Source of the DNA: Oscillospiraceae bacterium
GTDB taxonomy: Bacteria > Bacillota > Clostridia > Oscillospirales > Oscillospiraceae
Direction of reading: 5' to 3'
Assembly (NCBI GenBank): GCA_022792495.1
Contig: JAAWBD010000085.1
Location: forward strand, 1 to 64,000
DNA: 64,000 nucleotides
Shown here: positions 1 to 64,000 of the stretch, in pieces
Layout: every line of letters starts with the position of its first letter
Position numbering within the stretch: position 1 is the first letter of the stretch
Notes under the pieces: generated by a model
What the model saw: the letters and a program-made list of their open reading frames with translations, nothing else
Told to the model about the DNA's origin: nothing
The model's database searches: none
Made by a program: the position numbers and the translations under genes

Positions 1-431
1 GGGTGCTGGAGGGTGAGGGGAACCTTCCAAAAGCCCCTGTATCCGTCCGCATAGGGCAGGGGGTATTTCAGTACTTCCTCCAGAGAGACCTCCTTTGAAA
101 AACCGGAGAGAACCGCCCAGATCCACTGAAAGTCCTCCCTCTCCACAATGGCGGTCAGCTCCTCCCCGCTCAGCCAGCAGTACTTGCCGCACCGGAGCCG
201 TTTTTCTACCTGCGGATCTGAGGGATAACAGGTACAGTCTGTGATCAGCCACCGGTAATTTTTTTGAAAATCTCCCATGGAGGAGAAAATCTTTTTCAAA
301 TAGGTGTAGTATTCTTCCCCTTTTTCCAGGATCCCGCCATATGCCACCACAGGCCCCCCCTTTCCACAAACAAGCTTTCCGCTCTCCGCTCCCGAAATGA
401 TCTTTCCCCTATCCTCAGGGCTGTCTCCCGC
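1..431 (-). CDS. Uncharacterised protein, partial at window edge; start codon unclear
   Basis: Open minus frame running off position 1: ...VVAYGGILEKGEEYYTYLKKIFSSMGDFQKNYRWLITDCTCYPSDPQVEKRLRCGKYCWLSGEELTAIVEREDFQWIWAVLSGFSKEVSLEEVLKYPLPYADGYRGFWKVPLTLQHP; protein-like composition; faint DUF2691-like feel only. Confidence 0.4.
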
Positions 432-562
432 TCAGCGGAAGGGGCCAAGGGTCTGCGTCGGGGCATCGTTGCTCTGGTTTTCCAGGATCCAGGGCATCCA
501 GCAAGCATAGATATTTTTCTTGGTATGGGCCTTCCAGAGGGGCGGACCCGTCACCACCTCCG

Positions 563-1158
563 TCAGCCTTCCAGGGCCTCATCCTCTATCACCCCTGCCA
601 TGGTGCTGTCTCGATCCCCGTACACGTTGCAGTCCAGGGAGAGAAGCCAGAGTTCATCCGTCAGAGGGGCCAGGTAGCTCATGGTGTCCTCGTCCCGGCT
701 GAGAGCCTGAGCCCAACCAAAGGCCCCGTACAGCTCCTCCAGGGTCTCCGGCGGCAGGTCACGATCCAGGTCATGGTTCCCCATGGTCACAAAGATGTTC
801 ACCCCGACGGCCTGGGGCTCCTCCAGCAAGCGGCCAGGGGCTGATGCTCCTCCAGGCGCCCGCTGTTGGTCAGATCTCCGCAGAGCACCAGGGTCTCAGG
901 CCGATCCCGCTCCACCTGATCCAGCAGAGTTCTCAGGATCTCCTCCAGCCAGGGGATCTGGGAGGGTTGCAGGTCTAAGCCCTGCCAGTGGAGGTCGGCG
1001 AATACATAGAGGGTCTGGGAGCCCTCCGGCCAAGGCAAGGGGTCTGCCCGCTCCTCCCGGGCGGTGGATCGGGCGGTACAGCCAGCGAGAAGGAGCATCA
1101 ACAACACCCCAATCCAAGCCTTTCCTCTCACCACGCCTCCCCCCTTCCCCCTCTCCAT
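563..1158 (-). pseudogene. Calcineurin-like metallophosphoesterase lipoprotein, frameshifted and truncated
   Basis: Lipoprotein signal (LLMLLLAGCTA), FADLHWQ and LCGDLTNSGRLEEHQ in one frame; VTMGNHDLDRD and SLDCNVYGDRDSTMAGVIEDEALEG in another; frame break near 830 and no normal C-terminus. Confidence 0.65.
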
Positions 1159-1250
1159 CCCTGAACAACAGAATAGGAAGGCTTATTGCCTTCCTATTCT
1201 AACATATGTTCGAGTTGTTTGTAAAGGGTGCCTTGGAAGAAATGGGAAGG

Positions 1251-3725
1251 TCAGGTCTTTTGGCTGGTAAATTCGATGCGGTAGATCTTTCCGTTCTTCT
1301 GGACAAAGCCCCGGCCATCGGGGCCGATCCTGCCGCACCTGTCGAACCACTCGGTGGCGGGGCTTCCGTCGGGCCAGCGGTAGTATGTTCCGTCCGGCAA
1401 AGTGCTCAGTCCGCCCCAGTTCTGCCAGTCTGAGAAAGCTTGAAGCTCTGTCTCCTTTTCCTCCCACAGCCCCTCTGACCAGGGGATATATTCCCCCTCC
1501 AAGGTCAGAATACCCACAGGCGAGGCATACGTGGAACCTCCATCTTCAAATTCTCCCACCACGCAGCAGGGATAGGTCTCCTGCATATACCAACTGGAAA
1601 ATACACCATCTTTCAGATGGGTGAGGGTGTAGCCCTCCCCTTCCTTCGGCATGGGCTTGGGGGGCGCTGTCAGCCGCTGGCTCTCGTCCAGGATACGGGC
1701 CACCATGACGGCGGCCTCAGCCCGGGTCAGAGTCTTGGCGGAATCAAAGGTGCCGTAGGGATCCACCCCGCCGACGATCCCGGCCTCATACAGCTTGTAG
1801 AGATGGTCGTTGCCTCCATCCGGAATTGACGGAACGTTGAACTTTTTGGGTAGATCGGTAACCGTTCCCAGCAGGTCGGCAAAGCCGCCCCGGTAGTCCT
1901 CATTTCCAAAAAGCAGAAGGAAACCGGAAAATATGTTCTTCCAGCCCTTCTGGTCGATGGTATAGAGAAGGTCGGCCCACCACTGGGTGGGGGGAGCCGT
2001 ATGATAGCAGACATCGAACATCAGATGATTGAGTGTGGGATCCTCCGGCTCAAACCCAAAGAAATTGTCCTGCTCATAGCGGCCCGAGCCGCGGTACATG
2101 TGCTCCAGGGTGCCCCGGTACTCCTTCCCGCCGAAGGTCAGGGTGGCTTCCCCCGACGCCCCGCCCGTATATTCTCCATATCCCCGCAGGCACAGCCGGT
2201 AGCCCTCGGCGGAATAATGGATATTCGGCACTTCCCACAAGCTTCTGTCTCCGGCATAGCCCTCATGAACAAAGCTGCCGTCGTCGGAGATGATCCTGAT
2301 ATAGCCATAGTCCTCCGGCATTTTCAGCAGGGAGCCGTCGCCGCCATTGGTCTGGTCGTAGAGGCGGTAGCCCAGCATCAAAGTCTCAGCGTCGGTGAGG
2401 GTGGCGTTGGGGGAGAAGGTGTCCTCCCCGGTGCCCACCATGATGCCGTTTTGGGCGCAGGTCATGACCCCCTCCTCAAACCAGCTCCCGGCGGGGACGT
2501 CGGTGAAGGTGGGGGCGGGAACCTCCGGCTTGTTTTCTTCGGGCTCCTCCGTTCTCTTGTTCAGGGGATTTTTCAGTAGGCCGTAAACCCCGTCCACCGT
2601 TACGGCGGCATACCCGTGGTCAAAATGGCCTACGGTATCATAGATACAGGGAACCACCAGCTCCCCCGCCTCATTCCGAAACCCCCAAGGGATTCCATAG
2701 TTATAGCCAAAGCCCACATCGTTTCCCTGGGCATTGACCCACGCCAAGCCTTCATGGAGGTCTCTTTTCCAGTTGGGAACGCCGCCCTCCTCTACCTGGT
2801 TCCCCCAGGCATCAATAAAAATGGTTTCATTCCCTTTATACACTTCGGCTACCCCAGTTGTCTCATCGAACCAATTACCCCGCATAAAACCTTTGGGGGT
2901 TACACGGTATTCAAATTGGGGGGTGATCACCACGGCGCCTGTCCCGTCACAAAATCCTACCTTGCCCGTTTCGTTGTCCACATATCCCCAAAGGCCAAGT
3001 CCTGCCCGCCAGGGTTTTGTCCCAATCGGCTCCGACAAAAGCTCCTGCCCTTCGGCATCGATGATATTGTAGACCGAGTCATATCCGATCTTGTAATAGA
3101 CGATGGCGTAGCCATCCTCACTGAAATCGCCGCCCCCCATCTTCGCGTCGTTCATTATAAGTCCGATATACTTCTGCTCCGTGACAGCCCTGCCGGCAGT
3201 ATCGATAAAACCCCACCCATCCGTACCATCGGTAACAAAGGAAAACCCGTTGAAAAAGGGTCTCCAGGCCCAGAAGTCATATCCGGTGAGCAGGGTTCCG
3301 TCCAGCTTCGCCAGGGCATAGGGAGGCTCCTCCGGCCGCTTGCTGACAAATCTTACCCCCACCTCGTCCCTTGCTTCCTCCTGGGTATCGTAGACAAAGT
3401 CTGTCACCGTGCCGCCATTCCGGTCGATCTTTCCCCACTTGCCGTTCTTCATGGCCGCCGCGTGACCCTGGGCGTCATATTCCCCGATGGCGTCAAAGAC
3501 GGGGTCGGTGTATTTTGTCCCGTCCAGGCCGTAGAGGGCACAAAGGTTGTCTTTCACCAGGATCATCCGGTCGGTGCCGTACAGGCGGGAGAGAACGTCC
3601 CAGTCGGAATACCAGGTCACATCCAGATCGGCAGCCTGGATGGGCTCCTTCCCGGCGGCGTTGGCGGCGGGAAGCAGGCCCAGGAGCATAGCGAGCATTA
3701 TGGCGAAGGAGGCAACACGTTTCAT
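1251..3725 (-). CDS. WG-repeat and SLH-domain surface protein with signal peptide
   Basis: 824 aa; signal peptide MKRVASFAIMLAMLLGLLPAANA; WG repeats (GKWGKIDRNGG, GWGFIDTAGR, LGLWGYVDNETG); two SLH-like segments (FTDVPAGSWFEEGVMTCAQNGIMVGTGEDTFSPNATLT; LYKLYEAGIVGGVDPYGTFDSAKTLTRAEAAVMVARIL). Confidence 0.85.
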   Translation of the reverse strand: MKRVASFAIMLAMLLGLLPAANAAGKEPIQAADLDVTWYSDWDVLSRLYGTDRMILVKDNLCALYGLDGTKYTDPVFDAIGEYDAQGHAAAMKNGKWGKIDRNGGTVTDFVYDTQEEARDEVGVRFVSKRPEEPPYALAKLDGTLLTGYDFWAWRPFFNGFSFVTDGTDGWGFIDTAGRAVTEQKYIGLIMNDAKMGGGDFSEDGYAIVYYKIGYDSVYNIIDAEGQELLSEPIGTKPWRAGLGLWGYVDNETGKVGFCDGTGAVVITPQFEYRVTPKGFMRGNWFDETTGVAEVYKGNETIFIDAWGNQVEEGGVPNWKRDLHEGLAWVNAQGNDVGFGYNYGIPWGFRNEAGELVVPCIYDTVGHFDHGYAAVTVDGVYGLLKNPLNKRTEEPEENKPEVPAPTFTDVPAGSWFEEGVMTCAQNGIMVGTGEDTFSPNATLTDAETLMLGYRLYDQTNGGDGSLLKMPEDYGYIRIISDDGSFVHEGYAGDRSLWEVPNIHYSAEGYRLCLRGYGEYTGGASGEATLTFGGKEYRGTLEHMYRGSGRYEQDNFFGFEPEDPTLNHLMFDVCYHTAPPTQWWADLLYTIDQKGWKNIFSGFLLLFGNEDYRGGFADLLGTVTDLPKKFNVPSIPDGGNDHLYKLYEAGIVGGVDPYGTFDSAKTLTRAEAAVMVARILDESQRLTAPPKPMPKEGEGYTLTHLKDGVFSSWYMQETYPCCVVGEFEDGGSTYASPVGILTLEGEYIPWSEGLWEEKETELQAFSDWQNWGGLSTLPDGTYYRWPDGSPATEWFDRCGRIGPDGRGFVQKNGKIYRIEFTSQKT

Positions 3726-3756
3726 AGCGGGCTCCTTTCTCCCCTAAGGGAAGGGG

Positions 3757-3797
3757 CAAAAAATGATGGAGACAGCGGTGTTTGCTGTCTCCATCAT
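3757..3797 (-). terminator. Rho-independent terminator downstream of glyA
   Basis: 14 bp stem ATGATGGAGACAGC/GCTGTCTCCATCAT followed by T-tract on minus strand. Confidence 0.8.
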
Positions 3798-3827
3798 ATC
3801 ATGGTTGCTGGGGAAAAGCAACCAAAC

Positions 3828-5072
3828 TCAGCCCTCGTAAAGGGGGAAGCGGCTGGTAAGTTCCGCCACCATGGCCCGGATCTGGTCGGCCTTGGTATCG
3901 AAGTCTTTGGCGGTGAGGGAAATGCACTTAGCGATCACCGCCATCTCCTCCTCCCGGAAGCCCCGGCTGGTGACGGCGGGGGTACCGATACGGACGCCGC
4001 TGGTGACGAAGGGTTTTTCGGGGTCGTTGGGGACGGCATTCTTGTTGGCGGTGATGTGCACCTCGTCCAGCTGCTTCTCCAGCTCCTTGCCTGTAAGGCC
4101 CATCCGTCGGAGATCCAGGAGCATCAGGTGATTGTCGGTGCCGCCGGAGACCAGGTCGAAGCCTTCGTTCAGCAGGCCCTGGGCCAGGGCGGCGGCGTTT
4201 TTGACGATCTGGGTCTGGTAGGTCTTGAACTCGGGCTTCAGCGCCTCCCCCAGGGCCACGGCTTTGGCGGCGATAACGTGCTCCAGGGGGCCGCCCTGGC
4301 TGCCGGGGAAGATGGCGGAGTCGATCTTCTTGGCGTACTCCTCCCGGCAGAGGATCAGGCCCCCACGGGGGCCCCGGAGGGTCTTGTGGGTGGTAGTAGT
4401 CACCACATCGGCGTAGGGCACCGGGGAGGGATGGAGCCCCGCGGCCACAAGGCCAGCGATGTGGGCCATGTCCACAAAGAGGTAGGCACCTACCTCGTGG
4501 GCGATCTCTCCGAAGGTCTTAAAGTCAATGATCCGGGGGTAGGCGGAGGCCCCGGCGATAATCATTTTTGGCTTCTCCTTTTTGGCGATCTCCCGCACTT
4601 TATCATAATTGATGCGGCCGTCCTCCCCCACTCCGTAGAATACCATGCGGTAGTTCTTGCCGGAGAAGTTTACCGGAGAGCCGTGGGTCAGGTGGCCGCC
4701 GTTGGAGAGATCCATGCCCAGCACCGTGTCGCCGGGTTCACACAGGGCGGCATAGACGGCGTAATTGGCCTGGGCGCCGGAGTGGGGCTGGACGTTGGCG
4801 TGGTCAGCCCCAAAGAGCTCACATGCCCGCTTCCGGGCCAGCTCCTCGGCCAGATCCACACACTGGCAACCGCCGTAGTACCGCTTTCCCGGGTAACCCT
4901 CGGCATATTTGTTGGTGAGAACGCTGCCCTGGGCCAGCATCACCGCGGGGCTGGTGAAATTCTCCGAAGCGATAAGCTCAATGTTCCGCTGCTGGCGGGC
5001 GTACTCGGCCCGAATGGCTTCTCCCAGCTCCGGATCCTGGGCCGTGATATAGTCCATCATTTCTTTCAGCAT
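3828..5072 (-). CDS. glyA: Serine hydroxymethyltransferase
   Basis: [20 protein letters not shown]...[10 protein letters not shown]...[16 protein letters not shown]; start moved to MLKEMM, inside the longer ORF in the track. Confidence 0.97.
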
Positions 5073-5162
5073 GGTCAGTTCCCCCTTACGTGATTTTCCT
5101 GTCGCATTTTTGCTTCTACTATGATATGATATTCTTACCGATTTTGCAAGGGGAATCCTACC

Positions 5163-5804
5163 ATGAAAAAGAAAGAAAGAGCGGCCCTCATCGTTGAAGC
5201 ACTGAAGCAGGAGTATCCCATGGGGATCTGCTCCCTGCAGTATCCAAAACCTCACGAGCTACTGTTCTCTGTACGGCTGTCCGCCCAATGCACCGACGAA
5301 CGGGTAAACCAGGTGACCCCCGCCCTCTACGCCCGCTTCCCCACCCTGGAGGCCTTTTCGGAGGCCGACATACACGAGGTGGAGGAGCTGATCCACTCCT
5401 GCGGCTTCTTCCGGGCCAAAGCCCATGATATCGTCGCCTCCGCCCAGATGCTGCTGCGGGACTTCGGCGGGAAGGTTCCTGACAATATGGAGGATCTGCT
5501 GAAGCTGCCCGGAGTAGGGAGAAAAACAGCCAACCTGATCCTGGGTGATATCTACAACACCCCCGGTGTGGTGGTGGCCGACACCCATTGTATCCGGATC
5601 TCCGGGCGGCTGGGACTCACCGACGGCACCAAGGATCCAGGGAAGGTGGAGATACAGCTTCGGAAGATCCTCCCCCCGGAGGAGTCCAACGACTTCTGTC
5701 ACCGGCTGGTTCTCCACGGCCGGGCGGTGTGCACCGCCCGTACCACCCCTTATTGCGACAAGTGCTGCATCCGGAAGTGGTGCGATATGTATAATAAAAA
5801 GTGA
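5163..5804 (+). CDS. nth: Endonuclease III
   Basis: [18 protein letters not shown] HhH motif and C-terminal Cys cluster [18 protein letters not shown]. Confidence 0.95.
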
Positions 5805-5813
5805 TGCTTTAGA

Positions 5814-5843
5814 AAAGGACAGGCGGAAAACCGCCTGTCCTTT
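5814..5843. terminator. Bidirectional terminator between convergent genes
   Basis: 13 bp stem AAAGGACAGGCGG-AAAA-CCGCCTGTCCTTT. Confidence 0.8.
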
Positions 5844-5847
5844 CACT

Positions 5848-6903
5848 TTATTTCTCTTCCACGGGCAGTAGGTCATGGTGGGCGGATTCTACCTTCCCGG
5901 GGAGCTTATCGGGGAGCTCTCTGATCCCACCGTCATAATAAGGCTCAATGGCCTCCAGATCCTCGTCGGGAACGGGAGCATCGTTGGGGTCTTCTGTGGC
6001 GAAGTGGGGAGCAGGATCCTCCCCCTCCTCCGGATCCACGGCATCTACATCGGGGACAGTCACGCCGCCGGGAACGGGATCAACACTCTCGCCCATGGGA
6101 GCGGGGCCTTTCATCAGATCCTGGGTCACCGTGGTCTGCCCCTCAATAACCCGGATCAGGATAGCGTCATCGTCAGGGTCAATCTTGGCAATGGCGGATA
6201 AAAGATCGTCAGGCAGAGGCTCGGAAACGTCCAAAACGATACGGTTCTGATCGTCATAGATACCCCAGGTTGCAGGAATACCCTTGCCATCCAAAAGCTT
6301 CAGAAGCTCCCCGTTCATCCGCTCCAGGTCATTGCGGCTATACTTGGCACTGGTGAAGCCTACGGGAAGATCCCCCACAGCCTCCAGCACCTCCAGCTCC
6401 AGGGTCTTGTCCCCCGGATCCTGATCCTCCACCAGCAGAACCATCAGGGAACCTCTATCGGTAAAATAGGCCCCGCCGTACCAGTCGGGCCGGGTGCCGC
6501 CAAAGTGATCCATGAGCAGCTGATAGGCATCGGCCCCCAGCTGGACAGGGACTTCGCCGATATAGGCCCCCCCGGGCAGATCTCCGGTGTTGGGTTCCTC
6601 CTCTTCCTCCCCGCCCTTATCCAAACCCTGGGCGGTGGTCTCCTGCTGGTATTCCTTTTTGACCGCCGCTGGGTCACCGTCCTCCAGGGTAATATAGCTG
6701 TGGAGCCTGCCCTCAGCCATAAAAGGCAAAGTATAATATAAGCTGATGGCAAAGACAGCGCAGGCCGCGGCGGCGAGACCACCCCACATGGGTCTCCTCC
6801 GTCTGGGGGCCGTTATCTGCTCCAGCTTGTCCTGGAGTGCACTTTTAGCCCCCCCGCTGGGGCACAGCTGAGCCCGCATGGAGGCAAACAGCTCATTCTC
6901 CAT
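5848..6903 (-). CDS. Membrane-anchored protein, putative anti-sigma partner of the adjacent ECF sigma factor
   Basis: N-terminal cytoplasmic segment, single TM (GGLAAAACAVFAISLYYTLPF), acidic extracellular part; start overlaps sigma factor gene end. Confidence 0.6.
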   Translation of the reverse strand: MENELFASMRAQLCPSGGAKSALQDKLEQITAPRRRRPMWGGLAAAACAVFAISLYYTLPFMAEGRLHSYITLEDGDPAAVKKEYQQETTAQGLDKGGEEEEEPNTGDLPGGAYIGEVPVQLGADAYQLLMDHFGGTRPDWYGGAYFTDRGSLMVLLVEDQDPGDKTLELEVLEAVGDLPVGFTSAKYSRNDLERMNGELLKLLDGKGIPATWGIYDDQNRIVLDVSEPLPDDLLSAIAKIDPDDDAILIRVIEGQTTVTQDLMKGPAPMGESVDPVPGGVTVPDVDAVDPEEGEDPAPHFATEDPNDAPVPDEDLEAIEPYYDGGIRELPDKLPGKVESAHHDLLPVEEK

Positions 6904-7399
6904 GAAAATAATCTCCTTTCAAAAGGGTGCGAAGCTGGTCTCTCCCACGGCTCAGCCGCATCCGTACCGTGCCGGGACGGATGGCCAGGATCTTGGCGAT
7001 CTCCTGGGTGGACAGCTCCTCAAAATAAAAGAGGTAAATGGGCAGGCGGTACTCCTCGGCAAGGCTCTGGAGGGCCTGCCAGACCTGGTTCTCCTCGGGC
7101 TCCCGGAAGGGCAAGGCCACCCCCTCCCCCTCCTCCAGGGGCACCACCTTGCTCCGGTAGGTGGAGGCGGTAACCCGGCGGCTCAGGTTCAGGGCGGTGC
7201 GGAGGAGCCAGGCTTTGCGGTGTTCCTCCTCCCGGAAGGTTTTTCCCGTGCGGTAGTAGGCCAGAAAGGTCTCCTGAAACACATCGTCCGCGTCGGCGGC
7301 CGACCCAGTCCGGGCCAGGGCCAAACCGTAGACCATGCTCTGATAGCGGTGGATGATCTCCTCCAACTCGCCGCCCGTACGCAGCGGCTTGGTCTCCAT
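6893..7399 (-). CDS. RNA polymerase sigma-70 family (ECF) factor
   Basis: Region 2 ADADDVFQETFLAYYRTGKTFREEEHRKAWLLRTALNLSRR; region 4 LSTQEIAKILAIRPGTVRMRLSRGRDQLRTLL. Confidence 0.92.
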   Translation of the reverse strand: METKPLRTGGELEEIIHRYQSMVYGLALARTGSAADADDVFQETFLAYYRTGKTFREEEHRKAWLLRTALNLSRRVTASTYRSKVVPLEEGEGVALPFREPEENQVWQALQSLAEEYRLPIYLFYFEELSTQEIAKILAIRPGTVRMRLSRGRDQLRTLLKGDYFHGE

Positions 7400-7514
7400 A
7401 GGCAGAACCTCCTTTCACCATAAACTCAAAGTTGAGGGTGGAATTGTCACAGAAAAAGGGTTCTTTTTTCTTTAGACGGCAGACAGCGGAATGTGGTTCC
7501 CATCTCATATCCTG

Positions 7515-7541
7515 AAAAAAAGGACGGCCTTATGGCCGTCC
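7515..7541 (-). terminator. Terminator overlapping the last codons of the XRE gene
   Basis: GGACGGCC/GGCCGTCC stem then T-tract on minus strand. Confidence 0.7.
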
Positions 7542-8006
7542 CGCTTCTTTTTGAAGCTTTTTTCTCCGGTACCACACCTGGGCCAAAATATCCTTCAGTA
7601 CCAGGAAGGTATCCAACTCATTGTAGCCATAGTCCCTTTTCAGCTCCTCCAGCATAAGCTCCAGCTTCGCCGTGTACCGCTCCACATTCACCGTTCCCTG
7701 GTACTGAAGCAAAATGGGATACCGCTTGCCCCAGGCCTTTGTCCAATTGATCTTTTCCTCCACCGCCTCGCTGGTTCGCTCAATGACCTCCACTACCTCC
7801 TGGACATCCAGGTCAAAGTCAATGAGCTCATCCAAGGTCAGATGGTACAGCCCGGCCAGCCGTTTGGCCTGGCGAATGTCAAGAAGGGTCTCCCCTGTCT
7901 CCCATTTGGAGATGGTCTGCCGGCTCACCCCCAGCTTCTCTGCCACCTCTTCCTGAGAGAGTCCCTGCTTTTTTCTTGCGTAGAACAAATGATTTCCCAA
8001 TTCCAT
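7530..8006 (-). CDS. XRE-family transcriptional regulator
   Basis: N-terminal HTH KQGLSQEEVAEKLGVSRQTISKWETGETLLDIRQAKRLAGLY. Confidence 0.92.
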   Translation of the reverse strand: MELGNHLFYARKKQGLSQEEVAEKLGVSRQTISKWETGETLLDIRQAKRLAGLYHLTLDELIDFDLDVQEVVEVIERTSEAVEEKINWTKAWGKRYPILLQYQGTVNVERYTAKLELMLEELKRDYGYNELDTFLVLKDILAQVWYRRKKLQKEAGRP

Positions 8007-8129
8007 ATGGCTCTCGCCTCCTTCGTGCTTCAGTATAGGGCCTTTTATGGGGAAAGTCTATCTCCTTTCCCTTGCAATTTCGCCCGCGCATTTTACCACA
8101 GGGAGCGGTCTGCCAGATCATTTCCAGAT

Positions 8130-8170
8130 AAAAAAGCGGAGGCGTCCCCTTTTGCGGACGCCTCCGGCTT
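8130..8170 (-). terminator. Terminator downstream of the HAD hydrolase
   Basis: CGGAGGCGTCC/GGACGCCTCCG stem with minus-strand T-tract. Confidence 0.75.
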
Positions 8171-8174
8171 TCCT

Positions 8175-9002
8175 TTACTTTCCTAAAATGAACCGCTCCA
8201 CCGCCTGTCCGACCCCAGCTTCGTGGTTGGACGCCGTCTGATGCTTGGCGGCGGCCTTGGCCTCCTCCGTGGCGTTTGCCATGGCAAAGGACCAGCCCGC
8301 CCAGCGGAGCATGGTCAGATCGTTTCCAGCGTCTCCAAAGGCCATGACCTCATCCGGCCCAAGTCCCAGCCGGGCGGCCAGGGTAGCCAAGGCTTTGCCC
8401 TTACTGACTCCCCCGAAATTGAATTCCATATTCTTTTCCAGCGCTCTGGAAACCTCCACCGGGCCGATGGCCATCGCCATCTGCTCCAAGGCCTCCTTCC
8501 GCTCCTCAGGGGCGTAGAAAAGGTTGATCTTCTCCATCGGGCAGTTCCCCAGAGCCTCCACCAGATCGGGAACCACCTTTACTCCCTGCTTCAAGTATAC
8601 CTCAGCAAACTGCGGGGTCAAAAGAGCCTCCCCCAAACGGTCTGCATCCTCGGGGCGCAGATAGTTCTGTCCCCGGCAGTATACCTCGAAGGGAAGGTTC
8701 TCCCCCTCCAGGGCCCGGATCAAAGCGGCTGCCTGCGCCGGAGGAAAGCCATTTTCATAGATAAACTCTCCGGTAGTACAATCCAGAATGGAGGCTCCGT
8801 TGGCCAGAATGGCGTAGTCCACACCCCCCATCTGTCCCACCGCATCCCGGAGGATACACCAGGTGCGGCCACTGGCTACAGCCAACTTGATCCCAGCCTC
8901 CCGGGCCTTCCGGAGGGCGGCGATATTTCGGGCGGGAACGGTGGCATGATCCTCGTCCAGCAGAGTGCCGTCCATATCTGTCACGATCAATTTGATAGAC
9001 AA
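8175..9002 (-). CDS. Cof-type HAD-IIB family hydrolase
   Basis: IKLIVTDMDGTLLDEDH; VMAFGDAGNDLTMLRWAGWSFAMANA. Confidence 0.94.
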   Translation of the reverse strand: MSIKLIVTDMDGTLLDEDHATVPARNIAALRKAREAGIKLAVASGRTWCILRDAVGQMGGVDYAILANGASILDCTTGEFIYENGFPPAQAAALIRALEGENLPFEVYCRGQNYLRPEDADRLGEALLTPQFAEVYLKQGVKVVPDLVEALGNCPMEKINLFYAPEERKEALEQMAMAIGPVEVSRALEKNMEFNFGGVSKGKALATLAARLGLGPDEVMAFGDAGNDLTMLRWAGWSFAMANATEEAKAAAKHQTASNHEAGVGQAVERFILGK

Positions 9003-9014
9003 TGGGATCTTCCT

Positions 9015-9962
9015 TTATTTCTTCAGTTTCAGAGCCTGGCGGGCCTTTTCCGCCAGCTTCTCCGCGGTAAGGCCGTAATGCTCCAGAACCAGAGGCGCCT
9101 TGCCGGAGCGGCCAAAGGTGTCCTCCACCCCGTGGCGCAGCACAGGAACGGGGCAATTCTCGCTGACGTAGGAGCACACCGCCTCGCCCAGGCCGCCGAT
9201 CACGCTGTGCTCTTCGCTGGTGATGATACAGCCCGTCTCCTGGGCGGCCTTCTTCACCAGCTCGGTGTCCAGCGGCTTGATGGTATGCATGTCAATGACC
9301 CGAGCGTGGATCCCTTCTGCGGCCAGCATGTCGGCCGCCTTCAGAGCCTCCAGAACCATAAGGCCCACAGCGATGATGGTCACGTCATTTCCCTCCCGGA
9401 GGGTAACGCCCTTGCCCAGCTCAAACTTATATCCGGGGATGGCATCGGTAACGTTCTCCGTCGCCAGACGGCACATCCGCAGATAGGCGGGCCCCTCATA
9501 GTCCAGGAAGGCCTTTACCGCGGCCTTCATCTCGTTTCCGTCGCAGGGACAGCAGACCACCATACCGGGGATGGTACGCATCAGGGCCATATCCTCACAG
9601 CACTGATGGGTGGCCCCATCCTCGCCTACGCTGAGGCCGCCGTGGGAACCCACCACCTTTACATTCAGACGGGGGTAGGCCACACTGTTCCGAACCTGCT
9701 CAAAGGCACGGCCGGCGGAGAACATGGCAAAGGAATTCACAAAGGGCTTCTTGCCGCAGGTGGCCAGGCCAGCGGCCACGCCCACCATGTTGCATTCGGC
9801 GATCCCCATGTCGAAAAAGCGGTCGGGATAGGTCTGGGAAAACTTTTTGGTCATAGTAGCGCTGGCCAGATCCGCGTCCAGCACCACCAGCTCGGGATAC
9901 TCCTCTGCCAGGGCCACAATAGCCTCGCCGTAAGCGGCTCTTGTTGCGATTTTATCCGCCAT
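9015..9962 (-). CDS. Transketolase, C-terminal (pyrimidine-binding/TKC) subunit
   Basis: MADKIATRAAYGEAIVALAEEYPELVVLDADLASATMTKKF...; adjacent to N-terminal subunit. Confidence 0.94.
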   Translation of the reverse strand: MADKIATRAAYGEAIVALAEEYPELVVLDADLASATMTKKFSQTYPDRFFDMGIAECNMVGVAAGLATCGKKPFVNSFAMFSAGRAFEQVRNSVAYPRLNVKVVGSHGGLSVGEDGATHQCCEDMALMRTIPGMVVCCPCDGNEMKAAVKAFLDYEGPAYLRMCRLATENVTDAIPGYKFELGKGVTLREGNDVTIIAVGLMVLEALKAADMLAAEGIHARVIDMHTIKPLDTELVKKAAQETGCIITSEEHSVIGGLGEAVCSYVSENCPVPVLRHGVEDTFGRSGKAPLVLEHYGLTAEKLAEKARQALKLKK

Positions 9963-9963
9963 T

Positions 9964-10809
9964 TCACTCCACCTCCAATTCTGCGATCCGGGCAGCCAAC
10001 TCCTCATGGGCCTTGGCGTACTGCTCATCGTTGGGCGCCTTGCCGTGCCAGCCGGCATCGTTCTCCATAAAGGAGACGCCCTTGCCCTTGGTGGTCTTTG
10101 CCAGGATCACTGTGGGCTGCCCCTTGTGGGCGGCGGCCGCCTCGAAGGCGGCGGCGATGGCGGCCAGGTCGTGGCCATCCACCTTGATCACGTTCCAGTT
10201 AAAGGCCGCGAACTTCTGATCCAGCGGCTCGGAGGGCATCACGTCAGCGGTGGAGCCGTCGATCTGAAGGCCATTCACATCCACCACAGCGCAGAGGTTG
10301 TCCAGGTGATACTTGGCCGCGGCCATAGCTGCCTCCCAAACCTGGCCCTCCTCGATCTCGCCGTCGCCCAGGGCGGCGTAGACCCGGTAATCCTTCTTAT
10401 CCAGCTTCCCCGCCAGAGCCATGCCCACAGCGGCGGAGATCCCCTGTCCCAAAGAGCCGGTGGACATATCCACCCCAGGCACATGAACCATATCGGGGTG
10501 ACCGGACAGATGTCCCTTGATAGAGCGGAAGAGCTTCAGCTCCTCCTCGGAGAAAAAGCCCCGCAGCGCCAGAACCGCATAGAGGGCGGGCGTGGTGTGG
10601 CCCTTGGATAACACAAACCGATCCCGGTCAGGAGCCTTGGGATTCTTGGGATCCACCTTCATAACGCGGAAGTAGAGGGTAGTCAGTACGTCGGTGATGG
10701 AGAGGGATCCGCCGATATGACCCGCGCCGGCGGTGTAGACCTCATCCATGGCCAGGGAGCGGGCCTTGGCCGCAGTGAGGGCCAGGGCCTTTTGTTCCTT
10801 CATGTCCAT
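9964..10809 (-). CDS. Transketolase, N-terminal (TPP-binding) subunit
   Basis: GHIGGSLSITDVLTTLYF; GDGEIEEGQVWEAAMAA; VDVNGLQIDG. Confidence 0.94.
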   Translation of the reverse strand: MDMKEQKALALTAAKARSLAMDEVYTAGAGHIGGSLSITDVLTTLYFRVMKVDPKNPKAPDRDRFVLSKGHTTPALYAVLALRGFFSEEELKLFRSIKGHLSGHPDMVHVPGVDMSTGSLGQGISAAVGMALAGKLDKKDYRVYAALGDGEIEEGQVWEAAMAAAKYHLDNLCAVVDVNGLQIDGSTADVMPSEPLDQKFAAFNWNVIKVDGHDLAAIAAAFEAAAAHKGQPTVILAKTTKGKGVSFMENDAGWHGKAPNDEQYAKAHEELAARIAELEVE

Positions 10810-10881
10810 GTGTATTTCCTGCCTTTCCTGATAAATATGTAAAGGGTTTGATCCAACTGCTTTAAAGGGATCCCGGAAAAA

Positions 10882-11532
10882 TCACTTCGTTCCGAAGATC
10901 CGGTCTCCCGCGTCACCCAGACCGGGAACAATGTAGCCCACCTCGTTGAGCTTCTCGTCCACCGCGCCAGCGTAAATATCCACATCGGGATGCTGCTCTT
11001 GCACCATATCGATCCCCTGGGGAGCGGCCACCAGCACCATAAGCTTGATATTCTTGCAGCCCCGCTTCTTCATCTCCTCAATGGCCGCACAGGCAGAGCC
11101 GCCGGTGGCCAGCATGGGATCCACGATCATAATGTCCCGGTCGGCGATGTCCTTGGGCATCTTGCAGAAGTACACATGGGGCTCCAGGGTCTCCTCATCC
11201 CGGAACATGCCGATGTGTCCCACCCGGGCGGAAGGAACCATCTTCAGGACGCCGTCCACCAGCCCCAGGCCGGCCCGGAGAATGGGAACCACAGCGATCT
11301 TCTTGCCCGCCAAGGTGGGCTGCTGGCTTTTGCAGATGGGGGTCTCGATCTCCTTCGAGGTCAGGGGCAGATCACGGGTGGCCTCATAGGTAATGAGCAT
11401 ACCCACCTCCCCTACCAGTTCCCGGAAATCCTTGACGCTGGTGTCCTTGTTCCGCATAATGGTCAGCTTGTGGGCCACCAGAGGGTGATCCATAATGTGG
11501 ACTTTGCTGTTTCCTTCGTACATGGCTGTCAT
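10882..11532 (-). CDS. upp: Uracil phosphoribosyltransferase
   Basis: [52 protein letters not shown]. Confidence 0.96.
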
Positions 11533-11541
11533 TCCCTTCCG

Positions 11542-12249
11542 TTATTTTGTGGACTGCTCCCGGGCCAGCCGCTCCCGCTCCGCCTGGGAAAGGCGGTGGT
11601 AGTCGGGGGTCAGTTCCTTCGCGGGGATCAGCATATCTCGCCGGGCCAGCTCCAGTCCTCCCCTGGCCACCCCCCATGCGCTTTGATAACGCAGGTTCGG
11701 CGGCGTCAGGCGAACAGGAAGGCCCATTTTCATAAATTGATTATAGCACAACCAAGCTCCGTCTCCAACTAAAATTTGCGGTTCTTTTATATTTTTTAAT
11801 TCTTCCGCCAGCTCCTCCAATCCGATGGCACGATCCGGCGTCAAACGGGCGACGGTCTCCCCATCGGAGTGAAACCGGGCGTTGTATACCTGCTCCCGCC
11901 GGGCATCCATCACCGGGCATATCTCCCCGGGGAAAAAGGCCAGATTCCAGGCCATGGCCTCCAGGGTGGAAACCTTGGCGCAGGGCTTATCCAGCGCCCA
12001 AGCCAGTCCCTTGGCCGCGGAAATCCCGATCCGCAGGCCGGTAAAGGATCCCGGCCCTGCCGCCGCAGCGATCACATCCACGTCCCCCAAGGCCACACCG
12101 CAGTTTTTCAGCAGCTCCTCCGCCATGGGAAGGAGGGTCTTGGAATGGGTCATTCCACTGTTCTCATAGGACTGGGCGATAAGCTCTTCATCCTCGGTCA
12201 GGCAGACCGAGCAGGCCACCGCAGAGGACTCCAGGGCAAGTATTTTCAT
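11542..12249 (-). CDS. tsaB: tRNA threonylcarbamoyladenosine biosynthesis protein TsaB
   Basis: MKILALESSAVACSVCL; AAGPGSFTGLRIGISAAKGLA; internal start of the ORF-track frame. Confidence 0.93.
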   Translation of the reverse strand: MKILALESSAVACSVCLTEDEELIAQSYENSGMTHSKTLLPMAEELLKNCGVALGDVDVIAAAAGPGSFTGLRIGISAAKGLAWALDKPCAKVSTLEAMAWNLAFFPGEICPVMDARREQVYNARFHSDGETVARLTPDRAIGLEELAEELKNIKEPQILVGDGAWLCYNQFMKMGLPVRLTPPNLRYQSAWGVARGGLELARRDMLIPAKELTPDYHRLSQAERERLAREQSTK

Positions 12250-12671
12250 TCCCCTTCCCCCTCCTTGATAATAATGATCCGGTGGTTGTCCCCCGATCCC
12301 CGGCGTATGTCGACCTCCACGGCTCCCGCCACCGCGTCGGGCACCTTCTCGCTCCACTCCACGGCACAGATCCCTTTCCGGCGAAGGTAATCCTCCCACC
12401 CGATATCAAAAAGCTCCTCCGAGCTTTCCAGCCGGTACATATCAAAGTGAAACAGGGGCAGGCGGCCTCCCTCATACTCATTGACAATGGTAAAGGTAGG
12501 ACTGGTGATTCGATCCATAATTCCCAGCCCCCGGGCAAGCCCCCGGGTAAAGGCCGTCTTTCCCGCCCCCAGATCCCCGGTAAAGGCCAAAACCGTCCCC
12601 GGCAAAAGCTCCCGCCCCAAGGACTCCCCTATCTCCTCTGTCTCCCGCTCGCTGTGGGTGTGGTATTCCAT
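12246..12671 (-). CDS. tsaE: tRNA threonylcarbamoyladenosine biosynthesis ATPase TsaE
   Basis: AFTGDLGAGKTAFTRGLARGLG Walker A; SPTFTIVNEYEG. Confidence 0.93.
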   Translation of the reverse strand: MEYHTHSERETEEIGESLGRELLPGTVLAFTGDLGAGKTAFTRGLARGLGIMDRITSPTFTIVNEYEGGRLPLFHFDMYRLESSEELFDIGWEDYLRRKGICAVEWSEKVPDAVAGAVEVDIRRGSGDNHRIIIIKEGEGE

Positions 12672-12779
12672 CCCGGCCCCACCTCCTTTCCCCAAGTTCA
12701 TTTCTAAGGAATTTGTGAATTTGCCGCTGATAGTATAGCACAAACGGGAAAGAAATGGTATACTATCCAGGAAAGATTT

Positions 12780-12898
12780 TATTCCCATCGGCGCTCTGAT
12801 CCCGGGCTAAACCAGCGGAGCTCCACCTCAGCGCCGACTACCCACCTTGCCCAACGACCTATCAAACCCTTATCATTTTAAGGAGGAGGTGACCACCT
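12780..12898 (+). ncRNA. Candidate structured leader / small RNA upstream of rodA
   Basis: Perfect 8 bp TCGGCGCT (12788-12795)/AGCGCCGA (12830-12837) stem, second small hairpin near the RBS; follows a GGTATACT-type -10. Confidence 0.25.
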
Positions 12899-14089
12899 AT
12901 GTCATGGCTTCGGGATTCTCTGCGGGATTTTTGGCGCAGGGGAGATAAGCTGCTGCTGGCTTTATGTCTGGCAGCCAGTGCTTATGGCCTTATCCTTATC
13001 TACTCCGCCACCCGGTATCTCACTGTGGATCGGAACCGTAGCGTACTCATCCAGACCATCGGTATCCTCCTGGGCGTAGTGGTCTACATTCTCCTTTCCT
13101 CCGTGGATGTGGAGCTTTTTGTGGAGCGCTCCTGGAAGCTACTGCTCCTATTTGACATCGGCTTTAATCTGCTGGTTCGCACCCCCCTGGGAGTGTCAGC
13201 AGGAGGCAACCTGAGCTGGATCCGCTTTCCCGGTCTGCCAATGAATATCCAGCCCGCCGAGGTCACCAAGCTCACCTTCATTCTCCTCTTTGCCTGGCAG
13301 TGTACCCGCCTCCAAAAGAAGGGTATCAGCAAGATCTCCTCTGTATTTCAGCTTGTAGCCCATACCCTGATGACTGCCGGCGTTATCGCCGTGGCCTCAG
13401 GAGACTACGGCATGACTCTGGTCTACCTGTTCCTTTTTGTTGTCATGTGCTGGTGCGCCGGCGTCCAATTGCGCTGGTTCGCCCTGGCCGCAGCGGTGAT
13501 CGTGGTGGGAGTCGTGGTGGTCTGGCCCCACATCAGCGATCAGTACTTCGCCAAGCGAATCACGGTAGTTATCGACCACATCACCGGTAACCAGGCCACC
13601 CTGGACAGCCAGACCCAGGGGGTGGGCTGGCAGCAGACCCGCTCCATCTTAGCCATCGGCTCCGGGGGACTTTTCGGTCGGGGATATCTCCAGGGTATCC
13701 AGACCCAAAGCCCCTATGAGACATCACTCAATGCCCGGAGCACCGACGAGATCTTCGCTGTCTGTGGGGAGGAGCTTGGCCTGGTGGGCTGCACCGTTAT
13801 CATCCTACTTTTAGGGGCCATCATCGCCCGGTGCGTCTGGGTGGCCCGGCAGGCCCCCAGCTCTATGACCGCCCTCACCGCCATGGGCTACGCCGGTATG
13901 CTTCTGTTCCAGAGCGTTCTCAACATCGGCATGTGCCTCTACGTCCTGCCCATCGTGGGACTGACCCTTCCCTTCTTCAGCTATGGCGGCAGTTCTATCA
14001 TCACCATGTTTGCTGCCATGGGTGTGGTCTCCTCCGTCAAGACCCGATCCCTCCCCAGCTGGCTGAGAGACCGAAGTTCCTTCTCCTGA
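12899..14089 (+). CDS. rodA: FtsW/RodA/SpoVE family peptidoglycan polymerase, RodA-like
   Basis: Ten-TM-type SEDS protein; GVGWQQTRSILAIGSGGLFGRGYLQGIQTQ; TDEIFAVCGEELGLVG; FFSYGGSSIITMF. Confidence 0.9.
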   Translation: MSWLRDSLRDFWRRGDKLLLALCLAASAYGLILIYSATRYLTVDRNRSVLIQTIGILLGVVVYILLSSVDVELFVERSWKLLLLFDIGFNLLVRTPLGVSAGGNLSWIRFPGLPMNIQPAEVTKLTFILLFAWQCTRLQKKGISKISSVFQLVAHTLMTAGVIAVASGDYGMTLVYLFLFVVMCWCAGVQLRWFALAAAVIVVGVVVVWPHISDQYFAKRITVVIDHITGNQATLDSQTQGVGWQQTRSILAIGSGGLFGRGYLQGIQTQSPYETSLNARSTDEIFAVCGEELGLVGCTVIILLLGAIIARCVWVARQAPSSMTALTAMGYAGMLLFQSVLNIGMCLYVLPIVGLTLPFFSYGGSSIITMFAAMGVVSSVKTRSLPSWLRDRSSFS

Positions 14090-14093
14090 ACAC

Positions 14094-14125
14094 AAAAGCG
14101 CGGGCCAATTACGGCCCGCGCTTTT
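14094..14125. terminator. Bidirectional terminator
   Basis: AAAAGCGCGGGCC...GGCCCGCGCTTTT between convergent genes. Confidence 0.8.
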
Positions 14126-14137
14126 CTATTCTTTTAC

Positions 14138-14953
14138 TCAATCCGCCTTAGAGATATCCGTCCCAAAATACTTATTGGACAGCTCGGTGAGAACGCCCTC
14201 CTCCGCCAACTCGGCGATAGCCTGATCGATGGCCTCCCGGAGGGTCTTGGTCTCCTCCCCCTTCCGCAGAGGAATGGCCACGCTGTCCGCCTCCTCCGCC
14301 AGACAGGCGATCTTCAGATCAGCCTCAGGATGCTGGGCCATATAATCATAATAGGTCACCTCAGCATTGAGGGTCGCGTCGATCCGGCCGGAGTACAGAA
14401 GCTCAAAGGTGGCCGCCAGATCATCCACCCCTGTCACCTCCGCCCCATAGGCCCGGGCAGTCTCAGCATAGGTGGAGGAAATAGTATTGGCCGTCTTTTT
14501 CCCGCTGAGATTCTCCATACTCTGGATCTCCTCGTTATCTCCCTTCACAATGACCGCCATGCGGTTATAGGCGTAGGGGGTGGAAAAATCATACTTCTCC
14601 GCCCGCTCAGAGGTCACATCCACCCCGTTGACCATCACGTCATAGCGCCCCGCATCCAGGCCCGCCAGCAGGCCGTCCCATTCCCCCTCCACAAAGGTGG
14701 CGGTGACCCCCAGCTTCTCCGCGATGGCCTGCGCCACCTCGGTGTCGTAACCCACCAGGGCCCCGCTCTCATCATGGTATGTCCAGGGAGCCCAAGTCCC
14801 CTCCATGGCCACCACCATCTCCCCCTTGGCCTGGATCCTGGCCAGCAGATCCTCCCCCTGGCCCGTCTCCTCCGGAACCTTCGTCCCGCCGCAGGCGGAA
14901 AGGGCGGTCAGCAGCAGCCCTCCGGCAAGGATAGTCGTAAAGTACTTTCTCAT
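14138..14953 (-). CDS. Amino-acid ABC transporter substrate-binding lipoprotein
   Basis: MRKYFTTILAGGLLLTALSACGG lipobox; TWAPWTYHDESGALVGYDTEVAQAIAEKLG. Confidence 0.92.
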   Translation of the reverse strand: MRKYFTTILAGGLLLTALSACGGTKVPEETGQGEDLLARIQAKGEMVVAMEGTWAPWTYHDESGALVGYDTEVAQAIAEKLGVTATFVEGEWDGLLAGLDAGRYDVMVNGVDVTSERAEKYDFSTPYAYNRMAVIVKGDNEEIQSMENLSGKKTANTISSTYAETARAYGAEVTGVDDLAATFELLYSGRIDATLNAEVTYYDYMAQHPEADLKIACLAEEADSVAIPLRKGEETKTLREAIDQAIAELAEEGVLTELSNKYFGTDISKAD

Positions 14954-14973
14954 CTCAGTTCTCCTTTCTTTTG

Positions 14974-15720
14974 TCAACGCTCCTCCCCATGGATGGTTCG
15001 CAAAAATGCCCGTGTGCGCTCCTCTCTGGGGTTGGCAAAAAACTCCTTGGCGGGGCCGGCCTCTAAGACCACCCCGTCCTCCATAAAAATAACCTTTGTG
15101 GACACGTTCCTGGCGAAATTCATCTCGTGGGTCACCACCAGCATGGTCATCCCCTCCTCCGCCAGCCTCCGCATAACGGCCAGAACCTCCCCGATCAGCT
15201 CCGGATCCAATGCCGAGGTTGGCTCGTCAAAGTAGATGATCTCCGGATCTGTTGCCAGGGCCCGGGCGATGGCAACCCTCTGCTGCTGCCCGCCGGAAAG
15301 CTGGCTGGGATAGTGATCCTTCCGATCCAGCATCCCCACCCGCTCCAAGGCCCGCTCCGCCTTCTCCACCGCCTCCGCCTTTGGCATCCTCCGGGCGGTG
15401 ATAAGCCCCTCAGTCACATTCTCCAGGGCCGTCTTGTTCAGAAACAGGTTGTAATTCTGGAACACAAAGGCGGTCTTTTTCCGCAGCCGCAGGATGTCCT
15501 TCCTGCTCATGTGGCTCAGCTCAAAGCTCTCTCCATCAAAGATCAAGGCTCCGGCGTCCGCCTGCTCCAAAAAATTGATGCACCGCAGAAGGGTGGTCTT
15601 TCCCGAACCGCTGGGGCCCAGAATGGCCACCACATCCCCCTGCTCCACCCGTAGGTCGATCCCCTTCAGAACCTCCAGGGCTCCAAACCGCTTGGCGATC
15701 CCTCTGACCTCCAAGGTCAT
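14974..15720 (-). CDS. Amino-acid ABC transporter ATP-binding protein
   Basis: GPSGSGKTTLLRCINFLE; LSGGQQQRVAIARALA. Confidence 0.96.
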   Translation of the reverse strand: MTLEVRGIAKRFGALEVLKGIDLRVEQGDVVAILGPSGSGKTTLLRCINFLEQADAGALIFDGESFELSHMSRKDILRLRKKTAFVFQNYNLFLNKTALENVTEGLITARRMPKAEAVEKAERALERVGMLDRKDHYPSQLSGGQQQRVAIARALATDPEIIYFDEPTSALDPELIGEVLAVMRRLAEEGMTMLVVTHEMNFARNVSTKVIFMEDGVVLEAGPAKEFFANPREERTRAFLRTIHGEER

Positions 15721-16398
15721 TTACACCGTCCCCTTTCTCTCATAGCTGGAAAGCTTTTTCTCCCCCCAGCTCTGCACCCGGGTAAGCACAGTGCAGAACA
15801 TCAGGTAGATAAAGGCCACCTCCAGATAGAGGGCCAAGGGCTCGTAATAGAGGGCGTTGAGCTGCTTGGTGGCCATCATCATCTCCGCCACCGTCACCAC
15901 CGAGGCCAGAGAGGTATCCTTCACCATGGCGATCAGTGAGTTGGCCAGAGAGGGAAAGGCTGTACGCATGGCCTGGGGCAAAATAATCCGGCGGATGATC
16001 TGCAGATAGCTCATGCCCACGCAGTATCCCGCCTCCATCTGTCCCCTGGGCACCGACTCCAGCGCCGCCCGGATGATCTCGGCGGCATAGGCTCCCTCAT
16101 TGATGGAGAAAACCGCGATGGCAGCCGGGAAGGGATCAATGACCACCCCCACATGGGGAAGGCCAAAAAACACCACAAACAGCTGCACCAGCAGCGGTGT
16201 CCCCCGAATGACCCAGATGTACAGCCGGCACAGCTGCTTCAGCCCCCCGACATTGGCGAACTGCACTAACGCCACCGCCACCGCCAGCACCATGGCCAGA
16301 GAAAAGGAGATGGCTGTCAGGGGAATGGTTCGAACCAGGCCCGGGATCAGGATCTTGGGGAAGGAATCGATAAGTATCTCTACTATTCGAGCGTTCAT
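15721..16398 (-). CDS. Amino-acid ABC transporter permease
   Basis: YAAEIIRAALESVPRGQMEAGYCVGMSYLQIIRRIILPQAMRTAFPSL EAA-loop motif. Confidence 0.94.
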   Translation of the reverse strand: MNARIVEILIDSFPKILIPGLVRTIPLTAISFSLAMVLAVAVALVQFANVGGLKQLCRLYIWVIRGTPLLVQLFVVFFGLPHVGVVIDPFPAAIAVFSINEGAYAAEIIRAALESVPRGQMEAGYCVGMSYLQIIRRIILPQAMRTAFPSLANSLIAMVKDTSLASVVTVAEMMMATKQLNALYYEPLALYLEVAFIYLMFCTVLTRVQSWGEKKLSSYERKGTV

Positions 16399-16612
16399 AC
16401 CAGGAAAAACAGTCCTTTCCAAATACACCTGGAGAAAAAGGGTACTTTTTCCTCCGTTTTCACTTTGGTAATCATACAATAAAAGAGGAGAAAAGTCCAG
16501 CCTTAAATCGGCCAAACCCTTTGCGTCCCTATTGTATTCTGCCGTCGCAGATATGGCAAATACTCATTTCAAATATCAAGATATGCCTAAATAGAATATC
16601 CCGTCTCCTATA

Positions 16613-16645
16613 CAAAAAAGCTCCTGCGGCAAAACCGCAGGAGCC
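16613..16645 (-). terminator. Terminator downstream of tRNA-Gly
   Basis: CTCCTGCGGC/ACCGCAGGAG hairpin with minus-strand T-run. Confidence 0.8.
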
Positions 16646-16648
16646 CTT

Positions 16649-16722
16649 TGGAGCAGGTGAGGGGAATCGAACCCCCGTGTTCAGCTTGGGAAGCTGACAT
16701 TCTACCATTGAACTACACCTGC
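16649..16722 (-). tRNA. tRNA-Gly (CCC anticodon), CCA encoded
   Basis: Minus strand GCAGGTGTAGTTCAATGGTAGAATGTCAGCTTCCCAAGCTGAACACGGGGGTTCGATTCCCCTCACCTGCTCCA; anticodon loop TTCCCAA. Confidence 0.95.
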
Positions 16723-16842
16723 ATACCATTTAGAGGTCAGCTAAGGTATATTACCACATTTTCCCCAAAAAGGCAAGAGGTTTTTTTGCCGAATCCTGCC
16801 CCAAAACAGAATAAATCATTTTCTCTTTTTCGCTTCCCAAAA

Positions 16843-17142
16843 TCAAAGCAGGTAATTGTTCTCCCGGTCTGCCTTTTGGAACCCCACCAGCTTATAAGTG
16901 GCGTATCCTCCGGCCACCAAAGGCTCCCGCTCGCAAAGAGCCTCCGCCTCCTCCCTGCTCTCCGCTTTCAGGATATACATCCCCGCCATCCCCGGGTATC
17001 CTTTGAATACGCCGCAGATCTCCAGCCTTCCCTCTTCATCCAGACTCCTTATATTTTCAACGTGCTCCGTCACAATCTGCTTGGTGAGTCTGTTGTATGT
17101 CTTTGTCTTTTCAAGCATTACCATATACATCTGTTTTTCCAT
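16843..17142 (-). CDS. YciI-like family protein
   Basis: Short protein with HVENIRSLDEEGRLEICGVFKGYPGMAGMYILKAESREEAEALCEREP, typical of the YCII fold. Confidence 0.75.
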   Translation of the reverse strand: MEKQMYMVMLEKTKTYNRLTKQIVTEHVENIRSLDEEGRLEICGVFKGYPGMAGMYILKAESREEAEALCEREPLVAGGYATYKLVGFQKADRENNYLL

Positions 17143-17247
17143 GCCCTCTCCCCCATTAAATAAATATCTATTTTATTTTATCATACCCCACTTTCCAATT
17201 CAATCTTTTTTCCATCCTACGTAAAGGTGACGCCCACTGGGCATCAC

Positions 17248-18564
17248 CTATTTTTCTCCCCCGCCCCAATCCTTGGCGGCAGGATCGTTCAAAAGCCTTC
17301 CCCTCTCGTCAAACCGGGAGCCATGGCAAGGGCAATCCCAGCTGTGCTCCCGGGGATTCCATTTGAGCACACATCCCATATGGGGACATCGACGCAGGCT
17401 TGGGGTCAGCAGCCCCACAGTGGAGGAGAGAATATTGGCAGCCAAAGGTATCGGCTTCATGGCACGGGCCGGATCAAAAACCCAGCCCCAGTCCGCCTTT
17501 CCTTTTGTCACCATATCCCGAAGGAGAAGGGCTGCCGCCATGGAGGAGGTCATCCCCCACTTGTTGAAGCCGGTGGCCACATACCACTCCGGTACAGCGG
17601 GAGAATAGGCTCCGATATAGGGCGCCCCGTCCAGGGTCATACAGTCCTGGGCCGCCCAATGGGCCACCTCCCGGCTTTGCGGCCAAAAGTAATTGGCCGC
17701 CTGGCGCAGCTCCTCCCAGCCTCCTCCCCGCTTTCCCGTTCTGTGTCCCCCGCCCCCCAGCAGGAGCAGCTCCCCCGCCCGCCGGAAGGACAGACCGTGC
17801 TCCCTCTCGTCAATATACATCCCCCGGGGGCTCCAGGCCCCCTCCAGGGCCAGAACATAGGAGCGATCCTGATACATCTTCATAAAGTAGCAGCCCCGCC
17901 GGTCTATGAAGGGAAAATGGGTACAAAAGATGATCCTTTTGGCCCGGATGATCCCCCGGTCGGTGAAAGCGATCCCCCCCTTCACCTTCCGAACCATGGT
18001 CTCCTCCCGAATGTTCAGCCCCGGCAGGATCCCCTTCAAAAACCGCAGGGGATCAAACTGGGCCTGCCCCGGCATCTCAAGAGCCCCCGCCACCGGAAAG
18101 GGAAGCTCTGTCCCCCCGTGCCACTCAGTTTCACAGCCGATGCTCTCCAGGATCTGCTTTTCCCGCCAGAGCTTTTTGGTATCCCCCAGGGTATAGACAA
18201 AGGCCGGCTTTTCCACCAGCGCACAGTCCAGCTCCCGCCCCAGGACCTTGTATTCTTTCAGCCCCCGCTGATTGGCCCGCAGGTAATCCGCTGCCCCCTC
18301 CCGCCCCCTGTCTCTGGTCAGCTCCTGATAAATCAGTCCATGCTGCACGGTAAGCTTGGCGGTGGTATTTCCGCTGACTCCGCTCCCCACCCGACGGGCC
18401 TCCACCACCAGGCAGTCCACCCCTGCCTTCTTCAGCTGATATGCGCACAACAATCCTGCCAGTCCGCCGCCGATAATGAGCACATCGGTGACCGTATCTC
18501 CCTCCAAGGAGGAAAACCGGGGCAGCTGGGTCTCCTTATGCCAGATAGACTGCGCTCTCTCCAT
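17248..18564 (-). CDS. FAD-dependent oxidoreductase with C-terminal Rieske [2Fe-2S] domain
   Basis: LIIGGGLAGLLCAYQL dinucleotide-binding motif; CPHMGCVLKWN...CPCHGSRF Rieske motif. Confidence 0.92.
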   Translation of the reverse strand: MERAQSIWHKETQLPRFSSLEGDTVTDVLIIGGGLAGLLCAYQLKKAGVDCLVVEARRVGSGVSGNTTAKLTVQHGLIYQELTRDRGREGAADYLRANQRGLKEYKVLGRELDCALVEKPAFVYTLGDTKKLWREKQILESIGCETEWHGGTELPFPVAGALEMPGQAQFDPLRFLKGILPGLNIREETMVRKVKGGIAFTDRGIIRAKRIIFCTHFPFIDRRGCYFMKMYQDRSYVLALEGAWSPRGMYIDEREHGLSFRRAGELLLLGGGGHRTGKRGGGWEELRQAANYFWPQSREVAHWAAQDCMTLDGAPYIGAYSPAVPEWYVATGFNKWGMTSSMAAALLLRDMVTKGKADWGWVFDPARAMKPIPLAANILSSTVGLLTPSLRRCPHMGCVLKWNPREHSWDCPCHGSRFDERGRLLNDPAAKDWGGGEK

Positions 18565-18606
18565 AAAAAATCACCTCTTGGGGGTAGTATCCTCCCCCAA
18601 GAGGCG
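18565..18606 (-). terminator. Terminator downstream of the 5'-nucleotidase family gene
   Basis: CCTCTTGGGGG...CCCCCAAGAGG then minus-strand T-run. Confidence 0.75.
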
Positions 18607-18617
18607 ATCCATTCCTT

Positions 18618-20537
18618 TTATCTGGTTTTTCTCCGGCGGCTGCGGGACAGAAGCCGCCGAACCAGCAGACCCACCCCCGCCGTCAACGCCAGAAGCACCG
18701 CCAGGGCCGCCAGAGTGATCCATCCTGGAGCCCATACCAGCTCCACCGGGTTCCAGCTCCAGCTCACAGCCTTTCTCCCATCGGGAGCTCTATACCGCTC
18801 CGGGATCCCCTCCTGTCCAAAGCTTCTCAGGTATGCGGCCAGCGCGTACCACTCCTTGATCTCATTTCCCTCTCCATCCCGGAGAATGCAAGCGTCAAAA
18901 TCGGTGACCGGGCTCCCGTCCGCCATCTTGGGCTCCAGCGAGAGCAGCCCCATGGATTTGTCCTTCACCGTCCCCAGCATCTGCGCGGAGTACATCCCCG
19001 TCACCACCCGGTAGAGCTGGTCGTCATGGATGTCCTCAAAGGTACTCTCCGCCAGCACATGGCCGGGAGACATCTCCCCGGCCGCCTCCCGGTGGAGCCT
19101 GATCCCGGTCACCCGGTCAAAGAACATCCGGTGGACATTGAAGGAGTAATCCACCCCCGCCATATAGAGCTGGGCAGCGTTCATTATGGGGGTCACCGAA
19201 GCGTCCACCTCAGCAGCCGCCCGTAGCTCCCTCCCCGTCAGGTAGACCCCCACCAGGGGAAAGCCGGAGGTTCCGTCGCTCCCCACCCCCATGGACAGTA
19301 CATCAAAGGCCATTGAGGTAGTGATACTTCCCCGGGCCAGACCGGCCCGGAGCACTCCGTCCGCAGTAACCGTTACTGTGGGGATATCAGGCCCGTCCGC
19401 CTCCAGATTCTCCGTAGCCCAGAGAAAGGCGTCGGCCACCAGCTCCCCCAGAGCATTCCCCATCTGTACCCCCGACACTGGGGTGGACAGGTCAAACTCC
19501 GTATGGGTCAGCACCTGGTCGTAGGTAAGCCCATACCGGGACAGATAGGTCTGCCCCACCTGCTCCTTCCATCCCTCCACCAGATCCCTGATTTCCGGAT
19601 CCTCCGGCAAACTCTCGTCAATAGGGATCAGCCTATACTCCACCAGGCTTTTCTCTCCCGTCTTATCCCAGCGTAACGTAAGACTTCCCAGATTTCTGCA
19701 GTAGGGCCCGGCAGAGACGATATAGGTATCCCCCACCACAATGGGCTCAGAGAGGGTGGTGTGGGTGTGACCCGAGACGATAACGTCGATACCCTCAACC
19801 GCCCTGGCCAACTCATAGTCCTCCCCCTTCCCTTCCTCGGTTCCCGAGTGGGACAGGCAGATGATAAACTCCGCCCCCTGTCCCCTCAGCCGGGCCACCT
19901 GCTCCTGGGCCGCCTGGGCCATATCCTCCAGTTCGAAGCCGGATGTGGGCGCGCAGTCGTCGGAATCCACCCCCATCAGCCCAAAAATTCCATAGGTGAT
20001 CCCGCCCCGCTCCAGGAGTATATTTCTGGTCACCCCATAGCTCTCCATGGCCTCCAGTATAAATTCCCCGTCCGGGTCATCTGCCGCCGGCCTATAGTTT
20101 GCCTGAACCACCGCCGGAAGGGCCCCCTGCCATCCCTCCGCCGCAGCATTCAGCATCTCTCCAAAGCCTCTTCCCCGGTGGTCAAACTCGTGGTTTCCTA
20201 TGGTGGTGGCGTCATAGCCCAGCATCCCCATGGTTCGCAGCTCCGCCCCCCGGGTGGTATACAGGGTCTGGATCAGAGAACCGATGGAAAAGTCCCCTCC
20301 GTCCAGTGTCAGTGCGTTGGGATACCGCTCCCTCTGTTCCTCCAGCGCAGAGGCCAGCCTGGCATATCCCCCGCTCTCCCCGCCTCCCTCCTCCGGCATC
20401 GGGAGGAAATGTGAGTGAAGATCGTGGGTAAACAGGATCGTAGTATCATTCTCCGGCGTCGGCGGCGTGGCCCACGCGGGTAAAATAAGCCCCAGACTCA
20501 GTAGCGCCGCCAGGATCAGCGTTATTTTCCTTCTCAT
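18618..20537 (-). CDS. Bifunctional metallophosphatase/5'-nucleotidase, membrane anchored
   Basis: ILFTHDLHSHFLP; IGNHEFDHRG; VSGHTHTTL; C-terminal TM GWITLAALAVLLALTAGVGLLV. Confidence 0.93.
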   Translation of the reverse strand: MRRKITLILAALLSLGLILPAWATPPTPENDTTILFTHDLHSHFLPMPEEGGGESGGYARLASALEEQRERYPNALTLDGGDFSIGSLIQTLYTTRGAELRTMGMLGYDATTIGNHEFDHRGRGFGEMLNAAAEGWQGALPAVVQANYRPAADDPDGEFILEAMESYGVTRNILLERGGITYGIFGLMGVDSDDCAPTSGFELEDMAQAAQEQVARLRGQGAEFIICLSHSGTEEGKGEDYELARAVEGIDVIVSGHTHTTLSEPIVVGDTYIVSAGPYCRNLGSLTLRWDKTGEKSLVEYRLIPIDESLPEDPEIRDLVEGWKEQVGQTYLSRYGLTYDQVLTHTEFDLSTPVSGVQMGNALGELVADAFLWATENLEADGPDIPTVTVTADGVLRAGLARGSITTSMAFDVLSMGVGSDGTSGFPLVGVYLTGRELRAAAEVDASVTPIMNAAQLYMAGVDYSFNVHRMFFDRVTGIRLHREAAGEMSPGHVLAESTFEDIHDDQLYRVVTGMYSAQMLGTVKDKSMGLLSLEPKMADGSPVTDFDACILRDGEGNEIKEWYALAAYLRSFGQEGIPERYRAPDGRKAVSWSWNPVELVWAPGWITLAALAVLLALTAGVGLLVRRLLSRSRRRKTR

Positions 20538-20607
20538 CCAAAATCGCCTCCTCCCCTCTATTGTGCCACAGCCCGCCCCAAAAGAAAAGCACTTTTTCCC
20601 AAAACAT

Positions 20608-20652
20608 CAAAAGGCCGCCGTCCTCCCCCATAAGAGGGAGGGCGGCGGCAAT
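20608..20652 (-). terminator. Terminator at end of pilus operon
   Basis: GCCGCCGTCCTCCC...GGGAGGGCGGCGGC stem just downstream of the last sortase. Confidence 0.7.
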
Positions 20653-20670
20653 AGAGAAAAACAATGAAAC

Positions 20671-21282
20671 TCAGATTTCTTCCGCCACCCGCTCACAGCG
20701 GATGGTGGTGCGGTACTGCCCACCCAAAGTACAGGTAAACAGACTCAATGCCCAGTCTCCCGACAGCATCCGCGCCGCCTCCTCTGGGTTCAGCTGCTCC
20801 TTCTCCGCCACAGCGTACTCGAAGCAGTTTCCATCGATGTCGATGAACTCCACCCGATCCCCAATCTCCAGTTGGATCAGCCCCCCAAAGTGGTGGGGAT
20901 AATTGTGGGCGCACACCACCAGATCGTCCAGATAGGCCGACCCCGCATACCGGCACGGGGCCACCTTCAGCTTCTTGTAGCTCCAGGTTCGCATCACCGG
21001 CAGATCAATGCCGATGGCCGGAATACTGATATAGCCGATGTATTCCTCCCCATCCAGCTCCACCGCCGGCATCTCCATCTCCGGCGCCAGCTCATGATCC
21101 GGGATCATCCCCTCGGGAAGCTCCCGCTGAGCCGGGATGATCTGCTCCATCTGCCGCATCACACTCGCCACGCTCTCAGCCGCCCGGCTCTCGTCCCAAA
21201 GGTTATACCCGGCCAGCCCAGCGGCTCCCAGCAGCAGGAGAAGCCCCAGCGCCATCAGCAGCGTTCCTTTTTTATTCCTCAT
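20671..21282 (-). CDS. Sortase
   Basis: YIGYISIPAIGIDLPVM; VVCAHNYPHHFG (His); LFTCTLGGQYRTTIRCERV (Cys...Arg). Confidence 0.88.
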   Translation of the reverse strand: MRNKKGTLLMALGLLLLLGAAGLAGYNLWDESRAAESVASVMRQMEQIIPAQRELPEGMIPDHELAPEMEMPAVELDGEEYIGYISIPAIGIDLPVMRTWSYKKLKVAPCRYAGSAYLDDLVVCAHNYPHHFGGLIQLEIGDRVEFIDIDGNCFEYAVAEKEQLNPEEAARMLSGDWALSLFTCTLGGQYRTTIRCERVAEEI

Positions 21283-22357
21283 CCTCGCCGCTCCATCTCC
21301 GCCGCCGGGCAATCCCCAGCAGCAGCAACGCCGCGCCCCCCATGGCCAGCAGGGGCACCGGCCACCAGAGCTGTCCTGTCTGGGGCAGCCTGGCCAGAGG
21401 CGGCTCCTCATCCTCCAGCTCCTCTTCCTCGGAAGGCGGCAGCTCCTCCTCCCACCCGCTCAGGGGGGGCTTCCAGTCCGTGATGTCCTCTTCCTCTGGC
21501 GGCAGCTCCTCCCTGTTCTCCGCAGGCGGCGTCTCCGGGCCTCTCTCCAGATAGCTGTTGGTGATCACAAAGGTGATCCCCCCCTGGGAGACCGATACGC
21601 TGTACCCCTTGGACTCCCGCTCCGCCACCTGCCAGTTCCCTCCGGCGTCCAGTCCCGTCCAGTCGTGCCGCCAGTTGTTCCCTTGGTTCAGCTCCACGCT
21701 GTCATAGACCTGGCCATCCCGGAGCAGCTCCACCGTCACCCTCTCCGGCCGCTCCTCCTCGTGCCCCCGGTCCTCCCAGACCTTCAGCACTCGATAGCTC
21801 ACCGTCTCCGGATCGGTGGAATCTCCCCCGCCGGTAGACCTCCGCCCATACTTGGCGTAGGTCACCACATCCGCCTCCCAACTGCGCCCGTCCGCAGTGT
21901 AGGGTAGCGACAGCAAAAAGGGAGTTGGAGTGTACACATACCCATCCAGACTTCTGGCATCCCCCACGATCAGATACAGCCCCTTCTCCAGCTGGGAGAA
22001 GCTCACCCTCCCCTCCCCGTCAGTCAAGCCAGCGGTGGTAGGCAGGATCTGATCCCGGGCCACATATCCCGATAGGGTCATGGCTCGAGCCAGCCAGTCG
22101 GAGGCAGTCACCTGATACTTCCGGTACTCCTCCAGCAGTCGGAAGGTCATCGCGTCCGTGATCTCAGCCACCCGGTAAAGGCGGAACTCCACCCCCTCCA
22201 TGGCCCGATCCTCATCCACCACATAGCTCAGCTCCAGGGAGCACTTCTCCACCTCGTCCAGCGCGGCGGCAAGACCCCTCCCAGGCAGACAGGCTCCGCA
22301 CAGCACAAAGCACAGCAGAAACGCCGCCACGCGCCGGAGCTCAATTTTTCTTCTCAT
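21272..22357 (-). CDS. LPXTG-anchored (LPQTG) SpaA/Cna-B type minor pilin
   Basis: Signal peptide; GVEFRLYRVAEIT; Cna_B-like VTVELLRDGQVYDSVELNQGNNWRHDWTGLDAGGNW; LPQTG-TM-RRRR sorting signal. Confidence 0.88.
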   Translation of the reverse strand: MRRKIELRRVAAFLLCFVLCGACLPGRGLAAALDEVEKCSLELSYVVDEDRAMEGVEFRLYRVAEITDAMTFRLLEEYRKYQVTASDWLARAMTLSGYVARDQILPTTAGLTDGEGRVSFSQLEKGLYLIVGDARSLDGYVYTPTPFLLSLPYTADGRSWEADVVTYAKYGRRSTGGGDSTDPETVSYRVLKVWEDRGHEEERPERVTVELLRDGQVYDSVELNQGNNWRHDWTGLDAGGNWQVAERESKGYSVSVSQGGITFVITNSYLERGPETPPAENREELPPEEEDITDWKPPLSGWEEELPPSEEEELEDEEPPLARLPQTGQLWWPVPLLAMGGAALLLLGIARRRRWSGEDEE

Positions 22358-23258
22358 GTTCCGATCCCTGCCTTTCCCCACCCTGTCCGGGCGGCGGAGT
22401 GGTCTCCATTCTCTTTCCCCTTTTGATCCGTTTTCCGGATCTTTTCTTTTGGGGGCTCCTGGTCATGGACCATACCATCAAAAGCGCCAGCATAGGCGCC
22501 GCCGCGATGGGGGCCACGATCACCGGGTCAATGCGCATGGCCTCCGCCGTGACCCGTACCACCGCCGCGTTCTCCCGGTTGGCCACCCGGTGTCCCCGCA
22601 CCAGCAGCCGGTGGCTGTTCACCCCATAGGGCGTACATGTCACCAGCGTGCAGTAGTCCTTCCCCTCCTCAATGGCCAGATCCTCCAGCTCCGTGGGCAA
22701 CACGATGTGGATCTGATCCACCTCATAGGTCATGGTCTCGTTCAGGATCTGCAGCAGGAAGATATCCCCCTCGCTCAGCCGGTCCAAATCGGTAAAGAGC
22801 TTCGCGCTGGGCAGCCCCCGGTGCCCCGACAGCACGCTGTGGGTGGTGACCCCCCCTACCGGCAGGGAGGTTCCCTCCAGATGCCCCACCGCGATCTGCA
22901 GCACCGCCTCGTCGGTTCCATGGTAGATAGGCAGCTCACAGTGGATCTCCGGGATACTGATATACCCCATCACCCCTGTACCGGAAACATCCAGCAGGCT
23001 GTTGTACCACTCACGCTCCTCCTCCGGCATATAGAGCGGATTGCTCTTCTCCGCCAGGCTCCTGTTGTACTCCCCCGCCGCCCTCCACATCTCCTCATAG
23101 AGGGCACTGTCCATCTCATGGATGCTCTCGGCATAGCTGGCAATGGCCCGGGACTGATGGAAGGAATTCCAGTAGTCGCTGACCGTGGGATACAGCAGCA
23201 GCCCCACCCCGATCAAAAGGGTCAGACTCAGGAGCAGATTGACCAGTTTCTTTTTCAT
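22341..23258 (-). CDS. Class C (pilin-polymerising) sortase
   Basis: LSGHRGLPSAKLFTDLDRLSEGDIFLL; YCTLVTCTPYGVNSHRLLVRGHRV; N- and C-terminal TM segments. Confidence 0.93.
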   Translation of the reverse strand: MKKKLVNLLLSLTLLIGVGLLLYPTVSDYWNSFHQSRAIASYAESIHEMDSALYEEMWRAAGEYNRSLAEKSNPLYMPEEEREWYNSLLDVSGTGVMGYISIPEIHCELPIYHGTDEAVLQIAVGHLEGTSLPVGGVTTHSVLSGHRGLPSAKLFTDLDRLSEGDIFLLQILNETMTYEVDQIHIVLPTELEDLAIEEGKDYCTLVTCTPYGVNSHRLLVRGHRVANRENAAVVRVTAEAMRIDPVIVAPIAAAPMLALLMVWSMTRSPQKKRSGKRIKRGKRMETTPPPGQGGERQGSEHEKKN

Positions 23259-23342
23259 AAGGGTCACTTTCCGCCGCCGCGCCCGAAGGGATCCACTCCC
23301 CCCGGACGCGGCAGATCAGCTTTTCAAGCTCTATGTGTTTCC

Positions 23343-24818
23343 TCAGTCCTCTTCCTCAGCGCCCATGCGCTTCTTGGTCACCAGCAGGATCCCAGCCCCC
23401 AGGGCCAGCGCGCCGCCGGTAATGTAGAAGATAGTGGTGCCGATACCGCCGGTGCTGGGCAGCTCCGCGCCGGTCAGGTTCTCCACCCGGAGTCCTCCGG
23501 ACAGATAGACCGTCTTGCCGTCGACCTCGTTGGTCTCCACCTTGCCCAGGCTCTTCTCCGGGCCGACCTCCACAAGAACGCGCTCATTCAGCTTGTTGTA
23601 GCCGCTGGGCTGCTTGGTCTCCTCCAGGTAATAGCTGCCCTCGCCCAGGCCCTTGATGGTGGCGATGCCGGCGGCGATAACGGTGGTGCCGGTCTCCCCC
23701 TCCTCAGCGGGACGGTAGTAGCTCCCATTCACCTCGTCCTCCACGAACACCAGGGAGACAGCCTCCCCCGCCTCAGCGGTGGTGTAGAGAGCGAACTCGG
23801 CCCCCGTCAGGATCTGGTTGCCGGAGGCCACGCTGCTGGTCTTGGCCAGATCAAACTCAAACAGCTCGGAATCGGTGGTGCTGGGCTTGGTCTCCACGGT
23901 GTGGTTGTTCTCGCCGTAATCCATGTGGGCCACGTTGTTCACCGTGTCCACCGTCAGCGCCTCAGCGGTGATGGTGGCGGAGTAGGTCACCACGATCTGG
24001 GTCTCCTCGGTGATGGTGTCCAGATAGCTCTGGGCAAATACCAGATGGAAGGTGCAGCCGTCGGTCAGCCCATCGGTGACCACAGTGTAGTTGGCGGCGT
24101 CCACACCGGCCACGGCCACATCATTGTTGAAGCTCAGCCCCTTGCCCATGGCATCGTGCATCACATAGGCCTCCGCCCCCGGCTGGGCGGTGATGGTCAC
24201 CTTATAGTCCTTGCTGTCACCCACGCTGGGCTGGTTCTCGTCGGCCTTCTTGACCTCCTCCTTCACGATGACCGGCTTTTTGTTCTTCTCGGTGATGGTC
24301 ACCGTGGTGTTGGTGGTGTCCAGGGCACACAGGCTGCCCACAGTGGAGGAGACCAGGTAGTAACCCAGAACCAGCTCTCCAAAGCTGGCAGTGGTGGTAG
24401 CCTCCGCCTCAGTCCCCTCGGGAGCCGCCTCAGTCACGGTGACCGCGTCAGCCTTCACGCTCTTCTCCACGGCCCAGTCCATGGCGGCCTTGGCCAGGGC
24501 CTTCACATCCGCCCCGTCCTTCCAGGTCACATAGCCCTGGTCGTCCACGTTCACATAGGCGGCGCCGGGGGCTCCCTCCGCTACAAAGCCGGCCCAATTG
24601 GCGTTGACCTTATAGGAGTGGGGTGCGTTTTCCTCATTGCTGCCCTCTCCGCCATAGCTTTCCAGGTCGAAAAGCCGGTAGGCCTTGTACTCCTGCCCAT
24701 AGGGAGCCTTGTCAATGGTGATGCTGGCTGTTTCTCCCGCGGCAAAGGCGGGGGCGGCCAGGCACAGGGTCATGACCAGGGCCAGCGCGGCGCTGGCAAG
24801 TCTCTTCATCGTTTTCAT
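23343..24818 (-). CDS. Major pilin, isopeptide-forming SpaH/EbpB-like, LPSTG
   Basis: Signal peptide; E-box-like GSYYLEETKQPSGYN; LPSTGGIGTTIFYITGGALALGAGILLVTKKR. Confidence 0.92.
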   Translation of the reverse strand: MKTMKRLASAALALVMTLCLAAPAFAAGETASITIDKAPYGQEYKAYRLFDLESYGGEGSNEENAPHSYKVNANWAGFVAEGAPGAAYVNVDDQGYVTWKDGADVKALAKAAMDWAVEKSVKADAVTVTEAAPEGTEAEATTTASFGELVLGYYLVSSTVGSLCALDTTNTTVTITEKNKKPVIVKEEVKKADENQPSVGDSKDYKVTITAQPGAEAYVMHDAMGKGLSFNNDVAVAGVDAANYTVVTDGLTDGCTFHLVFAQSYLDTITEETQIVVTYSATITAEALTVDTVNNVAHMDYGENNHTVETKPSTTDSELFEFDLAKTSSVASGNQILTGAEFALYTTAEAGEAVSLVFVEDEVNGSYYRPAEEGETGTTVIAAGIATIKGLGEGSYYLEETKQPSGYNKLNERVLVEVGPEKSLGKVETNEVDGKTVYLSGGLRVENLTGAELPSTGGIGTTIFYITGGALALGAGILLVTKKRMGAEEED

Positions 24819-24906
24819 TGTTTTGTCTCCTTTCAATATGTGGTGCCTGAGGTGAATCTGTCTCTTTTGTGTATTCCTCTTGCTCTCTCTCCTTGCCGGG
24901 GAAGGT

Positions 24907-27900
24907 TTATCCCCATACCCCCTCCCCCTCTCTCTGACTCCACTGCTTCTTTTTATACATCAGGAAAGCCGCCCCCATCAGGGTCAGGACTCCCATTGTA
25001 TACCAAAGGGTGGTTCCGCTGCCGCCTGTGGCAGGCAGCTCGTAGTCGGCGGTGTTGATAAAGGTCACCCATGTCAGCTTCCCCGGCGTCACCGCCCCGG
25101 AGGTCACTGCCGACACGTCGGCTCCAAACCGCTCCACCTTCTCCTCGCCGTTCTCTCCCACCACCGTGTGGATCTCGGTACGGTAGCCCTGCTTGAACTC
25201 CCCCACCTCAGTGATGGTGTACCGGGTGTTCTCCGGCAGATGGTGGATCACCAGGATCTCCCCCGGCTCCAGCTCAAAGATCCCGTCGTTTCCGATGGCG
25301 TCTCCCCCATCCCGGTCGGAGGTGCTGATCTGTCCGTCCGGATCCCGGTGGAGGTACTGGATCTCATAATTGTCCGCCCCGTCCAGGCCCAAGGTGAACC
25401 GGAAGGGCGTATTGTCCTCCATGCCGCCCATCTGCTTCTCGATCCGGATAGTCCCCGTGTCCTGTTCGATCAGATCCTGGATCTGGGTCTCCAGATCCAC
25501 TCCCACCACCGTGGGCAGGGTGTACTGCATCCAGCAAGTGGAGCCCGAGGCTCCCCGCTCCGTGTAGAAGAAGGTGAGCCGGTAAGTTACCCGGGTATCC
25601 GGGGCCCACTCGTCGGTGCTGATATAGTCCCAAAGATCCACATACTGGCCTGCGGAGGGATGCACACCACCGATATCCACGATCTGCCGGGAGCCCTTCA
25701 GCGTCTCATTCCCGTCCCCATCCTTCTCCACCTGGCTGAGGAACACCCACATGTCATCGTCGCCGAAGAAGTAGTACTCCAACGGCCCGATATAGTTCTT
25801 GGTCAGCTCAAAGTCCACGGCAAAATTCATGCCGAAGTAGCCGTTGTGATCCTTTCCGTCATCGCTGTAAGGCAAGCTGGCCGCGTTGGCCTGCCCGTCA
25901 TTGGCCCGCTTCACCACATCCTTCTTGCCAAAGATGATGTCGTGTCCCTTCGCGCCCCAGGTGCTGGCCGAATCCATGGGCCAGAAATCGTTGCTCCAGA
26001 CCCCGGAGTTCAGCCGGAAGCTGTCCAGCTCCCTGGCCACAGTGCCGGGGATCTGGGTCAGGGTGTAGGTATCCCCCACCCGGCTGAATTGGATCCCGTC
26101 AATCTCCTGGAGCAGGGTCTTTCCCTCCTGGGCCCCGCCGCCGAACAGGACAGGCCCCACGATATCGTCGTCAAAGAACACATCATTCCCCTGCTCGTTC
26201 ATCCCCTTCACCAGCCCATAGGCACCGCCCTTAAAGGTGATATCCACCCGGTTGGGCCACTTGCCGCTTGCGTTGCGCTGGTTGATCAGATTCCCCAGGG
26301 AATCGGTGCCATTTTTCAGGCTTTCCGTTGTGCCCGTATTGGCATTTCCAAAGGCAAACCGGGCCTTGCCCCAGGGAATGTCCCCCCCATTGATCCCGAA
26401 GTTCTTGCCATCTCTGCTTGTGATCATATTTGTGGCGCCCACCCCGTGGGTGCCGTCGCTGATATCGTAATCATAGAAATCCGCCGGGAAAACCTCATCC
26501 TTTTGCTGGGGGTCGTAGATCAGCCGGATCACATCCTCCCCCTCCACCAAAATGTAGTTCTCATTGGCCTGTGCCGTCTCAGGGCGGTTGGTAAACCGGG
26601 TCACCCCCTCCTCATAGGGGAGCACCAGCCAATCCGCCGCTTCCGTACTGGTAGGATCTCCCTGTCCCCCCTTCTGGATCCAGATCTCATGGACTCTATA
26701 TTGGATATCCTGCACATTGCTTACCATATTAAAGTACTGCAGGCCGGGGGCGTCGAAATATTCAAACCGGCTGCCCTTCCGGGGATCATAGCCCCCCTCC
26801 TCGCCCCGCTTGTAGATCTCCGTCAGGATCCGCTGGGTCTCCACCTGACCGTCCGCCTTCACATAGATATTACGGACAACTGCGGAGGTCGCTCCCTTTT
26901 CGGGGAAGCTGCCCCCCACCTTCCGGCTGGTGTCCATCACATCCAGCGCGGTCCCGCTACCGTTCGCGGTGACCAGCCGATCCATCCAGGCGTAGTACTG
27001 CACATAGAAAACCACGTTGGCCCCCTGGGTCACCGAGTAGCCTACAGTGCCCCGCCGCTGGGTATATGCCTTAAAGTGGAGCTCCATGGCCTCACTCTTC
27101 TCCTCAGCGGTTTCCCCCTCCAGCTCCAGGGTCATCAGCCCCAGATCCTCGGGGCTGTCCAGCATCTCCTGGAAGGCCTGGGTGGGCTCCACCTCCAGGC
27201 TCACCTCGCACCCGGTCAGATCCACGGCCTCTCCGTTGTAGGTCAGGGTGTAGTCCAGAGCTCCCACCATCATGACCTCGCCGTCCTCGGCCGCCAGGCT
27301 GGCGTACTCATCATAGGCCTCCATATCCTCCGACTGGGTGACCGCCAGCTGGAACCCGGTCTCCTCTCCCTCCGTCTGGGGCACCAGGGCGATCCCTTCC
27401 GCCCGAAGGGTCAGGAGCACCGCTCCGTCCTCGCTCTCCGCGGTAAAGCTCTCCTGCAGCTCCACCGCCTCCGGCTCGGGCAGGGGCTCTTCCAGGCATT
27501 GCTCCACATGGGTGTGCTCGGGAATGTTACACTTCAGCTCCCCATCCTCAAAGAAGCACTCCTCCACATGGGTGTGCTCCATCAGGAAGCCGCAGTAATA
27601 ATGGATCTTCTCCTCCAGCTCCAGGGCCAGATAGCAATTGTCGTCGTGGGTATGCTCCTCCAGAGCGCAGGTAAGCGTCCGCAGCTCCTCCGTCTCCTCC
27701 GCCCCCTCGGCGTAGCAGCTCTCACTATGGCTGTGGCCCTCCCTCTCTTCCAGAGTGCAGGCCTCCCGGGTCACCGTCTCAAAGCAGGCCTCCCCGTGGC
27801 TGTGGCCTTCCCTTTCCTCCAGAGTACAGCTCAGTTTCTCGCTCCACTCGTAGCAGCTGTCGCTGTGCGCATGGGGAATGGACTCGGTGACAGTCTCGGT

Positions 27901-28449
27901 AACGGTCTCCATCACAGTTTCGGTCACCAGCTCGGTGACGGCCTCGGTCTCCACCACCGTCTCGCCGTTCTCGTCCACTCTCTCCCTCTCCACATCCACG
28001 CTGATCTCCCGGCTGATTTCCCGGGGAACCTCCCGGGTCACCTCCCGCTCCACGGTCTCCTCTGTCTCGGTGCAGATCAGCTCCCCCCGAAGGGAAACGT
28101 AGCAACTCTCATCATGGCTGTGGCCCTCCCCCTCAGTGAGAGCACAGGTCAGCTCCTCAGTCTCTCCCGCCCCACAGCTCTCACTGTGCGTATGGCCCTG
28201 GGCCTCCGCCAGCTCGCAGGTCGGCTCGCCGCTGCGGGTCACCGTCTCCACAGTGTAGCATTCCTCAGTGTGGACATGCTCGGGGATCTCGCACTGCAGG
28301 GGAGTGGTCATGGTGATGGCGGGAAGGATCAGGGCGTAGGTAGTGCAGAACACGACCACACCGGCCAATCCGGTGACCACCTTCTGCCAGCGGCTTTCCT
28401 TCCGCTGGGTAGCCAGATACTGCTTCGCCTGCCGTCTGACTCGTTCCAT
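24907..28449 (-). CDS. Large LPXTG (LPATG) pilus tip/adhesin-like protein with N-terminal Cys/His repeats and fibro-slime-like domain
   Basis: 1180 aa; nine C/H repeats (HTHxxxCY type); FAVDFELTKNYIGPLEYYFFGDDDMWVFL...IVDIGGVHPSAG fibro-slime/PA14-like; LPATGGSGTTLWYTMGVLTLMGAAFLMYKKK. Confidence 0.88.
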   Translation of the reverse strand: MERVRRQAKQYLATQRKESRWQKVVTGLAGVVVFCTTYALILPAITMTTPLQCEIPEHVHTEECYTVETVTRSGEPTCELAEAQGHTHSESCGAGETEELTCALTEGEGHSHDESCYVSLRGELICTETEETVEREVTREVPREISREISVDVERERVDENGETVVETEAVTELVTETVMETVTETVTESIPHAHSDSCYEWSEKLSCTLEEREGHSHGEACFETVTREACTLEEREGHSHSESCYAEGAEETEELRTLTCALEEHTHDDNCYLALELEEKIHYYCGFLMEHTHVEECFFEDGELKCNIPEHTHVEQCLEEPLPEPEAVELQESFTAESEDGAVLLTLRAEGIALVPQTEGEETGFQLAVTQSEDMEAYDEYASLAAEDGEVMMVGALDYTLTYNGEAVDLTGCEVSLEVEPTQAFQEMLDSPEDLGLMTLELEGETAEEKSEAMELHFKAYTQRRGTVGYSVTQGANVVFYVQYYAWMDRLVTANGSGTALDVMDTSRKVGGSFPEKGATSAVVRNIYVKADGQVETQRILTEIYKRGEEGGYDPRKGSRFEYFDAPGLQYFNMVSNVQDIQYRVHEIWIQKGGQGDPTSTEAADWLVLPYEEGVTRFTNRPETAQANENYILVEGEDVIRLIYDPQQKDEVFPADFYDYDISDGTHGVGATNMITSRDGKNFGINGGDIPWGKARFAFGNANTGTTESLKNGTDSLGNLINQRNASGKWPNRVDITFKGGAYGLVKGMNEQGNDVFFDDDIVGPVLFGGGAQEGKTLLQEIDGIQFSRVGDTYTLTQIPGTVARELDSFRLNSGVWSNDFWPMDSASTWGAKGHDIIFGKKDVVKRANDGQANAASLPYSDDGKDHNGYFGMNFAVDFELTKNYIGPLEYYFFGDDDMWVFLSQVEKDGDGNETLKGSRQIVDIGGVHPSAGQYVDLWDYISTDEWAPDTRVTYRLTFFYTERGASGSTCWMQYTLPTVVGVDLETQIQDLIEQDTGTIRIEKQMGGMEDNTPFRFTLGLDGADNYEIQYLHRDPDGQISTSDRDGGDAIGNDGIFELEPGEILVIHHLPENTRYTITEVGEFKQGYRTEIHTVVGENGEEKVERFGADVSAVTSGAVTPGKLTWVTFINTADYELPATGGSGTTLWYTMGVLTLMGAAFLMYKKKQWSQREGEGVWG

Positions 28450-28538
28450 CTCTACGCCCTCCTTTCTTCCCGATTTGTTTCTTTTTGGGTTGTTTTATTG
28501 GTTACAGCGGTTACAAATTGGTAACAGCTTTTCCGTCC

Positions 28539-29123
28539 TCAGCCCACCGGCCCGATCCCCTCCCAGGGCCAGATCCGGAAGATCAGCCTGCCCACGATCT
28601 GCTCGTCAGACACACATCCCACCGCCGTATTCCGGGAATCCAGCGATACGCTGCGATGGTCTCCCATCACAAAGATCCGGGATTCCGGCACCTGGTAGGG
28701 AAGCTCAATGTTGCACTGCCCCAGGGCTTTTTCCTGCAAATAGGGCTCCTCCAAAACCTCTCCGTCCAGGTAGACCGTCCCGTTCTCATCGATGTCCACC
28801 CACTGTCCGGCAGTGGCGATGACCCGTTTCACCAAAACCTTGTTGTCAAAGTAAAACGCGATCACATCGCCGGGCTTATACTTGGAGCCGTTCATGGACA
28901 CCACGATATCCCCTTCCAGCAGGTTGGGCGCCATGGAGGTTCCCGTGATCTGAAGCACCGGCAGCAGCAGAGTTGCGATCAAAACTGCCGCAGCTGCCAC
29001 GGTGATAAGGGTATAAATGGTGTTGCGAAGTACGCTTCGGTAGCGCTTTCGGTAATTTTCCCGGCGCAGCTCGGCTTCCAGCACCTCCACCGAGGGCCGC
29101 TTTTCCGGAAACCGTCTTTTCAC
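28539..29123 (-). CDS. lepB: Signal peptidase I (S26), probably pilus-dedicated
   Basis: ITGTSMAPNLLEGDIVV (Ser); KVLVKRVIATAGQWV (Lys); VMGDHRSVSLDSR. Confidence 0.93.
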   Translation of the reverse strand: MKRRFPEKRPSVEVLEAELRRENYRKRYRSVLRNTIYTLITVAAAAVLIATLLLPVLQITGTSMAPNLLEGDIVVSMNGSKYKPGDVIAFYFDNKVLVKRVIATAGQWVDIDENGTVYLDGEVLEEPYLQEKALGQCNIELPYQVPESRIFVMGDHRSVSLDSRNTAVGCVSDEQIVGRLIFRIWPWEGIGPVG

Positions 29124-29632
29124 GTTTTTTCCTCCCGGGTTCTATTCTGGGTCCGACGGAGCAGCCATTCGGTCAGCTCCTCATGATCGGTCAGGTACTG
29201 CTCCAGCCGGCGGGACACCTCGTTCCAATAGCTGTCCGCCTCCCGCTGGGCCTGGGCGGTCATCTCCTCACAGGAGCGCTTGGTCTCCTCCTCCAGAGTC
29301 CGGCACCGCTGGGCGGCCTCGGCGATCATGGCCTCCGCCCGCTCCTTGGCCTTGGTCTCCAGCTGGTCGGCCTGGAGACTGTACCGTGTCTCCATGATCC
29401 TGATGTTCTCCAGATATTGGGCGGCGGCCTCGTCAGCGGCCTGGAACACAGCATTGAGCCGGAGGGCCGCCTCAGCCATAGTTCCGGCCTCCTGAAGGAT
29501 GATCTCCCGCTCCTCCAGCTTTGCCTGGGCCAGGGCCAACTCCTCCTCCAGGGCATCGCCCTTTTGGGTCTGCTCAATAAGCATCTGCAGCAACTCATCC
29601 CGGCGAAGCTTCTTCATCTCTTTGCCAGTCAT
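29120..29632 (-). CDS. Coiled-coil protein, first gene of pilus operon
   Basis: Almost entirely heptad-like (LEEELALAQAKLEEREIILQEAG... RCRTLEEETKRSCEEMTAQAQREADSYWNEVSRRLEQ); start at MTGKEMKK or further upstream to 29665. Confidence 0.65.
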   Translation of the reverse strand: MTGKEMKKLRRDELLQMLIEQTQKGDALEEELALAQAKLEEREIILQEAGTMAEAALRLNAVFQAADEAAAQYLENIRIMETRYSLQADQLETKAKERAEAMIAEAAQRCRTLEEETKRSCEEMTAQAQREADSYWNEVSRRLEQYLTDHEELTEWLLRRTQNRTREEKT

Positions 29633-29670
29633 GCTCTCTTTTTCGCCTCCCGCGGAATTCAACACTCTTT

Positions 29671-29877
29671 GTTATGCCCCATTCGGGGGCATAACACAAA
29701 GGCGTACGCCTTTGCCCTTTTCCTTTTTTGCACATTATAGCATATGCCGGTTACAGAATCGGTTACAAATTACACATTTTCTTTCAAAGTATTTCGCCGT
29801 TTTTAACAAAATTCAGTGTAAGATTTTAGGCAATATGCCAGTCACACCGGCAATATTTTAGGAGTATAGTCCTTCTT
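29671..29877. repeat. Copy A of a diverged ~200 bp direct tandem duplication (promoter plus hairpins)
   Basis: Same order of elements as 29878-30082: hairpin 1, hairpin 2, ATTATAGCA, GGTTAC-N6-GGTTAC, CAATATG. Confidence 0.8.
29734..29766 (-). promoter_or_regulatory. Pilus operon promoter A: extended -10 TGCTATAAT with two upstream TGTAACC sites
   Basis: Minus strand TTTGTAACCGATTCTGTAACCGGCATATGCTATAAT; sites 12 bp apart, 9 nt from the -10. Confidence 0.65.
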
Positions 29878-30082
29878 GCTATGCCCCGTAGAAGGGGCAT
29901 AGCACAAAGCCGTACGGCTTTGGCGTTTTCTGGATTACAGCTACATTATAGCACACGCCGGTTACAAAAACAGTTACAAATCGCATATTTTCATTCAAAT
30001 TCCACCGTCATTTTAACCAATTTTATCCAGTCTTTTTTTGTGCAATATGTATCCTCTCTTCCTCCTCCCGGTTACAAAACGA
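29878..30082. repeat. Copy B of the diverged tandem duplication
   Basis: Colinear with copy A; both hairpins conserved with compensatory changes. Confidence 0.8.
29945..29977 (-). promoter_or_regulatory. Pilus operon promoter B: extended -10 TGCTATAAT with two upstream TGTAAC sites
   Basis: Minus strand TTTGTAACTGTTTTTGTAACCGGCGTGTGCTATAAT; same spacing as promoter A. Confidence 0.65.
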
Positions 30083-30126
30083 TTCGCACAAGCTTGGTCA
30101 ATGTTTGCTTTTCCCTTGGATATCAT

Positions 30127-30155
30127 TTGACAGGCAGCACTTTTCATTGTAAAAT
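30127..30155 (+). promoter_or_regulatory. Sigma-A type promoter for the histidine kinase
   Basis: TTGACA-N17-TAAAAT, about 75 bp before the chosen ATG. Confidence 0.75.
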
Positions 30156-30228
30156 GATGAAAAATTTAACCAACAAAATGGTAGATCAATGCCGCCCTGG
30201 AAAGAAATCTGAGTTGGGAGGGATCGGG

Positions 30229-33200
30229 ATGTACCGCTGCCATATCCAATTTTATTTGCTGACCCATCGGATAGAGGAATTCAGATGCATTCAGGAGATT
30301 CCTCCCCTGGATGCCTTTACCCATGACTTCTCGATCTCCGACTGCATCCAGGCCCCCGCCCTGGAGGGGGCGGATGTGATCCTGGCCGATCTGCGGGAGC
30401 TAAATGCCGATGAGGCCCTGACTGTCCTGGCCGCAGGAAAGAAGAAGCAGGCAGAGCTGATCCTGCTGGCCGAGGAGGGACAGCTGGAGGAGACGGCTCT
30501 CCTGCCGGAGTTGGTGGCAGACCTTTGGCGGCTACCCATGACAGAGGGCGAGCTGCGCTTCCGGTTTTCCCGCTGGCAGAGAGAGTTCAAGCGGACCAAG
30601 GACGCCTGGCAGACCAGCCAGTTTTTGGAGGAGACCATCAACCACATCCCCAACCTTATTTGGTATAAGACCAAGCACGGTATCCACGAGAAGGTAAACG
30701 ACAGCTTCTGCCAGACGGTAAACAAGACCAAGGCCCAGGTGGAGGGCCGCGGCCACGCTTACATCTGGGATGTGGAGCAGGATGATCCAGCCTGTATTGA
30801 GTCAGAGCGGATCGTCATGACCAGCAGAGAGACCTGCGTTTCCGAGGAGACCGTGATGACCGGGGATGGCACCAAGCTACTGACCACCTATAAATCCCCC
30901 CTCTATGATCTGGACGGCAGCGTGATGGGCACGGTGGGCGTGGCCATCGATGTGACCCAGGAGCGGGCCTATGAGCAGGAGATCGTACGGAAAAACCGGA
31001 CTCTGGAGACCCTTTTCACCACATTGGACTGCGGTATTCTCTGCCACACGGTAGACGGCGCCCACATCCTTAGCATCAACCGGGCGGCCCTGACTTTGCT
31101 GGGCTACTCCTCCCAGCGGGAGATGGAAGCGGCCGGCTTTGACATGGTGGCCGAGTCCGTGCTGGAGGAGGACAAGGAGCTTCTGCGCCGGGCCATCCGC
31201 AGTCTGAAAACCGTTGGGGACACGGTGAATGTAGAGTACCGGGTGATCCACAGCGACGGCGAGATACTGCACATCATGGGCAGCATCAAGCTGCTGGAGG
31301 AAAACGGCAGACTCTTTTATCAGCGCTTTCTCCTGGATGTGACAGAGCAGAAGCTCCAGGCAAAGCGGGAGGAGCAGCACCAATTCGGACTGATCCAGGC
31401 CCTGAGCGTGGACTATAACCTGGTGTGCTACTTCGATCTGAACTCAGGGCGGGGAAGCTGTCTGCGGATCAGCGACTGCCCCTACGGGGTGCTGGAATCC
31501 CTTTTTGCCGGGGAGCCCATGATGGATGAGAGCCTGGCCGGCTATATAGAGACCTGCGTCTACTCCGAGGATCGGGAGATGATGCGCCAGACCCTGTCCC
31601 GGGATCACCTGAGAAAGACCCTGGCGGAAAAGAACATTGCCTACGCCAACTACCGCACCATCTGCAACGGGGAAATGCGGTACTTCCAGATGAAGGCGGT
31701 GCTGGCCGGCTCCCAGGACGAGAGCTGCGGCATTGTGCTGGGCTTCCGGAGCGTGGATCAGGAGACCCGCAGGGAGATGGAGAAAAAGAGCCTGCTGGAA
31801 AACGCTCTGGCCCAGGCCAACCGGGCCAATGAGGCCAAGAGCATCTTTCTGTCCAACATGTCCCATGACATCCGCACCCCCATGAACGCCATCATCGGCT
31901 TTACCACTCTGGCCTCCTCCCACATGGACAACCGAGAGCAGGTGGAGCTATATCTGAAAAAGATCATGGCCTCCGGCAACCATCTGTTGAGCCTGATCAA
32001 CGATGTGTTGGATATGAGCCACATTGAAAGCGGAAAGATCCAGCTGGAGGAAAAGCGGTACAGTCTGCCGGAGATCCTTCAGGATCTGCGCACCATGGTG
32101 CAGGGGGACGCCCAGGCCAAGGGGCTGGAGCTTCACATCGACAGGGCGGACATCCGGAATGAGGATATCTACTGCGACAGGCTTCGGCTCAACCAGGTCT
32201 TTTTGAATCTGCTGAGCAACGCCATCAAATACACCAACCCCGGGGGCTCCATCCACATCCTCGTGTCCGAGAGGCCGGCCGCCGTTCAGGGCTACGCCAA
32301 CTATGAATTCCAGGTACGGGATACGGGGATCGGGATGAGCCAGGAGTTCCTCGGCCGGATCTTCGACCCCTTTGAGCGGGAACGAAATTCCACCATCAGC
32401 GGCATTCAGGGCACAGGCCTTGGTATGGCCATCACCAAAAATATCGTGGATATGATGGGCGGCTCCATCACGGTGGAGAGTCGGCAGGCGGAGGGCACCC
32501 TTGTCACGGTCTCCTTCCCCTTCCGCATCGATGCCGACGAGACCCTTCTCCCCCTCCCGGAGTGGGAAAATAAACGGATCCTGGTGGCGGCCGAGCAGGG
32601 GGAGGATATTCTCCAGGTCCTGCGCCGCCTTAAGATCAGCGGCGAGGCCCTGCCGCCGGAGGAGGTTCTCCGGCGATTGAATGAGGGCGGGGAGGCCGCC
32701 GTCTATCACGCCTACCTTGTGGACTGGCCCTGCCCATATGGAACCGATATTCTCCGGGCCATCCGCAGCCACAGGGGAGAAAGCGCCCCGGCGGTGGTTT
32801 TGTCCGAGGCCGACTGGGCGGATATTGAAGCGGAGACCAGACAGGCTGGGGCCGCCGGATACTGCGGTAAGCCCCTGTTTCTGTCCCAGCTCCGCTCCTG
32901 CCTTGCCTCCCTCTCCGGTGAGGGAAACGCCGAAGAGGAGCAGGCACCAGAAAGGCCTCCACTCCGGTCAGGGCGGATTTTGCTGACTGAGGACAACCTG
33001 CTGAACCAGGAGATCGCTGTGGCAATCCTGGAGGAGGCCGGATTCCAGGTCGAAGTGGCCGACAACGGGGCCATCGCGGTGGAGATGCTGGGCCGGGCGG
33101 AGCCGGGCTACTACCAGTTGGTGCTGATGGATCTGCAGATGCCGGTGATGAACGGGTTTCAGGCCGCTGAGGCCATCCGTGCCCTGGAGGATCCCGCGTT

Positions 33201-33345
33201 GGCGGCTATCCCGATCATCGCCATGACGGCCAACGCCTTTGAGGAGGATAAGCAGGAGGCCCTGCGGCATGGGATGAACGGACACATCGCAAAGCCCATT
33301 GATGTGGGGATCCTTTTTGAGACGCTGGATCAGATCCTGAGGTAA
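30229..33345 (+). CDS. Hybrid sensor histidine kinase: PAS domains, HisKA, HATPase, degenerate receiver, C-terminal receiver
   Basis: SNMSHDIRTPMNAIIGF H-box; GTGLGMAITKNIVDMMGGSI G-box; LVLMDLQMPVMNGFQAAEAIR and HIAKPID receiver; start after GGGAGG RBS. Confidence 0.92.
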   Translation: MYRCHIQFYLLTHRIEEFRCIQEIPPLDAFTHDFSISDCIQAPALEGADVILADLRELNADEALTVLAAGKKKQAELILLAEEGQLEETALLPELVADLWRLPMTEGELRFRFSRWQREFKRTKDAWQTSQFLEETINHIPNLIWYKTKHGIHEKVNDSFCQTVNKTKAQVEGRGHAYIWDVEQDDPACIESERIVMTSRETCVSEETVMTGDGTKLLTTYKSPLYDLDGSVMGTVGVAIDVTQERAYEQEIVRKNRTLETLFTTLDCGILCHTVDGAHILSINRAALTLLGYSSQREMEAAGFDMVAESVLEEDKELLRRAIRSLKTVGDTVNVEYRVIHSDGEILHIMGSIKLLEENGRLFYQRFLLDVTEQKLQAKREEQHQFGLIQALSVDYNLVCYFDLNSGRGSCLRISDCPYGVLESLFAGEPMMDESLAGYIETCVYSEDREMMRQTLSRDHLRKTLAEKNIAYANYRTICNGEMRYFQMKAVLAGSQDESCGIVLGFRSVDQETRREMEKKSLLENALAQANRANEAKSIFLSNMSHDIRTPMNAIIGFTTLASSHMDNREQVELYLKKIMASGNHLLSLINDVLDMSHIESGKIQLEEKRYSLPEILQDLRTMVQGDAQAKGLELHIDRADIRNEDIYCDRLRLNQVFLNLLSNAIKYTNPGGSIHILVSERPAAVQGYANYEFQVRDTGIGMSQEFLGRIFDPFERERNSTISGIQGTGLGMAITKNIVDMMGGSITVESRQAEGTLVTVSFPFRIDADETLLPLPEWENKRILVAAEQGEDILQVLRRLKISGEALPPEEVLRRLNEGGEAAVYHAYLVDWPCPYGTDILRAIRSHRGESAPAVVLSEADWADIEAETRQAGAAGYCGKPLFLSQLRSCLASLSGEGNAEEEQAPERPPLRSGRILLTEDNLLNQEIAVAILEEAGFQVEVADNGAIAVEMLGRAEPGYYQLVLMDLQMPVMNGFQAAEAIRALEDPALAAIPIIAMTANAFEEDKQEALRHGMNGHIAKPIDVGILFETLDQILR

Positions 33346-33366
33346 GGTGGGCTCTTGAAAAAAGAG

Positions 33367-33400
33367 AGAGGCTCTGGAGCTGTGTGGCTCCAGAGCCTCT
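33367..33400 (+). terminator. Terminator downstream of the histidine kinase
   Basis: AGAGGCTCTGGAGC-TGTGTG-GCTCCAGAGCCTCT. Confidence 0.75.
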
Positions 33401-33439
33401 TTGGTTCAAGGGGAAATACCCTTGCAGGTTAAGGATGGA

Positions 33440-33503
33440 AAAAGCACCTGCTTTTTTGAAGCAAGTGCTTTTGGGGTTCGAGTGACTGGAATTGAACCAG
33501 CGG
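33440..33503 (-). repeat. Partial duplicate of tRNA-Pro 3' end plus its terminator
   Basis: Near-identical to 33583-33646: AAAAGCACCTGC...GCAAGTGCTTTT...CGAGTGACTGGAaTTGAACCAGCGG. Confidence 0.8.
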
Positions 33504-33616
33504 GGGGCCAGTCGCTTTGCGACTGCCCCGCCTGACGGCGGATCGAAATGACAGGAGGCCGCCGGTTCTGCTCCAGGCAAAAGAAAAGCACCTGCCCTTT
33601 AAAGCAAGTGCTTTTT

Positions 33617-33693
33617 TGGTCCGAGTGACTGGACTTGAACCAGCGGCCTCCTGAACCCCATTCAGGCGCGATACCAAACTTCGCCACACCCGG
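33617..33693 (-). tRNA. tRNA-Pro (GGG anticodon), CCA encoded
   Basis: Minus strand CCGGGTGTGGCGAAGTTTGGTATCGCGCCTGAATGGGGTTCAGGAGGCCGCTGGTTCAAGTCCAGTCACTCGGACCA. Confidence 0.94.
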
Positions 33694-33875
33694 ATATTCT
33701 CTTTTCCCGAAAGGGCTTAATCATATTAGCATAATTTCCCCCGCTTTGCAAGCCCTTTTCCGAAATTTTTTTATCCGGTTTTCCCGTCCCCCTCCACTCA
33801 CCCTTTCCCCGCCCCAGCATAGACTGGGATTGAAAGGCTCCGCCTTTCCCCATTCTCATTCGGGAGGTAACAAGT

Positions 33876-34715
33876 ATGCCTGAAAAGGTCATGCCCGGCC
33901 CCGTTTCGGATACTGCCGGTATCCGGGAGGCCGTATGCGTACACACCAAGAAAATCATGGACGCCTGCCGCGACAAGGACTGCATCGAGGATCTGAGGGT
34001 CTATCTCACCAAGAGCTCCCAGTGCGCCCTCGACCGGGCCTGCAATGTGAAGGCCGGCTGCGCCGAGCTGCTGTACGTATCCACCAACGTGGACCCCATC
34101 TGCTTCAACAAGGGCTTCTATACCGTGGATGTGCGGTACTTCTACCGCATCACCGCTGACGCCTTTGTGGGCGCTGCCCGGCCGGTGGAGGTCTCCGGCC
34201 TTGCCGTCTTTGACAAGAGGGTCATCCTCTTCGGCGGCGAGGGAAGCTCCAAGACCTTCACCTCCGATATGGCTGACTGCCCCGACCTGCAGAACCTGCC
34301 CCAGGCCAACCAGCCTGTGGCCGTGGTGGAGGCGGTGGATCCCCTTGTCCTGGGGATGAAGCTGGTGGATCCCTGCGACTGCCACTGCCACTGTGACTGC
34401 TGCGAGCTGAGTGATGTGCCCCCCTGCATCTGCTCCTGCTTTGGCAGCGACCTGGACTTCTCCACCGAGGGTAAGCGGCTGTATGTATCCCTGGGTCAGT
34501 TCTCCCTGATCCGGCTGGAGCGGGATACTCAGCTGCTGATCCCCGTCTACGACTACTGCATGCCGGAGAAGGAGTGCGTCTGCGACGGCGGCGCCTGCGA
34601 GGAGGATCCCTGTGAGCTGTTCCGCCATGTGAAGTTCCCTGTGAACGAGTTCTTCCCCACCGACCGGCATCCCGCCCCTGACGGGGGCTGTGGGTGCGGC
34701 TGCTGCGGCGGCTGA
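33876..34715 (+). CDS. Conserved hypothetical Cys-rich protein
   Basis: 279 aa, RBS GGGAGG; CDCHCHCDCC, PPCICSC, CVCDGGACEEDPC and GGCGCGCCGG clusters. Confidence 0.85.
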   Translation: MPEKVMPGPVSDTAGIREAVCVHTKKIMDACRDKDCIEDLRVYLTKSSQCALDRACNVKAGCAELLYVSTNVDPICFNKGFYTVDVRYFYRITADAFVGAARPVEVSGLAVFDKRVILFGGEGSSKTFTSDMADCPDLQNLPQANQPVAVVEAVDPLVLGMKLVDPCDCHCHCDCCELSDVPPCICSCFGSDLDFSTEGKRLYVSLGQFSLIRLERDTQLLIPVYDYCMPEKECVCDGGACEEDPCELFRHVKFPVNEFFPTDRHPAPDGGCGCGCCGG

Positions 34716-34735
34716 GGCATCCCTCCTCCGCGTCA

Positions 34736-34770
34736 AAAAGCTCCCCAGGTTTCCCCTGGGGAGCTTTTTT
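34736..34770. terminator. Bidirectional terminator
   Basis: AAAAAGCTCCCCAGG-TTTC-CCCTGGGGAGCTTTTTT between convergent genes. Confidence 0.85.
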
Positions 34771-34774
34771 GTCT

Positions 34775-35728
34775 TTAGTAGGGGCGGATCCGGCTCAGGA
34801 TGGTTACCGCCTCCCCGCTGATATCCAGAAGCTCCTCTGCCCGGGAGAGCCGGGCATTGTCCACCATATCCTGAAAGGCCTGGAACTCGGGGGCCATACG
34901 GTGGCTTACCGGAGGGAATTCCCGGAGGATGACCTCCCCGGAGCGGAGAGTGATCCGGTAGCCAGGGCCGCTGCTCAGAGGGCCCTGAAGCTCCATCCAG
35001 CCCTTCTCCCCAATGATGAGGGTGGGGTTGGGGCCCTGACTGTCCTTGGCGGCGATGCAGACCGCCTTCATCCCTCCATAATCCAAGGTCAGCACGCCGC
35101 TGGTATCCACCCCCCGCTGGAGATTGGGGGCGTATGCCGCCGTCTGGGGAGGGCCAAAGAGATAGAGGAGGGCGTGGAGGTTATAGACATTCAGATCCAT
35201 GAGGGCTCCCCCTCCCAGAGCCGGGTCAAAGGCGGGGGCGGTCTCTCCCCGGAGGAAGGCGTCGTACCGGGAGGAATACTGGCTGTAGTTGACGGTGACT
35301 GTCCGGATCCGGCCCAGCAGAGGCAGGTCGGACTTCATCCGGCGCAGGGCGGGCAGATAGTGGAGGGTCATGGCCTCCACCAGGATGCGGGCCTGGGCAT
35401 GGGCCAGAACGCGAAGCTCTTGGAACTCCTCCGGCGTCATCACCATGGGCTTTTCCAGGATCGCATGCTTGCCCTTCAGGAGCGCGGCCTTGGCGAACTC
35501 GAAATGAAGGGTGTTGGGAAGGCCTACGTAGACGGTATCCGCGTCGCTCTCCAGCAATTGGTCATAGCGGAAAAACAAATGTGGGATACGGTACTGCCGG
35601 GCCAGGGTCTCCCCATGCTCCCGGTGTCTCTCCGTCCCCAGGAGGGCATAGGGGGAAATGTCCAGGCTCTCCAGCACGGGGAGAAGCTCCCGGACGATCA
35701 TTCCCGTTCCTAAAAGGGCCAGCCTCAT
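34775..35728 (-). CDS. Gfo/Idh/MocA family oxidoreductase
   Basis: RLALLGTGMIVRELLPVL; VGLPNTLHFEFAKAALLKGKHAILEKPMVMTPEEF. Confidence 0.94.
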   Translation of the reverse strand: MRLALLGTGMIVRELLPVLESLDISPYALLGTERHREHGETLARQYRIPHLFFRYDQLLESDADTVYVGLPNTLHFEFAKAALLKGKHAILEKPMVMTPEEFQELRVLAHAQARILVEAMTLHYLPALRRMKSDLPLLGRIRTVTVNYSQYSSRYDAFLRGETAPAFDPALGGGALMDLNVYNLHALLYLFGPPQTAAYAPNLQRGVDTSGVLTLDYGGMKAVCIAAKDSQGPNPTLIIGEKGWMELQGPLSSGPGYRITLRSGEVILREFPPVSHRMAPEFQAFQDMVDNARLSRAEELLDISGEAVTILSRIRPY

Positions 35729-35745
35729 CTATTTTCCCTCCTTTT

Positions 35746-37287
35746 TTACATCAGCGGGGCAAACATACGCAGTACAGAGCGGAAGAGCAGGCGGAGGAAG
35801 GAGTGATCCTCCGCATCCCGCAGAGTGATCTCCTGGCTCTTCGCCTGGGTATCCAGAAAGTCCGCCTTCACATCCAGGACAGTGGGGTCGCCGCAGAGCC
35901 AGACACCGTTTTCAAAGTGGAGGAACATACTGCGATAATCCATATTCACTGTACCCACGGTGGCGTAGAGATCATCCACAGCAAAGCATTTGGAGTGGAC
36001 AAAGCCGGGGGTGTACTCATAGATCCGAACCCCCGCCTCCAGAAGGGGGACGTAGTGGGCTTGCGTCAGTTCAAAGACCGTCCGCTTATCCGGCACATGG
36101 GGGGTGATGATCCGGATATCCACCCCGCTCTTGGCCGCGGAGCACAGGGCCTTGTTGACGCTGTCGCCGATGATGAGGTAGGGCGTCATGATATAGACAT
36201 AGCTTCTGGCCTTGCTGATAAGGTTCAGGTACACCGTCTCCCCCACAGGCTCGGTATCCAGGGGACTGTCGCCGTAAGGCTGTACCCACCGGTTCACTCC
36301 CAGGGCCGCCTCCGGGGGCTGAGAGGCGGGGCGGTAGGCTTCATAGCTTTCCCGCCTTCCGCACAGATACTCCCACATGTTGAGGAACATCACCGTCATG
36401 GACCAGACCCCCTCCCCCTTCAGGAGGATGGCGTTGTCCTTCCAATGTCCATACTTCACCCGCTGGTTGACATACTCGTCGGCCAGGTTCATCCCGCCTG
36501 TGAAGGCGGTGTGGCCGTCAATGATACACATTTTCCGGTGATCCCGGTTGTTGAGACGCACCGACAGCACCGGCACAAAGCGGTTGAATACCCTGCAGCG
36601 GATCCCCTTCTCCTCCAGGGTTTTAGCGTAATCCTTGGGGAGCGTGTAGAGGCTGCCTACATCATCATAGATCACCCGCACATCTACCCCCTGGCAGGCC
36701 TTCTCCTCCAGGATGGCCAGGATAGCATCCCAGAAGGCGCCGGAGTCGATGATGAAATACTCCAGAAAGATATACCGCTCCGCCTTTTTCAGCTCCTCCA
36801 GCATGGGCTGCAAAGCCTCGTCCCCCAGGGGATAATAGCGGGTCCAGGTATTGGTGTAGAGGGGACAGTGGGCATACTCCTCCAGATACCGGGACTGATT
36901 CACCGCATCCAGGCCAAAGGGGATCAGCTCCTCCGCCTTCTTGTCCTTGTCCAGGCAGTCCACCATCCGGCGATCCAGGCCCTCCATCTTCCGCCGGGCG
37001 CTCTGGGACAAGCCGTTACCGCCGCAAAGGATATACACCAGTCCCCCAAAGACGGGCACCAGGAGGATGGGGACGATCCAGGCGATCTTATACCCCGGAT
37101 CGCTCTTTTTTCCAATGATATGGAGCACGGTCAGCAGGGAGACGGCCACGCAGAGCAGGTAAAAGTAGACGAAATAGTCAGAAAAGCGGAGCACCATAGC
37201 CACCAGAAGCCCCACCTGGAGCAGCAGCGTGATGGCAACCAGTACGGTACGGTGAAACAGCAGAGAAAGTATTTTCTTTAGATTCAT
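35746..37287 (-). CDS. cls: Cardiolipin synthase
   Basis: Two PLD HKD motifs (NNRDHRKMCIIDGHTAFTGGMN; VHSKCFAVDDLYATVGTVNMDYRS), N-terminal TMs. Confidence 0.95.
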   Translation of the reverse strand: MNLKKILSLLFHRTVLVAITLLLQVGLLVAMVLRFSDYFVYFYLLCVAVSLLTVLHIIGKKSDPGYKIAWIVPILLVPVFGGLVYILCGGNGLSQSARRKMEGLDRRMVDCLDKDKKAEELIPFGLDAVNQSRYLEEYAHCPLYTNTWTRYYPLGDEALQPMLEELKKAERYIFLEYFIIDSGAFWDAILAILEEKACQGVDVRVIYDDVGSLYTLPKDYAKTLEEKGIRCRVFNRFVPVLSVRLNNRDHRKMCIIDGHTAFTGGMNLADEYVNQRVKYGHWKDNAILLKGEGVWSMTVMFLNMWEYLCGRRESYEAYRPASQPPEAALGVNRWVQPYGDSPLDTEPVGETVYLNLISKARSYVYIMTPYLIIGDSVNKALCSAAKSGVDIRIITPHVPDKRTVFELTQAHYVPLLEAGVRIYEYTPGFVHSKCFAVDDLYATVGTVNMDYRSMFLHFENGVWLCGDPTVLDVKADFLDTQAKSQEITLRDAEDHSFLRLLFRSVLRMFAPLM

Positions 37288-37317
37288 CTGTTTCCCCCTC
37301 TTTTCTCTCTTTGGCCT

Positions 37318-40300
37318 TTATTTTACCACCACATTTTCCGACCCAAACATCTCCTTCATCGCCCCCAGCAGAGCCGGGTGGAGCTGAGCCGCCGCCCCCA
37401 GCTGCTTGCGGGTATCGGCGCAGAGGAGGATCACCTGCTGAGTGCCGGGAAACATGTTGAGCACCAGCCTTGCCTTCCGCAGCAGGGGGTGGTCGATGGA
37501 GGGCACCTTCACATACAGCTTTCCCGGGATCGGCTCCCGGGAGCCCTGGCCACTCTGGGGCGCCGTCCGCTCCACAGAGTGCTCCGTCAGGGGGCGGATC
37601 CGGTCGCACATAAGCTGGGGGGCCTTCTCATCCCGGACGGAGAGCTTTCCCTCCACCAGCAGGGCGGCGCCCTCCTGCAGGAAGGAGCCGCTCTCCCCCA
37701 GGGTACGGGAGAAGCAGAGCATCTCCATGGCTCCGGTATCGTCCTCCAGGCCCACGTAAGCCATAAGGCTGTTGTTCTTGGTGGTCTTGGTCTTAACCGT
37801 GGACACCACCCCCGCCAGGGTCACCCGCTGGCCATCCCGGTAGGTCTGAGGGCCCTCCTCCCCGTCAAAATCGGACAAGATAGCCCCGATGGGGGCCGCC
37901 CGGAGCCTCTTCACCAGCTCCCGGTAATCATCCATGGGGTGACCGGTGAGATAGAGGCCGGTAGTATCCTTCTCCATCTTCATCAGCTCCTGCCGGGAAA
38001 ACTCCGGAATGTTGGGCAGGGGGATCTCCGGGGCAGAGCCGGCGCTGCCCTCGCAGCCGCCAAAGAGGTCATACTGTCCCTCAATGGTATCCCGCTTGGC
38101 CTTGGCGATGGCGTCCATGGTCTTTTCCGCCACGCCCATAAGCTGGGAACGCTTGGCCCCCAGGCTGTCGAAGGCGCCGCATTTGATCAGGCTCTCCACC
38201 ACCCGCTTATTGCACTCCGCGCCAAACATCCGCTGGCAGAAATCGGCCAGGGAGCGGAAGGGCCCGTTCTCCTGCCGCTGGGCGATCATCTGGAGGGCTC
38301 CCCCCCGGCCCACGCCCTTGATGGCGGCCAGCCCAAAGCGGATCCCCTCCTCTGTGGCGGTGAAATCGGCCCCGGACCGGTTCACATCGGGGGGCAGCAG
38401 GGCGATACCGCAGGCTTTACACTCGGCAATATACTCCGCCACCTTCTCACTGGAGTCCAGCACCGAGGTGAGGAGGGCGGCCATGTACTCCCTGGTGTAA
38501 TGACATTTGAACCAGGCTGTCTGGTAGGCCACGATGGCGTAGGCCAGGGAGTGGGCCTTGTTGAAGGCGTAGTTGGCGAAATCATAGATCTCATCGTAAA
38601 TGGATTGGGCCACCGCCTCGGGGATGCCGTTGGCCACGCAGCCCTTGATGCTTCGCGCTGGATCCCCATGGAGGAAAGCCTCCCGCTCCCGCTCCACATC
38701 CTTGGCCTTCTTCTTGCTCATGGCCCGGCGAACCATGTCGGCCTGGCCCAGGGAATAGCCTGCCAGCTTCCGGAATATCTCGATGACCTGCTCTTGGTAG
38801 ACGATACAGCCATAGGTGGTCTCCAGAATAGGCTCCAGCATGGGATGCTTATACTTTACCAGCTTGGGGTCATGCTTGCAGGCCACAAACCTGGGGATAG
38901 AGTCCATGGGGCCGGGGCGGTAGAGGGCAATGATGGCGCACACGTCCTCCAGATCCTTGGGCTTCAGGCTGACGCAAACCCCCGTCATGCCGGTGGACTC
39001 CATCTGAAATACCCCCGAGGTCCGCCCCTCAGAGAGCATTTTCAGCACCTCCGGATCGTCATCGGGAATGTCCGCCAGGGTAAATCCGGGATGGGTCTTT
39101 TGAACCTCCTTCACCGTGTCGTCCAGCACTGTCAGGTTCCGAAGCCCCAGAAAGTCCATTTTTAGAAGGCCCAACTCCTCCAGGGTCACCATGGTATACT
39201 GGGTGACCACCGACTCGTCGTTCTTGGCCAGGGGCACATAGTCCTCCACCGGCAGCCGGGTGATGACTACTCCCGCCGCATGGGTGGAGGCGTGACGGGG
39301 CATCCCCTCAATGGCCTGGGCGGTGTCGATAAGAAGCTTGATCTGCTCATCCTCGTCATACATGTCCCGCAGGGGCTTGGAGAGCTTCAGGGCGTCGGAC
39401 AGGGTGATATGAAGGGCCCCGGGGCCTGCGGGCACCTGCTTGGCCACCTTGTCCACCTGGTCGTAGGGCATATTGAGGACCCGGCCCACATCTCGGATGG
39501 CCCCCCGGGCCGCCATGGTGCCAAAGGTGACGATCTGGGCCACGTGGTCGGCGCCGTACTTGCTCCGGACATAATCAATGACCTCCTCACGGCGGCGGGG
39601 GCAGAAATCGATATCAATATCGGGCATAGTGACCCGCTCGGGGTTCAAGAACCGTTCGAAGAAGAGGCCGTACTTCATGGGATCCACTTCCGTGATGGCC
39701 AGGCAGTAGGCCACCATGGAGCCCGCCGCCGAGCCGCGGCCGGGCCCCACAGGAATGTCATGGCTCTTGGCGTAACCAATGAAGTCGGAAACGATGAGGA
39801 AGTAATCCACAAAGCCCATCTTGCGGATGACCTCCATCTCATATTCCAGCTGCTCCAGGTACTCCCCGGGACGATGGGGGTAGCGGCGCTCAAAGCCCTG
39901 GCGGCACAGCTTTTCAAAGTAGGCGTCCGGGTCGCTCTCCCCCTCGGGAAGATGGAATTCCGGCAGGTGGTATTTCCCAAACTCGAACTCCACATTACAC
40001 ATATCCGCGATCCTGAGGGTGTTCTCCATGGCCTCGGGATATTTGCCGAAGAGGGCCTCCATCTCCTCGGTGCTTTTGATATACATCTCGCTGCCCTCAA
40101 ACTTCATCCGATCCGGATCAGCCTCGGTCTTTCCCGTCTGGATACACATAAGGATATCCTGCATCCGGGCGTCCTCTCTGGTGAGATAGTGGGCATCATT
40201 GGTACAGACCAGGGGGATGCCCGTCTCCTCATGGAGGCGGAGCAGTCCGGCGATCACGGCGGGATCAGCCTCCAGGCCGTGATCCTGAAGCTCCAGGTAG

Positions 40301-40809
40301 TAGCTTCCCCGGCCGAAAAGCTGATCCATCTCCAGAGCGTGGGCCTTTGCCCCCTCATAATCCCCGTTCCGCAGCCGCCGGGACAGCTCACCGGCCAGGC
40401 AGGCAGACAGGCAGATCAGCCCCTCGGAACGCTCGTGGAGGAGATCCAGGTCGATCCGGGGCTTGATGTAGAAGCCCTCCGTATAGGACTGGCTCACCAT
40501 GTGGGAGAGATTGCGGTAGCCCACCTCATCCTTACACAGAAGGATCAGGTGCCGGGCCCTGCTGTCCAGCTCGTGGATCCGGTCAAACCGGGTACGGGGG
40601 GCCACATAGACCTCGCAGCCGATGAGGGGCTTGATCCCCTCCGCCTTGCAGGCCCGGTAGAAGTCGATGACCCCGTACATGGTGCCGTGGTCAGTGATGG
40701 CCACGGCGGGCTGTCCCAGTTCCTTCACCCGCTGCACCAGCTTGGGGATCCGGCAGGCCCCGTCCAGGAGGGAATATTCGGTGTGGTTGTGCAGGTGGAC
40801 AAAGGACAT
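37318..40809 (-). CDS. dnaE: DNA polymerase III subunit alpha
   Basis: PHP domain FVHLHNHTEYSLLDGACRI; VGPGRGSAAGSMVAYCL; MPDIDIDFCPRRREEVIDYV. Confidence 0.98.
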   Translation of the reverse strand: MSFVHLHNHTEYSLLDGACRIPKLVQRVKELGQPAVAITDHGTMYGVIDFYRACKAEGIKPLIGCEVYVAPRTRFDRIHELDSRARHLILLCKDEVGYRNLSHMVSQSYTEGFYIKPRIDLDLLHERSEGLICLSACLAGELSRRLRNGDYEGAKAHALEMDQLFGRGSYYLELQDHGLEADPAVIAGLLRLHEETGIPLVCTNDAHYLTREDARMQDILMCIQTGKTEADPDRMKFEGSEMYIKSTEEMEALFGKYPEAMENTLRIADMCNVEFEFGKYHLPEFHLPEGESDPDAYFEKLCRQGFERRYPHRPGEYLEQLEYEMEVIRKMGFVDYFLIVSDFIGYAKSHDIPVGPGRGSAAGSMVAYCLAITEVDPMKYGLFFERFLNPERVTMPDIDIDFCPRRREEVIDYVRSKYGADHVAQIVTFGTMAARGAIRDVGRVLNMPYDQVDKVAKQVPAGPGALHITLSDALKLSKPLRDMYDEDEQIKLLIDTAQAIEGMPRHASTHAAGVVITRLPVEDYVPLAKNDESVVTQYTMVTLEELGLLKMDFLGLRNLTVLDDTVKEVQKTHPGFTLADIPDDDPEVLKMLSEGRTSGVFQMESTGMTGVCVSLKPKDLEDVCAIIALYRPGPMDSIPRFVACKHDPKLVKYKHPMLEPILETTYGCIVYQEQVIEIFRKLAGYSLGQADMVRRAMSKKKAKDVEREREAFLHGDPARSIKGCVANGIPEAVAQSIYDEIYDFANYAFNKAHSLAYAIVAYQTAWFKCHYTREYMAALLTSVLDSSEKVAEYIAECKACGIALLPPDVNRSGADFTATEEGIRFGLAAIKGVGRGGALQMIAQRQENGPFRSLADFCQRMFGAECNKRVVESLIKCGAFDSLGAKRSQLMGVAEKTMDAIAKAKRDTIEGQYDLFGGCEGSAGSAPEIPLPNIPEFSRQELMKMEKDTTGLYLTGHPMDDYRELVKRLRAAPIGAILSDFDGEEGPQTYRDGQRVTLAGVVSTVKTKTTKNNSLMAYVGLEDDTGAMEMLCFSRTLGESGSFLQEGAALLVEGKLSVRDEKAPQLMCDRIRPLTEHSVERTAPQSGQGSREPIPGKLYVKVPSIDHPLLRKARLVLNMFPGTQQVILLCADTRKQLGAAAQLHPALLGAMKEMFGSENVVVK

Positions 40810-40854
40810 AAGACGACCCCCAAACTCTTTGTTTATTCTGATACTGCGCTATCC

Positions 40855-41421
40855 TTATTTCGGGACGCGCTCGGGCAATCGCAAGGAAATATGGAACCCC
40901 AGCATACCCGCTGTATCCCCCTGCTCCGCCCGAACCAATTCCATGTCAAAGGTGATATTTCCACTGGTCACTTCGTAGTTGGCGGTATATTGACTCACGC
41001 CATTTTTCCGGCTGACTCCCCAGCCCCGGCGCTTCATGGAGAAGGTATCCCCGCCGCCACTCTCTTCCCATACCTGGCATACCTGGTCAAATCCTGTTAC
41101 AAACTCCTCCCGTTCCATCAGACCGGGATACATCCACTCATAGGCCGCATCTCCGTCCCCATCCACAATGGCTTGCAGTACCTTCTCCGCCATGGCCGGG
41201 GATTCCTTGTCTGCGTACATCATGCCCAAAAGCACTATGGTCATTACCGCAAAGATGGCCACTATAACGCCTATCACAAGGAGAAGCTTCTTCCAGCCCT
41301 TCCCCTTCTTTTTCCCGCCTTTTTCTAATTCTGCCAGCTTCTGCTCCATCTCCTGGAACCGCTGGTCATTTTCTGCCAGTTTTTGCTCCAGCTCCTCTTT
41401 TGTCAGATCCTTCTCTTCCAT
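40855..41421 (-). CDS. Hypothetical membrane protein with N-terminal coiled coil
   Basis: LTKEELEQKLAENDQRFQEMEQKLAELEKGGKKKGKGWKKLLLVIGVIVAIFAVMTIVLLGMMY. Confidence 0.75.
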   Translation of the reverse strand: MEEKDLTKEELEQKLAENDQRFQEMEQKLAELEKGGKKKGKGWKKLLLVIGVIVAIFAVMTIVLLGMMYADKESPAMAEKVLQAIVDGDGDAAYEWMYPGLMEREEFVTGFDQVCQVWEESGGGDTFSMKRRGWGVSRKNGVSQYTANYEVTSGNITFDMELVRAEQGDTAGMLGFHISLRLPERVPK

Positions 41422-41491
41422 TTGAAGCCCTTCCTTTCATGCGCAGTATCTCCATGACAAAGTCACAGAAAATGACGTTTTCTTCCTCTTT

Positions 41492-42415
41492 TCATTCATT
41501 TTCTGCCCGATCGCGGTGGAGATCTGCCCCCCCAAATTTGGTAATTTTATCCAGCCGGTACTTAAAAGTTGACTTGGTGATGGGGGGCTGGCAGAGCTGT
41601 CCCAGCTCCGTCAGCGTCAGGTCAGGGTTGTCCAATCTTAGCTTGGCCGCCTCGGCCAGCTTGGGGGGCAGCTCCTCCAGCTCCATCCGCTCCGAAAGCC
41701 GGCGGATGACCTCGATTTGAGCCTGGGCGGCGTCCACCGCCTTGTCCAGATTGTGGGCGTCACAGTTCACCCGGCGGTTCACGCCTCCCCGGAGATCCTT
41801 CTCCGCCTTGGCGTTCATCAGCTCCATGGCCGCCAGGGGGGCCCCCATGGCGGTGAGGAAATCGGCGATAGCCTCGCTCTGCTTAAAATAGGCCATATGG
41901 ACGCCGTTCCGGTCTGCCGACTTGGGGTCGAAGCCCGCCTCCCGCAGGAGGGTCAGTAGCTCCCGATCCACGGAGCGGTGGGTGGTGGTCAGCTCCAGAT
42001 GGTAGCTCTTGCTGGGGTCGGTGACCGACCCCCCCGCCAGAAAAGCCCCCCGGAAGAAGGCAGTCCGGCAGTGCTCCTCCTCCAGCACGGCAAAATTGAT
42101 ATGATGGGCCACCGAGGTATCCGGGTCATAGCCAAAGGCAGCCCACAGGGCGGCAAGCTTGTCCGGAGCGGTGATGGAAAAGATCCGCTTGCCAGGCTCC
42201 TGCTCTGGCAGACGGTCAAAGGTAAGGTGGAAGGCCTTTTTGAACAGCAGGGGCAGCCGGGCGGCCAGATCTGCCGACTCGGTGATGATCCGGGCCTCCC
42301 CATGTCCAAACCGGTTGGCGTAAAGAAGGATCCCATAGCACTCCGCCTGGGCACAGCATTTGCGGGCGATTTCCTGGCGGCAAAGTTCCGCCTTGGTGTC
42401 GCTGGAAAAGGACAT
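41492..42415 (-). CDS. whiA: Sporulation/cell-division regulator WhiA
   Basis: SFSSDTKAELC; NRRVNCDAHNLDKAVDAAQAQIEVIRRL; LGQLCQPPITKSTFKYRLDKI; conserved whiA-yvcK-rapZ-murB order. Confidence 0.94.
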   Translation of the reverse strand: MSFSSDTKAELCRQEIARKCCAQAECYGILLYANRFGHGEARIITESADLAARLPLLFKKAFHLTFDRLPEQEPGKRIFSITAPDKLAALWAAFGYDPDTSVAHHINFAVLEEEHCRTAFFRGAFLAGGSVTDPSKSYHLELTTTHRSVDRELLTLLREAGFDPKSADRNGVHMAYFKQSEAIADFLTAMGAPLAAMELMNAKAEKDLRGGVNRRVNCDAHNLDKAVDAAQAQIEVIRRLSERMELEELPPKLAEAAKLRLDNPDLTLTELGQLCQPPITKSTFKYRLDKITKFGGADLHRDRAENE

Positions 42416-42484
42416 GGGGCTCCTCCTCTCCTTGGTATTTATTGTATCAATGAAATATACTTTACACGGCAAGCCCATCTGTTT

Positions 42485-43504
42485 TTAAAAAACCTTGGTG
42501 TCCGCCCGCTCCTCGTAAAGCTCCATGGTGACCTCCCCCAGCCGTTCCGGAGAATGGCGGGCGTATCGGGAGGCGCTGGAGATCATAGGCCGCTCCACCA
42601 CCTCTACCCCCAGGGCTTCGATACGCTCCTTGTCCACGGCTATGGGGTCGGCGTCCTCCGCCTTATACCTTTGGATAAGGGTGGGATCCACCGGGGCAGA
42701 GTTGGCCACGCACAGGTCGATAAGCCCCGGCCCAGAGTGCTCCAGCAGGGCCGAGACATGGTCGGAGAGGGTCATGCCCTCGGTCTCCCCGTCCTGGGTC
42801 ATGATATTGCCAATGTAGATCTTCAACGCATCGCTTTCACAGATGGCCTGGGCCACCCCCTCCACCAGGAGGTTGGGGATCACGCTGGTGTAGAGACTGC
42901 CCGGGCCCAGAACGATAAGGTTTGCCTTCCGGATGGCCTCCAGAGCCGCCGGGGTGGCGGCAGGCCGCTCCGGCAGGAGCCGCACCTTGCTGATCCTGCA
43001 GTCCTGGGCCTTTTTGAAGTCGGCGATAAGGCTCTCCCCCACTACCGCCGTGCCATTTTCAAAGGTGGCCTCCAGCTTCACGTCGGCGCTGGTGACGGGC
43101 AGAACCCGGCCCGAGATGGCCAGCACCTGGCTCATCTGGGCCACCGCCTCCTCAAAGGAGCCCGCCACCCCGTTCAGGGCGGCCAGGATCAGGTTCCCGA
43201 AGGACTGGCCGGTGAGCCGTCCAGAGCCCACAGGGAAGCGGTAGGCCAGCAGCTGCTGCATAATGGGCTCGGCGTTGGCCAGGGCCTCCATACAGTGGCG
43301 GATATCCCCGGGAGGGGGCATCCCCAGATCCTGGCGAAGAACACCGGAGCCGCCGCCGTCGTCAGCCACGGTGACGATAGCGGTAAGATTCTTCGTGCGG
43401 CTTTTCAGTCCCCGGAGCATAGTGGAAAGACCGGTGCCGCCGCCGATGGCCACCACCCTGGGGCCGTGCTCCCAACGGTACTTTGATTTCTCTTCCATAC
43501 TCAA
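42485..43504 (-). CDS. yvcK: Gluconeogenesis factor YvcK/CofD-like
   Basis: RVVAIGGGTGLSTMLRGLK; VTVADDGGGSGVLRQDLGMPPPGDIRHCM. Confidence 0.95.
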   Translation of the reverse strand: MSMEEKSKYRWEHGPRVVAIGGGTGLSTMLRGLKSRTKNLTAIVTVADDGGGSGVLRQDLGMPPPGDIRHCMEALANAEPIMQQLLAYRFPVGSGRLTGQSFGNLILAALNGVAGSFEEAVAQMSQVLAISGRVLPVTSADVKLEATFENGTAVVGESLIADFKKAQDCRISKVRLLPERPAATPAALEAIRKANLIVLGPGSLYTSVIPNLLVEGVAQAICESDALKIYIGNIMTQDGETEGMTLSDHVSALLEHSGPGLIDLCVANSAPVDPTLIQRYKAEDADPIAVDKERIEALGVEVVERPMISSASRYARHSPERLGEVTMELYEERADTKVF

Positions 43505-44370
43505 GCCCTCGTCATATCCCGGTGGTTTTCGTTTGCGTCATAGCCCTTCCGGCGAATGAACTCGGCCAGGGCGCGGGCCACCGCCACCGAGCGGTGCTGG
43601 CCCCCGGTACAGCCGATGGCGATGACCAAAGCGGTCTTTCCCTCCTCCACATACTGAGGGAGAAGAAAGCCGATGAGCCGCTCCAGATAGGTCATGAAAT
43701 CCTTGCTCTGCTGATAACCGAACACAAAATCATAGACCGGCGCGTCCAGCCCCGTCTGACGGCGAAGCTCGGCGATGTAGAAGGGGTTAGGCAGGAACCG
43801 CACATCAAAGACCAGATCGGCCTCAATGGGGATCCCGTACTTGAAGCCAAAGGAGATCACGCTGACGTTCATCGCCTGCTGGGGCCCGCCGTCCCCAAAG
43901 ACCCGGAGGATCTCCCCCCGCAGCTTGGCAGTGGAGAGGGCCGTAGTATCCACAATGTAGTCCGCCCGGGCCCGGACGGGAGCCAGAATAGTCCGCTCCT
44001 GGCGCACCGCCTCGTCCAGGGAGCGGTTCCCCTTGGCCAGGGGGTGCCGCCTTCTGGTCTCCTTGTACCGCTTGATGATGGTTTCAGGGCTGGCCTCCAT
44101 GTAAAGGATCTTATGCTCACAGCCCATGGTGCTCAAGTCCTCCAAAGCGGAAAAGAGCCCGTCGAAGGTCTGCCCGCCCCGGATGTCGCAGACGATGGCC
44201 ACCCGGTCATACTGGGCTTGGCTCGCCATGCACAGCTCGGCAAATTTGGGGATCAGGGGGACCGGCATATTATCCACGATAAAGTAGCCGATATCCTCCA
44301 AAACAGAGACCGCCTTGCTCTTTCCCGCTCCGGACAGACCGGATATCACGATAAATTCCACGGAGCTCAC
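43501..44370 (-). CDS. rapZ: RNase adapter RapZ / nucleotide-binding protein
   Basis: VISGLSGAGKSKAVSVLEDIGYFIVDNMP; AIGCTGGQHRSVAVA. Confidence 0.96.
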   Translation of the reverse strand: MSSVEFIVISGLSGAGKSKAVSVLEDIGYFIVDNMPVPLIPKFAELCMASQAQYDRVAIVCDIRGGQTFDGLFSALEDLSTMGCEHKILYMEASPETIIKRYKETRRRHPLAKGNRSLDEAVRQERTILAPVRARADYIVDTTALSTAKLRGEILRVFGDGGPQQAMNVSVISFGFKYGIPIEADLVFDVRFLPNPFYIAELRRQTGLDAPVYDFVFGYQQSKDFMTYLERLIGFLLPQYVEEGKTALVIAIGCTGGQHRSVAVARALAEFIRRKGYDANENHRDMTRA

Positions 44371-45314
44371 ACCCCCAATGTTTTGACTTCCAGCTCCAGG
44401 GCCACCCCGGTCTGGTCAAAGACCTGCTTTTTCACTTCTCCGATCAGGGACAGAATATCGGCGGCGGTAGCCCCGCCCTTGTTAATGATGAACCCGGCGT
44501 GTTTTTCCGACACCTGGGCTCCCCCCACCGTCAGGCCTTTGAGCCCGCACTGGTCGATGAGGGCGGCGGCGTAGACAGGGGTGCCATCGGGCCGGGGGAC
44601 AGGGCGTTTGAAGGTGGAGCCCGCCGAGGGATATTCCAGGGGCTGCTTGGCTTTGCGCTGGGCGGAAAGGTCGGCCATTTTGGCCTTGATGGCGGCTGGT
44701 TCGCCGGGGGTCAAGGAAAATGCAGCCCCCAAAATCAGTCTTTTTTCGAGCCTTTTTCCATCGGAGAAAGCACTTTGGCGGTAGGAAAAACCACAGCCGC
44801 TATTTCGGGTATACAAAGATCGGCCCTCCTGATCCATGGAAAGCACCCTGCAAAGGCACTGCGCGATCTCCCCACCGTAGGCCCCGGCGTTCATGGTCAC
44901 CCCTCCACCTACGGTGCCGGGGATCCCAGCAGCAAATTCCAGCCCACTTAGGCCTTGTTCGGCGGCGGCATGGGCCACCCGGGAGAGAAGCGCGCCACTC
45001 TCCGCCCAAAGATCGGTCTCCATTTGCACGATCCCGTCAAGCCCTGTGGTTTTCAGCACCAAGCCGTCATACCCGTCATCGGACACAAGCAGGTTGGAGC
45101 CATTGCCCAGGAAGAAGGGCTTCACATTCTGACTGGCCGCAACACGCACCGCCAGTTCGACCTCGTTTTTATTTTTGGGCAGGATCATCATGGCCGCCGG
45201 GCCGCCCACCCGGAAGGTGGTGTGTCTGCTCATGGGCTCGTTTTTTCGCAGCTCCAAAGTCGGGCAGGCTTTCTGTAATTCCTTCTCCAGGGTGTCCAGT
45301 GTAGTCATGGTCAT
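44367..45314 (-). CDS. murB: UDP-N-acetylmuramate dehydrogenase
   Basis: HTTFRVGGPAAMMILP; EFAAGIPGTVGGGVTMNAGAYGGEI. Confidence 0.96.
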   Translation of the reverse strand: MTMTTLDTLEKELQKACPTLELRKNEPMSRHTTFRVGGPAAMMILPKNKNEVELAVRVAASQNVKPFFLGNGSNLLVSDDGYDGLVLKTTGLDGIVQMETDLWAESGALLSRVAHAAAEQGLSGLEFAAGIPGTVGGGVTMNAGAYGGEIAQCLCRVLSMDQEGRSLYTRNSGCGFSYRQSAFSDGKRLEKRLILGAAFSLTPGEPAAIKAKMADLSAQRKAKQPLEYPSAGSTFKRPVPRPDGTPVYAAALIDQCGLKGLTVGGAQVSEKHAGFIINKGGATAADILSLIGEVKKQVFDQTGVALELEVKTLGV

Positions 45315-45340
45315 CCCTCCCTCCTGTCAGTGTATGCGTT

Positions 45341-47032
45341 TTACAGGGATTTCTTGTACGCCTCCGCCCCGTCCAGCAGCTCTCCCGCACTGTCCAAGGC
45401 CGCCCGGCCCACATGATCGCCGGAGGTAAGTCTTGCCAGCTCGGCCTGCCTTCTTCCCCGATCCAGGGCCTCCACCGCTGTATAGGTACGCCCCTCCCGC
45501 TCCCCCTTCTCCACAGAAAAGTGGACGTCGGCCATGGCGGCCAGCTGGGGCAGGTGGGTAACGCAGAGCACCTGCTTGTGCCGGGCCACCTGGGCCAGCT
45601 TTTCCGCCACCTTCTGGGCCGCCCGGCCGGAGACCCCTGTATCCACCTCGTCAAAAACCAAGGTTCCCACGTCGTCGTTCTCGGCCAGTACATTTTTCAG
45701 CGCCAGCATGATCCGGGCCAGCTCACCCCCTGAGGCGATCCTCTGAATAGGCTTCAGATCCTCCCCCACATTGGCGGACATGAGGAAGCGCACCACATCC
45801 ATGCCGTCGGCGTTTAAGCCGGTTTCATTCTCCACCGGGCCAAACTCCACCCGAAAGCGAACCTTTGGCATATCCAGCTGGGCAAGCTCCCCCTGGATCC
45901 GCTCCTCCAGCGCCGCTCCCGCCTTCTTCCGATCCTCCGAGAGCTTTTGGCCCAAGGCCCTGGCCCTCTCCAAGGCCCTCTCCCGCTCCTCCTCCAGGCG
46001 GAGAAGAGCGTCGCCGGCAAACTGGATCTCGTCCAGCTCCTTCTGACATCGCTCCAGATACTCCAGCATCTCCTCCACGCTGCCGCCGTATTTCTTTTTC
46101 AGCCGGTAGAGCAGATCCAGCCGGCCCTCCAGCTGATCCAGCTCCCCGGGCTCAAAGTCAAAGCCGCCCGAGAGCTCCCGGGCGGAATCGGCCACATCCT
46201 GGGCCTGGCAGCGGCAGTCGGTGAGCCGCTCCCGCAGCTCATCCAATTCAGGGCTTACCCCCGCCACCGCCTCCAACGCCCGCTCCGCCTCCATGAGAAG
46301 GGCCACCGCCCCGGCGCTGTCCTCATCTCCGGAGAGGGCGAAATGGGCCCCCTGGGCCGCCTGGCTAAGGTCAGCGGCGTTGCGAAGGATATCCCTGCGC
46401 TCCCCAAGGGCCTCCTCCTCCCCCGCCGAAAGCTCTGCCCGCTCCAGCTCGCCGATCTGGAACTGGAGGGTATCCACCCGCCTGGCCTTCTCCCCCTCAT
46501 CCATCTGGAGGGAGGCGATCTTCCTATCCAGCCCGGTCAGGGTCTCGTAGGCAGAGCGGAAGGCGGCCAGAGGCTTCTCCGTTCCCCCAAACCGATCCAG
46601 ATACTCCAGATGGCAGCCCTCGTCCAAAAGCTGCTGGCCGTCATGCTGGCCATGGATATTCAGCAGCTGTCTGCCCAATCCCTTCAGCTGGGCCACTGTC
46701 ACCGGACGGCCGTTGACCCGGCAGACATTTTTGCCGTCGGGCATGATCTCCCGCTGAAGGAGCAGCTCCCCGTTCTCATCAGCCTCCAGCCCGTTTTCCT
46801 CCAGCCAGGGCAAAGCCTTCACCCCGGAAAATGTCCCGCTGACCAGGGCGGATCTGGCCCCTGTGCGGATCAGCTCCCGGCTGGTCCGCTCCCCCGTCAC
46901 GGCGCTCATGGCGTCCACCACGATGGACTTGCCCGCTCCCGTCTCTCCGGTCAGGGCGTTGAAGCCGGGGCCAAAGAGGATATCCGCCGACTCAATGACC
47001 GCGATATTTTCGATGTGCAGAACTGATAGCAT
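45341..47032 (-). CDS. recN: DNA repair protein RecN
   Basis: MLSVLHIENIAVIESADILFGPGFNALTGETGAGKSIVVDAM; RIASGGELARIMLALK; VFDEVDTGVSG. Confidence 0.96.
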   Translation of the reverse strand: MLSVLHIENIAVIESADILFGPGFNALTGETGAGKSIVVDAMSAVTGERTSRELIRTGARSALVSGTFSGVKALPWLEENGLEADENGELLLQREIMPDGKNVCRVNGRPVTVAQLKGLGRQLLNIHGQHDGQQLLDEGCHLEYLDRFGGTEKPLAAFRSAYETLTGLDRKIASLQMDEGEKARRVDTLQFQIGELERAELSAGEEEALGERRDILRNAADLSQAAQGAHFALSGDEDSAGAVALLMEAERALEAVAGVSPELDELRERLTDCRCQAQDVADSARELSGGFDFEPGELDQLEGRLDLLYRLKKKYGGSVEEMLEYLERCQKELDEIQFAGDALLRLEEERERALERARALGQKLSEDRKKAGAALEERIQGELAQLDMPKVRFRVEFGPVENETGLNADGMDVVRFLMSANVGEDLKPIQRIASGGELARIMLALKNVLAENDDVGTLVFDEVDTGVSGRAAQKVAEKLAQVARHKQVLCVTHLPQLAAMADVHFSVEKGEREGRTYTAVEALDRGRRQAELARLTSGDHVGRAALDSAGELLDGAEAYKKSL

Positions 47033-47087
47033 AATACCGCTCCCCATCAGATAAAAAAGGTTTTAAGCGCCGCCTCCCGGCCCTCTC

Positions 47088-47540
47088 TCAGCTCAGCATC
47101 TCCCGCACTTCCTCACAGAACTCCGCGGCGGAGTCATTGGTGCGCATAATGAGAATAGTGGTATCATCCCCCGAGAGGGAACCCACCATATCAGGGATCT
47201 CCATACCGTCAATGGCGGCGCCCACAGCGCTGCCCAGACCAGACATGGCCTTGATCACCACAATGTTCTGGGCAAAGTCAAAGGAGATCACGCTCTCCCT
47301 AAAGATCGTCCGCAGCCGGCCGGCGAAGTTGGCCGCTGTCTTGTGGTGAGAGACGGCGTATTTATAGATCCCCCCGGCGGTCAGCTCCTTCACCAGATGG
47401 AGCTGCTTAATATCTCGGGAAATGGTAGCCTGGGTGGTGGAGATCCCCCGGGCCTTCAGCCGCTCCAGAAGCTGCTCCTGGGTCTCGATCTCCTGGGCGG
47501 CGATGATATCCAGAATCTCCTGCTGCCGTGTACTTTTCAC
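47088..47540 (-). CDS. argR: Arginine repressor
   Basis: STRQQEILDIIAAQEIETQEQLLERLKARGISTTQATISRDIKQL. Confidence 0.96.
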   Translation of the reverse strand: MKSTRQQEILDIIAAQEIETQEQLLERLKARGISTTQATISRDIKQLHLVKELTAGGIYKYAVSHHKTAANFAGRLRTIFRESVISFDFAQNIVVIKAMSGLGSAVGAAIDGMEIPDMVGSLSGDDTTILIMRTNDSAAEFCEEVREMLS

Positions 47541-48406
47541 CTGTCATGTCCTCCCAACTTTTGATTGACCACCGTATAGAAGCTCCGGCTGGTCAGCCGG
47601 AGCAATTTCGCTCTGGATTTGGAGCGGTGGATCTCCACCTGGTCGCCGGCCCCCAAGTGGAAGGCCCGCCCCCCGTCCACCGACAGATAGGCGGTTTTCC
47701 GGGACTGGCGGCTCATCCGCACCGCCACCGCCCGGCTCCGATCCAGGACAAAGCTCCTGGCGTGAAGCGCGTGGGGACAGATCGGGGTGACCAGGATATT
47801 CTCCACCGTAGGCTCCACAATGGGCCCCCCGGCGGACATGGCGTAAGCGGTGGAGCCGGTGGGGGTGGAAACGATGACCCCATCCCCGGCAAAGCGGCCC
47901 ACGCTCACCCCGTCGGCCTTCACCTCCAGATCAATGATCCGGGCCACCGCCCCCTTGGTGATCACCGCGTCATTGAGGGCCAGATCCCGGTAGATCGTCC
48001 TCCCCTCCCGGCGGACTGACACGTCCAGCATCATACGCTCCTCTGTGCGGTATTTTCCCTGGGGAAGCCGCTCCAGCAGGGAGAGCTGGTCTGACTCCAG
48101 CTCCGCCATAAAGCCCACGCTGCCCAGATTCACCCCCAGGGCCGGGATCCCGTGGCGCTGGGCGTCCTTGGCGGCGTGGAGGATGGTGCCGTCCCCCCCG
48201 AAGCAGACCAGAAGATCCGCATTCCGAAAGGCCTCCTCCTCCGGGAGAAACTCCAGGTGGGCAGGCACCTCCACATGCTCCCTCTCCAGCTCGAAGGGAA
48301 AGCACATGCAGGTCTCCACCCCCGCCTGCCGCAGCACCCGTTCCGCGTTCTGGGCCGTTTTCAGGCCCTTATCCCGGTAGGGATTGGGGCTCAATACGAT
48401 TTTCAT
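47537..48406 (-). CDS. nadK: NAD kinase
   Basis: LVCFGGDGTILHAAKDA; GVNLGSVGFMAEL; GDGVIVSTPTGSTAYAMSAGGPIV. Confidence 0.96.
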   Translation of the reverse strand: MKIVLSPNPYRDKGLKTAQNAERVLRQAGVETCMCFPFELEREHVEVPAHLEFLPEEEAFRNADLLVCFGGDGTILHAAKDAQRHGIPALGVNLGSVGFMAELESDQLSLLERLPQGKYRTEERMMLDVSVRREGRTIYRDLALNDAVITKGAVARIIDLEVKADGVSVGRFAGDGVIVSTPTGSTAYAMSAGGPIVEPTVENILVTPICPHALHARSFVLDRSRAVAVRMSRQSRKTAYLSVDGGRAFHLGAGDQVEIHRSKSRAKLLRLTSRSFYTVVNQKLGGHDR

Positions 48407-49227
48407 TCGCCATCCTCCCCCCTCGGGTCGTGCTCCGACAGGCAGGCATGGGATCCCTCCACCACAGCGGAAAGCTCCCCCTGCCAGGCCGCCCCCTCCT
48501 CTGTAGAGAGCCAGCCCAGATATTCAATATTGCCCTCCGGCCCCCGGATGGGGGACCAGGTGACCCCCCGGACTGTAAATCCAGCCGCCTGGGCGTGGTC
48601 AAAAAAGTGCTCCAGTACCTCCTGATGTACCCCCCTGTCCCGGACGACCCCCTTCTTCCCCACCTTGTCCTTCCCCGCCTCAAACTGGGGCTTGATCAGG
48701 CACACCCCCTGCCCTCCAGCGGCCATCAGGGGCCGAAGCGGGGGCAGGATCAGGCTCAGGGAGATAAAGGAAACATCCACACTGAAAAAGTCCAGGGAAT
48801 CGGGGATCTGCTCCCGGGTCAGGTAGCGGGCGTTGGTGCGCTCCAGGCAGGCCACCCGGGGATCGCTGCGCAGCTTCCAGGCAAACTGTCCATAGCCCAC
48901 ATCCACAGCATAGACTCTGCCCGCGCCATTCTGGAGCATACAGTCGGTAAATCCCCCGGTAGAGGCCCCAATATCGGCGCAAACCTTCTCCTTCAGGGTG
49001 ATGGGCCAGGTGTCCATGGCCTTCTCCAGCTTATATCCTCCCCGGCTCACATACTTCAGCCCCCCGCCCCGGATCTCCAGGGGTGCCTCGGGATCGGTGG
49101 GAGCTCCCGCCTTGTCCACCTTCTGCCCCTTCACATAGACCTGCCCCGCCATAATGAGAGCCTGGGCCTTCTGCCGGGACTCAATGAGCCCCTTCTCAAC
49201 CAGAAGAACGTCCAGTCGCTTTTTCAA
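48403..49227 (-). CDS. tlyA: TlyA family RNA methyltransferase
   Basis: KKRLDVLLVEKGLIESRQKAQALIMAGQVYVKGQKVDKAG (S4-like); VCADIGASTGGFTDCMLQNGAGRVYAVDVGYGQ. Confidence 0.94.
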   Translation of the reverse strand: MKKRLDVLLVEKGLIESRQKAQALIMAGQVYVKGQKVDKAGAPTDPEAPLEIRGGGLKYVSRGGYKLEKAMDTWPITLKEKVCADIGASTGGFTDCMLQNGAGRVYAVDVGYGQFAWKLRSDPRVACLERTNARYLTREQIPDSLDFFSVDVSFISLSLILPPLRPLMAAGGQGVCLIKPQFEAGKDKVGKKGVVRDRGVHQEVLEHFFDHAQAAGFTVRGVTWSPIRGPEGNIEYLGWLSTEEGAAWQGELSAVVEGSHACLSEHDPRGEDGE

Positions 49228-51064
49228 GGTCGGTCACCTCCTTGATCTGCCGGGCGATGCTCCCGGCGTCCAGATTGTTCATCCGGCGCAGCTGCTCCAC
49301 CGTCCCCTGGGGGGGCACCCGGTCTCCCAGGTTGCGTAAAGTGATATACCTTACTCCCACATTCCCTACAGCCAAGTCGGCCGCGATCCTCCGGCCCACA
49401 CAGTTGAACTCCATAGCCTCCTCGCAGAACCAGAGGGCTTTTGTCTTACTGATCGAGGTCAGAAACACCTCTCCGGCAGGCGTAGGTGTAATGGCATTCA
49501 GCTTTACGACCTCCGCCGAGATCCCCTCCCCCTCCAACAGCTCCGCGGCCTCCAAAAGAGCGTTGATCTGAACCCCATACCCCGCCAGTGTCACATCCCT
49601 GCCGGGCCGGAGCACCGTCACAGGCTGCCCGTCCCAGGAGCCCTGATAGGCCCCCTCTCCCCCTCTGGGGTAACGAACCGCCACAGGCCCCTTGATCTGA
49701 TGTATCGCCTTCTCCAGCATCTGCTCCAGCTCCCGGTAACTCGCCGGGCAAAGCACCGTTATGCCGGGAATGGTATCCAGAAATCCCACGTCAAAAACCC
49801 CGTGGTGGGTCTCGCCGTCCTCCCCCACCAGCCCTGCCCGATCCACGCAGAACACCACATGAAGGTTCTGGAGGGCCACGTCGTGGATCAGCATATCGTA
49901 GGATCGCTGCAAAAAAGTGGAGTAGACAGCAAAAACCGGGATCATCCCCTGCTTGGCCATCCCGGCGCACATGGTGACGGCGTGGCCCTCGGCAATGCCC
50001 ACATCAAAAAACCGCTTGGGAAACCGGCTGGCAAACTCATCCAGCCCCGTCCCCGGCTGCATGGCGGCAGTGACGGCGCAGATCCGCTCATCCTTCTCCG
50101 CCAGGGCGCACAGAGCGCTTCCGAAGGCGGAGGAAAAGCTCCTCCCCCCCTGGGACAAAGCCTTCCCTGTAGCGGGATCAAACCGTCCCACCCCGTGGAA
50201 CCGGTCAGGCTCCGCCTCCGCAGGGGGATACCCCTTCCCCTTCACCGTCCGCACATGGAGCAGTACCGGCCCCTCCAGCTCCCTGGCATAGCGCAGAAGC
50301 TTGGTCAGCCCCCTCACATCATGGCCGTCCACCGGCCCCAAATATGTAAAGCCCATGTCCTCAAACAGAGAACAGGGCAGAAGGGTCTCCTTCACCGCCG
50401 TCTTTACCTTGTGGGTCACCTTGTAGATCCTCCGCCCCAAGGAAAAGGCCTGCATCACCCGGCGGTATCCCTTCTTGAAGCTGAGGTACTGGGGCTTCAG
50501 CCGCTGCCGTGCCAGATGCCGGGCCACCCCACCCATGCTCTGGGTAATGGACATACCATTGTCGTTGAGCACCACCAGCAAAGCCTCGCCGCTGTCCCCC
50601 GCGTCGGAGAGCCCCTCATAGGCCAACCCCCCGGACAGGGCCCCATCCCCCAGCAGGGCCACCACCCGGTAATCCTTCCCCAAAAGCGTCCGGGCCCGGG
50701 CCATCCCCACCGCCGCCGACACCGCCGTGGAGGCGTGTCCCACCACAAAAGAGTCGCACACGCTCTCCCCCGGCTTGGGAAAGCCGGAGAGCCCTCCGAA
50801 GGAACGAAGGGTCTCCATGGCCCCATCCCGACCTGTGAGCATTTTGTGGCAATAGCTCTGGTGCCCCACGTCAAAAACGATCCGATCCCTCTCCGGGGCA
50901 AATACCCGGTGTAGGGCCACCGTCAGCTCCACCGCCCCCAGATTGGAGGCCAGATGTCCCCCAGTCTTGGAGACGGTCTCGATCAAACGCTGCCGAAGCT
51001 GCCCGCAAAGGGCCTCCGCTTCGGCGTCGGTAATGAGATGGAGATTGGAAGGGATATCCAGCAT
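49196..51064 (-). CDS. dxs: 1-deoxy-D-xylulose-5-phosphate synthase
   Basis: GHLASNLGAVELTVALHRVF; DVGHQSYCHKMLTGR; GDGALSGGLAYEGL. Confidence 0.97.
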   Translation of the reverse strand: MLDIPSNLHLITDAEAEALCGQLRQRLIETVSKTGGHLASNLGAVELTVALHRVFAPERDRIVFDVGHQSYCHKMLTGRDGAMETLRSFGGLSGFPKPGESVCDSFVVGHASTAVSAAVGMARARTLLGKDYRVVALLGDGALSGGLAYEGLSDAGDSGEALLVVLNDNGMSITQSMGGVARHLARQRLKPQYLSFKKGYRRVMQAFSLGRRIYKVTHKVKTAVKETLLPCSLFEDMGFTYLGPVDGHDVRGLTKLLRYARELEGPVLLHVRTVKGKGYPPAEAEPDRFHGVGRFDPATGKALSQGGRSFSSAFGSALCALAEKDERICAVTAAMQPGTGLDEFASRFPKRFFDVGIAEGHAVTMCAGMAKQGMIPVFAVYSTFLQRSYDMLIHDVALQNLHVVFCVDRAGLVGEDGETHHGVFDVGFLDTIPGITVLCPASYRELEQMLEKAIHQIKGPVAVRYPRGGEGAYQGSWDGQPVTVLRPGRDVTLAGYGVQINALLEAAELLEGEGISAEVVKLNAITPTPAGEVFLTSISKTKALWFCEEAMEFNCVGRRIAADLAVGNVGVRYITLRNLGDRVPPQGTVEQLRRMNNLDAGSIARQIKEVTDLEKATGRSSG

Positions 51065-51202
51065 AGAAAAAAGTCCCTCTTTTCGAGAAAAAACTAAATC
51101 AAAGAAAAACAGAAGGCAAAGGGAGCCTTTCCGGCGCAGCCAAGTCCCAGTCACAACAAGCCGCTTCCGGCCTCGCCAAAAGCTTTCCCTCCCGCCTTCT
51201 CC

Positions 51203-51667
51203 TCAGCCCCACAAATAGGCCCCGCCCCACCCCACGGCGATCCCCAGCAAGGCCCCCATCAGCACCTGGAGGGGGGTGTGGCCCACCAGCTCCTTCAAAG
51301 CCCGGTCAAAGATCTCCTCCGGCTTCATCTGCGCCCAGTGCTCCATCATATAGTTGAGGATCCGCGCCTGCTTTCCCGTCTCCTGCCGAACGTTGAAGGC
51401 GTCATACATCACCACCACCGCCACTACGGCGGCAATGGCGAAAAGGGCGGAGCGCATTCCATAGAGATACCCCACCGCCGCCGCGCAGGCGCATACGCAG
51501 GCCGAATGGGAGCTGGGCATCCCGCCGCTGGACAGAAGGTGCTGCCAGTCCCACCGCCGCTCGGTGATCAGGGTCACAAACAGCTTCAGCACCTGGGCGG
51601 CCGCCCAGCCCAAAAAAGCCAGATTAATGATCAGATTCCCCGTGAGGAAGTCCACCGCGTTTCTCAT
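51203..51667 (-). CDS. Divergent PAP2 family protein
   Basis: SSGGMPSSHSACVCACAAAVGYLYG; VVMYDAFNVRQETGKQA. Confidence 0.92.
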   Translation of the reverse strand: MRNAVDFLTGNLIINLAFLGWAAAQVLKLFVTLITERRWDWQHLLSSGGMPSSHSACVCACAAAVGYLYGMRSALFAIAAVVAVVVMYDAFNVRQETGKQARILNYMMEHWAQMKPEEIFDRALKELVGHTPLQVLMGALLGIAVGWGGAYLWG

Positions 51668-51679
51668 TTCCGTTCCTCC

Positions 51680-52558
51680 TCAGTTGGTACGGCCCACCAA
51701 AACCCGGGCCAGCTCCTCCAGGAACCATGGCTCTTCAAAGCCGGACAGGGCGTCAATAGCCTCGTCAGTGAGCCGCTCCACCAGCCGCGCGCACTCCTCC
51801 AGCCCCTTCAGGGTCACAAAGGTGGTCTTTTCCGAGCTCACGTCAGAGCCGATGGGCTTGCCCAGGCTGTCCTGGTCTCCCTCCACATCCAGCATATCGT
51901 CCCGGATCTGGAAGGCAAGCCCCAGCTTCTGGGCGTAGGTTCGCACCGCGGCCCGCTCGGTCTCCCCGCCGCCGCCGGCAATGACCCCCAGCTCCGCTGC
52001 GGCGGAGATCAGGGCCCCGGTTTTCAGCTTCTGCAGCTCCTCCACGTCGGCCAGGGTAAGGGCTCTTCCCTCCCCCGCCATATCCAGGGCCTGTCCCCCC
52101 ACCATGCCGGCAGGGCCGGCGGCTTCGGCCAGCACGGCCAGAGCCGCCGCCACCCTCTCCGCCGGAAGATAGGCCCCCGCGCCCAGGGCGGTCTCAAAGG
52201 CGGCGGTGAGCAGTCCATCCCCCGCCAGCACCGCTGTGGCCTCCCCGTAGGCCATATGACAGGTAGGCTTCCCCCGGCGGAGCTCATCATTGTCCATACA
52301 GGGCAGGTCATCGTGGATCAGGGAGTAGGTGTGGATCATCTCCACCGCACAGGCCAGGGACAGGGCGGCCGTGTCCGTTCCTCCGCACAGCCTGCAGCAC
52401 TCCAATGTCAGCACCGGCCGGATCCGCTTCCCCCCCGCCAGAAGGCTGTAATTCATGGCGTCATACAGATCCGCATGAGGCGGACAACCTCGGAAGAGAT
52501 TGCCCAGAGCCCTCTCTACCAGCTCCTTATCCTCTATAAATCGCTCGGTAAATTTCAC
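51680..52558 (-). CDS. ispA: Polyprenyl (farnesyl) diphosphate synthase, GTG start
   Basis: LIHDDLPCMDNDELRRGKPT and FQIRDDMLDVEGD Asp-rich motifs. Confidence 0.94.
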   Translation of the reverse strand: MKFTERFIEDKELVERALGNLFRGCPPHADLYDAMNYSLLAGGKRIRPVLTLECCRLCGGTDTAALSLACAVEMIHTYSLIHDDLPCMDNDELRRGKPTCHMAYGEATAVLAGDGLLTAAFETALGAGAYLPAERVAAALAVLAEAAGPAGMVGGQALDMAGEGRALTLADVEELQKLKTGALISAAAELGVIAGGGGETERAAVRTYAQKLGLAFQIRDDMLDVEGDQDSLGKPIGSDVSSEKTTFVTLKGLEECARLVERLTDEAIDALSGFEEPWFLEELARVLVGRTN

Positions 52559-52791
52559 GATTCCATCTCCTCCATCGGCTCCTCCACCGGGGAGCCGTCT
52601 CCAGCAGGAAACAGCTTGGACACCTTCTGTTCCGCTTGATCCAAGGCCTTGCTGCACTGCTTCATCAGGGCGGTTCCCTCCTCAAAAAGGGTCATGGCCT
52701 CCTCCAGCGGAGAATTCCCCTTCTCCAGCAGTCCCACAATGATCTCCAGCCGGGCCATAGCCTCCTCAAACGTCAGCTTTTTTGCCGCCAT
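52555..52791 (-). CDS. xseB: Exodeoxyribonuclease VII small subunit
   Basis: LTFEEAMARLEIIVGLLEKGNSPLEEAMTLFEEGTALMKQCSKAL. Confidence 0.95.
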   Translation of the reverse strand: MAAKKLTFEEAMARLEIIVGLLEKGNSPLEEAMTLFEEGTALMKQCSKALDQAEQKVSKLFPAGDGSPVEEPMEEMES

Positions 52792-52860
52792 ACCAAGATC
52801 CCCCTCAGGTAAAATTAAAATGAAAGGTGAAAGCCTTTCTGTGACCCTCAAGGACGCCCG

Positions 52861-54099
52861 CTATAACCCCTCCGGTAAGACCGGGCGGGATCCCTTTTCA
52901 TTTTTCATTTTCTTCTTCGCTTCACAGATGATGCTTCCATCTGAAACCCGCAGCTCCAATTCATCTCCGGCCTCCACATCCCCCACCGCCCCAACGATCC
53001 CTCTGGGGCCCTTGGCGATGGTATAGCCCCGTCCCAGCACCTTCAAGGGGCTCAAGGCGTCCAGACTGGCCGCCAGCCGCGCGGCGTCCCGCCGTTCCCG
53101 CTCCAGTAACGCCCGCAAGCCGTAGCCCAGCCTCTCCTGCTGCCGATCCAGCAGCATCCGCCGGTCCTCCACCCAGGTCATGGGATCCCGGAGCAAACGG
53201 TTCTCCCCCATCCGCTCCAGGCGGGCCCGGCTCTCTCCCAGCTGTCTCTCCACCGCCTTCCCCATACGGCGGGTCATGTGGCGGAGGGCTCCGTACTGCT
53301 CGTTCTGATCCGGCACCGCCAGCTCCGCCCCGTTGGAGGGGGTGGAGGCCCGGGCGTCAGCCACATAATCGGCGATGGTCACGTCGGGCTCATGGCCCAC
53401 AGCGGAGATCACAGGGATCCGGGAGGCGTAGATGGCCCGGGCCACCCCCTCGTCGTTGAAGCACCACAGATCCTCCATGGAACCTCCCCCCCGGCCTGTG
53501 ATGATCAGGTCGGCGGCGTCCTGGGCGTTGACCCAGGAAATGGCTCCGGCGATCTCAGCCGGCGCCTCCGCCCCCTGCACCCGGCAGGGGACAACATACA
53601 CCTCCGCCATGGGCCAGCGGGCTCCCAATATCCGGATCATATCCCGCACCGCCGCCCCCGCGGGGGAGGTGACCAGCGCGATCCGCCCGGGATACCGGGG
53701 AAGCTCCTTCTTGTGGGCCTCGTCAAAAAGTCCCTCCGCCTCCAGCCGGGCCTTCAGCGCCTCAAAGGCGGCGTGAAGATCCCCCACCCCATCAGGGGTC
53801 ATGGTGGATACATAGAGCTGGTACGCCCCATCCCTGGGATAGACCGAGACCCGGCCGAAGGCGATCACCTTCATGCCGTTCTGGGGCCGGAAGCGGAGAC
53901 TCATAGCGTCCCGCCGAAACATAACGCAGCGCAGACTCCCCTCCGGATCCTTCAGGGAAAAATAATGGTGCCCCGAGGGGTAGAGCTTATAGTTGGAGAC
54001 CTCCCCCCGGACAAACAGCCCCGACAGGGCCGTATCCATATCCAGCAGGCTCTTCACATGCTCATTGACCTGGGTCACCGAATAGACAGGGTACTTCAT
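52861..54099 (-). CDS. xseA: Exodeoxyribonuclease VII large subunit
   Basis: VYSVTQVNEHVKSLLD; GEVSNYKLYPSGHHYFSLKD; ITGRGGGSMEDLWCFNDE; ADARASTPSNGAEL. Confidence 0.97.
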   Translation of the reverse strand: MKYPVYSVTQVNEHVKSLLDMDTALSGLFVRGEVSNYKLYPSGHHYFSLKDPEGSLRCVMFRRDAMSLRFRPQNGMKVIAFGRVSVYPRDGAYQLYVSTMTPDGVGDLHAAFEALKARLEAEGLFDEAHKKELPRYPGRIALVTSPAGAAVRDMIRILGARWPMAEVYVVPCRVQGAEAPAEIAGAISWVNAQDAADLIITGRGGGSMEDLWCFNDEGVARAIYASRIPVISAVGHEPDVTIADYVADARASTPSNGAELAVPDQNEQYGALRHMTRRMGKAVERQLGESRARLERMGENRLLRDPMTWVEDRRMLLDRQQERLGYGLRALLERERRDAARLAASLDALSPLKVLGRGYTIAKGPRGIVGAVGDVEAGDELELRVSDGSIICEAKKKMKNEKGSRPVLPEGL

Positions 54100-54112
54100 G
54101 CCCTCTTCCCCT

Positions 54113-54271
54113 TTATTCCTGGTTCTCGTTCTTCCAAAGCTCCTTGGCCATTTCCCTCAGCAGATCCTTCACCGCGCTTCGGACTGCCGCCCGGATCACA
54201 CAATAGAGCCCGGCAAAGACCAGCAGGATCACCGCCAGCGCCACCAGCCAGTTCAGCAAGATCTCATTCAT
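54113..54271 (-). CDS. 52-aa single-TM small protein (absent from supplied ORF track)
   Basis: MNEILLNWLVALAVILLVFAGLYCVIRAAVRSAVKDLLREMAKELWKNENQE; start overlaps end of upstream gene. Confidence 0.65.
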   Translation of the reverse strand: MNEILLNWLVALAVILLVFAGLYCVIRAAVRSAVKDLLREMAKELWKNENQE

Positions 54272-55211
54272 CACACTCTCTCCTTTCTCCGCCCATCAGC
54301 CGATGAGCCAAAATCGCCACCCCCATGGCATTGTCGGTAGAATATTGGGGCGGGGCAAATATCCCCTGGCAGAATTCCGTCAACTCATACCGCAACCGGC
54401 GGTTGGAGGCCACCCCTCCCGAGCACAGCAGGGGCAGCCCGGGAAAGCGGTTCTGCGCCTCCACCGTCACCCGGCGGACTGTGTCCGCCACCGTATTCAA
54501 AACAAACCGGGCCACGTGGGCCGGGGCCTCCCCCTTCTCCACCCGGTTCTTCACCTGATTCTCCACCCCGGACAGGGAGAACTCCAGCTGATCCACCTTC
54601 ACCCGAAAGCCCTCCCCAGACTGGGACTGCCGGGACAGCTCGTCCAGGGCCCGGCCCGCCGGAAAGGCAAGGCCCAGCAGGACTCCCGTCCTGTCAATGA
54701 GCTGTCCCGCCGAGATATCGGTGGTGCCGCCGATCCGCTCCGCCCTCATATTGAGCCCCTCCGGCTCCACATAGAGAAGCTCCGTAGTCCCCCCCGACAG
54801 GTGCCAGGCCAGAAAAGGGGCGTTCATCAGCTCCCCCCGTCCCGCCGACCAGGCCGCGGCGGCCAGGTGCCCCTGCTGGTGGGAAACCGAAAAGAAAGGG
54901 ACGTTCAATAGCGCCGAGATGCTCCGTCCCAAACTCTCCCCCGCCAGAAAGCAGGGCATATAAGAGCCCTCCACCGCCCGGGGCCGGGTGGAGGCCGCCA
55001 CGGCGGAGATCCCCTCCAGCAGCCCCACCTCCCGCAGCTGTCCCATCCGCTCCGGCAGGGCCTTTATATGCTGAAACAGGGCCTCAGACTGGCGCAGGCC
55101 CTTCTCTCCGGGCCGAACCTCCAGCAGCTTCCCCTCATTGTATCCCCCCTCCCCGTCAAAGACGGCGGCGGAGGTGGTGTAGTTGCTGGTATCCAGCCCT
55201 AAAACTCTCAC
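54264..55211 (-). CDS. TsaD/Kae1/Gcp family protein (peptidase M22-like)
   Basis: MRVLGLDTSNYTTSAAVF; SHQQGHLAAA metal-binding His pair; LSGGTTELLYV; TDNAMGVAILAHRL. Confidence 0.88.
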   Translation of the reverse strand: MRVLGLDTSNYTTSAAVFDGEGGYNEGKLLEVRPGEKGLRQSEALFQHIKALPERMGQLREVGLLEGISAVAASTRPRAVEGSYMPCFLAGESLGRSISALLNVPFFSVSHQQGHLAAAAWSAGRGELMNAPFLAWHLSGGTTELLYVEPEGLNMRAERIGGTTDISAGQLIDRTGVLLGLAFPAGRALDELSRQSQSGEGFRVKVDQLEFSLSGVENQVKNRVEKGEAPAHVARFVLNTVADTVRRVTVEAQNRFPGLPLLCSGGVASNRRLRYELTEFCQGIFAPPQYSTDNAMGVAILAHRLMGGERRECDE

Positions 55212-55711
55212 CTCTCCCCCTCCGGGGCGTCAAAAATGGCTCCCGGCGCCGGGGCCTGGGGCTGGGGCAGGGTCTCGGTGCGGACAAAGGAGCCCAGGAT
55301 CCCATTGACAAAGGAGGCCAACTCCGGCTCCTCATAATGCTTGGTCAGCTCCACCGCCTCGTTGATGGCGGCGGCGTTGGGCACGTCCTGCATGTACAGG
55401 ATCTCAAACATACACACCCGCAGGATGGCCACCACCACCCGGGGCAGACGGTTGAAGTTCCAGCCGATGGCATACTTGCTGATGTACCCGTCCAGCTCCG
55501 CTCCGTGCTCCTCCACCCCCCGCACCAGGGTGGTGATGTACTCCCGCTGCTCCACATTGGGGAACTCCGCGTACAGCGGCTCCATCTGGCTGATGCTCTC
55601 AAACACCGGGCGCTTCAGGGCTTCCTCCAGCAATTCCTCCGCCCGCTGTCCTGAAAAGCCCAGCTCAAAAACGAAATGGACGGCCAATTCTCTGGCGTTG
55701 CTTCTTGTCAT
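55208..55711 (-). CDS. nusB: Transcription antitermination factor NusB
   Basis: RSNARELAVHFVFELGFSG; FNRLPRVVVAILRVCMFEILYMQDVPNAAAINEAVELTKHYEEPELASFVNGILGS. Confidence 0.94.
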   Translation of the reverse strand: MTRSNARELAVHFVFELGFSGQRAEELLEEALKRPVFESISQMEPLYAEFPNVEQREYITTLVRGVEEHGAELDGYISKYAIGWNFNRLPRVVVAILRVCMFEILYMQDVPNAAAINEAVELTKHYEEPELASFVNGILGSFVRTETLPQPQAPAPGAIFDAPEGER

Positions 55712-55817
55712 GGGTCATCCTCCCAAGGGCCTACCTGCCCATTTTTTAGGGTATCCATCATTATACACTCTTTTATGCAAAAAGGAAACCCCCAAAGTGA
55801 AATGTCAGAAAGAAAAA

Positions 55818-56651
55818 TCAGCCCCCATCCCGCAGCAGAACAGAGAGCATGGACATGGCGTTTTTCTCCACCCCGTTGAGAATAAAACCCGCCAGGTCGC
55901 AGGCGTAGAACGGCCCCTCCGTCTCCAGCCCCCGCTGCTGAATATACTGCGCCAAAGCCTCATGCCCTTCCGAGATATCCCACCGTCCCCGACAGCAGAG
56001 ATAGAGATAAATCCCCGCCGGCTTGCGCCTATAATAGGGGCTCCTGCCTCCCTCCTTGATCCTTGTGTAAAGATGGGTGATCTCCCCCGGCCTCTGCCCC
56101 CCCTGGTGGATAGCCCCCAGCTGGTGATCGGTCTGGAGCCCATACTGGCGGCACAGGTTCCGGCACTGCTCCAGCACCTCCATCAGCCTCTCGTCCTCCC
56201 CCGCCCCCAGATCCAGCCTCCGCTCCAGCTCTTCCACCGGAAGGGCCAAGAGATGCTCCTCCTCAAAATACCGCTTCTCCACCCGCCACTCTGTCTGCTC
56301 TCCAAGCTCCAGATTCTCAATAGTCCGGGAGAGTACAAAATCCATCCCTTCCAGCTCCCTGCGTGTCCTTTCCAGCCTTTGGCGCTGTTTTTTCAGGCTC
56401 TCCAGGGTCTCGGCAGGCTCCCGCCCCCTCAGGCAGCGGCGGATCTCCTCCAGTGGCGTCCCTGTCTGGCGGAAGATCGAGATGGCGTAAAAATCATAAA
56501 ATTGTTCCGGAACATAGTAAAAATATCCGTTTTCTCCCTGTATTCTGGGAAGCAGGAGCCCCAAGTCCTTATAATGACGCAGGGTCTCCTTGGTCGTGTC
56601 ACAGAGCCGGGCAAACTGCCCCGAAGTAAGCCTCGCTTTGGATGTATCCAC
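55818..56651 (-). CDS. MerR-family transcriptional regulator with GyrI-like effector region
   Basis: TSGQFARLCDTTKETLRHYKDLGLLLPRIQGENGYFYY. Confidence 0.9.
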   Translation of the reverse strand: MDTSKARLTSGQFARLCDTTKETLRHYKDLGLLLPRIQGENGYFYYVPEQFYDFYAISIFRQTGTPLEEIRRCLRGREPAETLESLKKQRQRLERTRRELEGMDFVLSRTIENLELGEQTEWRVEKRYFEEEHLLALPVEELERRLDLGAGEDERLMEVLEQCRNLCRQYGLQTDHQLGAIHQGGQRPGEITHLYTRIKEGGRSPYYRRKPAGIYLYLCCRGRWDISEGHEALAQYIQQRGLETEGPFYACDLAGFILNGVEKNAMSMLSVLLRDGG

Positions 56652-56679
56652 TCAAAATTTCCTCCCTCATCAAAAACAC

Positions 56680-56710
56680 TTGACTGTGTGGTTACCCCAT
56701 AGTTTATGAT
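56680..56710 (+). promoter_or_regulatory. MerR-type promoter (19 bp spacer) for the MATE gene
   Basis: TTGACT-N19-TATGAT with dyad/repeat GGTTACCCCATAgttTATGATACCCTTTGTAACC. Confidence 0.65.
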
Positions 56711-56764
56711 ACCCTTTGTAACCTACTTTTGCAAGGAAAAAATACCATATCAAGGAGAAATACT

Positions 56765-58102
56765 ATGGATCAAAAACCGGATTCCTACCACCAGCCGGTG
56801 ACCGCCCGGAACATTCTGCGTTTCGCCCTGCCCACCATTGTAATGACGGTGTTCAATACCTTCTACACCATGGTGGACGGGCTCTTTGTCTCCAACCTCA
56901 TCGGCACCGACGCCCTCTCCGCCATCAATCTCACCGCCCCCGCCATCGGGCTGATCACAGCGGTGTCCGGGATGCTGGCCACCGGCGGCAGCGCGGTGGT
57001 GATGCGGAAGATGGGAGAGGGAAAGGAGCAGGAGGCCCGGGAGGACTTTACTCTGCTCATCCTCACCAACGCCGCGGTGGGCGCGGTGATGATGGCCCTG
57101 GGCTATGGCTTTATGGACGAGCTTTTGGGCTCAATGGGCCTCTCCGCCCAGGTATTTGGCTATTGCCGGGATTACCTGAGCCGTTACCTGATCTTCACCA
57201 TCCCCATCCTGCTGATGTACAACTTCTCCCTCTACCTCATAGCCGCCGACCGCTCCAGGCTTTCCCTGGCCTGCACCGTGGCCGGAGGGGTGACCAACAT
57301 CCTGCTGGACTATGTCCTCATCTCCCTGCTGGATATGGGCATACGGGGGGCCGCTGTGGCCACTGGAGTGGGATACTCCATCACCGCGGTGGTGGGCTTT
57401 TTGGTGTTCCGGCGCAGGGATCAGCTCCTGCGCTTCCAAAAGCCTACATTCCGGGGAAAAACCCTGCTCCACGCCTCCACCAACGGTATCTCGGAGCTGG
57501 CCACCTCCCTGGTCTCCGGCATCACCACGCTGCTGTTCAACCTGGCTATGCTGAGATATATTGGAGAGGACGGAGTTGCGGCCATTACCATCATCATGTA
57601 CGTACTGATGTTTGTCAGCGCCCTCTTTATCGGCTACTCCTACGGAGTTGCGCCCATGATCAGCTATTACCACGGGGAGGGAAACAGGGAAAAGCTGAAA
57701 AAGCTGGTGGGATTCAGCCTCCGGTTTATCCTGGGCGTCTCGCTCCTCTGCACCCTGGCCTCCATCCTGGTCACCCCCGGGCTGGTGGGGATCTTTACCC
57801 GGCCGGACAGCCCGGTCTACGCCCTGGCGGTGACGGGAAACCGGCTTTGCTCCCTGGCCCTTCTGTTCCTGGGGTTCAACGTGTTTGCCAGCGGGATGTT
57901 CACCGCCCTGTCCAACGGGCCAGTCTCTGCCCTGCTGGCCTTCTCCCGCTCCTTCCTCTTTACTGCCGGGGCTATCCTGCTGATACCCGTCCTGCTGGGC
58001 GGAGTCACGGGAGTGTGGCTGGCCACCCCGGCGGCGGAACTGTTGGGCCTTGGGATGAGCGTCTTTTTCCTTCTGCGGTACCGGAAACGGTACGGTTACT
58101 GA
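56765..58102 (+). CDS. MATE family efflux transporter
   Basis: FALPTIVMTVFNTFYTMVDGLFVSNLIGTDALSAINLTAP; 12-TM pattern. Confidence 0.95.
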   Translation: MDQKPDSYHQPVTARNILRFALPTIVMTVFNTFYTMVDGLFVSNLIGTDALSAINLTAPAIGLITAVSGMLATGGSAVVMRKMGEGKEQEAREDFTLLILTNAAVGAVMMALGYGFMDELLGSMGLSAQVFGYCRDYLSRYLIFTIPILLMYNFSLYLIAADRSRLSLACTVAGGVTNILLDYVLISLLDMGIRGAAVATGVGYSITAVVGFLVFRRRDQLLRFQKPTFRGKTLLHASTNGISELATSLVSGITTLLFNLAMLRYIGEDGVAAITIIMYVLMFVSALFIGYSYGVAPMISYYHGEGNREKLKKLVGFSLRFILGVSLLCTLASILVTPGLVGIFTRPDSPVYALAVTGNRLCSLALLFLGFNVFASGMFTALSNGPVSALLAFSRSFLFTAGAILLIPVLLGGVTGVWLATPAAELLGLGMSVFFLLRYRKRYGY

Positions 58103-58104
58103 AA

Positions 58105-58139
58105 AAAAGAGCCTGCCGCATGCCGCGGCAGGCTCTTTT
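58105..58139 (+). terminator. Terminator downstream of MATE gene
   Basis: AAAAGAGCCTGCCGC-ATGCC-GCGGCAGGCTCTTTT. Confidence 0.8.
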
Positions 58140-58154
58140 GGGTGCGGGGCTTTC

Positions 58155-58622
58155 TCAGAGATGGCCGGAATGATCCTCCCCTTCCTTGGGAAGCCATTGG
58201 ATAAAGGCTGTTTTATCTGTACTGTTATAGCCCGCCCTTCTGTAAAAGTCCAGCGTCTCCTTCTCTTTGCTTCCCGTCAAAAGCATCAGCTTATAGCAAT
58301 CCCTTTGCATGGCGAGCTCCTTTGCGTACTCCAGACATTCCGACGCCAGCCCCCGGCCCCGGAAGTCCCTGTGGGTAACAACATTTTCCACCAGGGCATA
58401 GGGCCGTACATTTCGGGTCAAATTAGGAATGATAACGCAGGCGCAGGAGGACAGGATCCTTCCGGCCACCTCGTTTACGATCAGATGGTGGTTCTCATCC
58501 TCCATGATCCGCCTCCATGTATGAAGCAGGTGCTCTGACTCCTCCGGAACCGAATCCTCATGGAGGCACAGGTACAGCTCCAATATCCCCCTCAGATCTT
58601 CCCATCCGGCCTCTCTCACCAT
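58155..58622 (-). CDS. GNAT family N-acetyltransferase
   Basis: VENVVTHRDFRGRGLASECLEYAKELAMQRDCYKLMLLTGSKEKETLDFYRRAGY. Confidence 0.93.
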   Translation of the reverse strand: MVREAGWEDLRGILELYLCLHEDSVPEESEHLLHTWRRIMEDENHHLIVNEVAGRILSSCACVIIPNLTRNVRPYALVENVVTHRDFRGRGLASECLEYAKELAMQRDCYKLMLLTGSKEKETLDFYRRAGYNSTDKTAFIQWLPKEGEDHSGHL

Positions 58623-58679
58623 ATCCGCTATACCCTCCGTTCCAGACAGAAGCCCTCCCCGGCTCCCGTATTACAAAAG

Positions 58680-58703
58680 ACCAGAAGCCCGGGGGCTTCT
58701 GGC
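58680..58703 (-). terminator. Terminator after asp23-like gene
   Basis: CCAGAAGCC/GGCTTCTGG hairpin followed by TCTTTT on minus strand. Confidence 0.6.
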
Positions 58704-58712
58704 CTTTTCCTT

Positions 58713-59099
58713 TTATCTGCTCTTACGCTGGTTGGGGAAGGATACCCCGGCTATGTGGACGTTAACCGCCGAGACCGACAGGCCGCTGGCGTTGGCGATG
58801 GCCTCTCCGACGGCAGTCTGGACTGCCTTGGCAGCCGCCTGCACAGAGGAGCCGTACTTCACCAGCAGAGAGATATCCACCGTGACACAGTCCTCCACCA
58901 TGGTGACCCGGACGCCCTTGCTCAGGTTCCGCCGTCCAGCCAGCAGCTCGGCAAGGTCGCTGCCCAGGTTGGCGGCCAGGCCGCCGATCCCCTCCACCTC
59001 CAGGGCCGCGGCGGCGGCGGTCACCGCCAGCACGTCCTCGGAAATGTGGATATTCCCCAGCTCATCGGGGCAGGAGATGTACTCTCTCGCTTCTGCCAT
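58713..59099 (-). CDS. Asp23/Gls24 family envelope stress protein
   Basis: GNIHISEDVLAVTAAAAALEVEGIGGLAANLGSDLAELL; VTVDISLLVKYG; VSAVNVHIAGV. Confidence 0.93.
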   Translation of the reverse strand: MAEAREYISCPDELGNIHISEDVLAVTAAAAALEVEGIGGLAANLGSDLAELLAGRRNLSKGVRVTMVEDCVTVDISLLVKYGSSVQAAAKAVQTAVGEAIANASGLSVSAVNVHIAGVSFPNQRKSR

Positions 59100-59204
59100 A
59101 CTGTTCTCCCTTCCTTTCCTTTGGTTCATGTTTTCTTACCTCTCATTTTACCACAGAAAAGGAAAATTACAATCCCAATTTTTCATCCCGGCCAAGTTTT
59201 TTCT

Positions 59205-59783
59205 TCAGCCCTCCGCCCCGATAATGGTGATCTGGCTGGCGGGGACCCCCGTCTCGTCCATGACGATCTCGGTGATCCGGGCCACGTCGGCGTCCTGAAG
59301 GCCGTTCTCCACGTTGGAGACCACCACGGAGACACCCCCCTCGCTGATGAAGGCCACACAGTCGGCATAGCCCTTGGCGATGACCAGATTCTCGATCTGG
59401 GCCTCGGAGACGGTGGAGGCGGCCAGGGTCTCGATGGCGGCCCCGGCGTTGGCCTTGGCGGCCTCCTCAGAGGCGTCGCTGTTCAAGGTATCCTGGAGCA
59501 TCCCCAGAGCGGAGTCCCGGGCCTGCTGGCGGTTGAGACGGGCGGTGGAGAAGTAGCCAGTGGCGGTTCCGGAGGGCTGGGCGGGCTCCCCGCTCTCGGC
59601 AGGGGCGGAGGAGGCCTGCAGAAGGGGATCGCCGGTCTGACTGCCCACCAGGGTTGCCTGGCCCAGGGTCTTTCCGGCGTCCACATTGGCCTCGTCCTGC
59701 TGATAGGACCAGTTGAGATAGACCGCCACACACACAAAGAGGACGATGGCTGCCACTACTGCGTTACGCTTCCAGAGTTTCAT
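59205..59783 (-). CDS. spoIIIAH: Stage III sporulation protein AH
   Basis: MKLWKRNAVVAAIVLFVCVAVYLNWSY; YFSTARLNRQQARDSALGMLQDTL; operon position. Confidence 0.92.
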   Translation of the reverse strand: MKLWKRNAVVAAIVLFVCVAVYLNWSYQQDEANVDAGKTLGQATLVGSQTGDPLLQASSAPAESGEPAQPSGTATGYFSTARLNRQQARDSALGMLQDTLNSDASEEAAKANAGAAIETLAASTVSEAQIENLVIAKGYADCVAFISEGGVSVVVSNVENGLQDADVARITEIVMDETGVPASQITIIGAEG

Positions 59784-59793
59784 AGGTTTTTCC

Positions 59794-60303
59794 TCACTTT
59801 CCCTTACAAATCGAAATTTGGTCTGTCCGCAGTCCCGTCAGCGCCGAGACCGCCTGACAAAGCGCCAGCTTTACACGGGGCTCCTCCCCACCGGGGCACA
59901 CCACCAGGGCCCCCTGGTACACCGGGCCCAGCTCCTGGAGCACAGCCGGCTCCTGATAGCCGGAGCCCTTGGAGAGAAGGATGGTGGAGGTCTCCCGGTG
60001 GGTACGCTCCCCCTCCTCCACGGCGCTGCCGTCCTGGGCCAGCACCTGGCGGGGGCCGCCCTGGAGGGTGAGCACCACCGTCACCTCCCCCGCCCCCTCC
60101 ACCTGGGAGAGAGCTTTTTCCAGCTTTTTTTCCAGCTGCTCCACCTGGAAGATATCCCGGCCGGCCTCCGGCTGGGCGGCGGCCTCCTTTTCCTCCCCGG
60201 CAGGCCATGCCAGGAGAAGGACTCCCACAAGGACTACCAGGAGAACATACCGGTATTTCCCCAGGCCTGCGGCAATTTTTCGGATCCCTTCCGTTCCTTT
60301 CAT
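59794..60303 (-). CDS. spoIIIAG: Stage III sporulation protein AG
   Basis: QLEKKLEKALSQVEGAGEVTVVLTL; operon position. Confidence 0.92.
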   Translation of the reverse strand: MKGTEGIRKIAAGLGKYRYVLLVVLVGVLLLAWPAGEEKEAAAQPEAGRDIFQVEQLEKKLEKALSQVEGAGEVTVVLTLQGGPRQVLAQDGSAVEEGERTHRETSTILLSKGSGYQEPAVLQELGPVYQGALVVCPGGEEPRVKLALCQAVSALTGLRTDQISICKGK

Positions 60304-60782
60304 GTTCCCTCCTCCCGGAAGCTCTGCCGTTCAACGGGGATGCCCAGATCCTCCTCCACCGCCCGGGAGAGCGACTTTTTCTGCTCCGCCGTCCAGGCCC
60401 CGGAGATCTCCGCCTCCCAAGGCACCGGCCAGCCGGAGCCGTCCAGGGCCACCCCCACCCTGACCTCGCATTGGAGGCCCAGGGACTGGCCTTTGTCCAC
60501 AATATATGCGCCCGCTTTTTGGGCTATGAGGGTTTTCATCACCTCTTCCCCACTTTGTCCCGCCTCCTCCACCGTCATGGCTGGAGCGGCGGGGGCAAAG
60601 GTGTTCCACCCCAAGCCCTCCAGCTGTAAAAGGGGCCGGGTGGCCGCCAGCAGCAGAACCAAGCCCCCCACCAGCCGGCCGATCTTTTTTATGGTTCCCT
60701 CCGGCGTGAGGGCCTGGGCCAGGGACACCGCCAGGGCGGCGGCGGTCACGCCCAGGAGCCATGTTTTCAGCATGGGCAGCAC
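60300..60782 (-). CDS. spoIIIAF: Stage III sporulation protein AF
   Basis: TWLLGVTAAALAVSLAQALTPEGTIKKIGRLVGGLVLLLAATRPL; operon position. Confidence 0.9.
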   Translation of the reverse strand: MLPMLKTWLLGVTAAALAVSLAQALTPEGTIKKIGRLVGGLVLLLAATRPLLQLEGLGWNTFAPAAPAMTVEEAGQSGEEVMKTLIAQKAGAYIVDKGQSLGLQCEVRVGVALDGSGWPVPWEAEISGAWTAEQKKSLSRAVEEDLGIPVERQSFREEGT

Positions 60783-60830
60783 CTTCCCTTGATAAGAGTA
60801 TCGGGATCCACGCCCCCAAAGCCTCAGCAG

Positions 60831-61904
60831 TCATACTCCTCCCACAGCTTGTATGGAGGTGATGAGGGCGATGTAGAGGATCATACCGCCGCCCCCCACC
60901 AGGCCCAGCATCAAGGCAAAGGCGGAGCCGATGGCGTCTATGAGACCCGCCATGGGACCGTTGACCACTGTGGCGGTGAGCGCGGCGGCCCCCTTGTAGA
61001 CCAGGTAATGGATCCCCAGCCGTAGAAAGGGACCCAGGCACATGGCCAGCACCACCAGAAGCCCCATCACCCCCACTGTGCCCTTCACCATCCCCGCCCC
61101 CGCAGCCACGGTCTCGGCGGCGTCGGAGAGGATCCCCCCCACCACGGGGATCATGCCGGAGATAGCGGTCTTGGCCGCCTTCTGGGCCATGACGTCGGCG
61201 CTCCCCGCCACCGCCCCGGAGACCGAGAGATAGAACACAAAGCCGGTGAGCAGCAAGCTCAGAAGGCAGGTGGCCGACCATTTGATCAGAGCCGACAGCC
61301 GCTTGAGGCCATCGTTCCCCAGGGCGGCGTGGGCGGCGGAGGCTGCCACATAGGCGTAGATCATGGGCAGGGCCAGCCGATCCGCCAGGGTCAGGAGCAG
61401 ACCCAGAAAGAGAAGCACCGCCCCCTGCCGGGCCACCGCCCCGGCGGGCATCCCGGCGGCGGCTCCCGCCGCGGTCACCGTGGGAAGAAGCAGCTTGGAG
61501 AAGGCGTCCAGCTCCTCCAGGGTGGCTTTTCCAAGTCCCATCAGGGCGTTCACATCGGCCACCGCCAGGGCGGTGACCGCGGCGGCCCCGGCCAGGCGCA
61601 CCGGATCCAGGTCTCCGCCCCCCCAATCCTCCCGGACTGCCTCCGCCAGATTACAGAGCATGGCCACCGCAAGAAGGAGCATCCCGCTTTTCAGGCCCCG
61701 GCGGAGGATTCCCTGAAGCTCCCCCAGGCCCCCCTCCAGAATGGAGGCGGCCCCGGCGGAGAAATCCTTTCCGGTGAGCCCGTCCACATCCAGGTAGCCC
61801 TCCAGGTAGGCCTCCGCCGCCGGGGTGAGGGCGTCCAGCCCCACAGCGGCAGAAAGCTCCGAGGCCTGCGCCGCCGGGGAAAACAGCAGAAGCAGGGCTA
61901 TCAC
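60831..61904 (-). CDS. spoIIIAE: Stage III sporulation protein AE, GTG start
   Basis: LGKATLEELDAFSKLLLPTVTAAGAAAG; IPVVGGILSDAAETVAAGAGMVKG; start placed at GTG 61904 inside a long open frame. Confidence 0.93.
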   Translation of the reverse strand: MIALLLLFSPAAQASELSAAVGLDALTPAAEAYLEGYLDVDGLTGKDFSAGAASILEGGLGELQGILRRGLKSGMLLLAVAMLCNLAEAVREDWGGGDLDPVRLAGAAAVTALAVADVNALMGLGKATLEELDAFSKLLLPTVTAAGAAAGMPAGAVARQGAVLLFLGLLLTLADRLALPMIYAYVAASAAHAALGNDGLKRLSALIKWSATCLLSLLLTGFVFYLSVSGAVAGSADVMAQKAAKTAISGMIPVVGGILSDAAETVAAGAGMVKGTVGVMGLLVVLAMCLGPFLRLGIHYLVYKGAAALTATVVNGPMAGLIDAIGSAFALMLGLVGGGGMILYIALITSIQAVGGV

Positions 61905-62284
61905 AACAGCCCCCCCAAGGTATCGAAAACCGCCTCTACCAGTGGAAGAGCGGCCAGCAGAGCCAGGGCGGAGCCCGCCGTCTCCAAAAAGGCGGCCAGC
62001 CCCCCCTCCCCCGCGTCCTTGCAGACGGCGGAGGAGAGGCGGGTCACCACCCCGATCCCCACGGTTTTCCACACCGGGGCCCAGATCCGGGGGGAGAGCC
62101 CGGCGGTGCGGGACAGGGCGTCGGCCAGGCCCCGAACGCCGGCCAGAGCACTCACCGAGCCGCCCAGGAGCAAAGTCCCCGCCGCCAGGGTGAGAACCAG
62201 GGCCAGCCCGGGCACCTGTCCGCGCAGGGTCAGGGCGCACAGGGCAGCGGTCACCGCCAGGGCGGAAAGTTTGAAAATATCCAT
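61901..62284 (-). CDS. spoIIIAD: Stage III sporulation protein AD
   Basis: TVGIGVVTRLSSAVCKDAGEGGLAAFLETAGSALALLAALPLV. Confidence 0.92.
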   Translation of the reverse strand: MDIFKLSALAVTAALCALTLRGQVPGLALVLTLAAGTLLLGGSVSALAGVRGLADALSRTAGLSPRIWAPVWKTVGIGVVTRLSSAVCKDAGEGGLAAFLETAGSALALLAALPLVEAVFDTLGGLL

Positions 62285-62290
62285 ATCCCC

Positions 62291-62485
62291 TCACAGCCCA
62301 AACAGGCCCTTCACCAGGGCAAATAGATCGCTGATCTTTTCCACCACCATCATCAGCACCACCACCAGCCCCGCCAGGGTGGTCAGCATGGCCTGCTCGT
62401 CCCGGCCGGAGCGGGAGAGTACCTGGTTCAGGACCGACACCAAAATACCGATGGCGGCGATACGAAATATAAAATCCACGTCCAT
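62291..62485 (-). CDS. spoIIIAC: Stage III sporulation protein AC
   Basis: MDVDFIFRIAAIGILVSVLNQVLSRSGRDEQAMLTTLAGLVVVLMMVVEKISDLF. Confidence 0.95.
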   Translation of the reverse strand: MDVDFIFRIAAIGILVSVLNQVLSRSGRDEQAMLTTLAGLVVVLMMVVEKISDLFALVKGLFGL

Positions 62486-62536
62486 ACTGCCCTCTCATCT
62501 CCCGTCTGTCCAAGGTACGGACATCCTTTTTCCACA

Positions 62537-63052
62537 TCACAACAGTAAGATCACCAGGAGCCCGGCCAGGGACAGTCCCAGAGTCCCATAGACCCTCCCC
62601 TGCCGGCCAAGCTCCGGGCGGAGCTGGGAGGCTCGGAGGGTCAGGGTCTGCCGGACGGTCTCCACCGCCGACCGCTGCTCCTCCCAGCCGCAGCGGCCCA
62701 GAAAGCTTCCCAGGCTTACGATCGGCTCCATGTCCTCCGGCGCAAGGCCGCCTCCCCCCCCACCGGTCACCGCCTTGGCCCAAATGTCCTGGAATGACTG
62801 CTCCCCCAGGTTCTCCAGGCCTATCCCCGCCCGAAAAAAGGTATCTCTGGCGGGTGGGATGGTTCGGGTGGCCAGGATCTCCAGCAGCTGGGCCATATCG
62901 GGCAGGCGAAAGGACAGCTCCCCGGCCAGAAGGGCCAGGGCGTTGTCCCAGGCCTCCAGCGCCTGGATCCGGCGGCGGGTCTCCCCTGCCAGGCTCAGCC
63001 CCAGATAGAGCCCGCCGCTCAACAGTAGGACCGCCCCTATCCATTTCCACAT
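62537..63052 (-). CDS. spoIIIAB: Stage III sporulation protein AB
   Basis: MWKWIGAVLLLSGGLYLGLSLAGETRRRIQALEAWDNALALLAGELSFRLPDMAQLLE. Confidence 0.92.
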   Translation of the reverse strand: MWKWIGAVLLLSGGLYLGLSLAGETRRRIQALEAWDNALALLAGELSFRLPDMAQLLEILATRTIPPARDTFFRAGIGLENLGEQSFQDIWAKAVTGGGGGGLAPEDMEPIVSLGSFLGRCGWEEQRSAVETVRQTLTLRASQLRPELGRQGRVYGTLGLSLAGLLVILLL

Positions 63053-63942
63053 GGCAGCAGCCCCTCCACCTGATACCGGGGGGTTGTCCACCGGCGCAGG
63101 ATCACCGCTTTCTCAAACAGGCCCCGCTCCAGAAGTTCCCGGTAGAGGGGCTTGCGGCGCAGATCCTCCCGATCCTCGGCGTGGACGGTGCACAGCAGCT
63201 TCACCCCGCAGTTGCCGCACTCGGCCAGGGCCGCGCAGTCGGCGGGGGCGGTGATCTCATCACAGCAGAGGATCTGGGGGTTCATCCCCCGCAGGAGCAT
63301 CAAAAGCCCCTGGGCCTTTGGACAGCCCTCCAGCACATCGGTTTTGGCTCCCACATCAAATTGGGGCGTTCCCTCCCACAGGGCGGCCACCTCCCCCCGC
63401 TCATCGGCCAGGCCTACCCGGCGGGGTGGGGCGCAGGCCCCGTCGGACAGCAGGCGGATCAAGTCCCGGAGAAGCGTGGTTTTTCCCCCGCCCGGCGGGG
63501 AGAGCAGGAGGGTGCTCTGGAACCGTCCCTCCTGGAAGAGCTGGGGAAGGATCTCTCCCCCGCAGCCGGGAACGGCGTGGGCCACCCGGATATTCAAAGA
63601 GGAGATGCGGCGCAGGTTTCTCACCTGGCCGCCCTCCGTCCAAATGCTGCCGCACAGGCCAATTCTGTGACCTCCACGAACTGTAAAGTAGCCCTGCCTT
63701 ACGCTTTCCAGGGCAGTGTGGGCGCTGGCACGGGTGGCGATCTCCACCGTCAGCTCCAGATCCCGGCCCTCTACCGGCAGAGCAGACAGGGGCAGCTCCT
63801 CCTCACCAACGACCGCTGTGGGGGGCCTTCCCGAGCGCAGGCGGATCTCCTCCACCCGGCGCTTCACCAGGGGGGGTAGAGCCTGAGCCTCCCGGCGAAG
63901 GGATGGAGGCAGCAGGGCCACGGCTTCCTCAAAGGCTTTCAT
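63037..63942 (-). CDS. spoIIIAA: Stage III sporulation protein AA (ATPase)
   Basis: LLLSPPGGGKTTLLRDLIRLLSDG Walker A; ILCCDEITAPADCAALAECGNCGVKLLCTVHAED; GLCGSI. Confidence 0.95.
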   Translation of the reverse strand: MKAFEEAVALLPPSLRREAQALPPLVKRRVEEIRLRSGRPPTAVVGEEELPLSALPVEGRDLELTVEIATRASAHTALESVRQGYFTVRGGHRIGLCGSIWTEGGQVRNLRRISSLNIRVAHAVPGCGGEILPQLFQEGRFQSTLLLSPPGGGKTTLLRDLIRLLSDGACAPPRRVGLADERGEVAALWEGTPQFDVGAKTDVLEGCPKAQGLLMLLRGMNPQILCCDEITAPADCAALAECGNCGVKLLCTVHAEDREDLRRKPLYRELLERGLFEKAVILRRWTTPRYQVEGLLPCGNG

Positions 63943-64000
63943 AGCGTTTCCTCCTCTTTGGTACTGGGCTATATGTATGAGGGGCTGTCCACTTTTATGA

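Follow-up and report, generated by a model that had tools for sequence, protein, structure and literature searches.

Stem-loops at the 5' end stabilise the papA pilin mRNA and other mRNAs of E. coli, and the aprE leader of B. subtilis carries a stabilising 5' stem-loop as well, according to titles cited in PMC3997798; together with the ompA leader these are precedents for a 5' stabilising module. In Clostridium, transcript abundance is set by intercistronic stem-loops (PMC4423207). The element described here consists of a palindrome, hairpin A, followed by a second hairpin, B. Like the ompA, papA and aprE leaders, it would set hairpins at the predicted 5' end, or close to it, of strongly expressed messages that encode exported proteins, and papA encodes a pilin, as does the operon studied here. 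Those leaders, however, each serve a single gene and share no sequence, whereas A-B joins a conserved palindrome to a partner of free sequence at many genes in several genera; stabilisation, which occurs in the former, is only proposed for A-B. The selective RNA processing and stabilisation stem-loops of Clostridium cellulolyticum cip-cel likewise belong to extracellular-protein operons in related Clostridia, and intercistronic copies of A-B could act alike. The cip-cel stem-loops are mainly found at 3' ends and have no common sequence, whereas A-B is stereotyped and based in 5' leaders, with promoter-proximal copies at our locus. REP and BIME repeats are also intergenic paired palindromes, but A-B is not sequence-repeated within a genome and is oriented by transcription.

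The window is the whole 64,000-nt stretch of Oscillospiraceae DNA that was analysed; it lies on contig C15 of an assembly of 1.87 Mb that is 68% complete. Between positions 29660 and 30045 its minus strand carries two tandem units, each running from a promoter through palindrome A to hairpin B. In copy 1, A is the 18-mer CAAAGGCGTACGCCTTTG (29697-29714), a full palindrome, and B is an 11-bp stem, TGTTATGCCCC-loop-GGGGCATAACA (29670-29696). In copy 2, A is the fully palindromic 18-mer CAAAGCCGTACGGCTTTG (29905-29922) and B is TGCTATGCCCC-loop-GGGGCATAGCA (29877-29904), also of 11 bp. The promoter-proximal parts of the units show 77% repeat identity over 78 nt at a spacing of 211. Loops and flanks have diverged between the copies; the stems differ at only two pairs, U-A to C-G in B and G-C to C-G in A, both of them compensatory. 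The preliminary description of this DNA, which had placed two diverged copies with two hairpins here and held that their stem differences preserve pairing, was therefore correct on both points. The pattern of the A palindrome matches twice in the window against 0.03 matches expected by chance, and both leaders fold far more stably than dinucleotide shuffles (z = -4.2 and -5.1). In two sister genomes, the leaders of homologous surface genes (L035 and L042) can be aligned with both copies over their full length, and neither stem is disrupted. The promoter-leader unit of the window is the product of a tandem duplication.

The proximal unit stands before a standard sortase-pilus operon on the minus strand, the pilus operon of the preliminary description. 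The first gene (29120-29632) encodes a 170-aa protein without a Pfam match, and related genes come first in the sister loci. It is followed by a SipW-like signal peptidase (28539-29123; Peptidase_S26), a large surface protein (24907-28449; DUF7601) that is likely the pilus tip protein, the pilin backbone (23343-24836; GramPos_pilinBB, SpaA and an LPXTG anchor), the pilus sortase (22341-23267), a minor pilin (21272-22381; Cna_B, GramPos_pilinD1, LPQTG) and, after it, a second sortase-domain protein. In L035 and L042 the A-B leader lies directly on homologues of the large surface protein. To the right of the units lies a divergent gene for a PAS-histidine-kinase-receiver protein, in which a domain search found no DNA-binding domain.

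Each copy has a minus-strand promoter of the composition TGTAAC-N6-TGTAAC-N10-TATAAT. The proximal promoter P2 spans 29734-29767, with its -10 box at 29734-29739 and a predicted start near 29727; the distal promoter P1, with the same direct repeats and TATAAT, spans 29945-29978 and has a predicted start near 29938. A transcript from P1 would include A2-B2 and then A1-B1. The hairpins had been proposed to lie in the 5' leader of minus-strand transcripts, with promoters just to the right of each copy. The first proposal fits the predicted promoters and -10 positions, and the second is strengthened by recurrence: the composite string has four copies in this genome and a further 14 spread over 5 of the 15 other genus members, while a reversed-control version was absent from the genus genomes searched. 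Beyond the genus it is rare (3 of 301 family genomes, two of the three belonging to this genus). It is a largely genus-specific regulon promoter and probably activator-dependent. An A-B pair lies downstream of 10 of the 21 unique promoter copies; the remainder precede a small Pfam-unmatched protein family or other leaders. That family (MQERIRGNEYRTT..., MQERIRGNEYRTTVVCVDSY...) recurs under the composite promoter at L029, L030, L031, L032, L033 and L041, with a leader that lacks twin hairpins. Upstream of the promoter (window 29734-29978; L027-L058) we observed another conserved element, TTTGAAAGAAAAA. A c-di-GMP-I riboswitch, a leader type that also serves surface-protein genes, follows 3 of the 21 promoter copies (L036, which has A-B as well, L047 and L058), ahead of surface-protein or coiled-coil genes. 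The twin hairpin is distinct from this aptamer, being upstream and separate, and an Rfam search found neither a c-di-GMP-I nor a c-di-GMP-II aptamer at the window copies.

To collect further copies, we used the 16-nt core of A (AAAGGCGTACGCCTTT) alone as the query. The exact core occurs at 15 sites in 16 genomes of the genus; in the family, sites were present in 11 of the 401 genomes searched. The genus search returned no one-mismatch copies, and those two-mismatch matches that proved to be elements were symmetric. Since A was the sole search criterion, the flanks provide independent support: 18 of the 21 unique exact sites have a perfect 7-12 bp stem directly abutting on one side, as against 1.5% of random segments per side. 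A covariance model then found more copies with other A sequences. With an E-value limit of 1 it matched 12 of the 16 genus genomes; with a limit of 0.01 it matched 13 of 121 genomes from the family, of which three belong to this genus. Outside the family, 3 genomes of an order-wide sample of 197 matched, and among 300 phylum-wide genomes only this genome did. These rates are lower bounds and not strictly comparable because larger searches score fewer candidates per genome, and many of the genomes are draft metagenome assemblies. The element is nearly confined to the Oscillospiraceae and their order. About 41 elements were collected in total. Searching by the A sequence favours loci that resemble A, but loci reached through the promoter or the model obey the same palindromic rule. 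We excluded L137, L147, L144, L146, L006 and L026 as terminator-like or unrelated hairpins; L118 and L059 fall outside the strict B criteria of the curated set, and L075, which runs into an unrelated gene, and L063, at a contig end, have no usable downstream side.

The hairpins had been assigned to no known family, and a search of the window and 31 loci against 4227 Rfam families agrees, with nothing at cut-off over the hairpins and only c-di-GMP-I, cobalamin and tRNA matches elsewhere in the loci. Our literature search, with most subscription journals outside its reach, found no report of the motif. Nor did the units turn out to be a mobile repeat spread across the genome, an outcome the preliminary description had allowed for. 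The many near-identical copies per genome that characterise REP-like families are absent from this one: two weak 75-76% matches, both in the promoter part, are the only similar segments, and the stems of the other A-B elements differ from those of the window. A-B is a recurrent structured leader of common gut bacteria, absent from Rfam and with a simple testable signature.

Across the 41 curated copies the anatomy is regular. B lies on the downstream side of A in every copy, with an A-to-B gap of -4 to +2 nt (median -1), a median stem of 10 bp and a loop of mostly 3-4 nt. A keeps AAAGG...GUAC...CCUUU and changes symmetrically. Its inner 10-mer is GGCGTACGCC (GGCGUACGCC) in 22 of 41 copies, and the others carry symmetric variants such as GGGGTACCCC, GGGATATCCC, GGCATATGCC, AGCGTACGCT, GGTGTACACC and GCTATATAGC. 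A is perfectly palindromic through its loop in all but two copies, GGTATATGCC (with a U-G pair, G000:C26) and GGCGTGCGCC (L142). B, in contrast, is of arbitrary sequence yet perfectly paired, and its stems are unrelated between loci; among its 21 four-nt loops, 8 are self-complementary, a share above 1 in 16, and four of these read GTAC. The free sequence of B led a MAFFT alignment of the raw elements to misalign it, so we used a structure-registered, N-padded alignment, whose pair counts are accordingly fitted to the structure: pairing is 100%, 13 of 14 pairs show compensatory change, and double-sided changes occur in all B pairs and five of six A pairs. This alignment holds 118 double-sided compensatory cells against a shuffled mean of 26, and G-U pairs are few (3 of 405 cells). 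A strand-asymmetry count at the first unpaired position outside B (15 G-U versus 7 A-C) was left unused because it is confounded by the T-run of A. The view that structure is selected is supported by covariation over about 41 loci. Going beyond that view, A is constrained in sequence and not only in structure.

Of 41 loci checked, 33 have a -10 box ahead of A, in most cases at a distance of 4-37 nt. The distance is only 4-6 nt at L059, L062, L073, L086, L120 and L129, where A would begin at about +1 of the predicted transcript; many other loci have 5-25 unpaired nt ahead of A. Outside the promoter type of the window, consensus TTGACA-16/17-TATAAT-like promoters are common at A-B loci. A few copies are intercistronic: in two sister genomes the corresponding loci L067 and L122 have one ahead of DctP, and in G000:C86 one follows the RGNEYR gene, and some lie between genes without an evident promoter. 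A-B also stands upstream of a c-di-GMP-I riboswitch at L036 and of a cobalamin riboswitch at L140. The downstream proteins are mostly exported: a simple test finds a basic-hydrophobic stretch at the N terminus of at least 28 of the 39, and of more when two mis-called starts are counted. Their Pfam matches include DctP, SBP_bac_5, four DUF3798 lipoproteins, an LRR-transglutaminase and VWA surface proteins. The few non-secreted products include a PTS IIB protein; others, by the look of their sequence, may be CstA, a sugar-ABC ATPase and a PocR/AraC-type regulator. The element is not limited to pili; across the family it marks genes for exported proteins, and the class is clear: pili, adhesins and solute-binding lipoproteins.

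The preliminary description left it open whether the hairpins act as RNA or as a DNA cruciform. The balance leans to RNA: B always lies downstream of A in the direction of transcription and is free in sequence yet strictly paired, the order along the transcript is fixed, and the distance from the promoter varies. Our preferred reading, which we put at about an even chance of being right, is that A-B is a 5'-terminal double hairpin that protects abundant exported-protein mRNAs from 5'-end decay. The promoter would drive an mRNA that folds over its first ~20-70 nt into A, the conserved palindrome with its GUAC-type loop, and an abutting B, which may have any sequence provided that it pairs perfectly. 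The pair would leave little unpaired RNA for 5'-end-dependent decay (RppH, RNase J, RNase Y) and would thereby make messages that encode abundant exported proteins last longer, in this case those of the pilus operon; at intergenic copies, it would shield the 5' end that the downstream message has after processing. This reading is supported by the abutting architecture in about 41 loci with its compensatory pairing, by the -10 box close upstream of A in most loci (the starts being predicted), by intercistronic use at L067, L122 and G000:C86, and by modular use ahead of riboswitches. The position of A at or near the predicted +1 behind strong promoters, the exported-protein genes and the independence from riboswitches agree best with a 5' stabilising module. 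The unpaired nucleotides ahead of A in many loci weaken simple blocking of the 5' end, and it counts against protection that about half of the same-type promoters in the genus lack such hairpins. A plain shield also does not explain the sequence constraint on A and its palindromic loop. Were A-B to stabilise mRNA, it would explain the sustained high surface-protein output of these anaerobes and offer a portable expression part.

That constraint is the basis of the main rival to protection, in which A (AAAGGCGUACGCCUUU, with its GUAC loop) is a recognition element for an RNA-binding protein or pairs with a second copy of itself as an RNA dimer, and B is a spacer or clamp. We judge this possible at perhaps a one-in-four level of belief, and hold with the same reserve that such recognition would coordinate the translation, decay or location of exported-protein mRNAs. 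Both the sequence and the structure of A are conserved across genera, and in 39 of 41 copies the loop of A can pair with itself, which a hairpin does not require. Moreover, the centre of A changes symmetrically before the same gene, from GCGTACGC in L067 to GCACGTGC in L122 and from GCGTACGC in L085 to GCGTATACGC in L130 and L145. Yet the many variants tolerated (among them GGGGTACCCC, GGGATATCCC, AGCGTACGCT and GCTATATAGC) are loose for sequence-specific binding, and the palindromic loop may reflect only a preferred R-U-A-Y turn, GTAC loops being present in four B hairpins as well. Dimerisation or protein binding of A would imply broad post-transcriptional control of the cell surface. A combined form, that A-B is a family-wide post-transcriptional tag in which A dimerises or is recognised by a protein at the 5' end and B is a structural clamp, seems to us unlikely; if true, it would give one handle on the decay or location of secretome mRNAs.

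It is quite improbable that A is instead a DNA operator, a palindromic site immediately after the promoter to which a dimeric transcription factor binds. The DNA sequence of A does form a near-perfect palindrome of consensus AAAGG...CCTTT, but its distance from the -10 box ranges from 4 to 37 nt, some intergenic copies have no evident promoter, and an operator has no need for an unconserved B that always abuts A on the transcribed downstream side. We are just as doubtful of a transcription attenuator or terminator-antiterminator, in which A or B would end transcription unless disrupted. Some copies do have 5-7 T after A (L027, L040), and A and B compete for 1-4 bp in many loci through A 3' nucleotides that can be shared with B. 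However, the GC-rich hairpin plus U-run of an intrinsic terminator or attenuator is not found in the window, where UG comes after A and either AAGAG or AGAAG after B; most other copies also lack a U-run after either hairpin, and there is no conserved alternative long-range structure. Finally, a mutational by-product, whether of template switching at replication that keeps palindromes perfect or as remnants of a mobile palindromic repeat, is very hard to credit: the symmetric change of both arms, the rarity of G-U pairs and the lack of one-mismatch A copies among 16 genomes suit it, but no near-identical copies lie within a genome, the B stems of different loci bear no relation to one another, in contrast to REP-type families, and the way in which the elements keep their orientation, order and place in the leaders of a single gene class points to selection.

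Several further observations were made. In another family of the order, L149 and L150 have three hairpins in a row, the extra one upstream of A, and precede a gene whose product begins like a signal peptide. Palindrome A coincides exactly with a contig end three times, at L063 (G004:C21:1-17), L078 (G004:C29:91327-91343) and L135 (end of G005:C69), and G004:C21 and C29 could join at the palindrome; these ends suggest that the hairpin pair stops sequencing or assembly. GTTACA direct repeats number 21 in the genome of the window, against 1 for the reversed control. Seventeen of these differ from the composite promoter and mostly have 11-bp spacing; they lie on G000 contigs C1, C5, C10, C20, C25, C26 (at 4401), C28, C31, C33, C38, C61, C68, C75 and C88. 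We rejected the 11-bp-spaced repeats as the same promoter because a -10 box stands at a fixed distance only with 12-bp spacing. Several of the 17 lie near terminators or between genes.

Follow-up and report, generated by a model that had tools for sequence, protein, structure and literature searches.

In the 64,000-nt stretch of DNA analysed here (the window), two tandem promoters upstream of a sortase-pilus operon carry paired TGTAAC sites. The paired-site promoter is real and conserved, and both copies belong to a surface-structure regulon whose motif and geometry we document here. The best overall explanation, which we consider likely, is that this regulon is read by F0, an uncharacterised protein of ~400 aa encoded beside type IV pilus (T4P) operons, with probable c-di-GMP input. 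The candidate regulator, a third conserved promoter element and a set of leader hairpins extend a preliminary description of the two promoters.

On the minus strand, the pattern TGTAAC-N6-TGTAAC-N10-TATAAT occurs twice upstream of the operon, each time with an extended -10 (TGC). The downstream copy occupies positions 29734–29767 (distal TGTAAC 29762–29767, proximal TGTAAC 29750–29755, -10 TATAAT 29734–29739) and the upstream copy positions 29945–29978 (distal TGTAAC 29973–29978, proximal TGTAAC 29961–29966, -10 TATAAT 29945–29950). With a position weight matrix of 28 related promoters, both window copies included, they scored 51.2 and 50.8 bits, respectively. The third-best place in the window scored 2.7 bits, and the best of 60 dinucleotide shuffles scored 15.0. 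Strand, positions and the 12-bp start-to-start spacing of the TGTAAC pair in both copies agree with the preliminary description. The 9-nt gap that it gave between the proximal site and the -10 is correct for TGTAACC and becomes 10 nt when counted from TGTAAC. It had also placed the proximal site over the -35 position; since the hexamers occupy -40 to -35 and -28 to -23 under the usual -10 numbering, they instead bracket that position. As it had stated, a good -35 is absent, the hexamers found there being CCGATT and CTGTTT. The further half-match that it reported near 30067 exists as the 12-mer TTTTGTAACCGG at 30068–30079 (minus strand), but it is a lone half-site scoring 2.6 bits. Having neither a partner nor a -10, it was rejected as a third promoter.

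The sortases and LPXTG pilins present bear out the identity of the sortase-pilus operon. All of its genes lie on the minus strand, the first encoding a DivIVA/Wag31-like coiled coil (29120–29632, weak match, 4.5e-4), followed by signal peptidase I (28539–29123, TIGR02227, 3.5e-32). Domain matches then identify a large LPXTG adhesin with fibro-slime and DUF7601 regions (24907–28449), which is likely the pilus tip, a SpaH/EbpB-type LPXTG major pilin (23343–24836) and a Cna_B/pilin D1 minor pilin (21272–22381). Two sortases match PF04203 (22341–23267, 2.5e-24; 20671–21411, 6.1e-13). A PAS hybrid histidine kinase with a receiver domain, also assigned from domain matches, is encoded divergently on the plus strand (30229–33345); its start codon at 30229 is our choice inside the open frame 29881–33345.

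A whole-genome search yielded four TGTAAC-N6-TGTAAC pairs in the genome that contains the window, and further pairs are possible because this genome is 68% complete. Two of the four are the window copies, the third (C26:1738) precedes an exported-protein gene, and the fourth (C86:6530) precedes the small gene F1 and then an exported-protein gene. In the genus, one to five exact motif copies were present in 6 of 16 genomes, and one more genome had a single two-mismatch match that looked like chance. Equal frequency of the motif away from promoters would have spoken against the initial proposal; it was not seen, as the reversed pattern gave no match in the genus and the window holds no other site. 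Family-wide, 16 of 301 genomes carried a copy with at most one mismatch. The sites that we inspected precede F1 beside a T4P locus, sortase-pilus operons, or exported-protein/adhesin genes. In other families, the two half-sites of relatives drift jointly (TGTGAC, TGAGAC, TGTAAT) within a retained geometry (11- or 12-bp repeat). The window copies lie in the two units of a 78-nt direct repeat, 211 bp from each other and with 77% identity; an ordinary promoter that was recently duplicated in tandem, its paired sites having no function, would fit this. That account is refuted, since the same 34-mer is also found upstream of unrelated genes and, with other flanking sequence, in further genera; we give it a negligible probability. 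The original reading, an activator-dependent promoter in duplicate, is supported as the best one by the poor -35, the extended -10, the fixed paired sites and the conserved surface-structure target genes.

F0 is very probably a SARP-like activator that reads the paired site, and one not described in the papers searched. Its gene in the window's genome lies outside the window (G000:C86:12042-13307), in a string with genes for a REC-HD-GYP-GGDEF protein, an HPt protein and a hybrid kinase. F0 consists of an OmpR-like winged helix, a BTAD and a degenerate GGDEF domain. The BTAD, which follows the winged helix, matched PF03704 (8.8e-21). The winged helix matched Pfam Trans_reg_C below the cut-off (3.4e-4), and there the AlphaFold model matches EmbR and AfsR, the nearest solved structures to F0 by sequence. 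As a whole, the model (pLDDT 86) matches EmbR, AfsR and GGDEF domains. The arginine and aspartate of the I-site RxxD were present in 51 of 51 homologs; the GGDEF catalytic motif has been lost and reads S.SQ[FY]. Domain searches detected no receiver domain in F0. Searches of the open-access literature for SARP or BTAD regulators with a GGDEF domain returned nothing relevant.

The distribution of F0 is part of the evidence for its link to the site, which we consider very likely. F0 was found in 15 of the 16 motif genomes and in 54 of the 285 others among the same 301 genomes (Fisher p-value 9e-10), and the co-occurrence was also seen when counted by genus (p-value 1.6e-4); these p-values are optimistic because the genomes are related, and part of the co-occurrence is linkage, as F0 sits in the T4P locus. 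The single motif genome without F0 (G140) had a poor match without pilus context. In the genus of the window, a close F0 type was present in exactly the six motif genomes (p-value 1e-4, likewise optimistic). Applied to 52 named F0 loci, the matrix returned 40 sites of at least 15 bits and none in reversed sequences. Many of these sites lie directly before F1, including at loci without T4P genes; many F0 genomes had no site at the strict threshold. Among 30 orthologous sortase operons, the site preceded three of nine in F0-positive genomes versus none of 21 in F0-negative genomes. In genome G084, the gene order is F0, F1-like protein, sortase operon.

Direct repeats about one helical turn apart that replace the -35 are also typical of WalR, PhoB and VanR boxes; the WalR box is TGTWAH-N5-TGTWAH, and VanR repeats are 12 bp. 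An OmpR/PhoB-type response regulator (WalR- or VanR-like) might therefore bind the 11–12-bp repeats, with F0 being a mere neighbour in the T4P locus and the hybrid kinase that adjoins the operon acting in the same pathway. We regard this as unlikely. A response regulator predicts neither the restriction of the site to F0-positive genomes, nor the finding of F1 only alongside F0, nor a residue of F0 that changes with the half-site (see below). In addition, the window kinase has no DNA-binding output domain, F0 differs from these regulators in having no receiver domain, and the WalR spacing is N5 versus N6 in the window.

A deviating site was seen in genome G028, which has no close F0. There, TGTAATGCTTTG-TGTAATGG precedes TATACT at L238, some 100 nt ahead of a sortase-pilus operon. 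This is a variant site of the sortase operon, perhaps read by a more distant BTAD protein.

The geometry of the window promoters resembles that of SARP promoters. The direct repeats of known SARP promoters have a period of 11 or 22 bp, and 8 bp separate the last repeat from the -10; the afs box spans -40 to -19 with a poor -35, where the SARP dimer docks sigma region 4 (PMC10936776). The first repeat of the window motif starts at -40, and TGTAACCG lies 8 nt from the -10. Like AfsR, EmbR and the afs box, F0 and its presumed promoters combine an OmpR-like winged helix and a BTAD with direct repeats that start at -40 and lie ~8 bp from the -10, and with a poor -35. They differ in the C-terminal degenerate GGDEF domain, which replaces NOD/TPR or FHA, in the surface-structure targets in Clostridia, in the half-site TGTAACC, and in the repeat period, which is 12 bp in the window's family versus 11 or 22 bp in SARP promoters. 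Among five distant families with a clear site, the period was 11 bp in four (G552, G434, G537, G572) and 12 bp in G457.

Two other readings of the same layout were weighed. The sites overlap the core promoter, and the direction of F0 control is itself deduced, so F0 could act as a repressor, or the sites could mainly hold RNA polymerase off at low c-di-GMP. This seems very unlikely, given that every SARP protein studied with this site position is an activator (PMC10936776) and that a repressor would have little to repress because the -35 is poor. If an alternative sigma factor or a sigma-adapting factor of the WYL type read the repeats, this would fit the combination of a -26 element and a poor -35, which is also the PafBC-type promoter layout (PMC10936776). 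We consider it more improbable still: the extended -10 TATAAT of the promoters is normal, the surroundings of the sites showed no factor of this kind, and F0 fits better.

The F0 residue equivalent to AfsR T88, defined by the F0/AfsR alignment and the base contacts named in PMC10936776, changed together with the half-site. It is T where the half-sites are TGTAAC, A where the distal half-site is TATAAC or TATCAC, V in L203, whose site has TGTAATGG twice, and N in G434, G537 and G457, whose half-sites are TGTGAC or TGAGAC. L198 and L201 are exceptions to this pairing. A prediction was noted before looking at further genomes, with TGTGAC expected for the N-type G572, G591 and G474 and TGTAAC for the T-type G574 and G553. 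G572 proved to be as predicted, with four TGTGAC-N5-TGTGAC promoters on its F0 contig within ~24 kb of F0. G574 fits weakly (one TGTAAC/TGTAAT site with one mismatch), and searches of G591, G474 and G553 for the predicted site gave nothing convincing. In G537, where the F1 site was known beforehand, five TGTGAC sites were found on five contigs. The genes read downstream of these sites encode exported proteins, signal peptidase or F1; one site has no readable gene. Because phylogenetic trees place the residue changes in approximately three events, the covariation is supportive and not proof, and its interpretation as many independent events was rejected.

The TGTGAC promoters of G572 (L288, L297, L301 and L303) precede short exported proteins, a signal peptidase and a larger exported protein. 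The look of their signal sequences suggests that the short proteins are SipW-processed, which would point to matrix-fibre control in that family. A Pfam check did not confirm the exported proteins as SipW-type fibre proteins.

The conserved I-site of F0 argues for c-di-GMP input, which we favour by a narrow margin. Binding of c-di-GMP via a conserved I-site has a precedent in PopA (PMC12564702). Similar to the degenerate-GGDEF receptors PopA and PelD, F0 keeps the RxxD and has lost the catalytic motif; it differs from them in the fusion of the GGDEF domain to a DNA-binding SARP module, and its c-di-GMP binding is a prediction from sequence. At the RNA level, 9 of the 32 target loci examined have a c-di-GMP-I riboswitch downstream of the site; it is placed in the leader or else separates F1 from the adhesin gene. 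The window operon had no Rfam match to this riboswitch (RF01051) above the gathering score. In L031, L032, L033 and L042, the riboswitch separates F1 from the adhesin gene, a place that the hairpin pair takes in the window's genus. In Clostridioides difficile, surface genes (pili, adhesins) are likewise under c-di-GMP riboswitches (PMC6200980). The system proposed here differs by an added activator layer and by a window operon without a riboswitch.

F1 (L159–L206; G000:C86:6046-6462) is a protein of ~140 aa without a Pfam or NCBIfam match. Its predicted fold is a duplicated beta-beta-beta-alpha unit (pLDDT 82), for which no PDB match fell below E 0.37. Although it has RxxxR and NASWQG, its identification as a PilZ protein was rejected on the basis of these Pfam and PDB searches. 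In a sample of the class, F1 was present in 8 of 291 genomes, one of them the window's genome; all eight had F0, which was present in 28 of the 291. The F1 and F0 genes are 660 kb apart in G552. At T4P loci, the F1 gene is the usual target.

We infer DNA binding by F0, activation, c-di-GMP sensing and a role for F1, and these could be combined as follows. An F0 dimer would bind from -40 to about -17, each protomer contacting one of the two TGTAACC repeats. By sigma adaptation, as with AfsR, the dimer would recruit RNA polymerase and make up for the -35 contact that the promoter lacks. Through the I-site of its C-terminal degenerate GGDEF domain, F0 probably binds c-di-GMP; pili and adhesins would thus be made at high c-di-GMP, the level of which could be set by the REC-HD-GYP-GGDEF enzyme, HPt protein and hybrid kinase encoded near F0. 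In part of the regulon, the window operon not included, the c-di-GMP-I riboswitch in the transcript would provide a second check. F1 is a likely partner.

Little work has addressed how gut Clostridia, among them Oscillibacter and Flavonifractor relatives, decide on pili and adhesins, and no papers on this pilus/F0 system were found in the open-access literature searched. The candidate regulator, the exact site, the target list and the residue-to-base code make the proposal directly testable, and the regulator and its code are of more interest than the two window promoters themselves. If the proposal is true, the SARP mechanism that controls antibiotics in actinomycetes also serves surface colonisation in Clostridia, where it is joined to c-di-GMP at both the promoter and the RNA level. 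A wider generalisation is that c-di-GMP-gated SARP activators, together with F1, form a widespread Clostridia master switch that controls pili and adhesins, and possibly biofilm fibres as well, with a residue-by-base code across families and a second check by riboswitches. We put this forward tentatively, at slightly below an even chance.

Nearly all of the 38 promoters compared (the window copies and 36 related ones) have the third conserved element, YTGAANG, at a fixed distance of 20 bp on the upstream side of the distal repeat; these promoters were collected by hand, and some weak sites were left out. It reads TTGAAAG in the downstream copy (29781–29787, minus strand) and TTGAATG at the same relative place in the upstream copy (29992–29998, minus strand). 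The element may mark a third protomer, an alpha-CTD contact or another factor. An A-rich stretch comes after it.

Each promoter copy is followed by a palindromic hairpin and then by a second hairpin, both on the minus strand. In the downstream copy (29665–29714), these are the palindrome CAAAGGCGTACGCCTTTG (29697–29714) and a hairpin with arms at 29686–29701 and 29665–29680; in the upstream copy (29872–29922), they are the palindrome CAAAGCCGTACGGCTTTG (29905–29922) and a hairpin with arms at 29894–29909 and 29872–29887. No Rfam match was obtained for the hairpin pair. A role of the tandem hairpins as a terminator was rejected, as most have no run of U. The palindrome and hairpin are common to 13 leaders, in which the stems are altered yet still paired. 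Because the pair also precedes exported-protein genes lacking the motif, it was rejected as a signal of the regulon and is regarded as a separate leader element. In the genus, the palindromic hairpin AAAGGCGTACGCCTTT and its paired variants, with the second hairpin directly 3', occur in leaders of exported-protein genes; hairpin-pair leaders, with the promoter motif present or absent, were seen in the window and in L241, L244, L247, L248, L251 and L252.
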